DNA from: Leptothermofonsia sichuanensis E412
GTDB lineage: Bacteria > Cyanobacteriota > Cyanobacteriia > Leptolyngbyales > Leptolyngbyaceae
Direction: 5' to 3'
NCBI RefSeq assembly: GCF_019891175.1
Contig: NZ_CP072600.1
Span: 2,480,001 to 2,544,000 of the forward strand
DNA: 64,000 bases
The translations under genes were made by a program, and so were the position numbers. Below the pieces are notes generated by a model. The model saw nothing but the letters and a program-made list of their open reading frames with translations. It was not told where the DNA came from and searched no databases. Shown here one piece after another: positions 1-64,000 of the stretch; the first letter of the stretch is position 1; every line of letters starts with the position of its first letter.

Positions 1-2687
1 CCCAAACCTTTGATGCCACAAGGCGTTGAGCACACGGTTAGGTTTGCGTTGTTCTACGTGGCAACGGAGGTTCCCAAACCTTTGATGCCACAAGGCGTTG
101 AGCACGTCCAGAATTTTAGCGTTTTTCGGCAAGATCATACGGTTCCCAAACCTTTGATGCCACAAGGCGTTGAGCACGCTCAGAGGGGAGAACAGGGTAA
201 TCGGTGGGTGGGGGTTCCCAAACCTTTGATGCCACAAGGCGTTGAGCACGGGAGGAGAAAACGTTTGATCCGGGCATCCGAAAGTTCCCAAACCTTTGAT
301 GCCACAAGGCGTTGAGCACTGGATTCATCGGCAACGAACCGGCAATCCCCTAGGGTTCCCAAACCTTTGATGCCACAAGGCGTTGAGCACATTACGATGT
401 TTGGAAACGGCGCGTGGAACGGCAAGTTCCCAAACCTTTGATGCCACAAGGCGTTGAGCACGGAACTGAAATATTAAACGATACAAGAAATTGGCTGGTT
501 CCCAAACCTTTGATGCCACAAGGCGTTGAGCACTCGCTTCTAAGTGGCGTAAAGATTGGGAACCAAATTGTTCCCAAACCTTTGATGCCACAAGGCGTTG
601 AGCACTGATCGCGATCGATTTTGGCAAAGTGTCGTCGACGTTCCCAAACCTTTGATGCCACAAGGCGTTGAGCACGCGCCACTGGGGTTATCACTTTTCA
701 CTCAAGCCAAGCAGGGTTCCCAAACCTTTGATGCCACAAGGCGTTGAGCACTTTGCAAGATTGACGTGGCCAGTCTATACCCGTGGTGTTCCCAAACCTT
801 TGATGCCACAAGGCGTTGAGCACCCGGTTGTTGCGTTGTGTAGCGCTGGTGCAATTGGTTCCCAAACCTTTGATGCCACAAGGCGTTGAGCACGTCATCG
901 CTAATCAAATTTGGTCGGACGTTAAGTAGTTCCCAAACCTTTGATGCCACAAGGCGTTGAGCACACAGTAGGGGATATTGTCTTTACTTATATGGGCGAG
1001 TTCCCAAACCTTTGATGCCACAAGGCGTTGAGCACCTTTGCGATTCATCTCTATTCTGGTGAAAGAGAGGTTCCCAAACCTTTGATGCCACAAGGCGTTG
1101 AGCACTTTTTATTGCTCCTACTACAGACGCAATTCTGGACGTGTTCCCAAACCTTTGATGCCACAAGGCGTTGAGCACGTGGTTGCATGTTGTTATGGAG
1201 ATTGAAACTCCTGAAGTTCCCAAACCTTTGATGCCACAAGGCGTTGAGCACTTGGTCTCAACGAACAAAACAAGGAGAAGAAATGGTTCCCAAACCTTTG
1301 ATGCCACAAGGCGTTGAGCACTTCGTGAATCGCGTGGCCAGGACAATTTTCTTTGAGTTCCCAAACCTTTGATGCCACAAGGCGTTGAGCACATGGTTGA
1401 TATTTCTACTTACAGAGCTTATAAAGGCGTTCCCAAACCTTTGATGCCACAAGGCGTTGAGCACTGTTAAGAACTGATATGAACTTGATCTCCCCCAAGT
1501 TCCCAAACCTTTGATGCCACAAGGCGTTGAGCACCTCCTGGGTCAGCGACTCTAGCACCGCATTAGCGAAGAGTTCCCAAACCTTTGATGCCACAAGGCG
1601 TTGAGCACGTCTAGGATTTTAGCGTTTTTGGGCAGAATCATACGTTCCCAAACCTTTGATGCCACAAGGCGTTGAGCACAAATCCAACATGTTCAATGGA
1701 CTTGGCCAACAAAGAGTTCCCAAACCTTTGATGCCACAAGGCGTTGAGCACACGATATCCACGCCAAATACTTCATCCCGGATAACGGTTCCCAAACCTT
1801 TGATGCCACAAGGCGTTGAGCACGTAAGCCAGTCAACGGATCAAACATTCCGCCTATCGTTCCCAAACCTTTGATGCCACAAGGCGTTGAGCACCTCTGG
1901 GTCCGGTTTGTGTCATATAGCCCTGCCAGGTGTTCCCAAACCTTTGATGCCACAAGGCGTTGAGCACAAGAGATCCTGCAACGCCTGACGGATGCCCAAG
2001 CCCGTTCCCAAACCTTTGATGCCACAAGGCGTTGAGCACTTTTCCTGAGTCCGATATCCGGACCCGGCAATATCGTTCCCAAACCTTTGATGCCACAAGG
2101 CGTTGAGCACAGCAGGGGGTTGCCAAGCAACCCCCTCCCCCCCGCAAGGTTCCCAAACCTTTGATGCCACAAGGCGTTGAGCACTTTTTGCCGGTGTTTT
2201 GCCAGGTTCAGTAGGGGGATCGTTCCCAAACCTTTGATGCCACAAGGCGTTGAGCACTCCGGGATCATTTCAGCGTAGGCTTCTTTTTCTTTTGTTCCCA
2301 AACCTTTGATGCCACAAGGCGTTGAGCACAGGGAACAAGGACATGAGCCTTCGACCGATAACAGGTTCCCAAACCTTTGATGCCACAAGGCGTTGAGCAC
2401 CGATCTGTTCGGAAACCAATTTATTTCACAGATATCGTTCCCAAACCTTTGATGCCACAAGGCGTTGAGCACACGATACCAGAATAAAACTCTCTGTGAT
2501 ATTCAAACGTTCCCAAACCTTTGATGCCACAAGGCGTTGAGCACAAGCAACCCACAAGATACAGGTTTTCCTATCTCTCCTGTTCCCAAACCTTTGATGC
2601 CACAAGGCGTTGAGCACTTTTAATAATCGCTCGTTCTCTTCAAATTCTTTTGTTCCCAAACCTTTGATGCCACAAGGCGTTGAGCAC
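1..2687. CRISPR. CRISPR array, 38 repeats of 36 nt, no cas genes in window
   Basis: On the + strand the repeat starts GTTCCCAAACCTTTGATG and ends GGCGTTGAGCAC. I count 38 copies; the first (1-33) is cut by the window edge and the last is 2652-2687. No mismatch was seen among them by eye. The 37 complete spacers are 34-40 nt, mostly 34-37. A further 34 nt (2688-2721) after the last repeat look like a final spacer cut by an insertion sequence. No cas gene lies in the window, so subtype is not assigned. No leader or degenerate terminal repeat is visible, so the transcribed strand is undetermined. Reading frames across the array are repeat artefacts. Confidence 0.98.
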
Positions 2688-2805
2688 TTGAAGACGCAAA
2701 ACGATTATTGGAGAAACAAGGTATACTTTGCCGGGGTATAGATTTTACCCTCTAGATAAAGTAGAAATGAGGTAGACCGTTGAGTGTTGAGCACGGTGCC
2801 TCCCA

Positions 2806-3950
2806 ATGATCCAACTGAGCTTTAGTGCCGAAGAGATTGAGCAACTACATTACGAACGCTTTCACCATCCACATCCGCGTGTGCAACAAAAAATGGAAGC
2901 GTTGTATCTCAAAAGTCAAGGATACTCGCATCAGGAAATTACCCGGTTGCTTCGGGTGACAAAACCAACGTTGTTGAGCTATCTGCGAGATTATGAAACT
3001 GGGGGGATCGGCAATCTCAAAGAATTGACCTTTTATCGACCCCAGAGTGAACTGAAACAACATCAACAGACTTTGGAAGCATACTTCCGGGCAAATCCTC
3101 CAAAGACCCTAGCGCAGGCTTGCGCCAAGATCGAAGAACTGACTGGTATTGTCCGTAGTCGGGAGCAAGTGAGGGTGTTTCTCAAATCGATGGGGATGCG
3201 TTGTCGGCGAGTGGGGATGTTGCCCGCCAAAGCTGATGTAGAAGCGCAGGAGGAGTTCGTCAAAAAAAACTAGTGGTCTGTCAAATTAAATTTGACAGGT
3301 AACTGAATCCTGAAAGGCTGATTGAAGTTAAATTTTGAGGGTCTGCGACCCGTCAAAATTTTCCTGACGGAACACTAGACCCACGACTGCAAGAGGCAAA
3401 AGCAGGTCAGAGAGCCGTCTTCTTTGTCGATGCTGCCCATTTTGTTCTGGGGGCCTACTTAGGGTTTTTGTGGTGCTTTGAACGCTTGTTTATCAAGTCG
3501 GGGGCAGGAAGGCAACGGTTCAATGTCTTAGGGGCCCTCAACGCCGTGACTCATGCGTTAATCACCGTCACCAATGAGACTTATATCAACGCTCAAAGTG
3601 TCTGTGAATTACTGCACAAACTGGCAGCTCTGGGATTAGACATTCCGATTACGCTTGTGTTGGATAACGCTCGGTATCAGAAGTGTGCGGTTGTGATGGA
3701 GTTGGCTCAATCATTGAACATTGAGTTGTTGTATCTAACGGTCTATTCTCCCAATCTCAACTTGATTGAGCGCTTGTGGAAGTTTGTCAAGAAGCAATGC
3801 TTATATTCGATTTATTATGCTGACTTCTCTGCATTTAAGGAGGCGATTACTGCTTGTCTCAACCAGTGTCATACGACGTATAAACCTGAGTTAGATTCAC
3901 TGTTAACCTTGCGTTTTCAGTCCTTTAAACAAGTAAAAACTATACCCTGA
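2806..3950 (+). pseudogene. IS630-family transposase, split by a MITE
   Basis: The first part (2806-3273, 155 aa) is the helix-turn-helix half: a helical N-terminus, then a winged-helix region ending at VKKN and a stop. The second part (3468-3950) holds the DDE catalytic half, with LVLDNARYQK as the second Asp motif and SPNLNLIERLW as the terminal Glu motif. The halves are separated by the MITE at 3271-3377, whose CTAG supplies the stop. Without the MITE, the run of eight A at 3262-3269 would need a -1 slip to join the halves, which is usual for this family. As it stands the gene cannot make a full transposase. Confidence 0.85.
3271..3377. mobile_element. 105-bp CTAG-flanked MITE inside the IS630-type element
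   Basis: The insert is absent from the otherwise matching element copy at 40315. It begins CTAGTGGTCTGTCAAAT and ends with a CTAG at 3375-3378, giving TA duplicated within CTAG. Internal inverted sequences AAATTTTGA...TCAAAATTT form a hairpin. A near-identical copy of the same length is at 24379-24485. The end resembles that of the IS630-type element at 27031 (CTAGTAGTCTGTCAA), so that element may mobilise it (inference). Confidence 0.85.
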
Positions 3951-5910
3951 CAAGGTATAGTATATCTGGATAGATTTCATAACCTTCGACGATTCTGCGT
4001 AGTGCTGAACATTGCACTCGCCAATCATTGTCTTCTAAAAACTGTGATTTCAGCCAATCTAAAATATTCAGCGAATTTTTGTAGTGCACAAAAACTACAC
4101 TCATTGATGCGCGTCGGATAAGCCAGTCTTTATGTTGCTGCGCTCTTTGTTGAAACCAGACTAAAAGCTCTGGGTCATCCTTATAGTTTTCAGCGATCGC
4201 CCATATTGCTGCATGGGATAAATCTTGATGTCGATGTTGCAGTATCAATTCCTTCAGCCACGGTAAGGTGATTGAAGAATGCCGATAGTACAGTGCAACG
4301 ATATTCACTGTTGCGCGTCGCACTACCCAATCATCATGTAGTGCTTGCTGTTGTAGCCATGTCAAGAGGTTCAAATTTGGGAAACACCGAGCGACTCGGT
4401 CGAGTAGTGCGATCGCTGACTCTTCAGTCAAATGAATACTGGGTTGTTCAATCTCATCTTTAAGCTTCGCCAATAATAGGTTTTCTAACTGTGAAGTCGA
4501 TGTAGAGTTTTTGACATCTGACAAGCAATCCGCAGCGAGCAAAAGGTTCGATAAACCCTCAGGCTTCAAAAAAGTTGCCATCTCATCTTGTGGAGAGAAA
4601 TACATTTTCCTGATGCCTAAAAACAGAGTTCTATCGCATTCTCTCGTGAGCAAAAACTCAATCAATTCACCTGCAAACTTAGAATCGATCGCCCCACAAA
4701 TCACCCTCAGCACCTCATGCCAGGTTTCATCTTGCCAGTGTTGCCCAAATACTTCATCACGTAGCTGTTCAAAAGTGAGGGTGCGCTGTTTCTCGAAGCG
4801 ATGGACAATTTCAACCGCACAGAAATATTCTAAGAAGGTACGGTGCATGAAGCCGTAGGTATCAGCACCGCGATAGCAGAGGATGAAGTTACGTTCGCGC
4901 AGTTGTTGAATCAACCGATTGGCTTTTTCGCGGGGTTCGCTGAAACCCTGATCACGTAAATAGTCGGTCAAAATGCGGGTGAGGCGGTCACTACTAATCA
5001 AATTTCCCTTCAGCCCCTCCTCCCCTGCCTGCATCTCATAAGCAATCAGTCGCAACATCTCCTGTTTTTCCCGTCGCCCGATCGCATCCATTGGTAGTTG
5101 CAATCGCTTGTGATCCACGTCCCAGTGGTAAAGCAACACGCGCGAAGCTTGGTCATAGAGATCAGCGCGATCGCGGGGTAACTCCTGCCTCCGATTCAGA
5201 ATTGCCATCATCGTCAACAACAGGGGATTATCTGCCAGATTGGAGATTGCTTTGGAATTAGTGATCGCATCCTGCAATCGCTGTTTCAACCGCACTTTAT
5301 TGGGATCGCTGCCCATTGATAGGTCATACCAGCGATGAATGAATTCGTGAATCTCGTCGGTATTGAGGGATTGAATCGTGAAGTGCCGAAAACCGCTATG
5401 TTGAAGTTGTTCGGGGTTATAGCCAATAATTCGAGACGTAACCAGTACTTGGGCTTTAGGATATTGCCGCGAAAAGCGAATGATGTCGTTGATAACAGTC
5501 GATTGAGTGGCGCGATCAAACACCTCATCCAAACCATCAAACATTATCAGTGTAGGAAACTCCACCAAATGCTGATGAAGCTGATGCTGATCAAACTGCC
5601 AATCTACACCCCGACCTCGATGCAGAAATTCCAGGAAGTTCGCAGATGGATTGATAGCAAATTCCCGCAACTCAATCAATAATGGCAGTTTCTCTGTTTT
5701 GCCTTCGACCCATTCCAGCGCCAGATATTGTAACAGACTCGACTTACCCGATCCCGGATCACCTAAAACCACCGCCCGTTGCGAGTCTGCTATCGCTTCT
5801 AAGACCTTTCGTGCAGGTCGCTGAAAATACTCATGGCGATAATGCTCTAAGGCTTCAGGTAATAAATCTGCTTCGAGTTGTCCTTCAGCTTGCAGTAAAG
5901 TGTACCCCAT
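3940..5910 (-). pseudogene. NACHT NTPase, central and C-terminal part (truncated)
   Basis: This fragment carries a Walker A motif (GDPGSGKSS near residue 50), a Walker B motif (LIMFDGLDEVFD near residue 120) and the downstream winged-helix region of a NACHT STAND ATPase. About 250 residues of HEAT-like helical repeats follow (for example WVVRRATVNIVALYYRHSS). Bacterial NACHT proteins are known antiphage sensors; the role here is inferred. The 3' end runs into the IS630-type element, so the last codons come from that element. The 5' side is cut by an IS3 element. The N-terminal portion is at 7150-7923. Confidence 0.85.
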
Positions 5911-5957
5911 TGTCTAGACAGCAAACATAAAACTTTAAGATAGAATCTCCTCCTGGT

Positions 5958-6830
5958 TCATTTGTTCTTTTGTGTTTGCTCTAATACATAGTTATCATCT
6001 CCTGTACTGAAATGCACTGCGGATGGCACTTGATAATTCAACGCCTGATGTAACCGCTGATGATTGTAAAACTCGAAGTAGTTCCCCAATCCCTCCATCG
6101 CAACCGCGACCGTTGAATAATCTTTGAGATACACCTCCTCATATTTGACACTGCGCCAAAGCCGTTCGATAAAGATGTTGTCGAACGCTCGTCCTTTGCC
6201 ATCGTGAGAGATCCGAATATCCCTGCTTTCCAGGTAGCTCGTGAACGGATGGCTTGTGAACTGGCTGCCCTGGTCGGAGTTGAAGATCACAGGCTGTCCG
6301 AGTTGTAAGGCTTGTTCCAGTGCCACCAGGCAGAAGTGGATATCCATTGTGTTAGACAACTGCCACGAGAGAACATAGCGACTGTACCAATCAATGATCG
6401 CAACGAGATACACAAAGCCCCTGGCAAGCCGAATATAGGTAATGTCAGTACTCCAAACTAAATTCGGCGCATCAATCGTCAATCCTTTGAGCAGATAGGG
6501 ATAACGTCGTGCATTATCCGCAGGAATCGTCGTGCGGGGACGAGGATAAATCGCTTCGATGCCCATTTGCCGCATCATTCGTGCTACCCGCTTATGATTG
6601 ACTACTTCGCCCTGCGTTCTCAGCCACGCTGTCATGCGGCGAATGCCATAAAACGGCGTTTTGGTGTACTGAGCATCAATCAGATTCATCAGATGCAACT
6701 CGTAAGCGTCTACGGCAACGGGCTTGTAGTACCAACTGGAGCGGGCTAAATCGAGCAATTCGCATTGACGTGCCACACTAATGTCGGAATGATTTGGCTC
6801 CACCAGTTGGCGTTTATGATCGAGCGACAA
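5958..6830 (-). CDS. IS3-family transposase OrfB (DDE integrase)
   Basis: A 290-aa protein with the N-terminal HTH_21 region (ARQCELLDLARSSWYYKP) and an rve integrase core. The catalytic residues sit in WSTDITYIRL, FNSDQGSQFTS and FIERLWRSVKYEEVYL, giving the DDE triad. It overlaps orfA by 17 nt in the -1 frame. A run of nine A (minus strand, near 6838-6846) precedes the overlap. OrfAB is therefore probably made by programmed -1 frameshifting, as is known for IS3. Confidence 0.93.
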   Translation of the reverse strand: MSLDHKRQLVEPNHSDISVARQCELLDLARSSWYYKPVAVDAYELHLMNLIDAQYTKTPFYGIRRMTAWLRTQGEVVNHKRVARMMRQMGIEAIYPRPRTTIPADNARRYPYLLKGLTIDAPNLVWSTDITYIRLARGFVYLVAIIDWYSRYVLSWQLSNTMDIHFCLVALEQALQLGQPVIFNSDQGSQFTSHPFTSYLESRDIRISHDGKGRAFDNIFIERLWRSVKYEEVYLKDYSTVAVAMEGLGNYFEFYNHQRLHQALNYQVPSAVHFSTGDDNYVLEQTQKNK

Positions 6831-7104
6831 TGCCAGATTTTTTTTTCAACCAGTCCAACTCGACTTTGAGTTGCCCAATCTGCTGATACAGGCTTGCCGT
6901 TAAGTCCTCCTGTTCCTTCTGGCTTTGGGCACGCCGGGATGAGAAGATGCCGGGCAGTTCGTCAAGGACTTGTTTCTTCCACTGGTGGATCTGCGTCGGA
7001 TGTACCCCGTGTTCGGTTGCCAGTTCGTTCACCGTTTTCAGTCCTTTGATCGCTTCGATAGCGACCTTGGCTTTGAATTCTGCACTGTGTTGTTTGCGCT
7101 GCAT
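6814..7104 (-). CDS. IS3-family transposase OrfA (HTH)
   Basis: A 96-aa protein starting MQRKQHSAEFKAKVAIEAIK, the usual OrfA helix-turn-helix opening. A leucine-zipper-like stretch (LYQQIGQLKVELDWLKKK) follows at the C-terminus. The A-run just before its end is the likely frameshift site into orfB. It binds the element ends and forms part of the OrfAB fusion transposase (family knowledge). Confidence 0.92.
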   Translation of the reverse strand: MQRKQHSAEFKAKVAIEAIKGLKTVNELATEHGVHPTQIHQWKKQVLDELPGIFSSRRAQSQKEQEDLTASLYQQIGQLKVELDWLKKKSGIVARS

Positions 7105-7149
7105 ACCTTGATTGTCTCCGTAGTTCGACTGGTTCTGCGGGCAGCGACT

Positions 7150-7923
7150 CTATCTTATTCCTCTGTCTAGTTTTCGGGGTACATCATACAGTTGTCGTTT
7201 CACATCCAAAGGCAGGTCATAGCGCATTGGGGGCAAGGCTTCTCGCACCGTCTGCTCAATGAACATTGCCCATAGCTTGATAGCATCAACGCGATCGGTG
7301 CTATCGAGGGTATACAGTTTCAGATAGCCATAGCTGGACTGCAAACTGGCTCGATAAGTTTCAACATCAAATCCCGGTGAAAGTTGGGCTGTATTACGGG
7401 CAATGTCTTCTAGCAAGTCAGTTTCGAGCAGCGATCGCAACTCTGGATTGGCTTTAATAATACCCTTGACCTCATACACGTATTCCTTGCAAACACCCCG
7501 CCAATCAAAATCTTCCGAAGGGAATTGCCATCCAGAGACTTGATACTGTTGTGTCCAAATTTGCTCTAACTGCCCATAATCAATTTGTTTACAATCCTTT
7601 TCAAAGGCTTTTCCCAGAATAGGGCGCACCGCCTTATCCTGCACAAACTTCTTGAGCGTTGCTTTGTAGTGATGCTGAATACTGGTTTCGGGAACGCCGT
7701 TAATCTGAAGCTCTTTAATAAATCGCTTAATAAAGTAGCCAACTGCTTCCGCCATCGGTGTTTTCAGTGCTGTGGCATTGAGTCGGCTGACTCCGCTATT
7801 CAGGCAATCCTTGAAAAAATCTTGGACATACCCCTCTAAGACAGGCTTACTCAAATCGAGAACCTGCTCTAACACTAGCTTGCCTAGCTCTATCCCTGTT
7901 GTGGCTGCCAACCATTCCAGCAT
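7150..7923 (-). pseudogene. NACHT NTPase, N-terminal helical domain (split by IS3)
   Basis: About 250 residues starting MLEWLAATTGIELGKLVLEQ, mostly alpha-helical, resembling the N-terminal effector or helical domain of cyanobacterial NACHT proteins. The genuine part ends near YDVPRKL, where the IS3 element begins. If the IS3 element and one CTAG copy are removed, this frame does not continue directly into the C-terminal frame. Deleting one G from the GGGG at 5905-5908 (minus strand) would join them as LDNGYTLLQAEGQ. The gene may therefore carry a frameshift as well as the insertion. Confidence 0.78.
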
Positions 7924-8049
7924 ACTGAGATTTCAGACGTGACCTAACACTACCTCTAATATCGCATCCATATTAAGGAGATGCCAGAGATTTCAAGCTC
8001 AAGCCACAACAGGCAACCTTGCACTACGCCCCCACCAGTAACTCAGGCG

Positions 8050-8134
8050 GCACAACGGCTAAAGTGAGCGGCGGCAGGTACGACCGAAACGAAGCGCGAA
8101 GACTCTATTCCGTCCGCTCCACTGCGTTGTTAGC
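8050..8134 (-). repeat. attC-like imperfect inverted repeat 1
   Basis: Read on the minus strand it starts GCTAACAACGCAGTGGAGCG and ends with the complementary arm ...CCGTTGTGC. The arms pair imperfectly over about 25 nt, with unpaired bases. It shares the blocks GCGGCGGCAG and CGTCCGC, and its 85-nt length, with the sites at 11826 and 44026. The layout resembles integron attC sites; no integrase gene is in the window. It overlaps the last codons of the gene at 8105-8347. Confidence 0.5.
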
Positions 8135-8347
8135 TGGCTGGTTACTACGCGATGCTTCTAATTTCTGCCGAATTGCTGCCTGAATCTTTGCGTCAAAATC
8201 AGGATCGCTTGGGCTTGCAATGAGGGATTTTGGACGCTGACTGAACCTGTCCAAATACGCCTGAAAAGCAGCTTGATCTTGGCGGTTTGATAAAAAGTAC
8301 CTTTTTAATTCGGCATCACTCATGGTATCAAAATTCACTTGACTCAT
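8105..8347 (-). CDS. Small protein, DUF6887-like partner of a two-gene module
   Basis: An 80-aa protein, MSQVNFDTMSDAELKRYFLS at the start, with the pattern (M)(T/S)xxELRxYxLxxRxDxxAxxAYLD shared with the protein at 12161-12379. Its start overlaps the stop of the upstream gene by one base (TGATG), so the two are translationally coupled. The last residues (ANNAVERTE) are encoded by the arm of the attC-like repeat. Families resembling DUF6887 occur beside DUF6888 genes in cyanobacteria. A toxin-antitoxin role is plausible from size and overlap but unproven. Confidence 0.72.
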   Translation of the reverse strand: MSQVNFDTMSDAELKRYFLSNRQDQAAFQAYLDRFSQRPKSLIASPSDPDFDAKIQAAIRQKLEASRSNQPANNAVERTE

Positions 8348-8532
8348 CAGAACACCTCTCCATTCGGTACAATTTCAAACTCAAGGTCTTCACCATATCC
8401 AGCTAGGACATACACGTTGCGAGTCCGATGATCAACACAAACCAGATGAATCGGTTGCAGCATGGTATGCGTCAACTGATAACTAACGCGATATAAACTC
8501 TCTAATTGAGCAGCAGTAGGCATTCCAGTCAC
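8347..8532 (-). CDS. Small protein, DUF6888-like partner of a two-gene module
   Basis: A 61-aa protein beginning MTGMPTAAQLESLYRVSYQL and containing CVDHRTRNVYVLAGYGEDLE, then EIVPNGE at the end. The same layout (residues LDKRTGNVIILA, then EIEPNGEWRF) is found in the protein at 11991-12164. It is the first gene of the pair and overlaps its partner by one base. The second codon triplet MPT may be the true start. No catalytic motif is visible; function is unknown. Confidence 0.7.
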   Translation of the reverse strand: MTGMPTAAQLESLYRVSYQLTHTMLQPIHLVCVDHRTRNVYVLAGYGEDLEFEIVPNGEVF

Positions 8533-8842
8533 TCACTCCACCTGCTGCCCATTTTAACAGACGCTCTGATTAAACTGCTGTGAGCATATCTCGCTCCTTT
8601 GGGGTACAGGCTTTTAGTACGTTTACCGAACCCATTACCTAATTTTGCTTGCTAATATCACGGCTATTCTGCTGCTGCTGCTCCAATGTTTCGATCCGAC
8701 TTCCAACTTGAGTGATCACGCCCACAATCACAGTCATAAATGTAATCGCGTTTTGGTCAGTGCTGCCAGGAGAAAAGCGATGCTGGGTTTCCTACCGTCA
8801 ACCCAGCCTACAGCGATCGGCGATCGCACTATGGCGATCGCA
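8533..8842. other. Gene-free stretch
   Basis: About 310 bases with no credible coding frame. It includes three GCGATCGC-type (HIP1) sites in 40 bases just before the next insertion sequence (8810-8841). No promoter or RNA gene was recognised. Confidence 0.5.
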
Positions 8843-8853
8843 CTAGTAGCTTG

Positions 8854-9534
8854 TCAAGAAAGAATTGAGGGATAGAGTCGCTTAAGTTTGATGCGAGCAT
8901 CTTCAGTCGTAAATTGCCAATCAATGGTGCGAGATTGATCATTTCTGCGTTCTTCCCAAGCAGCAATTTCCCGTTTCAACGTATCTTGATCTGGGATGCG
9001 ACGATCCAAGCACTGACGGGCTAAAACACTGAGTTCAATTTCTGCCATGTTAAGCCAACTGCCATGTTTTGGTGTGTAATGAATCTCTAATTTGTCTAGA
9101 ATCCGCTTGGCTTCTTGAGGTGCAAACGTCTCATACAAGGCAGATGGGTCATGAATATTGAGTTGGTCATGCACGATGGTAATCCATTCGGCATCGGGGT
9201 AACGCACATCCACCAGATATTTCATTTGTTTGGCATAGTCTTGTTTGGTGCGCCGTTCAGTGACTTCTACATGCCGCCATCCAGCTAAGGGTTCAGAAAT
9301 CATGAAGAGATTACAGACCCCATTGCGTTCATATTCATAGTCATAGCGCTTCGGTTGACCGGGTTGGGGGGGGAGGGGAACTTGCGTTTCGAGGACTAAT
9401 TGTTTGCTGGTTTCATCGAAACAAACGACCGGGTAGCGCGGGTCATAAGGGCGTGTATAAACGCTCAAAACATCTTCCATGTAGTAAACAAACTCGCCAT
9501 TGGACTTCGGCGGAATTACCCAGCATTCCTGCAA
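8854..9534 (-). CDS. IS630-family transposase, catalytic half (copy A)
   Basis: A 226-aa frame with the DDE core: VVCFDETSKQL (first Asp), ITIVHDQLNIHD (second Asp) and HGSWLNMAEIELSVLARQ (Glu). It overlaps the preceding HTH half by 19 nt in the -1 frame. The junction holds an AAAAAAACGAAC slippery sequence, so a frameshifted LKKNELKPWLQECW fusion is expected. Here the long G-run (C-run on the coding strand) near 9366-9373 has eight bases and the frame stays open, unlike copy B. Confidence 0.9.
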   Translation of the reverse strand: MQECWVIPPKSNGEFVYYMEDVLSVYTRPYDPRYPVVCFDETSKQLVLETQVPLPPQPGQPKRYDYEYERNGVCNLFMISEPLAGWRHVEVTERRTKQDYAKQMKYLVDVRYPDAEWITIVHDQLNIHDPSALYETFAPQEAKRILDKLEIHYTPKHGSWLNMAEIELSVLARQCLDRRIPDQDTLKREIAAWEERRNDQSRTIDWQFTTEDARIKLKRLYPSILS

Positions 9535-9992
9535 CCAGGGTTTGAGTTCGTTTTTTTCAGCGTTTGCCGCACGGTTTCATGCGAAATGCTCTCTACATAT
9601 CCCAACTCAACCAGTTGGTCTGCTAACAGGCGAACGCTCCATTTCCCTTGTCCTTCAGGAGTCTCGGCACACGCCAGCGCAATCAAATGCGCTTCTTGTT
9701 CGCCATCGAGTAAGCGGGGCTTGGTTCGACTTGGAGTTTGACGCCCTAAGGCAGCCTCTAAACTCTGTGCAACAAAGCGTTGCCGGACTCGTTCAATCGT
9801 AGATACCCTAATATCGAGTGCATCACTGATATCTTGATCCCGCCAACCGCCGCCTTCCTGGTTGATGTCAGCTTTCAGCAAAATTCGAGCATGATTGAGT
9901 TTATAAACGGATGTTTTTCCGGTTGTTGTCAGACTTTCTAAAGTCTCCCGCTCTTCACAGCTAAGGGCTACGATGTATCTCTTTTGGGGCAT
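9516..9992 (-). CDS. IS630-family transposase, HTH half (copy A)
   Basis: A 158-aa protein, MPQKRYIVALSCEERETLES at the start, with homeodomain-like helix-turn-helix regions (DISDALDIRVSTIERVRQRF and LLADQLVELGYVESISHETV). It joins the catalytic half by -1 frameshifting at the A-run near its end. The protein is identical to that of copy B at 27103-27579. Confidence 0.9.
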   Translation of the reverse strand: MPQKRYIVALSCEERETLESLTTTGKTSVYKLNHARILLKADINQEGGGWRDQDISDALDIRVSTIERVRQRFVAQSLEAALGRQTPSRTKPRLLDGEQEAHLIALACAETPEGQGKWSVRLLADQLVELGYVESISHETVRQTLKKTNSNPGCRNAG

Positions 9993-10043
9993 GGTTGGGG
10001 TAATGTTCTAGGTTTGTTGTTTTCCTTACGAAGAACTGGTTAG

Positions 10044-10364
10044 ATGGAGAAGTCAGTAGTTGCGGGAACTCAAGTTATGGTATTAGAACCAATTCACTGC
10101 CCTGTGTGTGATGGGATTGAGGTGATCAAACACGGCACAACACCAGACGGCAAACAGCGCTACTTTTGTCAAAACTCAGGATGCCATCGGCGCACCTTTA
10201 TTTTGCAATACACCTATCAAGGGTATCTGCCTGAAGTCAAGCAACAAATCAGCGATATGGCAATGAATGGGAGTGGGATTCGAGACACTGCCCGTGTCCT
10301 TCACATTAGTCCAACGACGGTGATTGAGGAATTAAAAAAAAAGATCGTCAACTCAAAGCCGTGA
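10044..10364 (+). CDS. IS1-family InsA-like protein
   Basis: A 106-aa protein with a zinc-ribbon (CPVCDGIEVIKHG...YFCQNSGC) followed by a helix-turn-helix (MAMNGSGIRDTARVLHISPT), the standard InsA layout. A run of nine A (10334-10342) near its end allows the -1 frameshift to InsB. The fused product would read EELKKKDRQLKAVNELKLAE. Confidence 0.92.
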   Translation: MEKSVVAGTQVMVLEPIHCPVCDGIEVIKHGTTPDGKQRYFCQNSGCHRRTFILQYTYQGYLPEVKQQISDMAMNGSGIRDTARVLHISPTTVIEELKKKIVNSKP

Positions 10365-10828
10365 ATGAACTCAAACTGGCTGAGTTGGAACCCGCTCAAA
10401 GCATCGTAAAGCTTTGCCAGTGGGAAGATACAGAGGCAGAAGCCGATGAAATGTGGAGTTTTGTCCAGTCTAAAGCCCAGCAACGTTGGTTATGGCATGC
10501 AATTGACCATCACAGTGGAAAAATATTAGCTTATGTGTTGGCGACGCATCAAGATGAAGCATTCCTCCAACTCAAAGCGTTATTAGAACCGTTTGGAATT
10601 ATGCAGTTTTACACAGATGGTTGGGGAACCTATGAGCGGCAGCTTGACCCAAGTCTTCATACCGTTGGCAAACAGAACACGCAGAAGATTGAGCGTAAGC
10701 ATTTGACTTTACGCACGCGCTTGAAGCGATTAGCTCGCAAAACTATTTGCTTTTCTAAGTCCATTCTGATGCATGACATTGTGATTGGGCTATTTATTAA
10801 CCGTTATGAGTTTGGTTTTGCTATCTAA
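10361..10828 (+). CDS. IS1-family InsB-like transposase
   Basis: A 155-aa catalytic part with DEMWSFVQSK, WHAIDHHSGK, FYTDGWGTYER and IERKHLTLRTRLKRLARKT, the conserved IS1 DDE blocks. It overlaps InsA by 4 nt and is normally made as a frameshifted InsAB'. Compared with copy 2 (23472-23855) it lacks three residues after CFSKS. Confidence 0.92.
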   Translation: MNELKLAELEPAQSIVKLCQWEDTEAEADEMWSFVQSKAQQRWLWHAIDHHSGKILAYVLATHQDEAFLQLKALLEPFGIMQFYTDGWGTYERQLDPSLHTVGKQNTQKIERKHLTLRTRLKRLARKTICFSKSILMHDIVIGLFINRYEFGFAI

Positions 10829-10871
10829 CCTAAAACAACAAGTCTAGAACACGACCTGCAGTGTAGTCAGG

Positions 10872-11008
10872 GGTGCCGAAGTTGAGTGAGAATTACCTGC
10901 CGAGATCCGTCATTGGGGTGCCGATGATTCCGGAGAATCCACTGCTGACCAAGGGTCATTTCGGTGCCGACGATTCCGGATACTTTGGTGCCGAAGACTC
11001 CGGAGAAT
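10872..11008. repeat. Short repeats GGTGCCGAxGAxTCCGGA
   Basis: Copies begin at 10872, 10917, 10963 and 10987; the last three share GGTGCCGANGANTCCGGA. Clusters like this occur at the ends of some insertion sequences as transposase-binding repeats. They adjoin the broken end of an IS3-type orfB, so they probably mark the end of a deleted element (inference). Confidence 0.6.
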
Positions 11009-11031
11009 CACCCGCCGCACATTCGTGAAAT

Positions 11032-11386
11032 TTTGCAACTTGATCTGGTCGCTCGATTGCTAAATCCATCACCAGGTTTGGATATCGCCGCAAGCTATGG
11101 TTGCTGTTGGTCGTCCGTTTCCGCCTCACAGGTTGCTTGCCAGCCAAGCCAAGCTCCCGCATCAGCCGCGCTACCCGTTTGGGGTTAATCTCCTGTTCTT
11201 GACGTTGTAGCATCGCCGTGATGCGACGATAGCCATAGGTCGGATGCTGCCCACAAAGCTTGACAATTGCCTCCTTGATCTCGGTCTCGTCTGGGGGGGC
11301 TGCGGTTGATAGTAGAACTGACTGCGCGGGTAGTTCAACACTTGGCACAGGGTTGCAATCGGATACTCCTGGCTCAACTGCATCAC
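11032..11386 (-). pseudogene. IS3-type OrfB remnant (N-terminal part, frameshifted)
   Basis: Two frames together encode the start of OrfB: MMQLSQEYPIATLCQVLNYP from 11386, then after a frameshift near 11300 EIKEAIVKLCGQHPTYGYRR and RLMRELGLAGKQPVRRKRTT. Homology stops at ERPDQV, just before the first catalytic Asp motif. Unrelated sequence follows. The integrase core is absent, so this is a dead remnant. Confidence 0.8.
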
Positions 11387-11688
11387 CGTCTCCCGTTTTT
11401 GTCTAGGCTCAAGTAGCTCGAGGCTTTTTTTGCAATCTCAAGCTGCACGGTCAACTGCCCCACCAACCGCTCCAACTCGGCGATCTTCTGTTCTTGCTCG
11501 CTGCCCGCTTCACCCCGCTCGAAAATGCTGGGTGCCTGCTCCAAGAATTCTTTGCGCCACCGATTCAGCACATTCGGGTTCAGCTTGTGCGCTCGGCACA
11601 GATCGCTCGATGTCTTTTCGCCACTCAGCACTTGTAGGACGACTTTTGCTTTGAACTCTGTGGTGTATTGACGACGGTTTGCTGCCAT
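11383..11688 (-). CDS. IS3-type OrfA (of a truncated element)
   Basis: A 101-aa OrfA with MAANRRQYTTEFKAKVVLQV and a leucine-zipper-like segment (IAELERLVGQLTVQLEIAKK). It is complete, but its partner orfB is truncated and frameshifted. The ATG of orfB overlaps its end by 4 nt. The protein probably has no transposition role now. Confidence 0.82.
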   Translation of the reverse strand: MAANRRQYTTEFKAKVVLQVLSGEKTSSDLCRAHKLNPNVLNRWRKEFLEQAPSIFERGEAGSEQEQKIAELERLVGQLTVQLEIAKKASSYLSLDKNGRR

Positions 11689-11825
11689 AATTGCCCCCTT
11701 TTAAGAACAAGGATACTACTCTTAGCCTCCTGTCCGAAAATCGGGGGTCATTTCAGAATATTATTCTGAACATCTGAACCTCAGAGTGATCTCTATAAAT
11801 GCTGCCCTAATCGAGAACTTACCCA

Positions 11826-11911
11826 GCCTAACGGTGGAGTGCAGCGGCGGCAGATAAACTCGAACTCCACACCAGTAGCTTGCGACCGTCCGCTGCCACG
11901 CAGTGTTATGC
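11826..11911 (-). repeat. attC-like imperfect inverted repeat 2
   Basis: On the minus strand it runs GCATAACACTGCGTGGCAGC ... to CCGTTAGGC. The right core GTTAGGC fits the integron GTTRRRY consensus exactly. The arms pair over about 25 nt with an extra unpaired base. The blocks GCGGCGGCAG and CGTCCGC match sites 1 and 3. It lies 80 bases upstream of the second DUF6888/DUF6887-like pair, oriented opposite to those genes. Confidence 0.5.
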
Positions 11912-11990
11912 CGCCACTTTCGCCTACCAATTCAGACTTTATCAGGTATGCTGTGGTCTGGTAACTATTTGCGTACTATTACGGGGTGGA

Positions 11991-12164
11991 ATGCACACTA
12001 CAGCACAAGCGTTAAAATGTTTTCAGCTTTGTTGTGACCTGACCAGCAAGTATTGCTCTATTGATCTGGTGACTTTGGATAAGCGAACTGGAAACGTAAT
12101 TATTTTGGCAAGAGAAGAAATTAATATTGAAATTGAGCCGAACGGAGAATGGAGGTTTGTATGA
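11991..12164 (+). CDS. DUF6888-like small protein (second module)
   Basis: I start this 57-aa protein at the ATG at 11991 (MHTTAQALKCFQLCCDLTSK), preceded by GGGGTGGA, rather than at the upstream ATG at 11880. It contains LVTLDKRTGNVIILAREEIN and ends EIEPNGEWRFV. It is homologous to the protein at 8347-8532 but well diverged. It overlaps the next gene by ATGA. Confidence 0.7.
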   Translation: MHTTAQALKCFQLCCDLTSKYCSIDLVTLDKRTGNVIILAREEINIEIEPNGEWRFV

Positions 12165-12379
12165 GCGTAAAACCAGACTTTGCCACCATGACTGCTCTTG
12201 AGCTTCGAGCTTACGTCTTGGCACACCGGGATGATGAAGAAGCTCTACAAGCCTATCTTGACAAGCTCCATATTGAGAATCCAAACTCACGAGTGTATAA
12301 GCCTGATGATGATGTAGCTGAAGCGATTGCAGAGTACTTAAAGGATAAGAGGATGTTTGAAAAGTTAGGGCTTGAGTAA
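12161..12379 (+). CDS. DUF6887-like small protein (second module)
   Basis: A 72-aa protein, MSVKPDFATMTALELRAYVL at the start, acidic, with NPNSRVYKPDDDVAEAIAEY in the second half. The ATG at 12161 is preferred over the one at 12149: GGAGG lies 7 nt upstream and the gene then overlaps the stop of the DUF6888-like gene by 4 nt. The pairing and overlap match the locus at 8105-8532. Function is unknown; an antitoxin-like role is a guess. Confidence 0.72.
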   Translation: MSVKPDFATMTALELRAYVLAHRDDEEALQAYLDKLHIENPNSRVYKPDDDVAEAIAEYLKDKRMFEKLGLE

Positions 12380-12381
12380 AA

Positions 12382-12433
12382 AAGCTCACTCCGTGTAGGT
12401 TGCAGATAGATGTCAGCAACGCCGGAGTGAGGC
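12382..12433 (+). promoter_or_regulatory. Hairpin that hides the IS5 transposase ribosome site
   Basis: TCACTCCG (12384-12391) is complementary to CGGAGTGA (12422-12429). The right arm contains the GGAGTGAGG ribosome-binding site 3 nt before the transposase ATG. A transcript entering from outside could fold and block translation, a control known for several insertion sequences. No experiment supports it here. Confidence 0.4.
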
Positions 12434-12434
12434 T

Positions 12435-13226
12435 ATGAGTAAAGACTACCCCAGCAACTTAACCCGAGACCAGTACGACCTGCTGAGTGATTTACTGCCT
12501 GCTGCCAAGCCCGGTGGCCGTCCCCGAAGCGTGGATTTGTGGGAGATTCTCAACGCCATCCTGTATTGGTTGGTTGAGGGGGTACGATGGCGGGTGTTAC
12601 CGGGAGACTTTCCGCCGTGGCAGACGGTGTACACCTACTTTCGAACCTGGCGCAAGGAGGGCACCTGGATTAGGGTTCATGACCGTCTCCGAGAATCGGT
12701 GCGCATCGAGCAAGACCGCCATGCTCAACCCTCAGAAGCCATCATGGATAGCCAAAGCGTGAAAAGCGCCGCCATGGTTCATCAGGCGGTGGGCTACGAT
12801 GCCGGCCAACAAATCAAAGGTCGCAAACGGTTCATGACCGTCGATACACTGGAACTGATATTGCGGGTGCTCGTCACCGCCGCCAGTGTGCCCGAACGGA
12901 AGGGCGGTAAGCAAGTGCTGACTCGGGTGAAGGAGATGGGAGCCGCCCTGGCCAGATTGAACCTAATTTGGGCGGATGGGGGCTTTGATGGCCCTGCCTT
13001 CATGATGTGGGTGATGGATACTTGTCGTTGGATCGTCGAGGTGGTGCTTCGACCGAAGCAGACCAAAGGGTTTGTTGTGCTGAAGAAACGCTGGGTGGTC
13101 GAGCGCACCTTTGGTTGGTTGATAAGATGTCGACGCTTGGTGCGAGACTACGAACGGTTGCCAGAAACGTCGGAAACCCTCATTTACCTCGCTATGATCC
13201 GTATCATGGTCAGGCGATTAGCATAA
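12435..13226 (+). CDS. IS5-family transposase (intact)
   Basis: A 263-aa DDE transposase with an N-terminal DUF4096-like region (LTRDQYDLLSDLLPAAKPGG and VEGVRWRVLPGDFPPWQTVY), DSQSVKSA with the first Asp, LIWADGGFDG with the second, and KKRWVVERTFGWLIRCRRLV with the Glu. Length and motifs are those of a full IS5-group protein in one frame. A terminal-repeat-like GGGTGTTTGAAAAGTCTGA (minus strand) is seen downstream at 13239-13258. I found no matching left end, so the element borders are not assigned. Confidence 0.92.
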   Translation: MSKDYPSNLTRDQYDLLSDLLPAAKPGGRPRSVDLWEILNAILYWLVEGVRWRVLPGDFPPWQTVYTYFRTWRKEGTWIRVHDRLRESVRIEQDRHAQPSEAIMDSQSVKSAAMVHQAVGYDAGQQIKGRKRFMTVDTLELILRVLVTAASVPERKGGKQVLTRVKEMGAALARLNLIWADGGFDGPAFMMWVMDTCRWIVEVVLRPKQTKGFVVLKKRWVVERTFGWLIRCRRLVRDYERLPETSETLIYLAMIRIMVRRLA

Positions 13227-13275
13227 TTTTTGACCCCGTCAGACTTTTCAAACACCCTCTTAGGGAATTCTGAGC

Positions 13276-13322
13276 GAACGATCGCCCTTTGTGCCCTTTG
13301 TGCCTTCGTGGTTATTTCTACA
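13276..13322. repeat. Dispersed repeat CTTTGTGCCTTCGTGGTTATTTCT
   Basis: A low-copy intergenic sequence based on CTTTGTG units followed by CCTTCGTGGTTA. Related copies are at 21678-21720, 47765-47800 (reverse) and 60960-61013. It has no coding potential of its own. Function is unknown. Confidence 0.6.
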
Positions 13323-13519
13323 CTCAAAATTGTGGTTAACCCATTTGGGAATTGCCCTAATGAGCTTTATAAGCTCTCAGTTTGAAGCGAGTCTACCAGG
13401 AATGGACTGGCAAAATTTGGTTAACAGTATCAAAAACGGTCGTATCGTCCAGGCGTTCCTGATAGGATTCAGGAAAATTTCCATGCATCGCACTCAACTT
13501 GTAAGAGTGGAGACATCTT

Positions 13520-15001
13520 ATGGAGCTTGAACAGCATCAGGGTTTAGCACAGGATCAGGAACGATGTCTGGCACAGTTAAACCGGGCAATTCAGCAACTT
13601 GGAGGCAAAGCGGATCCTGTTCGAGTGGCACGAACCGCTGAGGTCATCATTCAAACCATGACCGGTCCCTGGCGCTACTTTCACACGCCTGAACATATTT
13701 TTGAGGTGGGTGAAAAAGGAGATGCCATCGAAGTGCTGGCAGCTCTATTTCATGACCTGGTCTATGTTCAGGTTGACCAGGGGGTCAGTGTCAATATCAG
13801 CGCCTATATTTCTCCGTTTGTAAAGGAAGTGAACGGACACTTGATGATTCGCGATCGCCTGGAGTTACCCAGCGATCCCATGTTTGAGATGGTGACCCAG
13901 ATCTTTGGGTTGACAGTAGGTCAGGAATTAGTGCCCACTGCCGGACAAAATGAATACCTCAGTGCGCTGATCGCGGCTAAATGTCTGGAACACTGTCTGC
14001 CACCGGATGTGATTGCCCAAATTGTGGCTTGCATCGAAGCAACCATTCCATTCCGGGGTAAATCGGAAGCGGGATTGAGTGCCAGCGATCGCCTTTATGG
14101 GCGGCTATTGCAGACCAGTCAGATGTTTGGCTTTAGTTGGAGCGAGGATGAAATAGCAATCATCGTTAAGCGATCGGTCCGGCTGGCAAATCGCGATGTG
14201 GAAAACTTCGCCTATCCTTCCTCTGCCGATTTTCTCAATAACACCTGGAACCTGTTACCCGAAACCAATCATGACCTGGCAAATTTCAACTCCTACACGG
14301 TGAACGGGTATCGAGACTCGCTCAAGAAAATGGAGGGCTTCATGCATTTCCTGAAGCCTGACCTCGTATTCCAGCGATTTCAAGATGAACCGGATGAAAT
14401 GACTTACCAGGGGCTAATCGCTCGTACCGGCAAAAATCTGGAAGTTGCACGGCTTTACCTGGGCAGTAAATTACTGTCAATTGCTGTGATCGAAGCCCTT
14501 TCCTGGCGCGTTGGGCGGGAAATTCCACTGGCAACCATGATGGGAGAGTTACCCTTCCGGGGATCGGCGGCGGCTCAACTGGAAAATTATCTACCCAGTC
14601 TTGCAGCCATTCCCCATCCCCCAGAAACAGAGTTAGAGTGGGAAGTTTTGGGATTGCTGGAAAAGGGACGGAGTGAGTCCTCTACCTATGACATTAAAAA
14701 CTCCCCCGTTGCCACCTTCATGATCAAATCAATTGGTTTTAATGAAGCCCGTCGCCTTTTGATCCAGGCAAAGGAATTCTTTAACCAGGCAGATGCGGCG
14801 CGTAAGTCAGCCGATGCCGCCTGGAAAGCTATGGATACCCCCCGGCAGGCACAGGAATACTATAACGGTGTACAGGCCGCTGAGGATTTTTTGGCTAAAT
14901 GCGATCGCGCCGTGATTGAAACGATTACCAATGGCGTCCTTTATGTTTTTGAGAGCCGCAAAACTGCTATGCGTGGGCTTAATTTTCCAAGTAAGGTGTA
15001 G
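13520..15001 (+). CDS. HD-domain phosphohydrolase-like protein
   Basis: A 493-aa soluble protein. An HD signature is visible: H55 and H59 in RYFHTPEHIFEV, and H78-D79 in AALFHDLVYV, the pattern of metal-dependent phosphohydrolases. The rest is helical and of no family I recognise, with an Ala-rich helical stretch (AKEFFNQADAARKSADAAWK) near the C-terminus. GGAG lies 8 nt before the ATG. It stands alone, with a 205-nt gap to the next gene. Substrate is unknown; the length exceeds simple HD hydrolases by about 250 residues. Confidence 0.8.
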   Translation: MELEQHQGLAQDQERCLAQLNRAIQQLGGKADPVRVARTAEVIIQTMTGPWRYFHTPEHIFEVGEKGDAIEVLAALFHDLVYVQVDQGVSVNISAYISPFVKEVNGHLMIRDRLELPSDPMFEMVTQIFGLTVGQELVPTAGQNEYLSALIAAKCLEHCLPPDVIAQIVACIEATIPFRGKSEAGLSASDRLYGRLLQTSQMFGFSWSEDEIAIIVKRSVRLANRDVENFAYPSSADFLNNTWNLLPETNHDLANFNSYTVNGYRDSLKKMEGFMHFLKPDLVFQRFQDEPDEMTYQGLIARTGKNLEVARLYLGSKLLSIAVIEALSWRVGREIPLATMMGELPFRGSAAAQLENYLPSLAAIPHPPETELEWEVLGLLEKGRSESSTYDIKNSPVATFMIKSIGFNEARRLLIQAKEFFNQADAARKSADAAWKAMDTPRQAQEYYNGVQAAEDFLAKCDRAVIETITNGVLYVFESRKTAMRGLNFPSKV

Positions 15002-15206
15002 TAGCCGGGCAAAATCCCCCATTTTGGAAAACTAATTCCCAGGACATTGACAGGCAAAGACTTGATGTCCAGCCATCGCAGCTTCCAGGATTGCAATACC
15101 AGGATTGCAATATATGTAGAAAAGCTTCCCAGTTTTTCATGAATAAAACGCTAGATATAGCGTAAACTCTCAAGCGGAGGACAGCATAGGCGGAATATTC
15201 GTTAGG

Positions 15207-16367
15207 ATGAAACAGCAGTACGCATTCAAGTCTATGGCACGGACGGGTATTGGAATCCGCACAGCAATGGTCCGGTCTGAGCGCATTGCGGGTCAGATCC
15301 ATGTCTATGATGGTGCGGGGAAAGGAAAATCCCAGGCGGCGTTGGGGGTTGTGTTACGCTCAATTGGGCTGGGAATTCACTCTGACTGGCAAACCCGTGT
15401 TTTGTTACTACGCTTCCTGAAGGGACCAGGGCGCACCTACGACGAAGACGCCGCCATTGAGGCTCTACAGCTTGGGTTTCCTCACCTGATTGACCAGGTT
15501 CGGACTGGCAGGGCTGAGTTTTTTGGCCCAGGAGATGTGACCCGATTCGACAAAATGGAAGCCCAACGGGGTTGGGATGTGGCCAAGGGGGCGATCGCCT
15601 CCGGCCTGTACTCCGTTGTCGTCCTGGATGAGCTGAACCCGGTCATGGATCTTGGACTGCTGCCTGTCGATGAAGTGATCAATACGCTCAAACGCAAACC
15701 AGAGCAAATGGAAATCATTGCCACGGGACGTGCGGCTCCTCAAGCATTGCTTGATATTGCTGATTTGCATTCTGAAATGCGTCCCCATTACCATCCATCG
15801 GCCAAAGAACAGGGGATTGAAGGCATTGAGATTTATACGGGAGCCGGTAAGGGCAAGTCAACCAGCGCTTTGGGCAAAGCGCTACAGGCAATTGGGAAAG
15901 GCATCAGCCAGGATAAGTCCCACCGGGTGCTAATTATGCAATGGCTCAAAGGGGGTACAGGGTATACGGAAGATGCAGCAATTGCGGCTCTGAGCCAAAG
16001 TTATCCCAACCTGGTCGATCACCAGCGGTGTGGGCGAGATGCCATTGTCTGGCGTGGACAGCAACAAGATCTGGATTATGTGGAAGCGGAACGGGGATGG
16101 GAGATTGCCAAAGCCGCGATCGCCTCCGGGCTTTATAAAACCATTATCCTGGACGAATTGAATCCCACCGTTGACCTGGAACTACTACCAGAAGAACCAA
16201 TTGTCCAGGCACTTTTACGCAAGCCGCGAGACACCGAGGTAATCATCACCGGACGGTGTAAAAACCCCCCAGCCTATTTTGATCTTGCCAGCATCCACTC
16301 TGAAATGATCTGTCATAAACACTATGCAGAAAAGGGAATAGACCTCAAGCGGGGGGTGGATTTTTAG
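15207..16367 (+). CDS. Tandem CobA/CobO-like P-loop protein (duplicated domain)
   Basis: A 386-aa protein made of two copies of the corrinoid adenosyltransferase (CobA/CobO/BtuR) fold. Each has a P-loop (GAGKGKS at 36-42 and near 213-219), a VVLDELNPVMDLGLL / IILDELNPTVDLELL block, and a TGR...HSEM end. Single-domain enzymes are about 200 aa and adenosylate cob(I)yrinic acid a,c-diamide. Whether the fused form does this is unknown. The ATG at 15207 is the first in frame; the region upstream is AT-rich. Confidence 0.82.
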   Translation: MKQQYAFKSMARTGIGIRTAMVRSERIAGQIHVYDGAGKGKSQAALGVVLRSIGLGIHSDWQTRVLLLRFLKGPGRTYDEDAAIEALQLGFPHLIDQVRTGRAEFFGPGDVTRFDKMEAQRGWDVAKGAIASGLYSVVVLDELNPVMDLGLLPVDEVINTLKRKPEQMEIIATGRAAPQALLDIADLHSEMRPHYHPSAKEQGIEGIEIYTGAGKGKSTSALGKALQAIGKGISQDKSHRVLIMQWLKGGTGYTEDAAIAALSQSYPNLVDHQRCGRDAIVWRGQQQDLDYVEAERGWEIAKAAIASGLYKTIILDELNPTVDLELLPEEPIVQALLRKPRDTEVIITGRCKNPPAYFDLASIHSEMICHKHYAEKGIDLKRGVDF

Positions 16368-16396
16368 GTAGTTCTCCAGCCATGGGCAAATTGGAA

Positions 16397-16448
16397 CATC
16401 CCAGCCTGACCCTGACACAGAAAACACTGGCATGTCAGCACTGGGATG
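16397..16448. terminator. Inverted repeat between convergent genes
   Basis: CATCCCAG (16397-16404) pairs with CTGGGATG (16441-16448), with an inner CTGACA/TGTCAG pair. It lies between two converging stop codons, as a two-way terminator would. There is no T-run, so the call is tentative. Confidence 0.4.
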
Positions 16449-16463
16449 CCCTCTTCCCGGTTT

Positions 16464-18917
16464 CTACAACCCAACGATGTCAATGAAGTTGTAGTCAATA
16501 TACGAACCGATCAACCGACCATAGTTGAAGTTGTTCTCTTTACCCCCTGAACCTTCCTGTACCACGCTGAAGACATCAATTTGCATTGCCACGTAGTACC
16601 GTCCATTACCCTGCCAGCCATCCCACTCTTGCAGGGTAGGAAGTACGGGTTGCACAGTGAAGTAGGCATTAGTCGCAGGGTTTGTAACGTTGCTATCAAA
16701 CACAATCCGATCGCCCGCGGTTCCTCTCCGGGTCAGGGGAGCGATGCTGGCAAGCCCAATGACATAGTCACTGCCATCAATGATGTCATCATTGGAGAGA
16801 TAGTAACGAACCAGAATTCTGCTTGAACCCGTAGCCGCGTTACCAATGTTCCTGATTGCTCCAGTCAGCCGGATGGCTTGCCCAGGGGACGCTACGGCTT
16901 GAGTGACGCTCAGCCCATCTCCCAGAATATCTGGTCTGATGGTGTCTTTAATCCCAATTGGGAAGGCGACTGCGTTATTTAACTCATTCGACTCGGCAAC
17001 CAGACCTGTTGAGTCAATGATCATCCCGATGTAGTAGGTCTGGTCTCCGCCCCACCAAGGGTCCTCCGCTGGCAGCATGGGCACATCGACAAATCCAGAG
17101 CGAGTCTGATTCGGTCCCAGACCGCTGATGAGGACATCCAAGTTGCTGAAGCCGGTGTTGGGATCAATTGTGCCCAGGAGGCGATCAGTTGTTGTGATCA
17201 CGTTATCCCGCGACAGGTAGAAGGAAACCCGGAATTCCCCTGGCGTCACGTTGACACTGTTGTTCCTCACAGCATAGTAAACCCGAATCGTCGATAGGTA
17301 GTTTGAATCACCGACTTTGAGACTCACCTGAGTGGGTAGGGCACTGCCATTAGTTCTGGTGACCCTGAAAGCAGGGGGGGTCGCAGTTGGAACAAACAGG
17401 TCAATCTGTTGGGCAGGAATTCCGCCAATATTCAGCGAATATTCTGTCGTTTCACCGGCTGGCGAGAAAATCCGCAGGAAGTAAGTTCCAGCAAGCAACG
17501 AGAGATTACTGATTTGTTCATTCGCCGTGCCCAGATTAACCGAAGACGCAATGATTTCTGCCTGGCTATCAACAAAGCCATTGTTGTTGTTATCCCGAAT
17601 CAGCCACACATCAGCATTCCCCGTCAAGCCGGTCAGGGACAGGTTAAAGGTCGTGGGTGCCCCCAGGGTGAACTTATAGTAGTCATTTCGGTCAGCGTTG
17701 CCGCCCACCCTATCCGTATAAATCCCGGTAGCATTGCCTACGGTGCCAATGTCAAAGGCGGAACTCATGGTATCGCCCCCCAGATCGACTTTTGGAGTGG
17801 TTGTGACAACTGCACCAATTCTCCAGTTCAAGTCACTGATGGGCGGAAGGGTCCCTGTACTTGCCAGGTCAGTCCTATTCATATACCAGACAAAGTTATT
17901 CCCTGTCACACGGTTTCGCCAGACCAGATCTGGATTGCCATCCCCATTAAAATCTCCCGCCCCGGTGAGGTCAAAACTGGGATGGGCAGAAGTGGTTGAC
18001 ACAGTGGACTCAACTTCAGTGCCATTCATCAACCAGATGAAATTTTCCCCTGTGTTGACATTGCGCCAGAAAATATCTGGTTTCCCGTCTCCGTTAAAAT
18101 CTGCAACTGTCGAAGCTTGCATAAAGCCACCTGTCATGGGTGCGATCAAAGTGGCCGAGCTGAAGACAGTGCCATTCATGAACCAGATGGCATTATCAAA
18201 GGTGGCGTAGTTGCGCCAGAGCAGATCGTTTTTGCCATCGCCATTAAAGTCTCCGACCCCGGCAATTCTCCAGTTCAGGTCGGTTAGGGGGGTCAGGGTC
18301 TGGACAGAGCGGATAGCACCATTGCTATCCATCAACCAGATGCCAATTTGACCATTGGAATAGTTCCTCCAGATGTAGTCAGGGATGGAGTCTCCATCCA
18401 TATCGGCGGCTTCTTCAATGACCCAGTTCACATCACTGACAGTGGTGGTCAGTTGCACACTTCCAATGCTGGTGCTGTTCATCAGCCAGACACCATTTTG
18501 CCCACTGGAGTAATTGCGCCACAATAGATCGGCGCGAGCACTACTGATGGTGCTGACACTCAGGGTGTAGTTGGTAGAGCTGCTGGGATCAGGGAGGAAA
18601 ACCCGAATGTAATAGTCTCCGGCGTCCAGTGGCTGTGTTGTGATGGCATCTGCCAGAGTACCAGTGTTGTAGGAACCGGCCAGGACGCCGCCGCTGTCCA
18701 GAAGTTCCAGATCCGCGTTGTCAGTTAAATTATTGAGCGCCAGGACTACACTGCTGCGCTGACTGAGTCGAAGTAGGAAATAGTCCTGGGTATCACCGGG
18801 GTCAAGAGAATAACTGGTATCTGTCCCAGTATTAGAAAAAACTTGAGTTGTGAGACTGGAATTAATAATTCGAGTGGTTGCCAGACTATTATCAGGAAAC
18901 TGAGGATTGTCAGCCAT
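16464..18917 (-). CDS. Exported FG-GAP/PPC/CARDB repeat protein
   Basis: I start at the ATG at 18917 (MADNPQFPDNS), 8 nt after GGAGG; the frame is open 150 nt further. Domains in order: a PPC domain (DPGDTQDYFLLRL...DAGDYYIRVF), five FG-GAP/VCBS-like repeats each with a (D/N)LLWRNY...W(L/F)MN and DFNGDGKPD calcium loop, a second PPC domain, and two CARDB-type Ig-like domains. The make-up indicates a surface or secreted protein, without an obvious signal peptide. FG-GAP repeats usually form a beta-propeller; the ligand is unknown. Confidence 0.85.
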   Translation of the reverse strand: MADNPQFPDNSLATTRIINSSLTTQVFSNTGTDTSYSLDPGDTQDYFLLRLSQRSSVVLALNNLTDNADLELLDSGGVLAGSYNTGTLADAITTQPLDAGDYYIRVFLPDPSSSTNYTLSVSTISSARADLLWRNYSSGQNGVWLMNSTSIGSVQLTTTVSDVNWVIEEAADMDGDSIPDYIWRNYSNGQIGIWLMDSNGAIRSVQTLTPLTDLNWRIAGVGDFNGDGKNDLLWRNYATFDNAIWFMNGTVFSSATLIAPMTGGFMQASTVADFNGDGKPDIFWRNVNTGENFIWLMNGTEVESTVSTTSAHPSFDLTGAGDFNGDGNPDLVWRNRVTGNNFVWYMNRTDLASTGTLPPISDLNWRIGAVVTTTPKVDLGGDTMSSAFDIGTVGNATGIYTDRVGGNADRNDYYKFTLGAPTTFNLSLTGLTGNADVWLIRDNNNNGFVDSQAEIIASSVNLGTANEQISNLSLLAGTYFLRIFSPAGETTEYSLNIGGIPAQQIDLFVPTATPPAFRVTRTNGSALPTQVSLKVGDSNYLSTIRVYYAVRNNSVNVTPGEFRVSFYLSRDNVITTTDRLLGTIDPNTGFSNLDVLISGLGPNQTRSGFVDVPMLPAEDPWWGGDQTYYIGMIIDSTGLVAESNELNNAVAFPIGIKDTIRPDILGDGLSVTQAVASPGQAIRLTGAIRNIGNAATGSSRILVRYYLSNDDIIDGSDYVIGLASIAPLTRRGTAGDRIVFDSNVTNPATNAYFTVQPVLPTLQEWDGWQGNGRYYVAMQIDVFSVVQEGSGGKENNFNYGRLIGSYIDYNFIDIVGL

Positions 18918-19236
18918 TTGCATTGCCTCCGCTGATCGCAAAGCTAGGTTTCCCAATGAACGTAGATTAACGAGCACTGAAACAATAAGTTTACAAGAAC
19001 TTTGAAAAGCCGTATTTTCTGGAGTTAATTCGTATTTATACTGAGAGTATTCATGGCACGAATACATCGCAGTAAAATTTTCACTTCGGAATATACTGTT
19101 GTCCTGGAGGGTTAGAGCGATTATCTATTCCTGTTTAAACCATTTCTGGTTAACCGCTATAAAGTAACTACGGACTGTCAGCATTTCACTCAATTAAGTC
19201 ACTCAATTAAGAACCGCTATAGTAAGCGAGAGGATC

Positions 19237-19839
19237 ATGGTTGATTCAGAAAAGTGGGTTGTCTCCTGTCACCATCTCTTTCCAACAGCACTTTTTGTGT
19301 TTAATCTCAGGGAACATGAGCAGCTTGATCGGCAGTTACTAAAAATTATTTTGGATCTCAAACAATCCGATCCAGGCTATATTGCCTCTAACGTACTGGG
19401 TTGGCACAGTAAATCCAATTTGTTTGAGCTAGAAGAAATAAAGCCCTTCAAGCAGATTGTGGATGAGGCGATCGCCCAGGTTGCCCAGGCAGTTGGTTAT
19501 GGGAATGTCAGAATTGCGGCTGCCAACTGTTGGGCAAACGTGAATCCTAAATATGCCAGTAACAAGATTCATGATCATGCCAATTGTCTTTTCAGTGGGG
19601 TTTATTACGTTAAAACTCCGAAAGATAGTGGCAGTTTGATGTTTTATGATCCTCGCAGTGCCAGAACTTTTTATAAGCCCAATGTCCAAACTTTCACGGC
19701 TTATACCGCAGATGCCGTTGCCCATGTTGCCGAAGCGGGATTGCTACTTATTTTTCCAAGTTGGTTAAAGCATGGAGTGGAACCGAATTTGAGTGATGAA
19801 GACCGGGTCAGCATCAGTTTTAACTATGTGTTTGTTTAG
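19237..19839 (+). CDS. 2OG-Fe(II) oxygenase family protein (TIGR02466-like)
   Basis: A 200-aa protein with the jelly-roll iron site: KIHDHANCLFSGVYYVKTP (H112/H114 and D113), PSWLKHGVEPN (H179) and R190 in EDRVSISFNYVF. This matches the putative 2-oxoglutarate-dependent dioxygenase family TIGR02466. It probably hydroxylates a protein or small molecule; the substrate is not known. It sits alone, divergent from the FG-GAP protein gene. Confidence 0.85.
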   Translation: MVDSEKWVVSCHHLFPTALFVFNLREHEQLDRQLLKIILDLKQSDPGYIASNVLGWHSKSNLFELEEIKPFKQIVDEAIAQVAQAVGYGNVRIAAANCWANVNPKYASNKIHDHANCLFSGVYYVKTPKDSGSLMFYDPRSARTFYKPNVQTFTAYTADAVAHVAEAGLLLIFPSWLKHGVEPNLSDEDRVSISFNYVFV

Positions 19840-20298
19840 AAACAGTCTGTCAATGCAGATCTTGTCAATGGAGATCAAACTTCTTGGACTTCATACTCTG
19901 AACCAGATCGCTCCTGTTTAGCAACTAGTGTAGTGAGTCATTAATTCTGAAATATTGACCCGTTGAAAGGGTTGGATTTCCCTGATCCTGTGGGAACGTC
20001 AAAGGCGAATACCCTTCATTAACAACTAATGACTAACAACTAACAACCTCCCACCCCTTACTCCTCACCCCTCGATTACGGTTTCCCGCACCAACACCAG
20101 GGAGACCTGGAGTAAAGGCATTCTTAAAATGAAAAAGAAACATAGCGGTTTGCCTTCCCAGTCTGGCTTGCATGGCTATGTCAACGGGTGTAAATCGGTC
20201 TACAATTTCTGGCTTCTAACTCCTGGCTTCCTCAGAAGTGTTACCGAATTTACCCTGTCCTGTACTCCTTAATTGCCTGATTATCTGGAGACATCACC
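19840..20298. other. Gene-free stretch with TAACAAC repeats
   Basis: About 460 bases without a gene. A short tandem tract of AACTAACAAC-type units is at 20020-20048; a similar tract is at 53966-53988. The final 60 bases before the HtrA start are AT-rich, but no clear promoter is seen. Confidence 0.5.
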
Positions 20299-21516
20299 AT
20301 GTCTTTCTCTGACTCTGAACAACAACCTTCCCCCCTGCGCCAGGTGGGTACCTATATTGCAGTGGCGATCGTGAGTGTGGTGCTGACATTACTCACTCTG
20401 AGATTCTTTCCCGGGCTGATATTGCCTGGGCAGGTGCCATCGACTCCCCAGGTGCAGGAAATTGCCACTCGAACAGCAACCCAGGCGGCATCTCCCCGCA
20501 GTTTTGTGGCCGCAGCCATCCGTAAAGTGGGACCAGCCGTAGTGCGGATTGACACTGAGCGGACGATCGCCACCAGTCCCACCCCCTTCTTCAACGATCC
20601 CTTTTTCCGGGATTTCTTTGGCTATGATGGCTTTCCCAGTCAGCCCAGGGAGTTTCGCCAGCGGGGGGAAGGTTCCGGGTTCATTATTGACCCCAATGGA
20701 ATCATTCTGACCAATGCCCATGTGGTCAGCGGTGCAGACACTGTGACTGTGACCTTGAAAGATGGACGCAAGTTTCAGGGCAAAGTCCGGGGGCTTGATG
20801 AACCTTCTGACCTGGCCGTGGTCAAAATTGACGGTAAGAATCTACCCGTTGCGCCCCTGGGGAACTCCGGTGATGTGGAAGTGGGGGACTGGGCGATCGC
20901 CGTTGGTAATCCCCTCGGTCTGGATAACACTATTACCCTCGGTATTGTCAGCACCCTGAACCGTTCCAGTGCCCAGGTGGGTATTCCCGACAAGCGGTTA
21001 GATTTTATTCAAACGGATGCAGCAATCAATCCAGGGAATTCGGGTGGTCCGCTGGTCAGCGATCGCGGTGAGGTGATTGGCATCAACACAGCGATTCGTC
21101 CCGATGCTCAGGGCATTGGCTTTGCCATTCCGATTGATACAGCAAAGGCAATCAAAGACACCCTGGCGAGGGGTGAAAAAGTGCAACACCCTTACATTGG
21201 GATTCGGATGTTGACCCTGACCCCTGACCTGAAAGAACAGATCCGCAATGATCCGAATGCTCCCATGATTCCCGATGTAGATGGTGTGCTGATAATGCAG
21301 GTGATTCCCAACAGTCCTGCGGCTTCCGCTGGCTTGCGCCAGGGAGATGTGATTACTCAAATGGCTGGTCAGAAGATTTCGACGGCGGAGCAACTTCAGG
21401 CTGTGGTCGAAAAGAGCAAAATCAACCAGCCCTTAAAGGTCACCGTTCAGCGTAATAACCAGACCCAGGAACTAACCATCCGTCCTGGTGAGCTTCAGGA
21501 GGCACCTAACCGCTAA
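20299..21516 (+). CDS. HtrA/Deg-family serine protease
   Basis: A 405-aa protein with a short cytoplasmic tail, one N-terminal membrane segment (residues 17-38), a trypsin-like domain and one PDZ domain. The triad is visible: His in LTNAHVVSGAD, Asp in PSDLAVVKID, Ser in NPGNSGGPLV. The PDZ part contains GVLIMQVIPNSPAASAGL. This matches the cyanobacterial HhoA/HhoB/HtrA group, which degrades damaged proteins in the periplasm or thylakoid lumen; the exact paralog is not assigned. It is monocistronic. Confidence 0.95.
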   Translation: MSFSDSEQQPSPLRQVGTYIAVAIVSVVLTLLTLRFFPGLILPGQVPSTPQVQEIATRTATQAASPRSFVAAAIRKVGPAVVRIDTERTIATSPTPFFNDPFFRDFFGYDGFPSQPREFRQRGEGSGFIIDPNGIILTNAHVVSGADTVTVTLKDGRKFQGKVRGLDEPSDLAVVKIDGKNLPVAPLGNSGDVEVGDWAIAVGNPLGLDNTITLGIVSTLNRSSAQVGIPDKRLDFIQTDAAINPGNSGGPLVSDRGEVIGINTAIRPDAQGIGFAIPIDTAKAIKDTLARGEKVQHPYIGIRMLTLTPDLKEQIRNDPNAPMIPDVDGVLIMQVIPNSPAASAGLRQGDVITQMAGQKISTAEQLQAVVEKSKINQPLKVTVQRNNQTQELTIRPGELQEAPNR

Positions 21517-22363
21517 GGAACAAGAATTCTTATAGCTTGAAATTTCACCACAGAGACAGGGAGAACACAGAGTAATTCCTGTGTGCTCCCTGTGGGAGAA
21601 TGCTAACTCAATAGCCGTACTAAATGGAACCACAAAGACACATTGGCGCAGCCTGCCCAACGGGCATAGGGCACCAAGAACTTGCTTTGTGGCCTTTGTG
21701 CCTTCGTGGTTATTTCTACAGGTTATTAAATCCTCGATTCTAAGTGATGGAGGGTTGGTCAAATATTTTGTGGCACTTCTAAAGTGGCACCTCTAAAACA
21801 GTCTGCGAATTTGGGGCGCGGGCATCAAGATGCGGCGTCCGGAGTATGCCGTCAATAGATTTCCACGTCAATAGACTTATAGCTATGGTTCCTGAACTCA
21901 GATGCGGACTTTCCGAATGAATCCAGGACTTTTTTCAGCAATTTTACGGTGTTTAACAGATAGTTTATTCGGAATAATGCCTGGGATTAGTGAGGTGAAG
22001 GGAATTAGCAATCAAATTTCCAATACGCTCAAGCATTGAGAGCGGGTAGGTTCGCCAGAATTTTATCCAGTTGGCCTCTAGATTATCAACTCCACCCGTT
22101 CAACTTCATCCGTGCAGTTGGTGATTTCATTCAATCCCTGACCCTGAATTCTTCAGATGTGATCTGGATCAGATTATTTTCTGCTTCAGATTAAACCGGA
22201 AAAGTACCAGCCTCACCAAAAAACAGGGTAAAACTCACCGGATTTTCACGGACTTATCACATCCGGAATGGGGGAAACCTTGGATGATGAAATATATAGG
22301 AACCCAGTGGAGTGCATTGACCGTCAAAACCAATGGGTTGCTACTCAACCAGGAGGAACTCCT
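21517..22363. other. Gene-free stretch with dispersed repeat
   Basis: About 850 bases. A CTTTGTG-type dispersed repeat is at 21678-21720. No coding frame with family resemblance was seen in the remainder (21730-22360). Confidence 0.5.
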
Positions 22364-22519
22364 ATGGAACGTCACTCTGAATTCCCGATTTTTGTCCAAT
22401 CCGCCGTTGCGATCGTTGGTTTTCTGCTGCTTCTTTCTCTCATCGGCTGGATGTTTGAAGCGAAAGGACAGCTTCATCAGTCATATACGCCTTCTAGTAA
22501 AGTCGCAGTAGTCTATTAG
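22364..22519 (+). CDS. 51-aa single-span membrane protein
   Basis: I start at the ATG at 22364, directly after an AGGAGGAACTCCT ribosome site. The protein has a charged N-terminus (MERHSEFP), one hydrophobic helix (VAIVGFLLLLSLIGWMF) and a short polar tail. Cyanobacteria have many such small membrane subunits in photosynthetic complexes. I do not recognise this one. The strong ribosome site supports a real gene. Confidence 0.6.
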   Translation: MERHSEFPIFVQSAVAIVGFLLLLSLIGWMFEAKGQLHQSYTPSSKVAVVY

Positions 22520-22655
22520 TCCGGTCCTGTTTACTTTTTAGCGGCCTGCCCATCACTGTGCAGGGTTAGCCATGCTCAAGCCTATTTCCTCTCAAGGCAT
22601 GTTTGCTGGTGAAAACAGACTCAATTCTCTACCGCCTGTTCAAAAGCTTCCCCAG

Positions 22656-22738
22656 GTGCTCAACGCCTTGTGGCATCAAAGGTTTGGAAACTGCACCAGG
22701 CAGATGGCTTCAAACAGAAAACTGCGTGCTCAACGCCT
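22656..22738 (-). CRISPR. CRISPR relic: repeat, 34-nt spacer, half repeat
   Basis: 22656-22691 equals the reverse complement of the main array repeat with one mismatch (third base from the array-side start). It is followed by 34 nt, within the main array's spacer length range. At 22726 comes GTGCTCAACGCCT, the first 13 bases of the same strand of the repeat, after which the match ends. It lies 20 kb from the array in opposite orientation, next to mobile-element debris. Confidence 0.85.
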
Positions 22739-22998
22739 GGTGTGTTGAGAGAGTGATAGACCGTGAACCCCCTGGTTCTATAAAACCGTCCGCAAGCCTG
22801 GGTCACCACACCTACTCGAAGGGCTGAGAACTCGTAAAATCGCCTGGACCTTGAGTCCGCATGGAGCCAGAAAGAGTGCAGACTTCGATTCATCTATTTC
22901 AACCGGAGGTTAGCCTGCATTATTCATGACTCTTCTGAAAAATGCTTAGATTCTTTACCTGGAGAAGCTTTGAGCGCTTGCTCAGGTTCGATAAGGTG

Positions 22999-23062
22999 TT
23001 TTTGGACGCGGTTCTCGTTCCCATGCTCTGCGTGGGAACGCATTCTGGAGGCTCCGCCTCCC
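22999..23062. repeat. Dispersed palindromic repeat
   Basis: Contains TCGTTCCCATGCTCTGCGTGGGAACGC, with GTTCCCA...TGGGAAC arms, and GAGGCTCCGCCTC. The same style of repeat (TCGTTTCCA..CTCTGCCTGGAAATG) occurs at 25888-25946 and 53812-53932. These intergenic hairpins are common in cyanobacteria. Confidence 0.6.
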
Positions 23063-23167
23063 GTATAAGCGGCAGAACCGCATTAAAGCCTATCCGAAAA
23101 CTTCCTCAGTCTGGATTTGAGCTTTGTCCATTGGGGCTATCCTTCTAATGAATTATTCAGGTTAGGG

Positions 23168-23503
23168 GTGCAGCAACAACCATCACAGTGGGTCGGGATT
23201 GATGTCAGTAAAGGAACGTTGGACGTTTACCTGCGACCCAGCGGGGAAGGGTTTCAAGTTGCCAATCAGGCATCAGGCATCGCAGCGTTGGTCAACCGTC
23301 TGCAAGCATTCGAGATTGAGCAAGTGATTGTGGAATCGACAGGTGGCCTGGAACTCGATGTCGCACAAGCTCTCCAGGATGCAGACCTTGCGATTTCGAT
23401 CATCCATCCGCGACAAGGACGCGACTTTGCCAAAGCCAGTGGCGGTAGTGAACTAGACCTGTGGAAGGGGTTCAAACATCCAAGCCAAACTCGTAACAAT
23501 TGA
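23168..23503 (+). pseudogene. IS110-family transposase fragment
   Basis: The N-terminal DEDD (RuvC-like) part is present: WVGIDVSKGTLDVYLRP, then VIVESTGGLELDVAQALQDA and IIHPRQGRDFAKASG. It is cut near GSELDLWKG by an IS1 element (from about 23457), so the C-terminal region is missing. A GTG at 23168 is the likely old start. Non-functional. Confidence 0.82.
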
Positions 23504-23855
23504 TAAACAAGCCAATGACCACATCATGTAACCAGATGGACATGGACTTAGAAAAGCAAATGGTCTTGCGTGCTAAGCGCTGAATCCTTGTCCGCAAAGT
23601 CAGATGCTTGCGCTCAATCGTTTGAGTATCGGCTTTACCAACGGTGTGAAACGCAGGTTCAAGATGCCGCTGGTAGGCACCCCAATCGTCAGTGTAAAAC
23701 TGCATAATGCCAAACGGTTCTAGTAATGCTTTAAGCTGGAGAAAAGCACTATCTTGATGATTGGACGGTACATATGCCAATACTTCACCTGTGTGATGAT
23801 CAATGGCGTGCCACAACCACCGTTGCTGTTGCTTTGATTGGACATAGCTCCACAT
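23472..23855 (-). CDS. IS1-family InsB-like transposase (copy 2)
   Basis: Conserved blocks MWSYVQSKQQQRWLWHAIDH, FYTDDWGAYQRH and IERKHLTLRTRIQRLARKT. The true fused frame extends upstream to about 23966. Unlike copy 1, a stop codon sits immediately before the A-run linking InsA to InsB, so production of the fusion protein is doubtful. Confidence 0.85.
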   Translation of the reverse strand: MWSYVQSKQQQRWLWHAIDHHTGEVLAYVPSNHQDSAFLQLKALLEPFGIMQFYTDDWGAYQRHLEPAFHTVGKADTQTIERKHLTLRTRIQRLARKTICFSKSMSIWLHDVVIGLFINCYEFGLDV

Positions 23856-23969
23856 CTCGTCGGCTTCTGCCTCTACGTCTTGCCATTGGCACAGATGAAC
23901 AATCGTTTGAGTAGGTTCAAGCTGCCCTAACCGGGCTTCATTGACTGCTTTGAGGTGACGATCTTTTTT

Positions 23970-24233
23970 TTATGTTTCTGTTAGAGTAGTGCGGCTAATC
24001 TTGAGTACACGAGCGGTGTCACGAGTGCCACTGCCGTTGAGTGCCATCTCTGTGATTTGTTGCTTCACTTGGGGAAGATACCCTCGGTAGCTATAGTCAC
24101 GAATGAAGGTGGAGCGGCAGCACTCACGATTGCGACACTTATAGCGTTGTTTGCCTTCACTCGATCGCCCATGTCTCACCACATCATCACTGCTACACTC
24201 AGGACAAAGAACAGGTTCAAGCACCATTTTCAA
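23970..24233 (-). CDS. IS1-family InsA-like protein (copy 2)
   Basis: An 87-aa protein: a zinc-ribbon with CPECSSDDVVRHG and YKCRNRECC, then the helix-turn-helix MALNGSGTRDTARVLKISRT. It ends TLTET followed by TAA directly ahead of AAAAAA. Copy 1 reads EELKKK through its A-run instead. The frameshift window is thus altered. Confidence 0.85.
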   Translation of the reverse strand: MKMVLEPVLCPECSSDDVVRHGRSSEGKQRYKCRNRECCRSTFIRDYSYRGYLPQVKQQITEMALNGSGTRDTARVLKISRTTLTET

Positions 24234-24286
24234 AAGCTTCGGGTAAAAAACCCTTTGATTATCTCATTTCCACAGGTCTAGTCCAC

Positions 24287-24377
24287 TACCGCACCCGAGG
24301 TCGTTCACCGGGTTTAGCCGCAGGAAGATGGGGCGCCAGGAGTTTCCACTGGGCATTTGTGAGATCGCTACGGTAAG
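24287..24377 (-). pseudogene. IS5-family transposase fragment (N-terminus)
   Basis: About 30 codons read LPYRSDLTNAQWKLLAPHLP and AAKPGERPR, the start of an IS5-group transposase. The fragment is bounded by the IS1 element and by the MITE at 24379. It is debris only. Confidence 0.65.
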
Positions 24378-24378
24378 C

Positions 24379-24485
24379 TAGTAGTCTGTCAAATTAAATT
24401 TGACAGGTAACTGAATCCTGAAAGGCTGATTAGAGTTAAATTTTGAGGGTCTGCGACCCGTCAAAATTTTCCTGGCGGAACACTA
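24379..24485. mobile_element. 105-bp CTAG-flanked MITE, second copy
   Basis: Same length and nearly the same sequence as the MITE at 3271: it starts CTAGTAGTCTGTCAAATT and ends CCTGGCGGAACACTAG. CTAG occurs at 24378-24381 and 24483-24486. Confidence 0.85.
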
Positions 24486-24555
24486 GTCGTATCATTTCTG
24501 GGGTCTTCAATCGACCCCTTTACTTTATCGGCTACCTTTTCAAACAGGTTCTTAT

Positions 24556-24605
24556 TCCTCCCTCCTCCTTCCTCCCTTCTCCCCCCTTTCTCCTCTCTCC
24601 TCTCC
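24556..24605. repeat. Polypyrimidine tract
   Basis: Fifty bases almost entirely C and T (CCTCCCTCCTCCTTCCTCCC and onward) just ahead of the aminotransferase start. No repeat unit is exact. It may be promoter-proximal, with no known role. Confidence 0.5.
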
Positions 24606-24623
24606 CACCATCCAACCAGACCT

Positions 24624-25787
24624 ATGCAATTTGCCAGACGCCTAGACCCCCTCCGTTCCAATGTGTTTGCAGATATGGATCAGGCAAAGGCCAGAGCCAG
24701 AACTGCTGGACAGGAAATTATTGATCTGTCCCTGGGTTCGTCTGACCTGCCAACCCAGCCCCATGTCCTGGCGGCGATCGCCCACTCCCTGACCGACCCC
24801 TCCACCCACGGCTATCTGCTGTTCCACGGCACCCGTTCTTTCCGGGAAGCTGCCGCCGCCTGGTATACCGCTAAATTTGGGATTACTGTTGATCCTGAAA
24901 CGGAAGTGTTGCCCCTGATTGGTTCCCAGGAGGGAACAGCTCACCTGCCACTGGCGGTCCTCAATCCAGGGGACTTTGCTTTGCTGTTAGACCCTGGCTA
25001 TCCCTCCCATGCCGGGGGGGTTTACCTGGCAAGTGGGCAGATCTATCCCATGCCGCTGCTGGCAGAGCAGGGATTTTTACCCGTGTTTGCCGATATACCG
25101 GCTCCAGTGCTGGCCCAGGCACGGATGATGATCCTGAGTTATCCCCATAACCCCACGACGGCAGTTGCCCCCCTATCCTTCTTCCAGGAAGCGGTTGTCT
25201 TTTGCCAGCAGCACAATCTGGTTCTGGTGCATGATTTTCCCTATGCCGATCTGGTGTTTGACGGTAGCCAGCCACCCTCGGTGCTGCAAGCCGATTCAGA
25301 AAAAACGGTGTCGATTGAATTTTTTACCCTCTCCAAGTCCTATAACATGGGTGGGTTCCGGGTCGGCTATGCGATCGGAAACGCTGAGCTGATCCGGGCG
25401 TTGCGCCAGGTGAAAGCTTCGGTTGACTTTAACCAGTACCGGGGTATTTTGAATGGGGCGATCGCCGCCCTCTCTGGTCCCCAGGCGGGGGTGCAAACGA
25501 TGATTGAAACCTTTCGTCGTCGCCGGGATGCCTTTATCACAGCCCTACATGCTATCGGCTGGGAAGTTCCTGTCCCCACTGCCACCATGTATATCTGGGC
25601 AAAACTGCCCGCCCCCTGGAGCCAGCGATCAGTTGAATTCTCTACCAGGCTGGTGGAATCTACAGGCGTTGCCGTTTCTCCTGGGGCAGGATTTGGTAAA
25701 TCTGGTGAGGGCTACGTCCGGTTTGCGCTGGTACACGAACCCCCCGTGCTGGAAGCCGCCGTCAGGAAAATCGCACAGTTTTTGTAG
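24624..25787 (+). CDS. Class I/II PLP aminotransferase (LL-DAP aminotransferase-like)
   Basis: A 387-aa fold-type I enzyme. Visible landmarks: IDLSLGSSDLPTQPHV near the start, PLIGSQEGTAHLPLAVLNPG, SYPHNPTTAVA (substrate/PLP Asn region), VHDFPYADLVFDG, and the PLP lysine in FTLSKSYNMGGFRVGY (about K239). The sequence style is that of LL-diaminopimelate aminotransferase relatives, which act in lysine and cell-wall synthesis. The precise substrate cannot be read from the sequence. It is monocistronic. Confidence 0.88.
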   Translation: MQFARRLDPLRSNVFADMDQAKARARTAGQEIIDLSLGSSDLPTQPHVLAAIAHSLTDPSTHGYLLFHGTRSFREAAAAWYTAKFGITVDPETEVLPLIGSQEGTAHLPLAVLNPGDFALLLDPGYPSHAGGVYLASGQIYPMPLLAEQGFLPVFADIPAPVLAQARMMILSYPHNPTTAVAPLSFFQEAVVFCQQHNLVLVHDFPYADLVFDGSQPPSVLQADSEKTVSIEFFTLSKSYNMGGFRVGYAIGNAELIRALRQVKASVDFNQYRGILNGAIAALSGPQAGVQTMIETFRRRRDAFITALHAIGWEVPVPTATMYIWAKLPAPWSQRSVEFSTRLVESTGVAVSPGAGFGKSGEGYVRFALVHEPPVLEAAVRKIAQFL

Positions 25788-26340
25788 CAAGAGTGAGTGC
25801 ATACAGGGGGATGGAGTGGTTTGACAACACCTTGAGGTAACGAGTATTGCGATTAACACGATGTGCAACTTTTCTAAGGACAAACTCCTCTCGTTTCCAG
25901 GCTCCGCCTGGAAATGCCCCTGGTGAGGCTCTGCCTCGTAACGAGGGGCGCTCAAATTCGAGCTTCTCTGAAGGAGAAATTAGGGGTTTCAGACCATAAG
26001 TTGCCCATCGCATGATTAGTGCACAAGACGTTGTCATTGTTCTAAATCCATGTTCTAAATCCATCGAGAATCAGATCGGTGCGATTTGGAACTTTATTCA
26101 TCACCACAATGCACAATTTCAGAGTTCCAACCGTAAACAGGTGCCACCACCAACAGCCAACCACGAAGAACTACATACAATACCCGGTACTCAATATCCG
26201 ATACTCAAACTTGTAGTTACCCATCAGAGCATTTGCTGTACGGGCGCTCTGTTCTATGGGTTGAAATCTGATCTATTCCGATTTAGGGTAGTAGTTGATA
26301 GAAAACGTGAATGTTTTGCAAACCCTTTAAGGAGAAAAGA
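25788..26340. other. Gene-free stretch with dispersed palindrome
   Basis: About 550 bases. A TCGTTTCCAGGCTCCGCCTGGAAATG-type palindrome lies at 25888-25946. The remainder (25950-26330) has no recognisable coding region. Confidence 0.5.
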
Positions 26341-26550
26341 ATGAATTCACAAGAAATCCAGGGAAAACCACCATCAGCATCGACAGTTCCTCACCATAAC
26401 CTGTGGGAAGAATTTGGCTCTGCTCCCTTAGCTTTTTTAATGAAAAATCCTAAGGTAACACCTGTTTTCCTGTTTGGCCTGGCATTAGCCCCCCTCCTCA
26501 TTGCTTCGGTGGTTTTGACCATGATTTTCCTTCTGGGTGGCGCTGAATAA
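26341..26550 (+). CDS. 69-aa single-span membrane protein
   Basis: Preceded by AAGGAGAAAAGA before the ATG. The first 40 residues are soluble (QGKPPSASTVPHHNLWEEFG), then VTPVFLFGLALAPLLIASVV LTMIFLL forms one or two hydrophobic segments. No family recognised. The good ribosome site and biased composition support translation. Confidence 0.6.
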   Translation: MNSQEIQGKPPSASTVPHHNLWEEFGSAPLAFLMKNPKVTPVFLFGLALAPLLIASVVLTMIFLLGGAE

Positions 26551-26822
26551 CCGCCTGTACACACACAGGAGCCAATGGGTAAACCCTGGTGCAGGTTGTC
26601 GAAAATACCTTTCCAGCTTCCGACATTACCAGGCTGGAGCCTGGTAACGAGCAAACCTGAAACCTGAAACCTGTTGCTCCTGCATAATTCCAAAGCAACC
26701 CATCATCTACAAAAAATAGATTGTAGAAGTCTCACGGCGCAGGGCGCTTCATCGAGTATCTGCCGCGCCCTCTGTTATCTGCTGCGCCCTCTGTTTAAAT
26801 CGGTATCAGCCAATCCTGCTGG

Positions 26823-26927
26823 CTAGAACGTCAGTTCAGAATTCCAGGAAATCGGATTTCTTGTAAGAAATTCAACGAAACCCGGGTATCCGGTAGAAGA
26901 AATCCGATTTCTGTACCGGCGTTCTAG
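26823..26927. mobile_element. 105-bp CTAG-bounded inverted-repeat element
   Basis: CTAGAACG at 26823 and CGTTCTAG ending 26927 enclose arms AGGAAATCGGATTTCTT and AAGAAATCCGATTTCT. It has the same length and CTAG ends as the other MITE but different sequence. It looks like a second MITE family of the IS630/Tc1 type (inference). Confidence 0.6.
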
Positions 26928-26993
26928 TGCAGGTTAGCAGACATAACCGTACAGTGCCTTGATGCTCAACTTTAAAATTTATCGAGATTTCGC

Positions 26994-27026
26994 CTTCTGC
27001 CTTCTGCCTTCTGCCTTCTGTCTTCC
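26994..27026. repeat. Heptamer tandem repeat (GCCTTCT)n
   Basis: Four to five copies of CCTTCTG in tandem before the IS630-type copy B. Such heptamer runs are frequent in cyanobacterial intergenic DNA. A related degenerate tract is at 36674-36725. Confidence 0.7.
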
Positions 27027-27030
27027 TACC

Positions 27031-28250
27031 CTAGTAGTCTGTCAACTTTGTTTTGATGGATAGATTAGGGGAGAATGGAGAGGCAGATACCTCTTACCAA
27101 CCATGCCCCAAAAGAGATACATCGTAGCCCTTAGCTGTGAAGAGCGGGAGACTTTAGAAAGTCTGACAACAACCGGAAAAACATCCGTTTATAAACTCAA
27201 TCATGCTCGAATTTTGCTGAAAGCTGACATCAACCAGGAAGGCGGCGGTTGGCGGGATCAAGATATCAGTGATGCACTCGATATTAGGGTATCTACGATT
27301 GAACGAGTCCGGCAACGCTTTGTTGCACAGAGTTTAGAGGCTGCCTTAGGGCGTCAAACTCCAAGTCGAACCAAGCCCCGCTTACTCGATGGCGAACAAG
27401 AAGCGCATTTGATTGCGCTGGCGTGTGCCGAGACTCCTGAAGGACAAGGGAAATGGAGCGTTCGCCTGTTAGCAGACCAACTGGTTGAGTTGGGATATGT
27501 AGAGAGCATTTCGCATGAAACCGTGCGGCAAACGCTGAAAAAAACGAACTCAAACCCTGGTTGCAGGAATGCTGGGTAATTCCGCCGAAGTCCAATGGCG
27601 AGTTTGTTTACTACATGGAAGATGTTTTGAGCGTTTATACACGCCCTTATGACCCGCGCTACCCGGTCGTTTGTTTCGATGAAACCAGCAAACAATTAGT
27701 CCTCGAAACGCAAGTTCCCCTCCCCCCAACCCGGTCAACCGAAGCGCTATGACTATGAATATGAACGCAATGGGGTCTGTAATCTCTTCATGATTTCTGA
27801 ACCCTTAGCTGGATGGCGGCATGTAGAAGTCACTGAACGGCGCACCAAACAAGACTATGCCAAACAAATGAAATATCTGGTGGATGTGCGTTACCCCGAT
27901 GCCGAATGGATTACCATCGTGCATGACCAACTCAATATTCATGACCCATCTGCCTTGTATGAGACGTTTGCACCTCAAGAAGCCAAGCGGATTCTAGACA
28001 AATTAGAGATTCATTACACACCAAAACATGGCAGTTGGCTTAACATGGCAGAAATTGAACTCAGTGTTTTAGCCCGTCAGTGCTTGGATCGTCGCATCCC
28101 AGATCAAGATACGTTGAAACGGGAAATTGCTGCTTGGGAAGAACGCAGAAATGATCAATCTCGCACCATTGATTGGCAATTTACGACTGAAGATGCTCGC
28201 ATCAAACTTAAGCGACTCTATCCCTCAATTCTTTCTTGACAAGCTACTAG
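27031..28250 (+). mobile_element. IS630-type element, copy B (second family)
   Basis: Complete ends: CTAGTAGTCTGTCAACTTTG from 27031, and the complement of CTAGTAGCTTGTCAAGAAAG to 28250, with TA duplicated within CTAG. It inserted exactly at the TAG stop codon of the gene at 28247-29116 and leaves that gene intact. The transposase is inactivated by a short deletion. Confidence 0.9.
27103..28239 (+). pseudogene. IS630-family transposase, frameshifted (copy B)
   Basis: Frames at 27103-27579 (HTH half), 27561-27752 and 27790-28239 together encode the same protein as copy A. The first junction is the natural -1 frameshift at an A-run. The second break is in a C-run: six C here against eight in copy A, shifting the frame after PLPP to a stop. 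The DDE residues therefore lie on separate frames and the copy is probably dead, unless the run is a sequencing error. Confidence 0.85.
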
Positions 28251-29116
28251 CCTTCTGCCATTTCTGCCCCAAATCCACCCGCTTTCAGGTGACGCAGCAG
28301 AGATTGAACAATCGGAACAGCAATCCCAATTCCAAGCAGAGCGTTGAAGCCTGCCACAACAGCAGGTGCAGAGAGCAACAGGGTCAACTCAGGGAAGAGC
28401 GCAAGGACGGCGATGAAGATCAGGAAAAAGACAGGAGTTGCAATTCCAGCGCTCACGGCGGCAGCAACCACGCGATCGCGGAATTCCTCAACGGTGATGT
28501 CACCTCGATAGAGATCCAGAGCATAAGCAAGTGCCGTTACAACAGTCTGAGTCAGAATCGCTGTTCCGACCGTTGCCACGCCTAATTTTGCGATCGTGCC
28601 TGAGTTTTTGATGATGGAATCTACAGCATTGTAGCAGCGAATGTAAAGCTGCTCTCCGCCAGTCATAACACGGGACCCTCGTCGCAAATTGTCAGCCCCA
28701 ACTTCCCAGAGGATATTCTCTGCTCCATTAGACCCCCCCTGCTGGCGGGGAATAATGTGACTGCCGTGCTTATCCGCCAGAAATAGACGAATCTTCGTTT
28801 CACTTGCACCCAGTTTGCTGGTGCCCGGAATTTTTTCAAACAGTTTCATGACATCTGCATCCGAGCGTGGAACATCACAATGCCTTACGCCCGCCCCCAT
28901 TTGCAACCGCCGGGCAATCTTTGGCATCTCTGTGGCCAGGGCTTCAATGGTTTTAGGGAGATCCTTCAGGGCATCGGCGATCGCAGTTCCAGAAACCCCA
29001 AGCTCGAAGGCAGCGGTCTGCACGTTATTGACCGACTCATACAAGTGTTGGGTAGCCGCCTGAACAATATCGCTGGCTTCCTGGGTGAACTTTTGAGTTT
29101 CTTGCAATAAATCCAT
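28247..29116 (-). CDS. Membrane protein with HNH-like motif
   Basis: A 289-aa protein. Residues 1-90 are helical, possibly coiled-coil (TQEASDIVQAATQHLYESVN). The middle has DKHGSHIIPRQQGGSNGAEN followed by ILWEVGADNLRRG, an H-x-H...N spacing reminiscent of HNH nucleases. The C-terminal third has about three hydrophobic segments (SAGIATPVFFLIFIAVLALF and others). I recognise no named family. The TAG stop lies in the CTAG where IS630-type copy B inserted, so the end is native. Confidence 0.6.
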   Translation of the reverse strand: MDLLQETQKFTQEASDIVQAATQHLYESVNNVQTAAFELGVSGTAIADALKDLPKTIEALATEMPKIARRLQMGAGVRHCDVPRSDADVMKLFEKIPGTSKLGASETKIRLFLADKHGSHIIPRQQGGSNGAENILWEVGADNLRRGSRVMTGGEQLYIRCYNAVDSIIKNSGTIAKLGVATVGTAILTQTVVTALAYALDLYRGDITVEEFRDRVVAAAVSAGIATPVFFLIFIAVLALFPELTLLLSAPAVVAGFNALLGIGIAVPIVQSLLRHLKAGGFGAEMAEG

Positions 29117-29502
29117 TGGAAGTGAAATAAATAACTGAAGCTAAAAAACAATCCCAGGTAGTCTAATTCCGTATTTGAGGTAAACAATGATACGAGTTTT
29201 CAGTGAGACTTCGAGTGAGACTTCCTGTGTTCCTTCAGTCCCTCCACCCTGGGAGGTTGTGAGCTTCTTTTACCGCTCTGCAAATTGGTTCAGGGATTGG
29301 GGAAATCAATCAGGAGTCCGTAAAATTATTGAAATCTTTATATTTCCAGGACACAGAATGAAGATTTCAGCCGTTACATTAAAATACTGAGTAGCAATGC
29401 TGGCATCTTCATTCAAATGTGGGGAGAATATAAGTTGGTGATAGCCTTTTCCACATTGGGTATCCCGGTGCATTTATCCAGAATGGCTTCCAAGTGTCAA
29501 AT

Positions 29503-29570
29503 GGCTTAAGCTCGAGCGGCTCAAGCTCAAATGGCTTAAGTTTAAGTGGCTCAAGTTTAGATATCTCAAG
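29503..29570. repeat. 15-bp tandem repeat, about 4.5 units
   Basis: Units GGCTTAAGCTCGAGC, GGCTCAAGCTCAAAT, GGCTTAAGTTTAAGT and GGCTCAAGTTTAGAT follow each other from 29503, then ATCTCAAG. They lie 160 nt upstream of the PTPA-CTERM gene and could be direct-repeat regulator sites; nothing proves this. Confidence 0.75.
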
Positions 29571-29609
29571 AGTTGAATGTCACTGAATCAAGCCAAATGC
29601 GCGCGCTCA

Positions 29610-29642
29610 GATCTCCAACTTCTCGAAGAAGTTGGAGATCTT
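29610..29642. terminator. Strong palindrome, possible attenuator or terminator
   Basis: AGATCTCCAACTTCT pairs with AGAAGTTGGAGATCT around a 3-base loop, followed by TTTAGT. The stem is close to perfect. It sits 90 nt upstream of the PTPA-CTERM start, where it could terminate or attenuate a leader transcript. Confidence 0.45.
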
Positions 29643-29731
29643 TAGTCCCTTATGTCAGTGCCATTGATCTCAAGAGTTCATTTCAGGGTACTCCTACCGT
29701 TCACCTTTCCTTGTTTGGAGTACATCACTCT

Positions 29732-30334
29732 ATGACCACATCCACGCTTGTAAAAACTTCGCTGATGGTTGCGGCTGGAGCAACCATTGGTGGGTTCAGC
29801 CTTGCCCTGTCTGAACCTGCCCACGCCCTGGGATTTACAACTCCCTATGCACCCGCTAATTTCACCCTAACCAACACCAACGCCGATGGTTCTGTGGATA
29901 CTTCTGGTGTCCCCAACTCCATCACTATCACGGGCGGAGACAACGGATCTTTTACCTTTGGATTAACTGATTACGTGACCACTGCAACCACTGCCGGACT
30001 GGTGAGCTTTAACTGGAACTATGGAACCCGTGACTCTAGCCCTTTCTGGGATCCATTTGGTTACATTGTGAACGGGGTGTTTACTCAGCTTACCAACAGT
30101 GCTGGTCCTACGATCCAAAACGGGTCTGTGTCTTTCAATGTTGCCCTGGGCGACAGCTTTGGATTCAGGATTCGGACTGTAGATAATTTAGCCGGTCGGG
30201 CAAGTGCAACCATTTCCAATTTCAACGTTCAGGCAATTCCCACCCCTGCCCTGTTGCCAGGTTTAATCGGGTTGGGATTGGGTGCTCTGCGTAAACGAAA
30301 AGGGCAGGCTACTGAGGAGCCAGTTCAGGTCTAG
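29732..30334 (+). CDS. Exported PTPA-CTERM protein
   Basis: The ATG at 29732 (MTTSTLVKTSLMVAAGAT) is chosen because it gives a proper signal peptide (cleavage near ALSEPAHALG); the frame is open 160 nt upstream. The body is a beta-rich extracellular domain of 170 residues. The C-terminus is a sorting signal: PTPALLPGLIGLGLGALRKR, the PTPA variant of PEP-CTERM, recognised by an exosortase. A role in the sheath or outer surface is inferred. No exosortase is in the window. Confidence 0.85.
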   Translation: MTTSTLVKTSLMVAAGATIGGFSLALSEPAHALGFTTPYAPANFTLTNTNADGSVDTSGVPNSITITGGDNGSFTFGLTDYVTTATTAGLVSFNWNYGTRDSSPFWDPFGYIVNGVFTQLTNSAGPTIQNGSVSFNVALGDSFGFRIRTVDNLAGRASATISNFNVQAIPTPALLPGLIGLGLGALRKRKGQATEEPVQV

Positions 30335-30340
30335 TGGTCT

Positions 30341-30357
30341 GTCAAGAATTATTTTGT
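30341..30357 (+). repeat. Possible single MITE end
   Basis: The sequence beginning CTAGTGGTCTGTCAAG (30333 onward) matches the outer 15 bases of the CTAG-flanked MITE. No matching right end was found downstream; it may be a remnant. An ATTATTTTG/CAAAATAAT hairpin follows. Confidence 0.4.
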
Positions 30358-30530
30358 GGGTTGAAAACCTCAAAATAATAACCTTCTCCTGACCCCAGAC
30401 TCACAAATACAAAGTTGGAAAACCCACCAGGGTACCAGGATGGCTGAATGGCAGGATAAATTGAAGATTTTCATTTCAATTTATCCTGCTTCTCGATACG
30501 CCTGTGGATTCTTTTGATGATGGAATACCA

Positions 30531-30704
30531 TCAGGGTTGCCCGACCGACTCCATCTTTTCATAGCTGGATTGAGCGGTCAGCTTCAGGTAGCTTCGCTGG
30601 GACTCTCTAAAGTCTGACACCTGCACCTTGACCGCAATCCCATCGATCGGTGGCCCATTGGCAATCACCCCGGTGACACGGTTTGAACGCGGCTCATACA
30701 GCAA
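30531..30704 (-). CDS. Possible small ORF after the L7/L12-domain gene
   Basis: From a TTG at 30704 about 57 codons are open, reading LYEPRSNRVTGVIANGPPID then VKVQVSDFRESQRSYLKLTA. The composition is protein-like. It begins in the -1 frame right at the stop of the upstream gene, so it may be a separate gene or a frameshifted extension. No ATG and no ribosome site are visible. Confidence 0.35.
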   Translation of the reverse strand: MLYEPRSNRVTGVIANGPPIDGIAVKVQVSDFRESQRSYLKLTAQSSYEKMESVGQP

Positions 30705-30709
30705 CCGGG

Positions 30710-31432
30710 TTAATCACTGGCAATCACCATTACGGTTGCACCAATCGCCTCCAGTTTCCGTTTATATTCCTGGGCAGTAGCGTCAGATACGCGTTCCTTG
30801 ATGGGGACAGGAACCGCTTCTACCAATTCTTTGGCTTCCTTCAACCCCAGACGAGTCAGTTCTCTAACGATCTTGATGGCTTCAAGCTTGCGGTTCTGGG
30901 GCACGGTTTCCAGGATAACGTCGAAAGTGGTGCCAGGCGGTGTAGCCTCAGACAGTGTAGACCCGGATGCAGGTCCGAATGAACTCGATTCTAATCTGGC
31001 AGTTATTGGATTGACCGGGAGTTGCAGGATGCCTGGGTTAAACCGATAGAAGAGATCGCCATTCTCAGTGACTTCAAAATCAGCACTGAATTCTCTGGAT
31101 CGCTCATCCAGATAGGTCTTTGCTTCGCGTCCATCCAGCCCGGTTGCCATTGAAAACTGGAGGGCAGTGATTCGTCCATTTCCTTGCTTTAAGAGTTTAA
31201 GGAAAGCAGAGCGGAGGCGATCGCGCTGTTCTTGCTGCTGTTGCAACTGGGCGCTTCGAACCAGCCAGCCCCCCAACACTGCTGGTGGCAATCCCAAAAT
31301 CAACCCACCCGCAATCAGCGAGGTTCTTGCTTTGACATCTTCTTCTGCTACACTGGCGACGGCGATCGCCAGCAGTAGCACAGATCCAAATGTGAGCAGC
31401 ACTCCTCCAAATACTTTCTTAATCAGTTTCAT
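30710..31432 (-). CDS. Membrane protein with ribosomal L7/L12 C-terminal domain
   Basis: I start at the ATG at 31432 ([10 protein letters not shown]), which opens directly into a membrane segment. Layout: two hydrophobic helices (to about residue 65), a charged helical region with a winged-helix look ([20 protein letters not shown]), then a C-terminal domain matching ribosomal L7/L12 CTD ([20 protein letters not shown]...[10 protein letters not shown]). Known in cyanobacteria but functionally uncharacterised to my knowledge. Confidence 0.82.
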
Positions 31433-31543
31433 GGTGCCAGCAAGTTCACGGCAGAAGATCGCCAACGATTCTAACCCTCTGGCAAGAAATTGTCCTCAAT
31501 TTGTCACACTTGGAAATTGGCAAGGGCAGGCGCAGGCTGAGGT

Positions 31544-31813
31544 TTAATACATTCCTCCCCAGGCATCCAGAATCGTCAGCATTCGCTTATCGGCTAAGCC
31601 GTCAACACGCCTCACGATATCGGTGAAAGAAGTGAAGTAAGATTGCTTGCGGGCTTTCTCAATGGTTTTGATCAGCTTTTCAGCAGTTTTGCCGCGAATT
31701 CCGGCGATCGCCATTTTCTGTAACAGTTCCGCAGCAGTAGCAGTGTTAAAAACTTCCAGTGGCTCAACTTTCTGTGGAATTTGTTGCTGAAGCAATGTGA
31801 TCTGTTGCTCCAA
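31544..31813 (-). CDS. Helix-hairpin-helix-like hypothetical protein
   Basis: An 89-aa protein with the ComEA-like pattern FNTATAAELLQKMAIAGIRG followed by KTAEKLIKTIEKARKQSYF. The listed start is a TTG at 31813. The frame is open further upstream and reads a coiled coil (LDAGLQDIKQIHQRDIQRLE) with no ATG before an in-frame stop, so the true start is uncertain. HhH folds bind DNA without sequence preference; the role here is unknown. Confidence 0.6.
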   Translation of the reverse strand: MEQQITLLQQQIPQKVEPLEVFNTATAAELLQKMAIAGIRGKTAEKLIKTIEKARKQSYFTSFTDIVRRVDGLADKRMLTILDAWGGMY

Positions 31814-32279
31814 ACGCTGAATATCGCGTTGGTGGATCTGTTTTATATCCTGTAGTCCTGCATCAAGACGAGATTCCAGATTGGTCAGGCGTTGCTCTGT
31901 CTCTCAGCAGCAGTGATTTGTTTAACTTTTCACAATGCATCTCTGCCAATCAGTAGTGAACATAGGATGGTCAATTATTTTCCAGAATTGCCACCAGAAT
32001 CCGAAGCAAATCTTCAAGATCGGCAGGAACGCGATAAATATTGAGATCTTGCTCAACCTGGCGCTGTTTGCGATCACAAAGCCTCTCACTTTCACAACTG
32101 ATTCAGGACTGCTATAGATAGAAACTCTGGTCTGTGGTCGGTTCCGCCTGAACGGGTGTCTTATGTAGTCTTATAAGGATACTGTCTAACTCCAGGTTGC
32201 GGTAGGATCGGACTATGGGATATATGGGATAAAGGATTTGCTTGTTCAGATTGAATTTCTGCCTGATTGGAGAAAGACT
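31814..32279. other. Gene-free stretch
   Basis: Apart from the possible coiled-coil extension of the previous gene (to about 31900), nothing coding was recognised. The divergent promoters of the flanking genes are expected here. Confidence 0.4.
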
Positions 32280-32723
32280 ATGAGACGGCTGCTCTGGGGT
32301 AGTCTGGCGGCGTTGTGGATGCAGGGAATGGGTGCGATCGCAGTCAATGCCCAAACTCCGGCTGATGTTTTGCCGTCCAGACGCCCCCAGGGAACGGGCA
32401 ACCTGCTCACCTATCCACCGGGCACCCAGATCTATCGCAACGGCGGCATCCAGACTCCAGATGGGCAGATGATCTACCCATCGGTGGCAGTTCCCAAAGG
32501 GGATGGGTCTACCACCTACTACTATGCCAACGGAACGCGGATTGACCTGAACCAGCAGTCGGTCAACCTGGGGGGCACCTATCTGATACCAGGCAGAGTA
32601 AATGGAGGATTGGGAAGCAATTCAAGCATCCGGGTTTATCAGCCCCCCACCTTTCCCAGCAATCCAGATCCTCCAAATTTCTTAGACCAGTTGAGGTTAG
32701 AGCGGCGACAGCTTCATTTTTAA
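32280..32723 (+). CDS. Exported hypothetical protein
   Basis: Start at 32280 (MRRLLWGSLAALWMQGMGAI), giving a signal peptide that would be cut after VNAQ. The mature 120 residues are rich in Pro, Gly and Tyr, with YPPGTQIYRNGGIQTPDGQM and GDGSTTYYYANGTRIDL. I recognise no enzyme family; the repeats of short beta-turn motifs suggest a surface or cell-wall protein. It converges on the YqgF gene with a 21-nt gap. Confidence 0.72.
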   Translation: MRRLLWGSLAALWMQGMGAIAVNAQTPADVLPSRRPQGTGNLLTYPPGTQIYRNGGIQTPDGQMIYPSVAVPKGDGSTTYYYANGTRIDLNQQSVNLGGTYLIPGRVNGGLGSNSSIRVYQPPTFPSNPDPPNFLDQLRLERRQLHF

Positions 32724-32744
32724 TTCACCAGCCAATTCACCAGC

Positions 32745-33176
32745 TTAATTCACCAGGTGCTCCAGGTAGCGCTCAATCAGCAGGATTGCCACAATGTCAT
32801 CAACCGGACGGGGAATGGGCCGGAGTGCCTGAGGAATTAATCTATCCAGCCCTCTGGGAGGATACATTTTCCAGTAGCGATCGCGGGCTTCCAGGGTACT
32901 GTAGCGCTCATCCACCAGCACCATCCGCAGGGGATCAGGCAATTCACTGGTGAGCCTGTGTTTCCAGTCTTTCGCGGTTGTTTGATTTCCCATCACCATC
33001 ATGGTAATAGGGAAACGTTGACGCAGGGTTTCAATCGTGGCGATCGCAGATTCAGTCGCCACCACCTGATGGTACTGCACAGTCCGGTCAACCCCCATCA
33101 CGGCCAGACCGCACTTGCGGCGACCGGGATCAAATCCGAGAATAACGGGCTGATTAGGAGGGGGGCTAGAAAGCAT
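32745..33176 (-). CDS. YqgF/RuvX-like RNase H-fold nuclease
   Basis: A 143-aa protein with the RNase H-fold opening VILGFDPGRRKCGLAVMG (first catalytic Asp), VMGNQTTAKDW, DERYSTLEARDRYW (Glu) and PVDDIVAILLIERYL (Asp). This is the YqgF/RuvX superfamily involved in pre-16S rRNA end processing and related to Holliday-junction resolvases. It is followed downstream on the minus strand by nothing related. The DUF3084 gene lies just upstream in the same direction. Confidence 0.85.
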   Translation of the reverse strand: MLSSPPPNQPVILGFDPGRRKCGLAVMGVDRTVQYHQVVATESAIATIETLRQRFPITMMVMGNQTTAKDWKHRLTSELPDPLRMVLVDERYSTLEARDRYWKMYPPRGLDRLIPQALRPIPRPVDDIVAILLIERYLEHLVN

Positions 33177-33219
33177 GGAATCACGGTTGGCTAGACGAGT
33201 TCACAGTTAAACCAGCAGT

Positions 33220-34506
33220 TCAATTTACAGTCCCGGTAGAGGGTGTTGTCGTGCGAAATAAAACCTGCCCATCCCGAACTGCAATTAATTCTACTTTGAG
33301 GGGACCCGCAACGTAGGTAACTTCGGATGCAACCGCTTTAAGTTCCACCATCTGGTTGTGCTGCTTGAGTTGGGTGATAAAGGTAATCAGATCCTGAATT
33401 CGCCCAATTTCCACTGAATCCGTCAAAATTCCGAGGCTGCGAGCGCGGAAATTAGCCGCAGCAATCAGTAAATTAATCCGCTGCTGAATTTGTTCATCGG
33501 TCATTCTGGACGGATCGATAGAGGTTGCGGCCACCACATCCCCTGCCAGAAAGATAGAACGATTGGGAACGGCGTCTGCAAATACCTGAATCGGAGTCTC
33601 TCCAATCAGATAATTTGCTGCCGAGAAAATTCTAACCACATAATCCTTACCATCGTTAATGCGGTTGATCAATTGTTCCACTTCCGGGTTTGTGATTTGA
33701 ATGATCTGCCCATTGGTGCCTGGTCGTGCCAGCCGAATGGCAGTTCGGTTTGCTTCATTCAAAAGCTGGTCTACCACCTGTTTGGCAGCTATAGTGGATG
33801 GAACCCGGACGAGGGCAGAGGCCAGAACCTGTCCCCGCTGAACGGCCACGTTGCCCTGGCGCAGCCCCTGACGTTCCAGCTCCAGTTCCTGAATTTCTCT
33901 GGCAAGGAAGGTTTGTTGAGCTTCCAGTTTTTGAACCTGCCGCTCTTTTTCCTTTACTTCTCCTTCTTTCTGGGCAATCAACTGGTTTTTTTCAACTTCC
34001 AGTTGATTGATCTCCGCCCGGAGCTGGCTTTGAGTGCGGATCAATTCTGCTTCTGCCCGTGCAGTTTCCGCCTGGGCACGACTGCGCTCCGCGATCGCTG
34101 TCCTCACTGCCCGATCGGCTTCCGCCAGTTGCTGCTGACTATCTGCTAGTTGCTTCTGTGCGGATGCCCGACCTGCCTGTGCTCTGGCGAGTTCTGCCTC
34201 TGCCTGATTTTTTTGAGCCTGGGCATTATGCAAGTCACCCCGAATTCGCCTCAATGTTCTCTGAAGCGAATCCAGCTCAAAAATGCCGGTCCGCAGATAT
34301 TCACTGGTAGCAAACAGGATGCCCAGGGTGGAGGCGGCAATGACGGTTCCAGTGAGAATGGTGACCAGTGTTGCAGTCTTACGGGGGCGCAGATTAAACA
34401 GGCTGAGACGAGCCTTGCCAACACGACTTCCCAGGCGATCGCCCACAGTGGCAATGACCCCGCCCAACAGCAGCACCGCCAGAATCAAAATATAACCAGT
34501 GGACAT
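33220..34506 (-). CDS. DUF3084 membrane coiled-coil protein
   Basis: A 428-aa protein with two N-terminal membrane helices (ILILAVLLLGGVIATVGDRL and TLVTILTGTVIAASTLGILF), then about 140 residues of coiled coil (QAEAELARAQAGRASAQKQL and onward). A C-terminal globular DUF3084 domain follows. This family is widespread in cyanobacteria, and the neighbouring YqgF gene 43 nt downstream suggests cotranscription. Function is unknown. Confidence 0.9.
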   Translation of the reverse strand: MSTGYILILAVLLLGGVIATVGDRLGSRVGKARLSLFNLRPRKTATLVTILTGTVIAASTLGILFATSEYLRTGIFELDSLQRTLRRIRGDLHNAQAQKNQAEAELARAQAGRASAQKQLADSQQQLAEADRAVRTAIAERSRAQAETARAEAELIRTQSQLRAEINQLEVEKNQLIAQKEGEVKEKERQVQKLEAQQTFLAREIQELELERQGLRQGNVAVQRGQVLASALVRVPSTIAAKQVVDQLLNEANRTAIRLARPGTNGQIIQITNPEVEQLINRINDGKDYVVRIFSAANYLIGETPIQVFADAVPNRSIFLAGDVVAATSIDPSRMTDEQIQQRINLLIAAANFRARSLGILTDSVEIGRIQDLITFITQLKQHNQMVELKAVASEVTYVAGPLKVELIAVRDGQVLFRTTTPSTGTVN

Positions 34507-34636
34507 TCACACTCCCGAATTGCCTGCACTCCCTGACAGCTTACGCCAACACCACACAAGACCACCTACAGCCTACCCCAGGGTTTCTCCAAAAAACTAC
34601 CAATCCCATTTCCGTGCCCAGCCCCAAGTCTGGTGC

Positions 34637-34666
34637 TGGATCAACCGATGCCCCAAATGGTATAAT
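34637..34666 (+). promoter_or_regulatory. Promoter for tRNA-His
   Basis: A perfect -10 TATAAT at 34661-34666 lies 14 nt before the tRNA. A weak -35 (TGGATC at 34637) lies 18 nt further upstream. Confidence 0.65.
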
Positions 34667-34679
34667 AAAAAATGCAATG

Positions 34680-34752
34680 GCGAGCGTAGCCAAGTGGTTA
34701 AGGCAGCGGATTGTGGTTCCGCCATTCGTGGGTTCGAGTCCCATCGTTCGCC
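34680..34752 (+). tRNA. trnH: tRNA-His (GTG)
   Basis: A full cloverleaf: acceptor GCGAGCG with CGTTCGC, D-arm GCCAAGTGGTTAAGGC, anticodon stem GCGGA/TCCGC with loop TTGTGGT (anticodon GTG), and T-arm GTGGGTTCGAGTCCCAT. Position 73 is C and the base before the acceptor (34679) is G, the G-1:C73 identity pair of histidine tRNA. CCA is not encoded. Confidence 0.97.
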
Positions 34753-34966
34753 CTGATAGATTTTCTTACCTTGGATGGAGCAGCATTTAAGTCCAGGAAG
34801 TTTAAGTCCAGAGAAGTCGTATGTGATTAGCATGTGCTTATAACCGTGCTCATAGCAGGGATAGCAGGGAATACAGAAGCTTGTTGGACGAATACATGAT
34901 TCGGGGCAGGCACAGTACACTGAAGAGGCAGGAGACAGACAATCAAGCCTATTCCCGAAAGACGCT

Positions 34967-35839
34967 ATGGCAGTTCGCAAAGACACTATCTTTGAGCAGT
35001 TTCTCGCCCCTTTCGTCAAAACCTTTCTAATCGATAAGGATAAATTGCGGCGCTTTTACGAAAGCATAGATTGGGATGCCGCCAGCGATCGCTTCCGCAA
35101 CCCCAGTCTCACCTACCCCACCTACTACGCCAGCCAGAATTTTCATGGCATTGAGAAAGGGTATCTCAGTGTCGAGGCGGCAGTTTCCTATGACCCCATT
35201 ACCCAGTATGCTCTGCCGCCAGGGGAACCGCTGGTTCGTCAGGCATTGATTGACGCCATTCAGAGTCAGCCGCGTCGGATTCTGGATCTGGGCTGTGGCA
35301 CCGGCTCTACTACGCTGATGCTGAAACGAGCCTTTCCCTATGCTGAGGTGATTGGACTGGATCTGTCCCCCTATATGCTGGTTGTGGCAGACCACAAGGC
35401 AAAGCAAAACCGGCTCCCGATCCAGTGGCGACACGGCAATGCAGAGCAGATTGGATTTCCCGATGCCTCCTTTGACCTGATCACCGCTTCACTGTTGTTT
35501 CACGAAACCCCGCCAGCGATCGCCCGCAAAATTCTGCGGGAATGCTATCGACTGCTGCGGGTGGGAGGGGAGGTGATTGTCCTGGATGGGAACCAGAAGG
35601 TTCTGCGCCAGACAGAATGGCTGACCCAGATCTTTGAAGAACCCTACATTCAGGGATATGCCTCGGAGAGCGTTGACGCCTGGATGGGTGCTGCCGGCTT
35701 TGGCGCAGTTCGGACTCAGGATGTGTGGGTTATGCATCAGGTCACGCGGGGTGTGAAACCCCTGGCGCATCAACTGACCGAAACGGAATTGTTTGCCGAT
35801 ATAGAAGCCATTGACAGCAGACAGTGGGCAATGGGGTAG
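34967..35839 (+). CDS. Class I SAM-dependent methyltransferase
   Basis: A 290-aa protein with the motif I glycine loop ILDLGCGTGSTTLMLKRAFP, motif II VIGLDLSPYML and post-motif FDLITASLLFHETPP. The N-terminal 90 residues form a cap (YPTYYASQNFHGIEKGYLSV). Related cyanobacterial proteins methylate small metabolites, but the substrate is not evident. It follows tRNA-His on the same strand with a 214-nt gap. Confidence 0.88.
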   Translation: MAVRKDTIFEQFLAPFVKTFLIDKDKLRRFYESIDWDAASDRFRNPSLTYPTYYASQNFHGIEKGYLSVEAAVSYDPITQYALPPGEPLVRQALIDAIQSQPRRILDLGCGTGSTTLMLKRAFPYAEVIGLDLSPYMLVVADHKAKQNRLPIQWRHGNAEQIGFPDASFDLITASLLFHETPPAIARKILRECYRLLRVGGEVIVLDGNQKVLRQTEWLTQIFEEPYIQGYASESVDAWMGAAGFGAVRTQDVWVMHQVTRGVKPLAHQLTETELFADIEAIDSRQWAMG

Positions 35840-35950
35840 CAATGGTTATCCGTTATGGGTTATGAGTTTAGGAGAGTGGTTAGTCGTTGGTGATGAATGG
35901 AATTGCTAACGATCAGCCCGTCTGCCACTATCTATCCCTTCCCTTCCCGT

Positions 35951-36667
35951 ATGTCCCTCAAGGCTGTCCTGTTCGATTTCAATGGTGTCATCATTCACGA
36001 TGAGCCGATCCATGAGAAGCTGCTGAACCAGCTTTTAATCGAAGAAAACATGCGTCCGAAGCCTGGCGAATTTCGTCAGGTTTGCCTGGGAAGAAGCGAT
36101 CGCGCCTGTCTTACCGAACTCTTCAATCGCCGGGGACGAATCATCCATGATGCGCTACTGGATGAACTGATTGCCCGCAAAGCCAGACTTTATGCGCAAG
36201 AACTGGCAACCCTGGACAAACTGCCCCTCTATCCAGGGTTGGATGACTTTATCTTTCATCTGCGAGCAGCGAAGGTCAAACTGGCGGTGGTGAGTGGTGC
36301 TATCCGGTCGGAGATTGAACTGGTGTTGAAACGAGCAGAACTGAATGAGTTTTTTTCAGTCATTGTTTCTGGGGACGAGGGAATTCCCAGCAAGCCCGAA
36401 CCAGCTATTTATCTCAAAGCAATCGAACGCCTGAACCAACAGTTTCCTGACCTGAATCTTAAACCCCAGGAAAGTCTGGCGATTGAAGACACCTTTGCTG
36501 GAATTGAAGCCGCAAAGCGAGCCGGTATTCCTGTGGTTGGGGTTGCCAATAGCTATCCCTATCACATGCTGCAACGTCGGGCAAACTGGACCGTGGACTA
36601 CATTTCCGACCTGGAACTGGATCGGGTGCAGCAGGTATTTGCGGGAGTTGCTAGAAAAGTGAGTTAG
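35951..36667 (+). CDS. HAD-family hydrolase (beta-phosphoglucomutase-like)
   Basis: I start at the ATG at 35951 (MSLKAVLFDFNGVIIHDEPI). Motif I reads D-F-N instead of the usual D-x-D, so the general acid/base Asp is Asn. Motif II is VVSGAIRSE, the Lys lies in IPSKPEPAIYLKAI, and motif IV is AIEDTFAGIEAAKRAG. The cap is helical, as in beta-phosphoglucomutase. Activity as a simple phosphatase is uncertain because of the Asn. Confidence 0.85.
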   Translation: MSLKAVLFDFNGVIIHDEPIHEKLLNQLLIEENMRPKPGEFRQVCLGRSDRACLTELFNRRGRIIHDALLDELIARKARLYAQELATLDKLPLYPGLDDFIFHLRAAKVKLAVVSGAIRSEIELVLKRAELNEFFSVIVSGDEGIPSKPEPAIYLKAIERLNQQFPDLNLKPQESLAIEDTFAGIEAAKRAGIPVVGVANSYPYHMLQRRANWTVDYISDLELDRVQQVFAGVARKVS

Positions 36668-36673
36668 GGGAGG

Positions 36674-36725
36674 CAGGAGCCGGAAGGCAGAAAATAGAAG
36701 GCAGAAGACAGAAAATAGAAGGCGG
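36674..36725. repeat. AGAAGGCAGAAAAT tandem tract
   Basis: Imperfect repeats of GGCAGAAAATAGAAGGCAGA between two convergent genes. Simple intergenic repeat, related in content to the (GCCTTCT)n tract at 26994. Confidence 0.6.
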
Positions 36726-36757
36726 AAACTTATATTGACTGCTGCGATCGCTCCCAT

Positions 36758-37390
36758 TCAGGTTGCTTTGAGATGCCACTTGACGTTTTGCAACAGGTTG
36801 ACAATCGTTTGCCAGGTTGACTGCCGCTTCTTGCCAATGGCCCGGTCATAGCTGGCATAGGCATCCTGATAACGCCCCAGGCGTTGCAGGGCAGCTCCCC
36901 GAAAAACCCAGGCTTCATGGTGCTGCGGATTAATTTTCAGGGCTGTCTCACAACTTAACAGAGCGGCTCTGGGTTCTCCCAGATGGAGCAACAGGACGCC
37001 GCGATAGGTCCAGGCAACATAAAAATCAGGGTTAATCTTGACCGCCTGTTCAATGCTGGATAGGGCTTCCTGATAGCGTTCCAGGTGCGCCAGGGCATCT
37101 GCCCGGTTAAACCAGGCGATCGCGCTGGTTGGTTGCGCCTCAACAACCTGGTCAAAGACAAGAACGGCTGCTTCATAAGGCTGTTGGCTCATCAAAGTTT
37201 CGCCCTGTCTTAAGGTGAGTTGAGGTCGCTCGCCGGTATTCTCTAACGTCTGAGAAAATTCAGTGCAAATATCCTTCATAGGAGGTTGCGGATTCCAGAT
37301 TTCAATAGTGGATGTCAGTTTTCGGACATTTGTGCAAATGCTAATGCTGATTAGTTTCATCCCCAGAATCAGCAACATTGCCACAATCAA
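36758..37390 (-). CDS. TPR-repeat protein
   Basis: Up to 210 aa. It opens with a short hydrophobic segment (MIVAMLLILGMKLISISICT) that may be a membrane anchor. At least three TPR units follow: AVLVFDQVVEAQPTSAIAWF, ALSSIEQAVKINPDFYVAWT and ALLSCETALKINPQHHEAWV, then AYASYDRAIGKK. Several in-frame ATGs exist (residues 5, 11, 38, 67), so the start is uncertain. TPRs mediate protein contacts; the partner is unknown. Confidence 0.8.
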   Translation of the reverse strand: MIVAMLLILGMKLISISICTNVRKLTSTIEIWNPQPPMKDICTEFSQTLENTGERPQLTLRQGETLMSQQPYEAAVLVFDQVVEAQPTSAIAWFNRADALAHLERYQEALSSIEQAVKINPDFYVAWTYRGVLLLHLGEPRAALLSCETALKINPQHHEAWVFRGAALQRLGRYQDAYASYDRAIGKKRQSTWQTIVNLLQNVKWHLKAT

Positions 37391-37614
37391 AACGATTTTG
37401 GTAGATCAACCCCTAGCGATATGTTGTCTTTTAATCTTAGAAAGGCAAATCGGCCAAAACTATCGAGAAATCCCTGAAATTGAGGCAAATTTACCGTTGA
37501 AAACTGTAAAGTTTTAAAGCGCTTCCGTAAAGAAGCGGGGCATGGATGCACCAAAGCACGCCGTAACCACGCTGGACAAAGATTTTTGATGTGTCGCTGA
37601 GGGTAAGTTCACCA

Positions 37615-38799
37615 ATGAAACCGTTTGACTGGATTGTGATCGGAGCGGGTATTACGGGGGCTGCCCTGAGTTATGAATTAGCCCGCCAGGGTTTTTCGGT
37701 GCTGCTACTGGAGCGCCATGATAGGTTGCGGGGTTCAACCCGGTTTGGCTACGGTGGACTGGCTTACTGGTCTGGCACAACGGATTTGACGCGCCAGATC
37801 TGTGCGGAAGGCAAGGCCATCCACCAGACCCTCTCTGAAGAGCTAGAGGCAGACACCCAATTTCGGGAACTGGATCTGGTGTTGACGATTGCCCCCGATG
37901 GGGATCCTGAAGCGATTACCCGCTCCTATGCTCACTTTGCCGATCCACCCCGATTCGTGAGTGTGGCGGAAGCCTGTGAGTTAGAGCCATTGCTGAATCC
38001 GGCGGCAATGGCTGGGGCATTAACTGTCAAGCACGGCCACATTGCTCCAGAGGTGACTGCACAAGCCTATACGCAGGCATTCATCCGCCTGGGGGGCACC
38101 ATACAGGTAGAACAGGCAAGCGGACTATTGCGCAACCAGGATGCTCAAGTCAGGGGTGTGATTTGCGGGGAAAAAACCTATTCCAGTGCCAATGTGGCTA
38201 TCTGTGCCGGTGCCCTCAGCCGTTCTCTGCTCAGGCAGTCGGGCATTTCGGTGCCCATCTACTTCACCCACGCAGAACTGATTGAAACGCCACCCGTTGA
38301 CGTGACTCTGAGAACCCTGGTGATGCCAGCGGACACTCAGCGCTTTCAACTCGAAGCGAATGCCAGCAGAGCAGATCTGGACAGCCTGTGGGATGAACCC
38401 GGACATGAACCTGCTCCTTACATTTTGGATGCCGGTGCAATTCAGCTTAAAGATGGGAGCTTCCGAATCGGGCAGGTTAGCCGTGTCCTGACGGATCCGG
38501 AGGCACCTGTTGATGCTGAAACAAGTGAGTCAGAAATCCGCGCCAGGGTTGGCACCATTCTGCCTGCCTTGAAAAACTTACCCGGTCGCTGGCATCACTG
38601 TTTAATTGCCTTCAGTCGCGATCGCCTGCCCCTGATTGGGGCCATTCCTGGTATCGAGGGTGTTCATCTCTTCTCTGGGTTCAGCAATCCACTGGCGATC
38701 GTTCCTGCCCTGGCAAGACGCTTCGCCCAACATGCCGCAGGCAATCCGGATGAACTCATCACGCAACTCGCTCCAGATCGATTTCACCCGCATTCCTGA
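37615..38799 (+). CDS. FAD-dependent oxidoreductase (DAO family)
   Basis: Starts at the ATG at 37615 (MKPFDWIVIGAGITGAALSY) with the dinucleotide-binding GxGxxG, then ELARQGFSVLLLERHD. The C-terminal block SRDRLPLIGAIPGIEGVHLF and GFSNPLAIVPALARRFAQH fits D-amino-acid oxidase / glycine oxidase-type enzymes. Length (394 aa) is typical. No thiamine-synthesis genes are nearby, so a ThiO role is not supported. Substrate unknown. Confidence 0.87.
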   Translation: MKPFDWIVIGAGITGAALSYELARQGFSVLLLERHDRLRGSTRFGYGGLAYWSGTTDLTRQICAEGKAIHQTLSEELEADTQFRELDLVLTIAPDGDPEAITRSYAHFADPPRFVSVAEACELEPLLNPAAMAGALTVKHGHIAPEVTAQAYTQAFIRLGGTIQVEQASGLLRNQDAQVRGVICGEKTYSSANVAICAGALSRSLLRQSGISVPIYFTHAELIETPPVDVTLRTLVMPADTQRFQLEANASRADLDSLWDEPGHEPAPYILDAGAIQLKDGSFRIGQVSRVLTDPEAPVDAETSESEIRARVGTILPALKNLPGRWHHCLIAFSRDRLPLIGAIPGIEGVHLFSGFSNPLAIVPALARRFAQHAAGNPDELITQLAPDRFHPHS

Positions 38800-38804
38800 G
38801 TCAG

Positions 38805-38877
38805 TGGGATTGCTGATTCTGGAGATGAATTAAAGATTGTTGAATTTGAAGTCTTTCAATTCATACGACCATCCAGC
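38805..38877 (+). repeat. Dispersed hairpin repeat (family R2), copy 1
   Basis: GGATTGCTGATTCTGGAGAT...GAATT, TTCAATTCATACGACCATCC and CAGCA: an imperfect palindrome. Homologous copies are at 58791-58870 and, reversed, 61046-61144. Confidence 0.7.
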
Positions 38878-38912
38878 ACCACTGGATCAGTTGCCAGTCT
38901 CAGGTGGATGGA

Positions 38913-39005
38913 TATAGCCCTTTTCAAGGGTGTAAGGTACAGCGAGGGTACAGAGCACCCTACTGTGCCTCACACCCTTATACCTCACTCAATTGAGAAA
39001 TGCTA
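38913..39005 (+). mobile_element. TATAGC-ended MITE (family M3), degenerate copy
   Basis: Begins TATAGCCCTTTTCAAGGGTG and ends near CAATTGAGAAATGCTA; the middle is an imperfect hairpin (GTACAGCGAGGGT / ACCCTACTGTGCC). Better preserved copies are at 49686-49779 and 53674-53769. Confidence 0.7.
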
Positions 39006-39040
39006 CAGGAGATGTTACAGCAGCGATCTTTGCCGCTCAA

Positions 39041-39070
39041 ACCTCCGAGGTTTTTGAAACCCTCGGAGGT
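39041..39070. terminator. GC-rich palindrome
   Basis: ACCTCCGAGG and CCTCGGAGGT flank TTTTTGAAAC. It lies 60 nt downstream (minus strand) of the end of the secreted protein gene at 39130, where a terminator is expected. Confidence 0.5.
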
Positions 39071-39129
39071 CCTGGGTAATATTGCTCGTTACCAGGCTCT
39101 TGCCTGATAATGGTGGAGGGTTTTAGATA

Positions 39130-40017
39130 TTATGGCGATCGCAAAGGTGTAGTCCAAAATGTTCTTGCTCCAGTCAGCCGCACTAACGGTCGCCCAGCCC
39201 GATTTGCTAATACAACTTCCCCAGAACACGTTTTAGAGGTATCGATTTTCAGAACATCGACATTCCAGTTATCGTAGCTGTCAAGTACGTTCCTGGGTGC
39301 ACCGTCGTGTTCGATCGTAAAGGATGCAAGATCGCCCAATCGCACTCCAGATAAAGGCATCGTAATCGTATTCCTGGAGCCGTTGCCCCAGGCTCTACCT
39401 TCATTGAGGTTCACTTTGGGTAAGGTTCTACCATCGCGCAGTCGAATCATGCCATAGGCTACCGATCCACTGCGAAGATCATCACCTCCTGTCGTAATCA
39501 TAACTTGAACCGAGGTAGGGGAGATCCCATGTGCAGAGGCGGGAATGCTGAAGCGGGATTCTAAAAAGGTTTTTGCCCCTGTAAATCGTACAAGTGGGCG
39601 TCCTGATTGATTCAGAATCGTCATCCCCGGATGACAAACCCCCGGAACCGCAACCCTGACTGCATCGATATTCCAGTTATCGTAGCTGTCAAGTACGTTC
39701 CTGGGTGCACCGTCGTGTTCGATCGTAAAGGATGCAAGATCGCCCAATCGCACTCCAGATAAAGGCATCGTAATCGTATTCCTGGAGCCATTGCCCCAGG
39801 CTCTACCTTCATTGAGGTTCACTTTGGGTAAGGTTCTACCATCGCGTAGTCGAATCACGCCATAGGCTACCGATCCACCGCGGAGATCATCACCTCCTGT
39901 CGTGATATCAACTCGAAGAGATGAAACCTCAGTCGAAGAGGCATTCACAACAGCAAGAAATTGAGTTGCAACAGAAAATAGCACCATGAAGGGGAGGAGT
40001 CGAAACAATTTCATCGT
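39130..40017 (-). CDS. Secreted protein with a recent internal duplication
   Basis: Start at 40017 (MKLFRLLPFMVLFSVATQFL), a signal peptide with AGGA 8 nt upstream. The mature protein is two tandem domains of about 135 residues, each with ITTGGDDLRxGSVAYGxIRL, LPKVNLNEGRAWGNGSRNTI, LGDLASFTIEHDGAPRNVLD and GRPLVR(F/L)TGA(K/R)TF. At DNA level 39262-39499 and 39670-39907 are about 97% identical over 238 bp, offset 408. I recognise no named family; the repeats look like a beta-sandwich. Confidence 0.75.
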   Translation of the reverse strand, partial: TMKLFRLLPFMVLFSVATQFLAVVNASSTEVSSLRVDITTGGDDLRGGSVAYGVIRLRDGRTLPKVNLNEGRAWGNGSRNTITMPLSGVRLGDLASFTIEHDGAPRNVLDSYDNWNIDAVRVAVPGVCHPGMTILNQSGRPLVRFTGAKTFLESRFSIPASAHGISPTSVQVMITTGGDDLRSGSVAYGMIRLRDGRTLPKVNLNEGRAWGNGSRNTITMPLSGVRLGDLASFTIEHDGAPRNVLDSYDNWNVDVLKIDTSKTCSGEVVLANRAGRPLVRLTGARTFWTTPLRSP

Positions 40018-40398
40018 GAATTCCTCATAAATCAAATAGTAAAAAGCATCAATGCAGCATTGAAAGAACTAATTTCTGACATCTGTCGAAGGGATAGTTT
40101 TGTGGGAAGTGATGATTCCCATCAATAAACTGAATGTCAGAACTCTTTAAAGCAGCGTCGGCTCTAAGGACTCTGCTGTTAGACTCTAAGAATTCTGCTG
40201 CTAAAGACTGGTTCTTTCATCTGATACTTGACCACCAGTTGGGTCAAAAATAATATTTATGCTGCGAAGGTAGATTCCCTGATGTGCTTCCATAGGACTC
40301 GGATGTTTCCGTTGTATACTTTGCCGGGGTATAGATTTTACCCTCTAGATAAAGTAGAAATGAGGTAGACCGTTGAGTGTTGAGCACGGTGCCTCCCA

Positions 40399-40968
40399 AT
40401 GATCCAACTGAGCTTTAGTGCCGAAGAGATTGAGCAACTACATTACGAACGCTTTCACCATCCACATCCGCGTGTGCAACAAAAAATGGAAGCGTTGTAT
40501 CTCAAAAGTCAAGGATACTCGCATCAGGAAATTACCCGGTTGCTTCGGGTGACAAAACCAACGTTGTTGAGCTATCTGCGAGATTATGAAACTGGGGGGA
40601 TCGGCAATCTCAAAGAATTGACCTTTTATCGACCCCAGAGTGAACTGAAACAACATCAACAGACTTTGGAAGCATACTTCCGGGCAAATCCTCCAAAGAC
40701 CCTAGCGCAGGCTTGCGCCAAGATCGAAGAACTGACTGGTATTGTCCGTAGTCGGGAGCAAGTGAGGGTGTTTCTCAAATCGATGGGGATGCGTTGTCGG
40801 CGAGTGGGGATGTTGCCCGCCAAAGCTGATGTAGAAGCGCAGGAGGAGTTCGTCAAAAAAACTAGACCCACGACTGCAAGAGGCAAAAGCAGGTCAGAGA
40901 GCCGTCTTCTTTGTCGATGCTGCCCATTTTGTTCTGGGGGCCTACTTAGGGTTTTTGTGGTGCTTTGA
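40399..40968 (+). CDS. IS630-type transposase, HTH half
   Basis: The first 150 residues equal those of copy 1 (MIQLSFSAEEIEQLHYERFH at the start). After VKK the frame leaves the transposase and runs 35 unrelated residues. The A-run here is seven long. Joining to the catalytic half (LDPRLQEAKAGQRAVFFVDA in another frame) would need a +1 or -2 slip, whereas copy 1 with eight A needs the usual -1. Confidence 0.85.
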   Translation: MIQLSFSAEEIEQLHYERFHHPHPRVQQKMEALYLKSQGYSHQEITRLLRVTKPTLLSYLRDYETGGIGNLKELTFYRPQSELKQHQQTLEAYFRANPPKTLAQACAKIEELTGIVRSREQVRVFLKSMGMRCRRVGMLPAKADVEAQEEFVKKTRPTTARGKSRSESRLLCRCCPFCSGGLLRVFVVL

Positions 40969-41437
40969 ACGCTTGTTTATCAAGTCGGGGGCAGGAAGGC
41001 AACGGTTCAATGTCTTAGGGGCCCTCAACGCCGTGACTCATGCGTTAATCACCGTCACCAATGAGACTTATATCAACGCTCAAAGTGTCTGTGAATTACT
41101 GCACAAACTGGCAGCTCTGGGATTAGACATTCCGATTACGCTTGTGTTGGATAACGCTCGGTATCAGAAGTGTGCGGTTGTGATGGAGTTGGCTCAATCA
41201 TTGAACATTGAGTTGTTGTATCTAACGGTCTATTCTCCCAATCTCAACTTGATTGAGCGCTTGTGGAAGTTTGTCAAGAAGCAATGCTTATATTCGATTT
41301 ATTATGCTGACTTCTCTGCATTTAAGGAGGCGATTACTGCTTGTCTCAACCAGTGTCATACGACGTATAAACCTGAGTTAGATTCACTGTTAACCTTGCG
41401 TTTTCAGTCCTTTAAACAAGTAAAAACTATACCCTGA
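40955..41437 (+). CDS. IS630-type transposase, catalytic half
   Basis: A 160-aa frame with ITLVLDNARYQKCAVVMELA (Asp) and YSPNLNLIERLWKFVKKQCL (Glu). The first catalytic Asp (VFFVDAAHFVLGAYLG) lies upstream of the ATG in the same frame, open from about 40862. It is therefore made only as a frameshift fusion, if at all. Confidence 0.85.
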   Translation: MWCFERLFIKSGAGRQRFNVLGALNAVTHALITVTNETYINAQSVCELLHKLAALGLDIPITLVLDNARYQKCAVVMELAQSLNIELLYLTVYSPNLNLIERLWKFVKKQCLYSIYYADFSAFKEAITACLNQCHTTYKPELDSLLTLRFQSFKQVKTIP

Positions 41438-41489
41438 CAAGGTATAATGAACCTACTTCGTCGTTAGTAAGTACCCTCATGGGTACTCT

Positions 41490-41774
41490 TTAACCATTGC
41501 TATAGGCTCCTGTATCATTCGATGGGCACTCGCTCCCCCCCGCCGCCAGCCAACTGATAATCCGCTTGACCACGTTCCTGAGACTTTTATCTGGGTCGAG
41601 CACCTGCGATACCATAGCCCACAATGTCACGATCAGGGTGTAGACACAGTTGCGGCAGAAGACGTCTTCTTCCTGCAAAATCTCTTCCAGTCGGGACTCT
41701 GGCAGAAGTTCCTGCCACGGTAGACCCAAACTTTCGATGAATTGCTGCTTGAGAATTTCAGCACGATTCGGCAT
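41490..41774 (-). pseudogene. IS4-type transposase N-terminal fragment
   Basis: From MPNRAEILKQQFIESLGLPW the sequence reads an IS4-type N-terminal domain (ILQEEDVFCRNCVYTLIVTL, VVKRIISWLAAGGSECPSND), then stops near GAYSNG. No DDE core follows. A remnant. Confidence 0.7.
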
Positions 41775-41950
41775 AATAGGGGTAGATATAGTTTGCTTGC
41801 AAGGTGATGATGGATACATATCAAGCCTTGTAGCTTTTTTCTATCCCCTTATTTCAGTGCCATTGAACCAAAAGTACGCTCTACAATCCACCGCTTCGGA
41901 AGGTGCTCAAACGTCTTGGACCTTCGCTCAATGACCTCTACTCGTACGTG

Positions 41951-43132
41951 CTCCCCACCTCAGTACAGGACAAAACTTGTCAATTGAGGCACACAGAGGG
42001 TTGAAAACTTAGGCGGGAAGGGGTTTCCTAGGAATAACAACAAACCAACGAGACCCCCATGCAACAGATTACCGAATTTCGCCAAGTTTTGCAGCCCCTC
42101 CTCGGTTGGCATGGTGCGCGGCTGGCATTTGTGGCTCAATTTCTGATCGCCCTGCTACGAACCCGTACGGTGAATCTGAGCGAATTGGCTGCTAGCTTTT
42201 GTGGTTCCGCCCAAATTCCGTCGAACTACAAGCGTCTCCAGCGCTTCTTTAGCGACTTTGATCTCGATTATGCGGCGATTGCCCGTGCCGTGGTCTGCCT
42301 GATGGGGATCCCGCAGCCTTGGGTGCTCGCCATAGACCGCACCGAATGGAGCTTTGGCGGTAGCGTTTTCAACATTCTCACCCTGGGCATTTGCCATCAG
42401 GGTATTTCCTTTCCGGTGGTGTTTCTGATGCTGGACAACCGCGGCAATTCCAACACCCAAGAGCGCATCGATTTGCTCAACGAATTCTTCACGATTTTTG
42501 GCGAGGATGTCCGCCTGCGGTGCCTGACGAGCGACCGCGAATTTGTTGGGCGGGAGTGGATTGGCTATTTGCTCGAAGATGAGCCAATCCCGTTTCGGGG
42601 GCGGATTCGCGAAACTGAAACGCTCAGTGATGGCAGCAAAGCCCTGAATGGCCGCGTCCTCTTTGCCGATCTCAAAGCGGGTGAAACCAAGATTTTACGC
42701 AAACGCCGTCAAGTGTGGGGACATTGGGTGTATGTCGTTGGTCTGCGGCTTGACACCCAGGAATTACTGATTTTGGTCACCAACCATTCACCCCATTCAG
42801 CCCTCAAAGATTACGCCCTGCGGTGGAATTTAGAAACCCTGTTCGGTGCGTTCAAAACTCGGGGCTTCTGCCTCGAAGCGACCCATTTTATTGATGACTA
42901 CCGAGTCCGCAAGCTCTTTGCGCTCCTCACATTGGCGTTATGTTGGGTGATGCGAACGGGGGTGTGGCGGCAGGCGCACAAAACGATTCAACTCAAGTCC
43001 CATGGGCGCAAAGCCCAGAGTCTATTCCGATATGGCTTAGATTACTTGCACAACCTACTCGTTAATCTTGACCATAAATTAGATGAGTTCTTGGACAATC
43101 TCAAACTTTTGTCCTGTACTTAGGCTCCCCAC
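41951..43132 (+). mobile_element. IS4-family element with 8-bp target duplication
   Basis: Target duplication CTCCCCAC is at 41951-41958 and 43125-43132. Inverted ends are CTCAGTACAGGACAAAAC and the complement of CCTAAGTACAGGACAAAAG. The interrupted sequence on both sides is the IS5 remnant. Fresh, complete insertion. Confidence 0.92.
42059..43123 (+). CDS. IS4-family transposase (intact)
   Basis: A 354-aa protein with DDE residues in VLAIDRTEWSFGG, LTSDREFVGREW and YALRWNLETLFGAFKTRGF. The last fits the IS4 signature Y-x2-R-x3-E-x6-K exactly. The stop codon is inside the right terminal repeat. Single frame, no lesions: probably active. Confidence 0.93.
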   Translation: MQQITEFRQVLQPLLGWHGARLAFVAQFLIALLRTRTVNLSELAASFCGSAQIPSNYKRLQRFFSDFDLDYAAIARAVVCLMGIPQPWVLAIDRTEWSFGGSVFNILTLGICHQGISFPVVFLMLDNRGNSNTQERIDLLNEFFTIFGEDVRLRCLTSDREFVGREWIGYLLEDEPIPFRGRIRETETLSDGSKALNGRVLFADLKAGETKILRKRRQVWGHWVYVVGLRLDTQELLILVTNHSPHSALKDYALRWNLETLFGAFKTRGFCLEATHFIDDYRVRKLFALLTLALCWVMRTGVWRQAHKTIQLKSHGRKAQSLFRYGLDYLHNLLVNLDHKLDEFLDNLKLLSCT

Positions 43133-44025
43133 ATACTTGTTGAACGGCGTTGGCAAAATTCTGACCTGAATACCCCTGATCAACCCAAATCACTTGCAAT
43201 TTGGCCAACTTTTCCTTGGCTTCATCCAGCACAACAATCGCTCCTAGCCGTTCTGAAGCATTCGCTTCAGTGACCAACACCCCAATCAATAACCCTTGAG
43301 AATCTACAACGATGTGACGTTTACGTCCTTTAACCTTTTTGCCACCATCGAAACCGTAGACCTCCCCCTTGTTTCCGTGGTCTTGACAGATTGAGAATCT
43401 GCAATCGCCACCCTGGACTGTTCATCTCGACCTAATGTCGTTCGCAATTGCTAGCGTATTTGGTCGTGCATCTGTTGCCAGATGCCTTTACGTTGCCACT
43501 TTTTGAAATAGAAGTACACCGTACTGTAAGGCGGCAGGTCATGAGGCATCATTTCCCATTGGCAACCTGTTCGCTGTACCTAGAAGATACCGTTGAGAAT
43601 CTCCCTGAAATCCACTTCCACGGGATGTCCAAACCCTTTAGGTTTGGGTAATAGTGGCTTTAAGATTTCCCACTCTGCGTCACTCAAATCACTGGGATAG
43701 GGTTGACGGGTCGGATTGGCGATTTCAGGTAGACGAGTTATCAGGAGCATCATCACTCAACTCGTTCTAGTCTAAAGTCGGCTCAACATTGAGCCGGAAC
43801 CTCTTTAGCTTCTCTTTATGAATCAGCTCTACTAGCAGTTTTGAGATGTAACCTTACCACGCTGTTTTCATGCCTACTGTGCTCTGGCTACTAATGGGTA
43901 TGCTTTGGGTTGTGGCCTCACCATTGACTCAGCAGGCTCCTAAGAAATTAGATTTTCAACAAGCATAAATACTCATCAAGCACATTTGATTTCTTCCACC
44001 CTGAAGGTGCGTCAGCGCGTGGAAT

Positions 44026-44109
44026 GCTAACGGTGAAGTTATGCGGCGGCAGATTACCTTGAACTTTCACCAGCAAACCCCGCATCGTCCGCACCAATGA
44101 CTTGTTAGC
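44026..44109 (-). repeat. attC-like imperfect inverted repeat 3
   Basis: On the minus strand GCTAACAAGTCATTGGTGCG ... CTTCACCGTTAGC, 84 nt. It shares the GCGGCGGCAG and CGTCCGC blocks with the sites at 8050 and 11826. It lies just 3' of the DUF433/DUF5615 gene pair, in the same gene-then-site order as at 8050. Confidence 0.5.
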
Positions 44110-44134
44110 TCTCACGCCATGCAGGTAACTACTC

Positions 44135-44482
44135 TCAAATGTAAAGAATTTGGTTTTCCATTTCATCGGCTGTGGTTCTATTCAGAATAGTAAGCAGTCT
44201 TCGCACAACTTCCTGATAGGGGTTCCTTACCGCGATAATGATTCCGCAATGAAGGCGATCCTGTTCAAAATATTCTCGCGCCAGATTTTCGAAATCAGTG
44301 CGATTATGTGTAAGTATTGTTGCTCTCTGACTCACAGCATACTCCAATTGCTCAGCATCAGTTTTGCCAAGTTGTCCCGCTTGATGTGCTGTTGTTGTCT
44401 CAAACCCGCGAGAACGTAGAAGAGTTGCCACAAGCACATCAACATCTTCATCCAAATAAACATGAATAAAAATGTCAGTCAT
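44135..44482 (-). CDS. DUF5615 PIN-like toxin
   Basis: A 115-aa protein with the PIN-like acidic pattern: FIHVYLDEDVDVLVATLLRS at the N-terminus, then ATILTHNRTDFENLAREYFE. Members of the DUF5615 group are paired with DUF433 proteins as putative toxin-antitoxin systems, with a predicted RNase activity. It overlaps the upstream gene by 4 nt (ATGA). Confidence 0.85.
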   Translation of the reverse strand: MTDIFIHVYLDEDVDVLVATLLRSRGFETTTAHQAGQLGKTDAEQLEYAVSQRATILTHNRTDFENLAREYFEQDRLHCGIIIAVRNPYQEVVRRLLTILNRTTADEMENQILYI

Positions 44483-44760
44483 GCTTTCCGAACTCGCGGA
44501 TCGATTAATTCATCAGGAATTCGATTACGCTCAATGTATTCATTGATTTCTACTTGATGATCTAGGTAATAACTAAGAGCATCAAAAACTTGTGACAGAA
44601 CAAGATGCGGCAAACGCTGGGGAATCTCTTCAGGCGAAACTCCAATGCGCCACATTTCCACGATCGCACGCACCGGAGTTCTTGTCCCTCTGATAATAGG
44701 CTCACCGCTCAGAATTTCGCTGTTTCTAACAATGTGACAGTGTTCTGTCGATTGAAACAT
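44479..44760 (-). CDS. DUF433 antitoxin-like protein
   Basis: A 93-aa DUF433 protein: IVRNSEILSGEPIIRGTRTP, VRAIVEMWRIGVSPEEIPQR and VFDALSYYLDHQVEINEYIE, a winged-helix-type DNA-binding domain. It is the first gene of the pair, coupled by a 4-nt overlap to the DUF5615 gene. The expected role is to repress the operon and neutralise the partner (family knowledge). Confidence 0.87.
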   Translation of the reverse strand: MFQSTEHCHIVRNSEILSGEPIIRGTRTPVRAIVEMWRIGVSPEEIPQRLPHLVLSQVFDALSYYLDHQVEINEYIERNRIPDELIDPRVRKA

Positions 44761-44882
44761 AGTTTTTCCTCTAGGTATTCCACACTTATTTTAGCCTGAT
44801 ACGAAATTGCCCCACCCAGTAGACTCTGGATAGGGCAAGATTCAGTAGAAAAACGCGATGAACGTATTTAGCCTTTAACAAC

Positions 44883-45080
44883 TCAATAGATTCCATAGGC
44901 TCCATAGGCGGCAAGTCCTGCTAAGGCACCAACTGCTGCCCCAACAGGACCTGCTGCCGCACCAAAACCTGCACCACCGCCAACCATACCAGCCGCAGTC
45001 ATACCAGTTGCAGCGACAACACCATATCCTGCTGTCGCACCAGCAACTGCTGCACCCGCAGCCTTTGCAGCTTCATCCAT
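44883..45080 (-). CDS. 65-aa glycine-zipper peptide
   Basis: After a polar start (MDEAAKAAGAAVAGATAGYG) nearly the whole peptide is Gly/Ala with small-residue spacing: AAGMVGGGAGFGAAAGPVGA and AVGALAGLAAYGAYGIY. Such glycine-zipper segments insert in membranes and oligomerise, as in some bacteriocins and pore-forming peptides. GGAGGG precedes the ATG, and only 10 nt separate it from the secreted protein upstream, so both are probably one operon. Function is unknown. Confidence 0.65.
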   Translation of the reverse strand: MDEAAKAAGAAVAGATAGYGVVAATGMTAAGMVGGGAGFGAAAGPVGAAVGALAGLAAYGAYGIY

Positions 45081-45090
45081 AATTTCCCTC

Positions 45091-45537
45091 CTACTTTACT
45101 ATTGCTGCCTTCAAAACTGCCTTGGTACCTTGAACACCTAACTGTGCTCCTTTAGCTCCAACAAATAACCCTGGAATTACCGAACAAGCTGGAGCAAGTG
45201 CCCCAGCAGGTGGAAAAACCGTGCTAGCAAGTCCATCTGCTGTATAACAGACCAAAGCTGCGCCAGCCGCATATCCTAGCGTTTGTGTGGCACCATCAAT
45301 CATGGAATCAACAAACCGATTAGCTTCATTTTGTTTATAGTCTTCACTACGGAGAGAGTTGTTGATTGTGATTGAGTTATGGTTGCCTTTCACGTTAAGT
45401 GAAGAAACGGAATGAGTGGACGAAGATCCCAAGCCATTCAAACCATCAGCGTAAGCACTAGATGGGATTAGAGCACTTGTTAGCAGAATACACAGAGCAA
45501 TTAAAACGGAGACGATACCTCTGAAGATGAATTTCAT
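45091..45537 (-). CDS. Secreted protein, partner of the glycine-zipper peptide
   Basis: Start at 45537 (MKFIFRGIVSVLIALCILLT) gives a signal peptide cut near SSAYA. The mature part has VKGNHNSITINNS, then a Gly/Ala-rich hydrophobic tail (TQTLGYAAGAALVCYTADGL, GLFVGAKGAQLGVQGTKAVL) with two cysteines. It lies directly upstream of the 65-aa peptide gene. No family recognised. An exported two-peptide factor is one possible reading. Confidence 0.6.
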   Translation of the reverse strand: MKFIFRGIVSVLIALCILLTSALIPSSAYADGLNGLGSSSTHSVSSLNVKGNHNSITINNSLRSEDYKQNEANRFVDSMIDGATQTLGYAAGAALVCYTADGLASTVFPPAGALAPACSVIPGLFVGAKGAQLGVQGTKAVLKAAIVK

Positions 45538-45738
45538 ATGTGTTTCAACACTTCTGTTGAGGAATTTGAGGCAATGTAACAATTAGCACAACGGTTCGTC
45601 AATGATAACTTGTGCAGATTGCAGCAAATTCATAAAACCTTAACTCAATAGTTAAGTCCTGATTGCGACCTGCCACAAATCTCCAAGTTGTCCCCCCACA
45701 GACAACCTTGAGGGCTAACAACTTATTACATAGACTGG

Positions 45739-45863
45739 ATTCTCGATAATGTCCCGATTCGGACATTATGACGACTTTGTTCCTGTGATATCGCCACCAG
45801 GGACATGATCGAAATTTTTTCCTTTTTCCTATGATATCGCCGCTATGGGACATTATCGAGAAT
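45739..45863. mobile_element. 125-bp element with perfect 17-bp inverted ends
   Basis: ATTCTCGATAATGTCCC (45739-45755) and its exact complement (45847-45863) bound the element. Inside are further copies of the same motif: GGACATTATGACG (45761) and GGGACATGATCG (45800). A TGATATCGCC block occurs twice, each time ahead of GGGACAT. This is either a MITE with multiple transposase-binding sites or an operator array. Confidence 0.65.
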
Positions 45864-45959
45864 ATTGCCGTATTTCCTCAGATTTTCTGCGGCTAATGAT
45901 ATGTTGGTTTTATTACATGTATTTATGGTTGTCTACTGAGGATGCTTCACCGAAGTGGC

Positions 45960-47732
45960 TCATTGTCTGCTTCCATAAGGTCTTGGGTAAGGCTTCCGCA
46001 GACGATCGCACTGATAAACCTGAATCTTCTGAACCATGACACCACCTCGATAGATCGGGATCTCTGCAATCGGCTGAATGCGTTCAAAATATCCTTGATA
46101 CTGAGCCAGTGTGGTTTCTGCCCTTGGCTCAAGGGTGACCAGCAGCCCATTCTGTCCCAGCCATTCGCGGCTGGCTGACCAGAAGGCAAATCCTCGCAAA
46201 TCGGCATCCAAGACTGTGATGGGTCTGGGGGGCAAAGGAGCCAGTGCCATGCTGATTTGTCCTGCCAGAAAAAGATCGTTTGTGAACAGGAAATCGCTGG
46301 TTTGCAACGCTTCCTTTAAGGGCGGAGACTCTACAAAACCAGAGCGAATTTGCTGGATATCCATCAGTTGAATAGAGGCATCGGCGTCAGGAGATAGAAA
46401 TCCACCGAACAGCGCGTAACGCCCAGGCTTTTGGAAGGTGCCGAAATTGACATGGAGCAGGGCTATCAGCAAAAAGGTGGCGATCGCAACTCCTGAACCC
46501 CATAACCAGCGGCGCACCAGCCGGGGTGACTTTTGCTGCCAGTCTGCCGCCTTCCACCCCAGTAACAACGTTGCACTCCAGAACCCTGGCATTGCCCAGG
46601 TTGGCAGAATTGGACGATAGCCGCCCATGAGGGTAAAAACCAGCATCAGGGGGAGGGCAGTCCAGAGGAGGAGGATAGGCGGAAGGGGAGGGGAAGGGGC
46701 TGTCAGTAGCTGGTGGCTGGTGGTCAGTGGTTTGGACCTCTGTTTAACCAGGACACGCTCATTAGCCAGGACACGCCCACTCACCCACCAGAGCGGAACC
46801 CCAAAGGAGGGAAACAGGTAGGCGACTCCAACCAGAAAGGTGATGAGCAGGTCGAGCAGACTATAGCTGCGATCAGGAATGGCTCTACCAGACTGGAATC
46901 GGAGGGAAACCCAGTCATGCTGGATGTTCCAGATCAGAATGGGAGCAATGGCAAACAGAAACAGTCCAACGCTGACCAGCATCCAGGGAGACCGCAGGGC
47001 AGATCGGTAACGGGGACTGGTGAGACAAAACCCGACCAGTCCAAACCCTAATGCCAATCCATGATATTTGCTCAGGCAAGCTAACCCAACCAGCAGTCCG
47101 AGGAGTGCCAGACGGTAGGTGGGAGTGTAGGGAAGAGGGGTGTTCGCCTCTGGTGTTCCCGCCGGGTAGGGAGAGGGGGAAGCGGAGAGCAGAGAGGAGG
47201 GGGGAGTTTTGCCAGCCTCTCCTCCGTCTCCCGTCCTTTGTATTCTGTACCTCGGATCTTGTTCCCCATACTCTGCCCACTGTTTTGGAAAAAACTCCCA
47301 ACTGGCGACGTACAGGGTGGCTGTCCAGAAGAAGATGAGGGGAGCGTCAGGGAGGGTCAATACGCCGAACCCGACCAGAAAGATGGGAATCAGGCTGGCG
47401 ATCGCCAGGGTTAAAATGGCTGCTCTGGCAGAAAACAATCGCAGGCTGGTGAGGTACAGCAGCCAGAGTGCTCCTGTATGCAGCCAGAGAGTGCCCAGGC
47501 GGATGGTGAACTGGGAAACGTGTCCGGTGAGCCAGGGTCCCAAGCCTGTGGAGAGGGTGACCAGCAGTGGGTGGTCAAAGTAGCTCCAGTCAGGGTGTTG
47601 AGTATAAAGATAATAGTAGGCCTCATCAAAGCCGGGGGGGAGGGATAGGGCGATCGCGCTACGCACTAATAACCCGCCTGACAGCAACCCCACCGCCCAC
47701 CAGTGATGTTTCTGGTTTAACTCTGTGCCCAA
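45960..47732 (-). CDS. GT39-type membrane glycosyltransferase (first)
   Basis: A polytopic protein of the ArnT/PMT family: early periplasmic GFDEAYYYLYTQHPDWSYFD with the catalytic acidic pair region, followed by about ten membrane helices and a C-terminal soluble domain. I choose the TTG at 47732, 7 nt after AAGGAG; the frame remains open upstream through a dispersed repeat. Two low-complexity loops (TPPSSLLSASPSPYPAG, LTAPSPPLPP) are unusual insertions. It probably transfers a sugar from a polyprenyl carrier. Confidence 0.85.
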   Translation of the reverse strand: MGTELNQKHHWWAVGLLSGGLLVRSAIALSLPPGFDEAYYYLYTQHPDWSYFDHPLLVTLSTGLGPWLTGHVSQFTIRLGTLWLHTGALWLLYLTSLRLFSARAAILTLAIASLIPIFLVGFGVLTLPDAPLIFFWTATLYVASWEFFPKQWAEYGEQDPRYRIQRTGDGGEAGKTPPSSLLSASPSPYPAGTPEANTPLPYTPTYRLALLGLLVGLACLSKYHGLALGFGLVGFCLTSPRYRSALRSPWMLVSVGLFLFAIAPILIWNIQHDWVSLRFQSGRAIPDRSYSLLDLLITFLVGVAYLFPSFGVPLWWVSGRVLANERVLVKQRSKPLTTSHQLLTAPSPPLPPILLLWTALPLMLVFTLMGGYRPILPTWAMPGFWSATLLLGWKAADWQQKSPRLVRRWLWGSGVAIATFLLIALLHVNFGTFQKPGRYALFGGFLSPDADASIQLMDIQQIRSGFVESPPLKEALQTSDFLFTNDLFLAGQISMALAPLPPRPITVLDADLRGFAFWSASREWLGQNGLLVTLEPRAETTLAQYQGYFERIQPIAEIPIYRGGVMVQKIQVYQCDRLRKPYPRPYGSRQ

Positions 47733-47764
47733 GTTGCGTACTCCTTGATTCCTGAAAAGGGCTA

Positions 47765-47800
47765 TCACCACGAAGGCACAAAGGACACAAAGCAAGTTTT
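47765..47800. repeat. Dispersed repeat, reverse copy
   Basis: CACGAAGGCACAAAGGACAC plus AAAGCAAG, the complement of the CTTTGTG-type repeat at 13276, 21678 and 60960. It overlaps the extended frame of the first GT39 gene. Confidence 0.6.
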
Positions 47801-47875
47801 CGATGCACTTTGGGTCTTTATAGTTCTGTTTAGTCCGGTATCTTGATCAATCCACATTCCATTGATCCACATTCT

Positions 47876-49681
47876 TTACTCCCGTTCAGGCAATTGAGTA
47901 ATGACCCGGGTCGAAACTCGAACCAGTTGGTAAGGAACCGCTTCTCCCAGAGGCTGATATTGGTCTGGCTGCAACCCCAGGTGTGTCAACTTATCAGGCG
48001 AGGACAAAATCAAAACCGTTGCCGGTTCCGGCTGGCGACTGGCATATTCGCGCAGGTACTCTAGGGTAGACCGGGAACGCAGCTTGAATGTTACTGGCTG
48101 GCGGCTATAAAACACAACACTTGGTTTTTTCACACCAATCATGACGATTTCTTCTCCAGGTTGTTTTTCCTGGGCGATGACCTGAGACAACTGCCGTAAT
48201 GGAAGCTGGCGCTGAGAATCGACAATTGATGAGGCGGGCAGGAGAACAACCCCAATCAAAAGCAGTAGCCCCAGGGTGTTGGTCAACCACAGCCAGCGAG
48301 TTTGCTGACGCCATAGCAGCAGCAAAACAGCGCCCGCGATTGAAAGGGCGATCGCCGCTCCCAACAGAGGCAGTCCGGATTGCTGTAATTGGGTCGCCAG
48401 ATTGGGCAGGGCGCGATCGCCCTGCACCAGTTGAGGTGCATAGAATAATAATCCAGCCACAATCAGAAAGAAAATCCCATTACAGGCTGCACTCAGTCTG
48501 ACTTCCCAGGCAGGCGGGGGCACCTGAATAATGTGTTCACTCCACCACAGGGCGACCAGAATGGCAGAGGCTGGCATCAGGGGCAGGACATAACTGGGCA
48601 GTTTGGTGACGGCAATGGTAAAAAACAGAAAAATGGTAATGAACCAGAAAAAGGCAAATAATCCCAGGTGGGCAGAGCGGGGCTGATGCTTCCAGATGGA
48701 CCGTTTCCACGGTTGCAGTCGGGCGATCGCCACAGGCAGGTACAGCGACCAGGGAGCAAACCCCAGAAATACAACCACGAAATAGAAATACCAGGGTGCT
48801 CGATGACGGTTCACCACCTCAGTAAACCGTTCAATATTGTGGTAGCCAAAAAATGAATGAATAAATGCTTCGCCATTGGCCAGCGTTACCAGAGCGTACC
48901 AGGGCAACGCAATCGCCAGGATGATTAACAGTCCCCAGAATGGGCGCATTTCCCGCAGAACTGACTTGAAATTTCCCACGTAGCACAGAAACGCAGCGAT
49001 AACCAGTCCTGGCAGCACAATTCCAACTGGACCTTTGGTCAGAATGGCCAGGGCGATGAAGAGATAGCAGACAACATACCAGCGGAAAGCATTGCCTTCT
49101 GACTTTTCGATCGCCGCATACCCGCAGAAAAATGCCATCAGGGCAATGCCAATACACCCGGTTAGCAGCATGTCAGAAACCCCCGTCCTTGCCCAGGCAA
49201 TGGTTAAAGGATGGAGGGCAACCAGGCTGGAGCCAATCAGGGCCGTCAGTTCGTGGGGACGGGACACAGTTTGAGTCTCCGTAAAAGCCCCAAATTGCCT
49301 GAGGGTGTAGAAGACCATCCCCATCAGGGCGATCGCGGATATTGCCGAGGGCAGCCGCACTGCCCACTCATGGACGCCAATGGTCTGATAGGCGATTGCC
49401 ATCAGCCAGTAAATCAGTGGTGGCTTATCAAACCGGGTTTCTTGATTGAAGTAGGGAGTCACCCAATCCCCTGTTTCCGTCATCTGACGGGCAGCTTCAG
49501 CAAACAGAGGTTCAGTTTCATCCACCAATCCAGTACTGCCCAGATTCCAGAGAAAGGCAATGCCACCAATCACGAGAATCCACACCACTGGAGTCAACTT
49601 AGCGGCGATCGGGTGCTTATTCCAATACCGCCCAAAATCCACAGCCTGCTGTTCCCCCAATCCCTTCATCCAATCTCCCAC
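47876..49681 (-). CDS. GT39-type membrane glycosyltransferase (second)
   Basis: 601 aa with a GTG start. The motif region GLVDETEPLFAEAARQMTET, then FNQETRFDKPPLIYWLMAIA, is typical of ArnT-like GT-C enzymes. About twelve membrane helices follow, and a C-terminal domain (EIVMIGVKKPSVVFYSRQPV). It lies upstream of the first GT39 gene on the same strand, separated by about 140 nt containing a repeat. Likely acts on lipid or glycan at the membrane. Confidence 0.9.
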   Translation of the reverse strand: MGDWMKGLGEQQAVDFGRYWNKHPIAAKLTPVVWILVIGGIAFLWNLGSTGLVDETEPLFAEAARQMTETGDWVTPYFNQETRFDKPPLIYWLMAIAYQTIGVHEWAVRLPSAISAIALMGMVFYTLRQFGAFTETQTVSRPHELTALIGSSLVALHPLTIAWARTGVSDMLLTGCIGIALMAFFCGYAAIEKSEGNAFRWYVVCYLFIALAILTKGPVGIVLPGLVIAAFLCYVGNFKSVLREMRPFWGLLIILAIALPWYALVTLANGEAFIHSFFGYHNIERFTEVVNRHRAPWYFYFVVVFLGFAPWSLYLPVAIARLQPWKRSIWKHQPRSAHLGLFAFFWFITIFLFFTIAVTKLPSYVLPLMPASAILVALWWSEHIIQVPPPAWEVRLSAACNGIFFLIVAGLLFYAPQLVQGDRALPNLATQLQQSGLPLLGAAIALSIAGAVLLLLWRQQTRWLWLTNTLGLLLLIGVVLLPASSIVDSQRQLPLRQLSQVIAQEKQPGEEIVMIGVKKPSVVFYSRQPVTFKLRSRSTLEYLREYASRQPEPATVLILSSPDKLTHLGLQPDQYQPLGEAVPYQLVRVSTRVITQLPERE

Positions 49682-49685
49682 TCCT

Positions 49686-49779
49686 TATAGCGTTTTTCAA
49701 TTGAGTAAAGTACGGGAGTGTGAAGTACAGTGGGGTGCTCCGCACCCCACTGTACTTCACACTCTTGAAAAGGGCTATA
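49686..49779 (-). mobile_element. TATAGC-ended MITE (family M3), best copy
   Basis: Ends TATAGCGTTTTTCAATTGAG and, on the other strand, TATAGCCCTTTTCAAGAGTG. The centre is a perfect hairpin: GAGTGTGAAGTACAGTGGGG TGC with its exact complement around TCC. TA at both ends suggests Tc1/IS630-like duplication (inference). Confidence 0.75.
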
Positions 49780-50533
49780 CACCATAACTATCGCTACATT
49801 CACAGACCTTACTGTAGCGATAAAAGTGGCATCTCTGGCTTCCAGGACTTTAATCTGATGCAGTCGTTTCCCACACAAGGATGAGCCATACTCACAGCCC
49901 AGCCCTGGCAGCGTAAGCATGGTTTGAGCGAACGACATAGAAATGTCAGCGTAGTGCCGCAGTCCTGGAATTTTCGATAACGGCTTCCCTTTATTCAGCA
50001 CGGCTGGTCAGCATGATAATTCTGAGCAACCCTATAGCAGGGGGACAGGGAACGGAATAAAGGGAAAGAAGGATGACAGAATCAGGCCTTGAGCCTTCTA
50101 AGTTGTCCTGACCTGGATGTCGACTGTTATATCGACGAACAAAATTAGCATACAAAATAAATGATTTTTGCATACAAAAATTATCGAATTGGTATACAGT
50201 TAGCCTGAGGGATGGAACTTTAACAACGCTCAGAATAGTTTGCACAATGGCAGGATGATACATGCCCAACGTGCTATTCCCGGTAATTTCCCTGGGGCGG
50301 GGCATCACTGGAAAATCATGGTCTGTGTGTTTCATGCTCTGGCTGTGCAATGACGAAGCCACCCTGGGTGTCTCAAGCCCTATTTGTTCTTTACGTTACA
50401 ACACAGAAATTTCATAGACTTATCCTAACTAAATGGCTCGCCAGATATTAAATGCATACAGATTCAGAGATCTGCTTATGGCAATGCGGTACTGGCAGGG
50501 TAGACAACAAAGTTAGGGTTGGAGAACCGTAAG
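49780..50533. other. Gene-free stretch
   Basis: About 750 bases. A dispersed repeat lies at 50033-50125 (reverse strand). Open frames present here contain repeat sequence and show no family resemblance. Confidence 0.45.
50033..50125 (-). repeat. Dispersed 95-bp repeat (family R4), copy 1
   Basis: On the minus strand AGTCGACATCCAGGTCAGGA, then CAACTTAGAAGGCTCAAGGC. A forward copy is at 52046-52140, so inverted copies flank the permease gene. Confidence 0.65.
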
Positions 50534-51979
50534 ATGACGCAGATAAACAATGAGATGGCGCTGGAAGAGCTAGAGGAAACCAGTGAACCGCAATTTAAAT
50601 CAGAACTTATATACGGCTTAAATGACAAACCTCCAGTTGCTGAATCCTTTTTTGTGGCATTCCAGCATGTGCTGGCCGCTTTTGTGGGGATTATTACACC
50701 GGCCCTGCTGATATGTGGTGCTCTGGGGCTGGATGCTGTTAATACAAGCTACATCGTGAGTATGTCGCTCCTGGCTTCTGGGATCTGCACCTTCATTCAG
50801 TGTAAAAAGATTGGTCCAGTTGGGTCGGGCTTACTAAGCCTTCAGGGGACCAGCTTTGCCTTTCTCGGTCCCATTATTGGAGTTGGAACTGCCACAGTTA
50901 AAGGCGGGGCTACGCCTGAGCAGGCACTGGCGCTTATCTTTGGAGTTTGTTTTTTTGGTGCCTTTGTGGAAATCATCTTGAGCCGATTTCTGCACTTGAT
51001 GAGCAAAATTATCACCCCCGTCGTATCTGGCACCGTGGTAATGATTATTGGTCTGAGCTTGATTCGGACTGGTGTGGTCAGCATGGCCGGCGGTCCCAGG
51101 GCACTGGCTGCCAATGATGGATCCTTTGGGAGTATCCAAAATCTGACCCTGGGGCTGTCGGTTCTGCTGATTGTGGTTCTGCTGACGGTATCCAATAACC
51201 GTTTCTTGAGGATGGGGGCGATCGCGATCGGGCTGGCGATCGGTTACCTCGTTTCTATTTTCCTCGGTATTGTCAATTTCAGTGTTCTGAGCAGTCTGCC
51301 CTGGATCAGCTTCCCCGTGCCTTTCCGCTACGGCATGAGTTTTGACTTCGCGGCTTTTCTGCCGTTTATTCTGCTCTACGTCTTAACCGCGATTGAAACG
51401 GTGGGCGACTTAACGGCTACTTCTGCTGTGTCCGGCGAACCAGTCAAAGGAGGACTTTACATCCGTCGCATCAAAGGGGGTGTCCTGGGAGATGGAATCA
51501 ATTCGCTGATTGCCGCAGTGCTCAACACCTTTCCCAACACAACTTTCAGTCAGAACAATGGTGTGATTCAGATGACCGGGGTTGGTAGCCGCTATGTTGG
51601 CTTCTATGTGGCAGGGATTTTTGCTGTTCTGGGCTTATTGCCGATAGTAGGTGGGGTATTTCAAGCGATGCCCCAGCCTGTTTTGGGGGGTGCCACCACG
51701 GTTATGTTTGGGTCGATCGCGGTTGCCGGACTGAATATTGTCTCATCCGCCGGACTGGATCGTCGTTCCATGATTATCGTTGCGGTTTCTCTGGCAATGG
51801 GTCTGGGTGTCGTCTATGCCCCTGAAATCTTTGCTGACAAACCGCCTGTGCTCAAAAACTTATTTGGTTCCAGCATTTCAACTGGAGGTCTGACGGCGAT
51901 TCTGCTGAGCTGGCTGCTCCCTCATAGCCACAGTCCGCAACCAGCCAAGATTGAAGCCGCTGAACCCGTAGAGAGCTAG
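50534..51979 (+). CDS. NCS2 xanthine/uracil permease
   Basis: About 481 aa from the ATG at 50534, with GGAG 9 nt upstream. It shows the NCS2 landmarks: FQHVLAAFVGIITPALLICG in TM1, GSGLLSLQGTSFAFLGPIIG, SGTVVMIIGLSLIRTGVVSM and LTAIETVGDLTATSAVSGEP (substrate-site Glu). NTTFSQNNGVIQMTGVGSRY is the NAT signature region. It imports a purine or pyrimidine base with protons; xanthine is most likely by similarity. Monocistronic. Confidence 0.92.
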   Translation: MTQINNEMALEELEETSEPQFKSELIYGLNDKPPVAESFFVAFQHVLAAFVGIITPALLICGALGLDAVNTSYIVSMSLLASGICTFIQCKKIGPVGSGLLSLQGTSFAFLGPIIGVGTATVKGGATPEQALALIFGVCFFGAFVEIILSRFLHLMSKIITPVVSGTVVMIIGLSLIRTGVVSMAGGPRALAANDGSFGSIQNLTLGLSVLLIVVLLTVSNNRFLRMGAIAIGLAIGYLVSIFLGIVNFSVLSSLPWISFPVPFRYGMSFDFAAFLPFILLYVLTAIETVGDLTATSAVSGEPVKGGLYIRRIKGGVLGDGINSLIAAVLNTFPNTTFSQNNGVIQMTGVGSRYVGFYVAGIFAVLGLLPIVGGVFQAMPQPVLGGATTVMFGSIAVAGLNIVSSAGLDRRSMIIVAVSLAMGLGVVYAPEIFADKPPVLKNLFGSSISTGGLTAILLSWLLPHSHSPQPAKIEAAEPVES

Positions 51980-52045
51980 TCCCATTCTGGTATTGCAGTC
52001 ATGCGAGGGACATCTGTCCCTCGCATTAAATTATCTGAATATGGC

Positions 52046-52140
52046 AGTCGCCATCCGCGTCAGGACAACTTAGAACGCTTAAAGCCTGATCCTGTTATCC
52101 TTCCTTTCCCGTCTCCCGTCTCCTTGTTCTCTGCTATAGC
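52046..52140 (+). repeat. Dispersed 95-bp repeat (family R4), copy 2
   Basis: AGTCGCCATCCGCGTCAGGA, then CAACTTAGAACGCTTAAAGC; about 80% like the copy at 50033 (reverse), by eye. Confidence 0.65.
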
Positions 52141-52205
52141 TTATCGGTTGCTTCCTGCCGGGTATGCCGGGCCAGATCATTGCCCCATCACTCATTACCT
52201 GTCCC

Positions 52206-53657
52206 ATGAATCCAGAACTATTAACCTCCTTTAATTTCTTACCGCTTCCCCTTCTAGCAACCACAGAAGCAGAAAGCAGTTCTCTGATTTTGGCTGGAGT
52301 ATTGCTCAGTCTGGCGGTAATTTATCTGGCAAGCAAGCTGGGAGGAGAAATCTGTTCTCGAATTAATTTGCCGCCTGTGTTGGGTGAACTAATCTGCGGT
52401 GTGCTGGTGGGTATCTCTGCATTGCACCTGCTGATTCTCACCGATATTGGGGAAACGGGAACGAACTCCGTCATTATGGATCTGTTGCAAGCAACTGCTC
52501 ACATGGAGCCAGCCATGTTTTCCCATGTCTTTCAGTCTCAGCGGGAGGTGATTTCCGTTCTGGCAGAAATGGGCGTTGTTGTGTTGCTGTTTGAGATTGG
52601 TTTGGAATCTGATTTGAAGGAACTGCTGCGGGTGGGGATTCAATCCACTGTAGTAGCAGTTATTGGTGTGGTCACCCCCCTCGTCCTGGGCACGGCTGGA
52701 CTCATGCTGCTATTTGGCATTCCAGCCGTGCCGGCTGTGTTTGCTGGAGCCGCCCTCACAGCAACCAGTATTGGGATTACGGCTAAAGTGCTGGCAGAAA
52801 TGCAGCGACTCAATACCCGTGAGGGGCAGATTATTGTTGGTGCCGCTGTGATTGATGATGTGCTGGGCATCATTGTGCTGGCGGTTGTGGCTGGACTGGC
52901 ACGGGATGGACAGGTGGTTGTCCGCGATGTGGTTTATCTGATTGTCAGTGCGGCAGTGTTTTTTATTGGTGCCATCTGGGTGGGGCGGTTACTCAACCCA
53001 TTTTTTGTTCGGATGGTGAATCAAATGAAAACACGGGGGCAGGTGCTGTTATCTGCTCTGTTTTTTGCGTTAATCCTGTCCTACATTTCGGCAACCATTC
53101 ATCTGGAGGCAATTTTAGGGGCATTTGCAGCGGGGTTGGTGCTGGCAGAAACCGAGAAGCGAGAGGAACTGCAAAAACAGGTTGCTCCTGTGGCCGATAC
53201 CCTGATGCCCGTTTTCTTTGTTGTGGTTGGTGCCCGCACTGATATCAGTGTCCTCAATCCCTTTGTTCCAGAAAACTGGGAAGGATTGATTATGGCGTCA
53301 TTTCTGATTTTGATTGCGATCGCAGGCAAAGTCGTAACTGGATTTGGCGTATTTGGTCAACCCGGCATTAATCGACTGGCGATCGGGGTTGGCATGGTCC
53401 CCCGTGGGGAAGTGGGTCTGGTGTTTGCCGCGATCGGTGACGCGACTGGAGCATTGAGCGAATCATTAAGTGCTGCCATCATCGTCATGGTAATCCTGAC
53501 TACCTTTCTGGCTCCTCCTATGCTGCGCTGGACATTTTCTCTCTCAGAGGGTCCTGGAGACTCACCTTCAGTTGCCAGTCTCAACAGCAGCACTGCCGAA
53601 CCTGTTCTGGTCGAGTCAGAACGACAACCGGAACTGGTTGAATCTGAAACTCAATAA
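52206..53657 (+). CDS. CPA2-family cation:proton antiporter
   Basis: From MNPELLTSFNFLPLPLLATT, about 483 aa with some 12 membrane helices. Features: INLPPVLGELICGVLVGISA (TM2 Pro region), MGVVVLLFEIGLESDLKELL, and IVGAAVIDDVLGIIVLAVVA, which carries the paired acidic residues of the transport site. It fits Na+/H+ or K+/H+ exchangers of the KefB/NapA type. A soluble tail of about 40 residues ends the protein; no TrkA domain is attached. Confidence 0.9.
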   Translation: MNPELLTSFNFLPLPLLATTEAESSSLILAGVLLSLAVIYLASKLGGEICSRINLPPVLGELICGVLVGISALHLLILTDIGETGTNSVIMDLLQATAHMEPAMFSHVFQSQREVISVLAEMGVVVLLFEIGLESDLKELLRVGIQSTVVAVIGVVTPLVLGTAGLMLLFGIPAVPAVFAGAALTATSIGITAKVLAEMQRLNTREGQIIVGAAVIDDVLGIIVLAVVAGLARDGQVVVRDVVYLIVSAAVFFIGAIWVGRLLNPFFVRMVNQMKTRGQVLLSALFFALILSYISATIHLEAILGAFAAGLVLAETEKREELQKQVAPVADTLMPVFFVVVGARTDISVLNPFVPENWEGLIMASFLILIAIAGKVVTGFGVFGQPGINRLAIGVGMVPRGEVGLVFAAIGDATGALSESLSAAIIVMVILTTFLAPPMLRWTFSLSEGPGDSPSVASLNSSTAEPVLVESERQPELVESETQ

Positions 53658-53673
53658 ACATGCAATTAACAGC

Positions 53674-53769
53674 TATAGCCCTTTTCAAGGGTGTGAGGTA
53701 CAGTGAGGGTGCTCTGCACCCTCACTGTACCTCATGCTCCCGTACTTTACTGAATTAAAAAACGCCATA
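53674..53769 (+). mobile_element. TATAGC-ended MITE (family M3), third copy
   Basis: TATAGCCCTTTTCAAGGGTG at the left, hairpin GAGGTACAGTGAGGGTGC with its complement, and a right end AATTAAAAAACGCCATA. Placed directly after the antiporter gene. Confidence 0.72.
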
Positions 53770-53811
53770 TCCCTCTTTAATCACGCTTGAAGCAGATAAA
53801 TTCTGAAAATA

Positions 53812-53932
53812 CCTCGTTTCCACGGCTCTGCCTGGAAATGGCAAATCCGAGGCTTTGCCTCCTTTCAGGTTTACTTGAGGCAGCGCCTCTGAACTTCCAT
53901 TCCAGGCTGGAAGTCTGGAACGAGGGTTGGTT
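53812..53932. repeat. Dispersed palindromic repeat cluster
   Basis: CTCGTTTCCACGGCTCTGCC TGGAAATG, GAGGCTTTGCCTC, GAGGCAGCGCCTC and CCAGGCTGGAAGTCTGGAACGAGG: a chain of small hairpins as at 22999 and 25888. Confidence 0.6.
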
Positions 53933-54024
53933 ATAAATTTTTCCAGCAGAAGTGACAGAAGAGGGATAACAACTAACAACTAACAACTTTTCCTGTCCCC
54001 TATCTCCTTATCTTCTGAGTTTCT

Positions 54025-54900
54025 ATGCAAAAACTCCTGATTACAGGAGCCAGTGGCTTTCTTGGCTGGAATCTTTGCCAGGTGGCTGCTCCTGCCTGGG
54101 AAATCTATGGCACCTATTTCTCCCGTTCTACCCCAATTGCGGGAACAACCCTGCTCAAAGTTGATTTACGCCAGTTTCAGGATTTGAAAAACCTGTTCCA
54201 GACCGTTCGACCGGATGCGGTCATTCACCTGGCAGCCCAGGCAAGGCTCGATCGCTGCCAGCAAGAACCGGAGGACTCCCATTTACTCAACGTCACCCTT
54301 GCCGGCAACGTTGCTGGTTTATGTGCTGACTTTGCCATTCCCTGCGTGTTTACCTCAACCGATCAGGTGTTTGATGGCTTAAATCCACCCTACCGGGAAA
54401 CTGACCCTGTGTCGCCGATTCAGCGCTACGGCGAACAAAAAGCCCTGGCAGAAACAGAAGTGCTGAACCGCTATCCCAAAACTGCGGTCTGTCGGATGCC
54501 CCTGATGTTTGGGGCAGTTCCTCCGACTGCCAGCAGCTTCCTGCAACCCTTCATCCAAACGTTGAGGGAGGGTAAAGAACTGAACCTGTTTGTAGACGAA
54601 ATCCGCACGCCGGTCAGTGGTACAACGGCTGCCAGGGGGCTACTACTGGCACTCCAAACTGTCCAGGGATTGCTCCACCTGGGTGGCAGAGAACGCATCT
54701 CCCGCTACGACTTTGGCCGGTTAATGGTAGAAGTTCTTGACCTGCCGGCTACAGGAATCAAACCGTCTCGCCAGCAAGACTTTGAGACATCGGCTCCCCG
54801 TCCACCAGATGTCTCCCTGGACAGCTCTAAGGCATTTGCGCTGGGCTATAATCCCCTCTCGCTGCGAGAAGAATTAAGCCAGTTGAAGGGCAACGTGTAA
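54025..54900 (+). CDS. RmlD-like NAD(P)-dependent sugar reductase
   Basis: A 291-aa short-chain reductase of the dTDP-4-dehydrorhamnose reductase group. N-terminal KLLITGASGFLGWNLCQ binds the dinucleotide; AVIHLAAQARLDRCQQEPED and TSTDQVFDGLNPPYRETDPV carry the active-site Thr/Ser; and YGEQKALAETEVL has the Tyr-x3-Lys pair. It may supply a deoxysugar to the cell surface; no other rml gene is adjacent. Confidence 0.87.
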   Translation: MQKLLITGASGFLGWNLCQVAAPAWEIYGTYFSRSTPIAGTTLLKVDLRQFQDLKNLFQTVRPDAVIHLAAQARLDRCQQEPEDSHLLNVTLAGNVAGLCADFAIPCVFTSTDQVFDGLNPPYRETDPVSPIQRYGEQKALAETEVLNRYPKTAVCRMPLMFGAVPPTASSFLQPFIQTLREGKELNLFVDEIRTPVSGTTAARGLLLALQTVQGLLHLGGRERISRYDFGRLMVEVLDLPATGIKPSRQQDFETSAPRPPDVSLDSSKAFALGYNPLSLREELSQLKGNV

Positions 54901-54925
54901 GTACCCGATATTCAAGGCTTACTCC

Positions 54926-55984
54926 CTACTTCCGATGCCTGGCTCCCCGATACTGCATCTGGGGTTTCAGGGTATGGTTTGCCATGAATCTGGGCATGTC
55001 GCCTTGATGCCCCATGACAATGACTGTGTCCCCTTCATGGAGAAAGAGGTCGCGTCCGGGGTGGATAATGGTGGTGCCATCGGCCCGGCACAGGGCAACG
55101 ACCAGAAATGTGCCCCGGCCTCGTACTTCAATTGTGCCGATGCTGGTACCCACCAGCGGGGACCCAGCTGGAATGACCAGTTCATCCATTTGCAGGTCAA
55201 TCTGAGCCAGCAGTTCATTCAGCGTCTTGCGTCCATCATTCTCCTGCACAAAGTTGAGAGAGGCAGGGTGAGTGATGATGTGAGACATGCGCAAAGCACC
55301 AATCTCTGCCGGCAAAACCACATGGTCTGCCCCTGCCTGCCGCAGTTTCTTTTCAGTAGAGGGAAATTCACCTCGTGCGATGATGATCAGGTCAGGGTTG
55401 AGGTTGCGGGCAGTCAGCGTGATGAATACATTGATGGCATCGTCCGGCAAAACCGTTGCCACTACCTTTGCCCGTTCAATCCCGGCGTTTTCCAGAATCA
55501 CTTCATCGGCAGCGTTTCCCAGACGGACAAGGTACCCTCTGGCTTCGGCGGCAGCGATGCGATCGGCGTTACTGTCCAGAACCACGAAGGGGATGCGGGC
55601 TTCGACCAGTTTACGGGCCAGAATTTGCCCAATACGCCCAAATCCACAGATGATGACGTGATCTTTCAGGTTTGCGATTTCTCGCGTCATGCGTCTTGCC
55701 CCCAAGGCTCTGTTGAACTCACCCTCTGTAATCATCTGGATGAATCCACCCACAATGTAAACAACAGACACATAACCGGCAACAATGACCAGCATTGTAA
55801 ATGCCCTCAGCGCCGGAGTCATGGGTCCAACTTCACCAAAGCCCACCCCAAAGACGGTGATGATCACCATATAGATGGCGTCAATCAGGCTCCAACCAGA
55901 GATGACATACCCTGCAACGGCGATGAGGGCAATCACCAGGAAACAGATCACCCCGGTCAGGATATTTTTAAGCGATCGCCTCAT
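54926..55984 (-). CDS. Two-helix K+ channel with RCK (TrkA-N) domain
   Basis: 352 aa: two membrane helices around a pore loop (IITVFGVGFGEVGPMTP, residues 41-57), then a TrkA-N domain (HVIICGFGRIGQILARKLVE) and a TrkA-C domain (GTSIGTIEVRGRGTFLVVAL). This is the MthK/Kch layout, gating ion flow by ligand binding. The selectivity filter reads GVGFGE rather than TVGYGD, with Phe for Tyr and Glu for Asp. Confidence 0.88.
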   Translation of the reverse strand: MRRSLKNILTGVICFLVIALIAVAGYVISGWSLIDAIYMVIITVFGVGFGEVGPMTPALRAFTMLVIVAGYVSVVYIVGGFIQMITEGEFNRALGARRMTREIANLKDHVIICGFGRIGQILARKLVEARIPFVVLDSNADRIAAAEARGYLVRLGNAADEVILENAGIERAKVVATVLPDDAINVFITLTARNLNPDLIIIARGEFPSTEKKLRQAGADHVVLPAEIGALRMSHIITHPASLNFVQENDGRKTLNELLAQIDLQMDELVIPAGSPLVGTSIGTIEVRGRGTFLVVALCRADGTTIIHPGRDLFLHEGDTVIVMGHQGDMPRFMANHTLKPQMQYRGARHRK

Positions 55985-56179
55985 AGGGAGAATCGGAGCC
56001 AGATTGAACGAGGGTAGTCTCTGTAAGGTTTGTTCTGAACTGGGTGACTACTGCTATACATTAAACGCCAGGTCGGGGAGAGGTTTTGTATTGATCAAGC
56101 CAATCACCAGACAGGCGACAGGTTACTGGTATTTCTACCACCTGTCGCCTGTTAATTGTTGCATCTGGTTCGCTGTTGC

Positions 56180-56737
56180 CTATCGAGCCTGCTGGTTTTT
56201 CTTCTGCCGATGACGGGCAGATGCCATCCCCAGACCTGCGATCGCCAGGCCACCGATCACGCCCGGTTCCGGAATGGCCTCAGCCGGACTCCCAAAGGAT
56301 AGGGTCTCCTCAGAAAAATAGCGCCCGGCAATGCTATCTGGGGTGAAAGCGAAACCAACCACCGTTTCACCGAGTGTGCTATTACTTCTCCAACCCGCCC
56401 CTCCTGGACCAGCAGTAGAATTGGTGACCCAGAAGCTATAGAAATTGGGTGTGACAAAAAAACTGAAAGGTGCCAGGTCTGTCAGTCCCCAGGCAATCGT
56501 TTCAAATCCTGGTTCGCTCCCCTGGAACAGGGCAGAAAATGCTGTAAATTCGTTGCCATCTAACTGACCATTGCCATCCCTATCACTGCCAGCCAATTCT
56601 CCGGTCAGGGTTCCACTGCTGTCAAAGTCCAGACTAAAGGAAAAGTTGTAGGCAAGGGCAGAACTGATGGGGATGGTCGTGACCCCCAAGAGAGTGCTGG
56701 CAGTCACAATTGCGAGCCGATAAAACCGATTTAGCAC
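56180..56737 (-). CDS. PEP-CTERM exported protein
   Basis: 185 aa with a signal peptide (MLNRFYRLAIVTASTLLGVT, cut near SALA), an EF-hand-like loop (DRDGNGQLDGNEF), and a C-terminal PEP-CTERM sorting signal (IPEPGVIGGLAIAGLGMASA then basic RHRQKK). The protein would be processed by exosortase and released or anchored at the surface. Binding partner unknown. Confidence 0.87.
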   Translation of the reverse strand: MLNRFYRLAIVTASTLLGVTTIPISSALAYNFSFSLDFDSSGTLTGELAGSDRDGNGQLDGNEFTAFSALFQGSEPGFETIAWGLTDLAPFSFFVTPNFYSFWVTNSTAGPGGAGWRSNSTLGETVVGFAFTPDSIAGRYFSEETLSFGSPAEAIPEPGVIGGLAIAGLGMASARHRQKKNQQAR

Positions 56738-56907
56738 AATTCGCTTCTCCCTGTTGTGGTATCTTGTGTCACCAGGATGTTTGGTTACCTATGTGACCCT
56801 AATTCCACCAAATCCACGGGTACGATGTAAGTTTTGCTGGCTACATGGTGTATTAAGTTTTAGTAAACCTGATTGGTACCAGTCGTACTGCCAGTGACAC
56901 CTTTTAG

Positions 56908-57765
56908 ATGACACTTTTTACACAGCTTTTATCGTTTGCAGGGTTTTTGCCTCGGTGCTGGTTTGCATCTGTCGGCTGTTGGCTGTTGACCTGGTTGCTC
57001 TGGACAGGTCCAGCGGCGGCAGGTCCGCTGGCTGACCGTCTGGCGGCGTTTCCCAAATGGGACAGCAAACCATTGGTGCAGTCAGTAGATGGTGATCTGG
57101 TTTACCCTGACTGGTTTCAGGGCACCTGGGAAATGACCAGCACCCTGGTCGATTTGCTGGCTCCCCTGGCACCAGAGATTACGACTCCGGGGTTTGACAG
57201 TAACCGGCAATACTTGAATCAACCTGTGATTTGCCGGGTCAGGTTTGTTCCAGCTCGTTTTCTCCCTGGAAATCCCAGACTATTGCCCTTACCCCCACCG
57301 CTGAAGTCATTGACCCAGGCTCCCATTGTGGCCGATCGCGCCTTTAATGGGCTGAATCTGGCGAGGGCATACCTGGGCGATCGGGCAGTCCTGGCAGTCG
57401 AAGTTGATTCCACAAACCCCAACCGTCAAATGACTACTCTGAGTGGAGGGCGTCAGTTAATTTCCATCATCTCTGGCCGGGCAACCGAGATGGATGAGAA
57501 TCATCGTTTCTCCAGTGGTGACTCACCTCGCTTCATTACTACTGAACTCTTCCAGCAGGTTTTTCGGGGCAGTTCCCAACCTTACCTGAACCAGGTAGAA
57601 ACCACGACTGCCTATCAGTATTTGCCAGCTAAAAATCCAACCATTTTGGCAGATCAGGTGACCGCTATTTATCTTTCTCCTCAGGATCCTCAATACTTCC
57701 AGGCAGGTAATCACCCGGTTGCTCTCTACCGCTATCGCCTGGAGTTTTCGCCTCAGAACCATTGA
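56908..57765 (+). CDS. DUF6816-like exported or lumenal protein
   Basis: 285 aa, with a hydrophobic signal segment (FASVGCWLLTWLLWTGPAAA) and the mature sequence GPLADRLAAFPKWDSKPLVQ. LVYPDWFQGTWEMTSTLVDL follows, typical of a cyanobacterial/plastid family annotated DUF6816. The fold resembles lipocalin-type lumen proteins, but that is inference. It ends 15 nt before queG, so the two may be cotranscribed. Confidence 0.75.
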   Translation: MTLFTQLLSFAGFLPRCWFASVGCWLLTWLLWTGPAAAGPLADRLAAFPKWDSKPLVQSVDGDLVYPDWFQGTWEMTSTLVDLLAPLAPEITTPGFDSNRQYLNQPVICRVRFVPARFLPGNPRLLPLPPPLKSLTQAPIVADRAFNGLNLARAYLGDRAVLAVEVDSTNPNRQMTTLSGGRQLISIISGRATEMDENHRFSSGDSPRFITTELFQQVFRGSSQPYLNQVETTTAYQYLPAKNPTILADQVTAIYLSPQDPQYFQAGNHPVALYRYRLEFSPQNH

Positions 57766-57780
57766 AACTGGGTTTCACGA

Positions 57781-58704
57781 ATGGAAATTAGCCTCCAAAT
57801 CAAGCAAAAAGCTCTGGAACTGGGATTTCATAAGGTTGGAATTGCGGTTATAGCAGATGATTCCGGGTCAGATCGCCGTGGCTTATTGTCCTGGCTGGCG
57901 CAGGGCTATCATGCTGATATGACCTGGATGGAAAATCCTAAACGCCAGGATGTCCGGTTGGTCATGCCAGAAGCGCGATCGCTGATCAGTGTTGCAATGA
58001 ACTACTACACAAATCATGCCAGACCGCAAGGGCCGCAATACGCTAGGATTTCTCGCTATGGTTGGGGGCGGGACTACCACAAAGTCCTGCATCAGCGGTT
58101 AAAAACACTGGCAACCTGGATAGAAGCCCAGGGTGACAACATTCAAACCCGTTACTATGCCGATACGGGTCCCGTTCAGGATAAGGTCTGGGCACAGCGG
58201 GCGGGCATTGGCTGGATTGCCAAGAACGGCAACCTGATTACACGAGAGTATGGTTCCTGGGTCTTTTTGGGCGAAGTGCTTACCAATTTGCCCCTCATAC
58301 CCGATCGCCCCCATACTGCCCACTGTGGCACCTGCACCCGTTGTATAGATGCCTGTCCTACCCAGGCAATTCGCCAACCCGCGGTCATTGACTCCAATCG
58401 CTGCATTGCCTATCACACGATTGAAAACCGGGCAGCGGAATTACCCGCCGCGATCGCCGCCCACCTGCATGGTTGGGTGGCTGGCTGTGACATCTGCCAG
58501 GACGTTTGCCCCTGGAACCAGCGCTTCGCCAAACCTACTGATATTGCTGAGTTTCAGCCCGACCCCTGGAAAGTCAGCCCAACCCTGGCTGAACTTGCGG
58601 ATCTGTCTGATGAAGAGCATACCCGACACTTCACAGGTTCTGCCCTGAAACGCATTAAACCGTGGATGCTCCGCCGGAATGCTCGTGCTTTGTGGCAATC
58701 CTGA
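57781..58704 (+). CDS. queG: Epoxyqueuosine reductase
   Basis: 307 aa. The N-terminal part contains a conserved DUF1730 region (ARISRYGWGRDYHKVLHQRL; ADTGPVQDKVWAQRAGIGWI). Two 4Fe-4S motifs follow: CGTCTRCIDACPTQAI and CDICQDVCPWNQRF. QueG reduces epoxyqueuosine to queuosine in tRNA, using cobalamin. The start ATG is 15 nt after the previous stop. Family length and motifs are complete. Confidence 0.95.
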   Translation: MEISLQIKQKALELGFHKVGIAVIADDSGSDRRGLLSWLAQGYHADMTWMENPKRQDVRLVMPEARSLISVAMNYYTNHARPQGPQYARISRYGWGRDYHKVLHQRLKTLATWIEAQGDNIQTRYYADTGPVQDKVWAQRAGIGWIAKNGNLITREYGSWVFLGEVLTNLPLIPDRPHTAHCGTCTRCIDACPTQAIRQPAVIDSNRCIAYHTIENRAAELPAAIAAHLHGWVAGCDICQDVCPWNQRFAKPTDIAEFQPDPWKVSPTLAELADLSDEEHTRHFTGSALKRIKPWMLRRNARALWQS

Positions 58705-58790
58705 GGAGGGAATTGAGGCAATCAGGGGGCAAGGTGTCTCAGATCTGATACGCTGTACCCCGTACCCACCAGACAAATCATCACTGCCGT

Positions 58791-58870
58791 GGGGTTGCTG
58801 ATTCCGGGTATGAATTAAAAGTTGTATGGATTGAAACTCCGTTCCAATTCATACGGCTATTCAGCACCAC
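58791..58870 (+). repeat. Dispersed hairpin repeat (family R2), copy 2
   Basis: GGGTTGCTGATTCCGGGTAT GAATTA..., CCAATTCATACGGCTATTCA and GCACC. Homologous to 38805-38877. Confidence 0.7.
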
Positions 58871-58906
58871 CCTACTGTAACATCAACCGTGTGAGGCTTC
58901 CTTCGG

Positions 58907-59860
58907 GTGAACACTCCAGTCCATAATTTACGTCTTGAAGCTTTCACAGTTGCGGCTTACATCACAGCCTATGAGGATGCTGAGGCGCTGAATGCCTGTG
59001 TTGCTGCCATCCAGACTCAGACCTTTGCTGTTGCCCAAATTTTGATTGTGGATAATTCTGAGCACCCCCTTGTGCTCACTCCATGCTTGCAAAACAATGA
59101 CACCATTCTGATCTGGTCCCATCCTGAAAACCTGGGGATTGCGGGCGGTCTAGAGCTTGCTTTCAACTGGGCAGACAGGCAAGGATATGACTTCCTCTGG
59201 ACCTTTGACCAGGACAGTACACCTGAGCCAGACTGTCTCGCCCGTCTGCTGGAAACATACATTCATCTGGTCAAGCAAGACTGTAATCCTGGGATTGTTG
59301 CTCCCGCTGCAATCGATAGCAGGACAGGGCAAATCGTCCAACCCAGCCGGTTTCTGGGCGATCGCTTTCGGGGATTCCAGCCGTCTGACCCTACCATTTC
59401 TTATGAATGTGATGCTCCCATTACCTCAGGTTCGCTGGTGCAGATGAGGGCAGCAAGGCAGATTCCACCACCAGACCGGAACCTGTTTATGGACGGAATT
59501 GATCTGGACTATGGATTGAGGTTACGCAAAGCGGGCTTTCAAAATTTTGTGGTTCCCGCTGCCCGTATGTATCATCGCTTTGGTACTCCCCTTCAAATAG
59601 AATTGTTTGGCTGGAAAAGAGTCTTTCAATGTTACTCACCGTTGCGGTATTACTACATTTGTCGAAACCAGACCTACCTTGAATTGCGCCATGCAACAGG
59701 AGTCTATCGATTCACTTGCTTCCTCCGCCGGATCAACTATTTAGCGCTGACCATTTGCAAAATTCTGGTGCTGGATCCTGAATCGAAAGCCCATAAAATC
59801 AATGCCTGCCTGACAGGCACCTATCACGGACTGATTGGCAAATTGGGCAAGTGCTGGTAG
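58907..59860 (+). CDS. Family 2 glycosyltransferase (rhamnosyltransferase-like)
   Basis: 317 aa with a GTG start at 58907. GT-A landmarks: VAAYITAYEDAEALNACVAA, ILIVDNSEHPLVL, NLGIAGGLELAFNWADRQGY and LWTFDQDSTPEPDCLARLLE (DxD-like DQD). The C-terminal part has MDGIDLDYGLRLRKAGFQNF. The style is that of rhamnosyltransferases of surface polysaccharide synthesis. A second GT2 gene follows 43 nt downstream. Confidence 0.88.
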   Translation: MNTPVHNLRLEAFTVAAYITAYEDAEALNACVAAIQTQTFAVAQILIVDNSEHPLVLTPCLQNNDTILIWSHPENLGIAGGLELAFNWADRQGYDFLWTFDQDSTPEPDCLARLLETYIHLVKQDCNPGIVAPAAIDSRTGQIVQPSRFLGDRFRGFQPSDPTISYECDAPITSGSLVQMRAARQIPPPDRNLFMDGIDLDYGLRLRKAGFQNFVVPAARMYHRFGTPLQIELFGWKRVFQCYSPLRYYYICRNQTYLELRHATGVYRFTCFLRRINYLALTICKILVLDPESKAHKINACLTGTYHGLIGKLGKCW

Positions 59861-59903
59861 TATTTGCCAGGCGATTTTGAGGTGTTGCTGAGTGCAGGTG
59901 TGA

Positions 59904-60815
59904 ATGAGTGACGATCACAGCCCGCTGGTTTCAATTATTCTGGTCAACTACAATGGCATAGCCGTAATTGACCCGTGTTTGCGATCGCTTCAGCACTTTC
60001 TCCATTCAGTGCCTTACGAAGTCATTATTGTTGACAACTGCTCTACAGATGGAAGTGCCGAATTCATTGAGCACCACTTTCCCCAATTTCATCTGCTCAG
60101 GCAGACAGTCAATCACGGGTTTGGCGCAGGTAATAATATCGGAGCCAGGATTGCCACAGGCAAATTCTTGTTGCTGCTGAATACAGATACGCAACTGATC
60201 AGTGACATTTTGTTACCGTTGATCTTGCTGATGAAGCAGCATCCTGAGGCTGGCATCATTGGTCCCAAATTGCTCAACCCGGATGGCAGCTTGCAACTTT
60301 CTACTGCCTGGGCAGTTAGCTGGAAGGGAGAGTTTAAGACACGGCAACGCCTGAAACAGTACGAAAACCCCACCCATCAACGGGCGATTTTGCAGCGCTT
60401 TGAGCAGTGTCATGAAGTGGATGTGGTGGTTGGCGCTGCCTTGTTTATCAGAAAAAAACTATTTGACCAGCTTGGTGGATTTGACGAGCAGTTTTTTATG
60501 TATTTTGAAGAGTCTGACCTGTGTCGGCGTGCCCAAATGTTGGGCTGGAAAATCCTGTACACTCCTGAGGTTTCGGTTATCCATGTACGCGGGCATTCCA
60601 CCGATCAAATTTCAACACGGATGATGATTGAATATCGGCGCAGCCAGCTTTATTACTACCTGAAACATCGTCCTCTGTGGGAACAAATCTGTTTAAGATT
60701 GTATCTACTGGTCAAGTTTGCGATCGCAACGTTGCGATCGCCCCATTCAACTCCACCTCAGTTATTTCAAGTACTACTGAACTTCAGGCACTATCCCCTC
60801 AAAGGTCCCCGATAG
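59904..60815 (+). CDS. Family 2 glycosyltransferase
   Basis: 303 aa. VSIILVNYNGIAVIDPCLRS and VIIVDNCSTDGSAEFIEHHF form the nucleotide-sugar site; FLLLLNTDTQLIS carries the DxD; VVVGAALFIRKKLFDQLGGF and FMYFEESDLCRRAQMLGWKI form the acceptor side with the catalytic acidic residues. It resembles WcaA/RfbF-type rhamnosyl or hexosyl transferases. It is the second gene of a likely operon. Confidence 0.9.
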   Translation: MSDDHSPLVSIILVNYNGIAVIDPCLRSLQHFLHSVPYEVIIVDNCSTDGSAEFIEHHFPQFHLLRQTVNHGFGAGNNIGARIATGKFLLLLNTDTQLISDILLPLILLMKQHPEAGIIGPKLLNPDGSLQLSTAWAVSWKGEFKTRQRLKQYENPTHQRAILQRFEQCHEVDVVVGAALFIRKKLFDQLGGFDEQFFMYFEESDLCRRAQMLGWKILYTPEVSVIHVRGHSTDQISTRMMIEYRRSQLYYYLKHRPLWEQICLRLYLLVKFAIATLRSPHSTPPQLFQVLLNFRHYPLKGPR

Positions 60816-60949
60816 CTCAGAGCGGCGATCCGCAAGTACGACCAAACGACCAAAAATCGGGCCCATCACTGGAAGGAATCAGGCTATGGGCTGGGTATAG
60901 TCCTGTGGACAATACAGCACCCTGAGTTGATACAGAAACAGAATCACAA

Positions 60950-61014
60950 ACAGCATCAAGAACTTGCTTTGTGTCCTTTGTGTCCTTTGTGTCCTTTGTG
61001 TCTTTGTGGTTAAT
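60950..61014. repeat. Dispersed CTTTGTG repeat
   Basis: Tandem TTGTGTCCTTTGTGTCC units ending TCTTTGTGGTTAATTC. Same family as 13276, 21678 and 47765. Confidence 0.65.
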
Positions 61015-61045
61015 TCAGCGTGGTTAGCGCATCATTTCCTGCTCA

Positions 61046-61144
61046 ATATAGCGAGGCGCTGCTGAATAGCAGTATGACTTGGAACGAAGTTTCAAGTCAT
61101 ACACGCTCTAATTCATACCCAGATTCAGCAATGCCATACAGCGA
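61046..61144 (-). repeat. Dispersed hairpin repeat (family R2), reverse copy
   Basis: On the minus strand it reads GGCATTGCTGAATCTGGGTA TGAATTA..., CCAAGTCATACTGCTATTCA and GCAGCG, matching copies at 38805 and 58791. Confidence 0.68.
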
Positions 61145-61264
61145 AAATTCAATGGGTTGAAGTTGGGCAGGGGGAGGGACAAGTTTAAAAAAATTGTTAT
61201 AAAGGGTAGCGGTGTTGACGAAACAACTTCACCGAATTTTCAGTGGTGCCTGAGGAGTTTGCCC

Positions 61265-64000
61265 ATGGAACCCTTTGCTCAATCTACCCAAACGATGCTG
61301 GAAAATCCAGTCACCAGCGGGACCATCGCTCTATCGGAGCGATCGCTGCCATCCCTGTTAGCCAATCCCCTCGATGCTGGCTCCCCATCCATCTCCAGTG
61401 CTGCCAGCCAGTCAAGTCTCAGTGGAGTTGCTTCTCCGCCTCCCCTCGATGGTTCCCTGATTCAAATTCAGCCGCTGGCACAGACGTTGGGCATCCTTTA
61501 CGGGCGGTCAAGCCTGACCGGTAGCCTGAACGCAGGCAATCCCTACGATGTCTATCGGTTTGAGTTACCCGCCCTGTCCAGTCCTGCGGGTTTCAATCTC
61601 CAGGGCACTGGTAGCCTCACCCTGACTTCAGAGGCACTGATTGTCCTGGTGGAAGACCGCAACAATAACGGTCGAGTAGACCCCGGTGAAGTATTCGAGG
61701 GGTCCAGTACCCGTCCGGTGCAGCTTCCCTATCGGTCGGGCACCACCTACTATGCGATCGCCTACTCACCGGGCGGCGACCTCAACTACACCCTCACCCT
61801 GGAGGCGGATTTTGCTGGAAACATGCTGTCCACCGCTGTTGAACTGGGCACCCTGTACGCCCGGCAATCGTTTCAGGATTTCATTGGCGGCACCGACCAG
61901 GAAGACTATTACCGCTTTAGCATTGATGAACCTGGCAATCTTACCCTGCGGCTGGAAGGATTGACCGCCGATGCCAATCTGCAACTTGTCCAAGACCGCA
62001 ATAACAACGGGTTCATTGAAGACAACGAGATTCTACAGGTTTCAGCCAATCCCGGTGCAGCCGCAGAAATCATTACCCGGCAAATTACCCCCGGTATCTA
62101 TTTTGTCCGTGTCCTGGCAGACTCAGACCAGGGAACAAACTATACCCTCACGCTGGATCTAGCACAGGCAGGGAACAGCCTTAGCGATGCCCGCCTGCTT
62201 CGTTTTTTTGATGATACCCAATCTTTCTTTGGCTTCCTGGACAGCACTGCCCCAGAAGATTACTACCAGTTTGAGGTGTTTACAGACAGTAACCTCAGCC
62301 TGGTTTTGAATGGCAGGAGCGATCGCGTCACCGCCCAACTGATCCAGGACTTGAATGGCAACGGTACCGTCGAAGCGGATGAAATTCTGGCAACGTCGGT
62401 GAACCAGACAGGCACCCTGGTCGATACCCTCAGCCGTCCCCTGGCAGCAGGTATTTATTTTGTTCGGGTACTTGCCCCTACCCCCAATGCGTCCACCAAC
62501 TACCAGATTGACCTGTCCGTCACCCGCCAGGACCAGGCAGGAAATGACCTGGCAAGTGCTCAGGAGATTGGAGTTTCTGCCATCCCCTCCCCCTTTACAG
62601 GCTGGGTAGACAGCACAGACGCCAACGACTACTACCGCTTCAGTCTGCTGAATGCCAGCACAGTCAATCTCACCCTGGATTCGTTGAGTGCGGATGCCAA
62701 TCTGCAACTGATTCAGGATTTGAATCAGGATGGCATTGTGGACAGCAATGAAATCCTGCGAACATCAGCCAATCCTGGTCTGGCACCGGAATCCATCAGC
62801 CAGTTTTTAGAACCAGGAGACTACTTCATCCGGGTTTATGTGGGTAGCGGTAGCACCAACTATCGGCTAACCGTAGCAGCCCTGCCCGTCCTGGATCAGG
62901 CAGGCAACACCCTGAATGATGCCCGGTTAATTGCCCTCAACTCGACTGCCAGTAGCTTTACAGACCGGGTTGGTAATGGAGATGAGGACTATTACCGATT
63001 TACGATTGCCGCCAATGGCACCACCTTTAACCTGCTGCTGGATGATTTGCAGGCGGATGCGATCGCCGAATTGATTCAGGATCTCAACAATGATGGCATT
63101 GTTGACGCCAATGAGGTTTTGCAAACGGCAGTCAGCATCAATCCCACAACGAAAACCCTCAACCGTGAACTGGATAGCGGCACCTACTTTGTCCGAATTG
63201 CCGCTGCCACTCCTGTCAGTACCAGCTATCGTCTCAGTGTGTCTCTGGATCGGGCAGGGAATACTCCCGACCTTGCTCGCCCGATTCCAGCCAGTGATAC
63301 CCCCCTCTTCTTCAGTGATTGGGTTGGTCCGGCAGACCCGATTGATTATTACCAGATCAGCCTGAGCAGACCCAGTGACCTGAGCCTGAGTCTGAGTGGT
63401 TTGAGCGCCGATGTCCGTTTTCGATTGCTGGATAGCTCTGGTGCCCTGATTCGGGATTCGATCCTGAACCCGGACGGCACGCGATCGCTGAACCAGACCC
63501 AGTTAACTGGCACTGGCTGGATCGAAGTGTCCTCCCTCCGTGGCAGCACCAGCTACACGCTGCAAGTAGCGGCTCCACCCGTGGATAATGCTGGCAACAG
63601 TCTTGCCAGTGCCCTTGATCTGGGTTCCCTCCGCGGTTCCCAGAACTTCAATGATTTTGTAGGCAACATCGACCCCAGGGACTACTATCGCTTTAGTCTG
63701 AATACTCCTGGCACACTCACTGCCCAACTGACGGGATTGAATGCCGATGCCAGTTTGTTTCTGATTCAAGACCGTAACAATAATGGGCAGGTAGATGGAG
63801 ATGACATTATCCAGTTCGATACCAGTCCGGGGGCGATCGCAAAATCCCTGACCCAGGTGCTGGAGACAGGCACCTACTTTATTCTCGTCCAGCAGGGAAC
63901 TACCAACGCCAATACGGATTACAGCCTGACCCTGACAGTAGACCAGGCAGGCAATACCCTGGAGGCTGCCCGGCCAATTGCTGTAGACACTGCCAATCGC
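61265..64000 (+). CDS. Large PPC-repeat protein (open at window edge)
   Basis: From the ATG at 61265, with GAGGAG 8 nt upstream, the frame is open for 912 codons to the window edge without a stop. After about 75 low-complexity residues it consists of roughly seven bacterial PPC domains of 115-130 aa. Each has an AGNxLxxAxxL, DYYRFxL, L(Q/L)D(R/L)N(N/Q)(N/D)G, GTYF(V/I)(R/L)V signature. Six carry EF-hand-like loops (DRNNNGRVDPGE, DLNQDGIVDSNE and others), suggesting Ca2+ binding. A secreted adhesin-like or protease-associated protein is likely. Confidence 0.85.
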   Translation, partial: MEPFAQSTQTMLENPVTSGTIALSERSLPSLLANPLDAGSPSISSAASQSSLSGVASPPPLDGSLIQIQPLAQTLGILYGRSSLTGSLNAGNPYDVYRFELPALSSPAGFNLQGTGSLTLTSEALIVLVEDRNNNGRVDPGEVFEGSSTRPVQLPYRSGTTYYAIAYSPGGDLNYTLTLEADFAGNMLSTAVELGTLYARQSFQDFIGGTDQEDYYRFSIDEPGNLTLRLEGLTADANLQLVQDRNNNGFIEDNEILQVSANPGAAAEIITRQITPGIYFVRVLADSDQGTNYTLTLDLAQAGNSLSDARLLRFFDDTQSFFGFLDSTAPEDYYQFEVFTDSNLSLVLNGRSDRVTAQLIQDLNGNGTVEADEILATSVNQTGTLVDTLSRPLAAGIYFVRVLAPTPNASTNYQIDLSVTRQDQAGNDLASAQEIGVSAIPSPFTGWVDSTDANDYYRFSLLNASTVNLTLDSLSADANLQLIQDLNQDGIVDSNEILRTSANPGLAPESISQFLEPGDYFIRVYVGSGSTNYRLTVAALPVLDQAGNTLNDARLIALNSTASSFTDRVGNGDEDYYRFTIAANGTTFNLLLDDLQADAIAELIQDLNNDGIVDANEVLQTAVSINPTTKTLNRELDSGTYFVRIAAATPVSTSYRLSVSLDRAGNTPDLARPIPASDTPLFFSDWVGPADPIDYYQISLSRPSDLSLSLSGLSADVRFRLLDSSGALIRDSILNPDGTRSLNQTQLTGTGWIEVSSLRGSTSYTLQVAAPPVDNAGNSLASALDLGSLRGSQNFNDFVGNIDPRDYYRFSLNTPGTLTAQLTGLNADASLFLIQDRNNNGQVDGDDIIQFDTSPGAIAKSLTQVLETGTYFILVQQGTTNANTDYSLTLTVDQAGNTLEAARPIAVDTANR

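What the first reader, a model, noticed from the sequence alone, without database searches (positions are those of the whole stretch)
106..1643. Two spacers differ at five bases, all synonymous in one frame
Spacer 106-141 and spacer 1609-1643 align over 35 bases with five differences. On the minus strand both read M-I-L-P-K-N-A-K-I-L-D, and every difference is silent (ATC/ATT, TTG/CTG, CCG/CCC, ATT/ATC, CTG/CTA). The two spacers therefore come from the same codons of diverged relatives under protein-level selection, taken in the same strand sense. This points to repeated sampling of one conserved phage or plasmid gene, about 21 spacers apart.
Basis: seen in the sequence. Interest (0 to 1): 0.75.

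Follow-up and report, generated by a model that had tools for sequence, protein, structure and literature searches.

The report
CRISPR memory resampling one evolving gene
A long bacterial CRISPR array stored the same short piece of one gene three separate times, each time from a slightly different relative whose protein sequence had not changed; it is a clean example of a known behaviour rather than a new kind of system.

Summary
Spacers 106-141 (s220) and 1609-1643 (s241) differ at five of 35 bases, all silent in one minus-strand frame. The array continues left of the window (256 repeats, 255 spacers) and holds a third version, s127. All three encode M-I-L-P-K-N-A-K-I-L-D; all seven variable sites are silent (3 of 20,000 simulated trios do as well). 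Eight further spacer sites recur in register; three of the four exact ones differ in 3' length, which speaks for re-acquisition rather than copying. In-array mutation is very unlikely: one of 256 repeats carries a substitution. The system is type I-B 'Myxan' with its leader on the left, so the window holds the oldest spacers. No source DNA was found in the phage, plasmid, viral-contig and genome searches made. A methyltransferase gene is the best lead, but the inferred PAM argues against it. The same behaviour is reported in Legionella (PMC5071653).

The parts
1..2687 (+). Trailer (oldest) end of a 256-repeat type I-B CRISPR array, repeat GTTCCCAAACCTTTGATGCCACAAGGCGTTGAGCAC; the array starts 15.6 kb left of the window (G000:C1:2464370-2482687)
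   Evidence: cas2 and the leader lie on the left
106..141 (+). Spacer s220; reads R-M-I-L-P-K-N-A-K-I-L-D on the minus strand
1609..1643 (+). Spacer s241, oldest of the three versions by array position; same peptide (M-I-L-P-K-N-A-K-I-L-D), 5 silent differences from s220, 6 from s127 (s127 lies outside the window at G000:C1:2473437-2473472)
2473..2508 (+). Spacer s253; overlaps s104 (left of the window) with an 8-base shift, H-R-E-F-Y-S-G-I versus H-K-E-F-Y-S-G-L on the minus strand; the one recurring target that I accept out of register
1179..1215 (+). Spacer s235; reads W-L-H-V-V-M-E-I-E-T-P-E, matching in frame the thyX gene of an Acinetobacter phage at 26 of 28 bases (E 0.8, weak)

Best explanation
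A type I-B (Myxan) CRISPR-Cas system, with a Cas4-Cas1 fusion and Cas2, captured the same protospacer at least three times, from relatives of one mobile element, most likely a phage lineage. SHOWN: three spacers in one array with the same 5' boundary and only silent differences; eight other sites recurring with the same 5' boundary. INFERRED: capture was at the leader, so the order was s241, s220, s127; the 5' boundary is fixed by the PAM, so any second sample of that spot lands in register; the differences are substitutions that built up in the target gene under selection for its protein; recurrence is expected because the array is very long and keeps meeting the same lineages. The older copies lie far from the leader and, for s241 and s220, mismatch the next version in the PAM-proximal stretch, so a new capture would restore protection.
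For: All seven variable sites in s127/s220/s241 are silent in one frame, six of them in the same (wobble) phase; simulation 3 of 20,000. One substitution in 256 repeats of 36 bases, against 3 to 6 per 35-36 bases between the spacers. 11 of 32,385 spacer pairs recur in register, at nine sites involving 19 of 255 spacers. Exact recurrences s76/s154, s107/s185 and s193/s203 share the 5' end but have lengths 36/34, 34/35 and 35/37, as expected of separate integrations. s56/s134 differ at two sites, both silent (two changes alone would be silent in some frame in 35% of simulations, so this pair adds little); s52/s202 differ at ten sites, eight in one codon phase, with three residue changes. Gene order WYL-cas6-cas3-cas8-cas7-cas5-...-cas4/cas1-cas2-leader-array puts the leader on the left.
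Against: No source DNA found, so 'phage' is inference. The inferred PAM (AYG) could not be checked on any protospacer. s148/s182 carry an indel, and s49/s194 differ by four or more residues in every open frame, no better than random changes, so not every recurring site shows coding constraint. s129/s143 are identical at both ends and could be a plain duplication. If captures fell evenly on all AYG or ATG sites, one to two shifted overlaps per in-register near-identical pair would be expected and I accept none; PAM-limited even sampling alone therefore fits poorly.
Confidence: 0.88

Rival explanations
1. Primed re-acquisition: the older crRNA, now imperfectly matched, guided Cascade and Cas3 to the new relative and fed fragments of the very same site into the array. 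This is a variant of the best explanation, differing in how the site was chosen.
For: Recurring sites are locked in register: five near-identical pairs (s129/143 set aside) and no accepted shifted near-identical overlap; P 0.002-0.007 for an AYG PAM and 0.015-0.033 for ATG under even sampling. s241 mismatches s220 at spacer positions 4 and 7 (among others), and s220 mismatches s127 at position 1. Older-mismatched and newer-matched pairs were read as natural priming in Legionella (PMC5071653, passages read).
Against: If the T-rich pair s206/s216 (15 shared bases at a shift of 6) is counted as a shifted overlap, the P values rise to 0.01-0.11. Four sites recur with identical sequence and s134/s56 differ only at positions 16 and 25, so no escape was needed there. 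Priming usually spreads captures around the primed site (recalled), whereas one shifted overlap (s104/s253) was accepted in all. Plain hot spots explain the lock as well.
Confidence: 0.25
2. The spacer was duplicated inside the array and the copies then mutated.
For: Duplication is the commonest class of repeated spacers across arrays: 695 of 805 duplication candidates (PMC11472070, table passage read).
Against: One of 256 repeats carries a substitution, so 3 to 6 changes in 35 bases are not expected to build up in place; the changes are all silent; neighbouring spacers are not shared; ends differ among three of the four exact copies.
Confidence: 0.02
3. Blocks of spacers were imported by recombination with the array of another strain that had sampled a different relative.
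For: Three of the 11 recurring pairs share the same offset of 78 spacers (P about 0.004, post hoc), which a block event might cause.
Against: The other spacers at offset 78 are no more alike than at other offsets (rank 76 of 195). No spacer is shared with the five related arrays examined (216 spacers). It still needs independent capture somewhere.
Confidence: 0.04
4. The similarity is chance or a low-complexity effect.
For: Short T-rich matches such as s86/s206/s216 do occur in the array.
Against: Ten pairs share 14-mers (one of them the T-rich s206/s216) against a mean of 0.15 in 20 shuffles; best shuffled in-register identity 0.68 in 50 sets.
Confidence: 0.005

Closest known systems
Legionella pneumophila Toronto-2005 type I-C array, pairs of spacers on overlapping regions of LME-1 (PMC5071653)
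   Same: Within one array, an older spacer mismatches and a newer one matches the same region of a recurring element; [quoted passage not shown]
   Different: There the target element is known and PAM and seed were compared with it; here the target is unknown, the subtype is I-B, three versions are present, and silent divergence shows the coding frame without the target.
Synechocystis sp. PCC 6714 type I-B Myxan Cascade (PMC11096372, passages read; PDB 8h67, 8h7q, 8ip0)
   Same: Same Cas8b (Cmx8) and Cas5 families (E 1.8e-113 and 2e-63); PAM-reading loops GVP and GNS and wedge residue N332 are conserved (residue numbers counted by me on the alignment).
   Different: S333 of the wedge is N here; PAM use by this system is untested.
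Reacquisition class of SpacerPlacer (PMC11472070, passages read)
   Same: Re-insertion of the same spacer at the leader end.
   Different: That survey calls only 8 of 805 duplication candidates reacquisitions; here silent divergence and 3'-length differences mark re-acquisition within a single array.

Membership tests
Type I-B (Myxan) CRISPR-Cas system | Cas8b of the Cmx8 family | tested here: met
   TIGR04413, E 1.7e-220, and Pfam Cas8b_N/Cas8b_C
Type I-B (Myxan) CRISPR-Cas system | Cas3, Cas5 (DevS), Cas7 (Cst2/DevR) and Cas6/Cmx6 in one operon | tested here: met
   Cas5 (111.3 against 111.5 bits) and Cas7 (66.3 against 72.75 bits) score just under the curated cut-offs, and Cas5 matches the solved Myxan Cas5 at E 2e-63
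Type I-B (Myxan) CRISPR-Cas system | Adaptation genes (Cas4-Cas1, Cas2) next to the array | tested here: met
   cas1_MYXAN TIGR03983 (573.7 bits, cut-off 358) and Cas4 TIGR00372 in one protein; Cas2 TIGR01573 (55 bits, cut-off 24.5)
Type I-B (Myxan) CRISPR-Cas system | AYG PAM on the 5' side of the protospacer | tested here: inconclusive
   PAM-reading residues conserved; no protospacer available to read the flank
Re-acquired or updated spacers (Legionella-like) | Same or overlapping target represented more than once in one array, not by array duplication | tested here: met
Re-acquired or updated spacers (Legionella-like) | Newer spacer matches the contemporary element better than the older | not testable with these tools
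   no matching element found
Spacers against a phage class I methyltransferase | Peptide lies just before motif I, D-x-G | tested here: inconclusive
   24 of 27 viral-contig hits to LPKNAKILD are followed by x-G, and the two of these 27 checked in full (L032, L036) are methyltransferases; but an AYG PAM would make the next codon CRT (His or Arg), seen in 0 of 27, and the residues before LPKNAKILD differ (R-M-I here)
RNA-derived spacers (RT-Cas1) | Reverse transcriptase fused to Cas1 | tested here: not met
   Cas1 is fused to Cas4 and no RT domain was reported in that protein; a separate RT gene elsewhere was not searched for

The most novel reading that the evidence does not exclude
Choice of protospacer in this I-B system is not merely PAM-limited but strongly focused: a small set of preferred sites is captured again and again as the target lineage drifts, so one array is a dated series of haplotypes of the same phage sites, with divergence rising with array distance (Spearman 0.70 over 11 pairs, two-sided P 0.017; 0.60, P 0.07 without the dependent pair s127/241; 0.52, P 0.15 also without s129/143).
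Probability: 0.2. Interest if true: 0.5.

Novelty: new member of a known kind. Interest (0 to 1): 0.32.

Why it matters
Silent divergence between spacers shows, with no target genome in hand, that a spacer came from a gene, which strand encodes it and that its protein was conserved. Together with 3'-length differences it separates re-acquisition from copying within one array. If the trend of divergence with array distance holds in more arrays, long arrays could be read as time series of phage evolution. The biological event itself, an outdated memory renewed at the same site, is already described.

Tried and rejected
Searches for the source that failed: whole array against phages in three pieces (apart from the weak thyX match no hit) and plasmids in three pieces (seven cyanobacterial plasmids, best places at 60-80% identity, mostly many places per record, taken as other arrays; I did not open those records); the peptide as a doubled 24-residue query against phages (two records of one phage at E 8, ignored); exact scans of viral contigs with degenerate codon patterns for MILPKNAKILD (none), two relaxed forms (9 and 27 hits, 33 of 36 continuing with the x-G of methyltransferases), a third relaxed form (none), a PAM-informed form (one hit with a different peptide in an 88-residue frame, taken as chance), TIVFTPFGPND of s56/s134 (none), the s52/s202 peptide (none), the s235 peptide (none); genome contigs (none); 388 genomes of the class (own array only).

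Rejected ideas: a CreTA-like antitoxin RNA at the lone repeat near 22656: the sequence that follows it is the end of an element present at two other places in the genome and in two relatives, with an IS110-like transposase frame nearby (28.2 bits, just under Pfam's cut-off), so I read it as a cut relic; its 34-nt spacer has no other match in the genome at up to 3 mismatches and the seed scan is near chance (3 matches, 0.9 expected). A block duplication behind the shared offset of 78: the rest of the block is unrelated.

Dropped or mended rows: two of 103 intervals in L068 were left out for length; L068 joins two sets of repeats. s148/s182 was counted as in register although it needs a one-base indel. 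The T-rich pairs s206/s216 and s86/s206, and a 13-base reverse-strand match s20/s45, were not counted as shared targets. In one search I had entered s148/s182 at 9/36 differences; with the gap aligned it is 6/36, and the trend was recomputed (Spearman 0.65 became 0.70).

Full report
WHAT WAS CHECKED. The window cuts an array in two: the genome (one contig, 6.43 Mb) holds 256 copies of the repeat in this orientation, from G000:C1:2464370 to 2482687, with 255 spacers, 242 of them 34 to 38 nt long.

THE SYSTEM AND ITS DIRECTION. Left of the array lie a WYL regulator, cas6 (Cmx6), cas3, cas8 (Cmx8; TIGR04413, E 1.7e-220), cas7, cas5, a Uma2-like gene, a split IS630-type transposase, a Cas4-Cas1 fusion (cas1_MYXAN), cas2, then about 260 bases of leader. 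This is type I-B 'Myxan', as in Synechocystis 6714 (PMC11096372, passages read). New spacers therefore enter on the left, and the window holds the oldest ones. The order of capture is s241, then s220, then s127, if capture was always at the leader (inference).

THE THIRD COPY. All-against-all comparison of the 255 spacers (32,385 pairs, both strands) finds s127, 36 nt, with 3 differences from s220 and 6 from s241. Over the three, seven sites vary (positions 1, 4, 7, 22, 27, 28, 34), six in the same codon phase and the seventh a first-position leucine change; all are silent.

THE WIDER PATTERN. Eight other sites recur. Four have identical shared sequence (s76/154, s107/185, s129/143, s193/203) and four are diverged (s56/134 at 2 sites, both silent; s49/194 at 9; s52/202 at 10; s148/182 at 5 plus a one-base indel). 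The two members of each pair start at the same base. In all this is 11 in-register pairs, nine sites and 19 of 255 spacers. Shuffled spacers never exceeded 0.68 in-register identity (50 sets); the weakest ungapped pair here has 0.71. Three of the four identical pairs have different lengths (36/34, 34/35, 35/37), so the 3' ends were set separately; that speaks for separate integration and against copying. One further pair, s104/s253, overlaps with a shift of eight bases and encodes HKEFYSGL/HREFYSGI. Coding constraint is clear for the trio, suggestive for s52/202 (3 residue changes from 10 differences, simulation P 0.04) and not shown for s49/194, s104/253 (simulation P near 0.6 for both) or s56/134 (0.35) taken alone.

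WHY NOT MUTATION IN PLACE. Of 256 repeats one carries a single substitution. A process that put 3 to 6 changes into 35-base spacers would have marked most repeats, and would not choose silent sites.

HOW OFTEN SHOULD THIS HAPPEN? 11 of 32,385 pairs corresponds to an even pool of about 2,900 sites, of the order of the AYG sites in one genome of some 50 kb (3,690 per simulated 60 kb). Five arrays of related genomes (101, 24, 41, 15 and 35 spacers) gave one in-register pair in all, an identical one in the largest, and no spacer shared with this array. The number of recurrences here is thus plausibly a matter of array length. The register is tighter than even PAM-only sampling predicts: about one to two shifted overlaps per in-register pair would be expected among near-identical pairs and I accept none (five pairs, the possible duplicate s129/143 left out: P 0.002-0.007 for AYG, 0.015-0.033 for ATG). 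If the T-rich overlap s206/s216 is counted, the P values are 0.01-0.03 and 0.06-0.11. Preferred sites or priming could explain it; numbers are small and the adaptation PAM is unknown. Divergence rises with array distance (Spearman 0.70, two-sided P 0.017, 11 pairs), but the trend weakens to P 0.07 and 0.15 as the dependent and the doubtful pair are left out; s220/241 and s148/182 go against it.

WHAT GENE? Not established. No protospacer was found in the phage, plasmid, viral-contig and genome searches. The core peptide LPKNAKILD occurs in 27 viral-contig stretches; in 24 it is followed by x-G as in motif I of class I methyltransferases (motif recalled), and the two full frames I scanned from this set (2 of 27, L032 and L036) match Methyltransf_23/11. 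These hits are redundant (23 distinct frames among the 36 stretches) and differ from the spacers in the residues before the peptide. Against a methyltransferase: the PAM-reading loops GNS (Cas5) and GVP (Cas8) and N332 are conserved with the Synechocystis Cascade, which prefers AYG; AYG next to these spacers would place His or Arg after the Asp, found in 0 of 27. I hold the methyltransferase at about one in three. That the array samples phage genes in general has one weak positive: s235 matches thyX of Acinetobacter phage phiAB441 at 26 of 28 bases, in the annotated frame (E 0.8).

FUNCTION. If type I seed rules hold (recalled, not tested), s241 would be weakened on the s220 version (mismatches at positions 4 and 7, and three further in) and s220 on the s127 version (position 1, and two further in), so each capture would restore protection. 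But identical recurrences show that re-capture does not need escape; the distance of old spacers from the leader may suffice (inference; a review passage read, PMC8047081, says leader-adjacent spacers give stronger interference).

KNOWN OR NEW. [quoted passage not shown] A survey of arrays finds reacquisition rare (8 of 805 duplication candidates, PMC11472070, passages read). My literature searches (open-access library, capped lists, titles and abstract openings only) listed no paper whose title or abstract opening announces silent divergence between spacers of one array as evidence; I read passages of four papers in all. The case is a new, unusually clean member of a known kind.

Noticed in passing
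window 1179-1215 (spacer s235): Spacer reads WLHVVMEIETPE and matches thyX of Acinetobacter phage phiAB441 in frame at 26 of 28 bases (E 0.8), a possible thyX target.
   Followed up: partly
window 22656-22735, minus strand: A lone copy of the array repeat (one mismatch), a 34-nt spacer and a cut second repeat; from 22736 the sequence is the end of an element found at two other places in the genome and in two relatives, with an IS110-like frame beyond. Read as a relic of another array cut by a transposon.
   Followed up: yes
G000:C1, spacers s56/134, s76/154, s107/185 (left of the window): Three of the 11 recurring pairs are exactly 78 spacers apart (P about 0.004, post hoc), although the spacers between are unrelated. 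Unexplained; probably chance.
   Followed up: partly
window 2688-3960: The array ends in a split IS630-family transposase (2806-3273 and 3468-3950), and a piece of the repeat end, GTTGAGCAC, lies at 2786-2794; older spacers may have been lost here.
   Followed up: partly
L009:14354-16839: A Uma2-like gene and a split IS630 transposase sit inside the cas operon, between cas5 and the cas4-cas1 fusion.
   Followed up: no
window 3940-5910, minus strand: A NACHT ATPase with HEAT repeats lies next to the array's old end; a possible STAND-type defence protein.
   Followed up: no
G000:C1 spacers s86, s206, s216 (left of the window): T-rich spacers whose reverse strand looks like ribosome-binding sites followed by start codons; their partial likeness may be convergent.
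   Followed up: no
G000:C1 spacers s148/s182 (left of the window): A diverged recurring pair with a one-base indel, so probably non-coding, in contrast to the trio.
   Followed up: no
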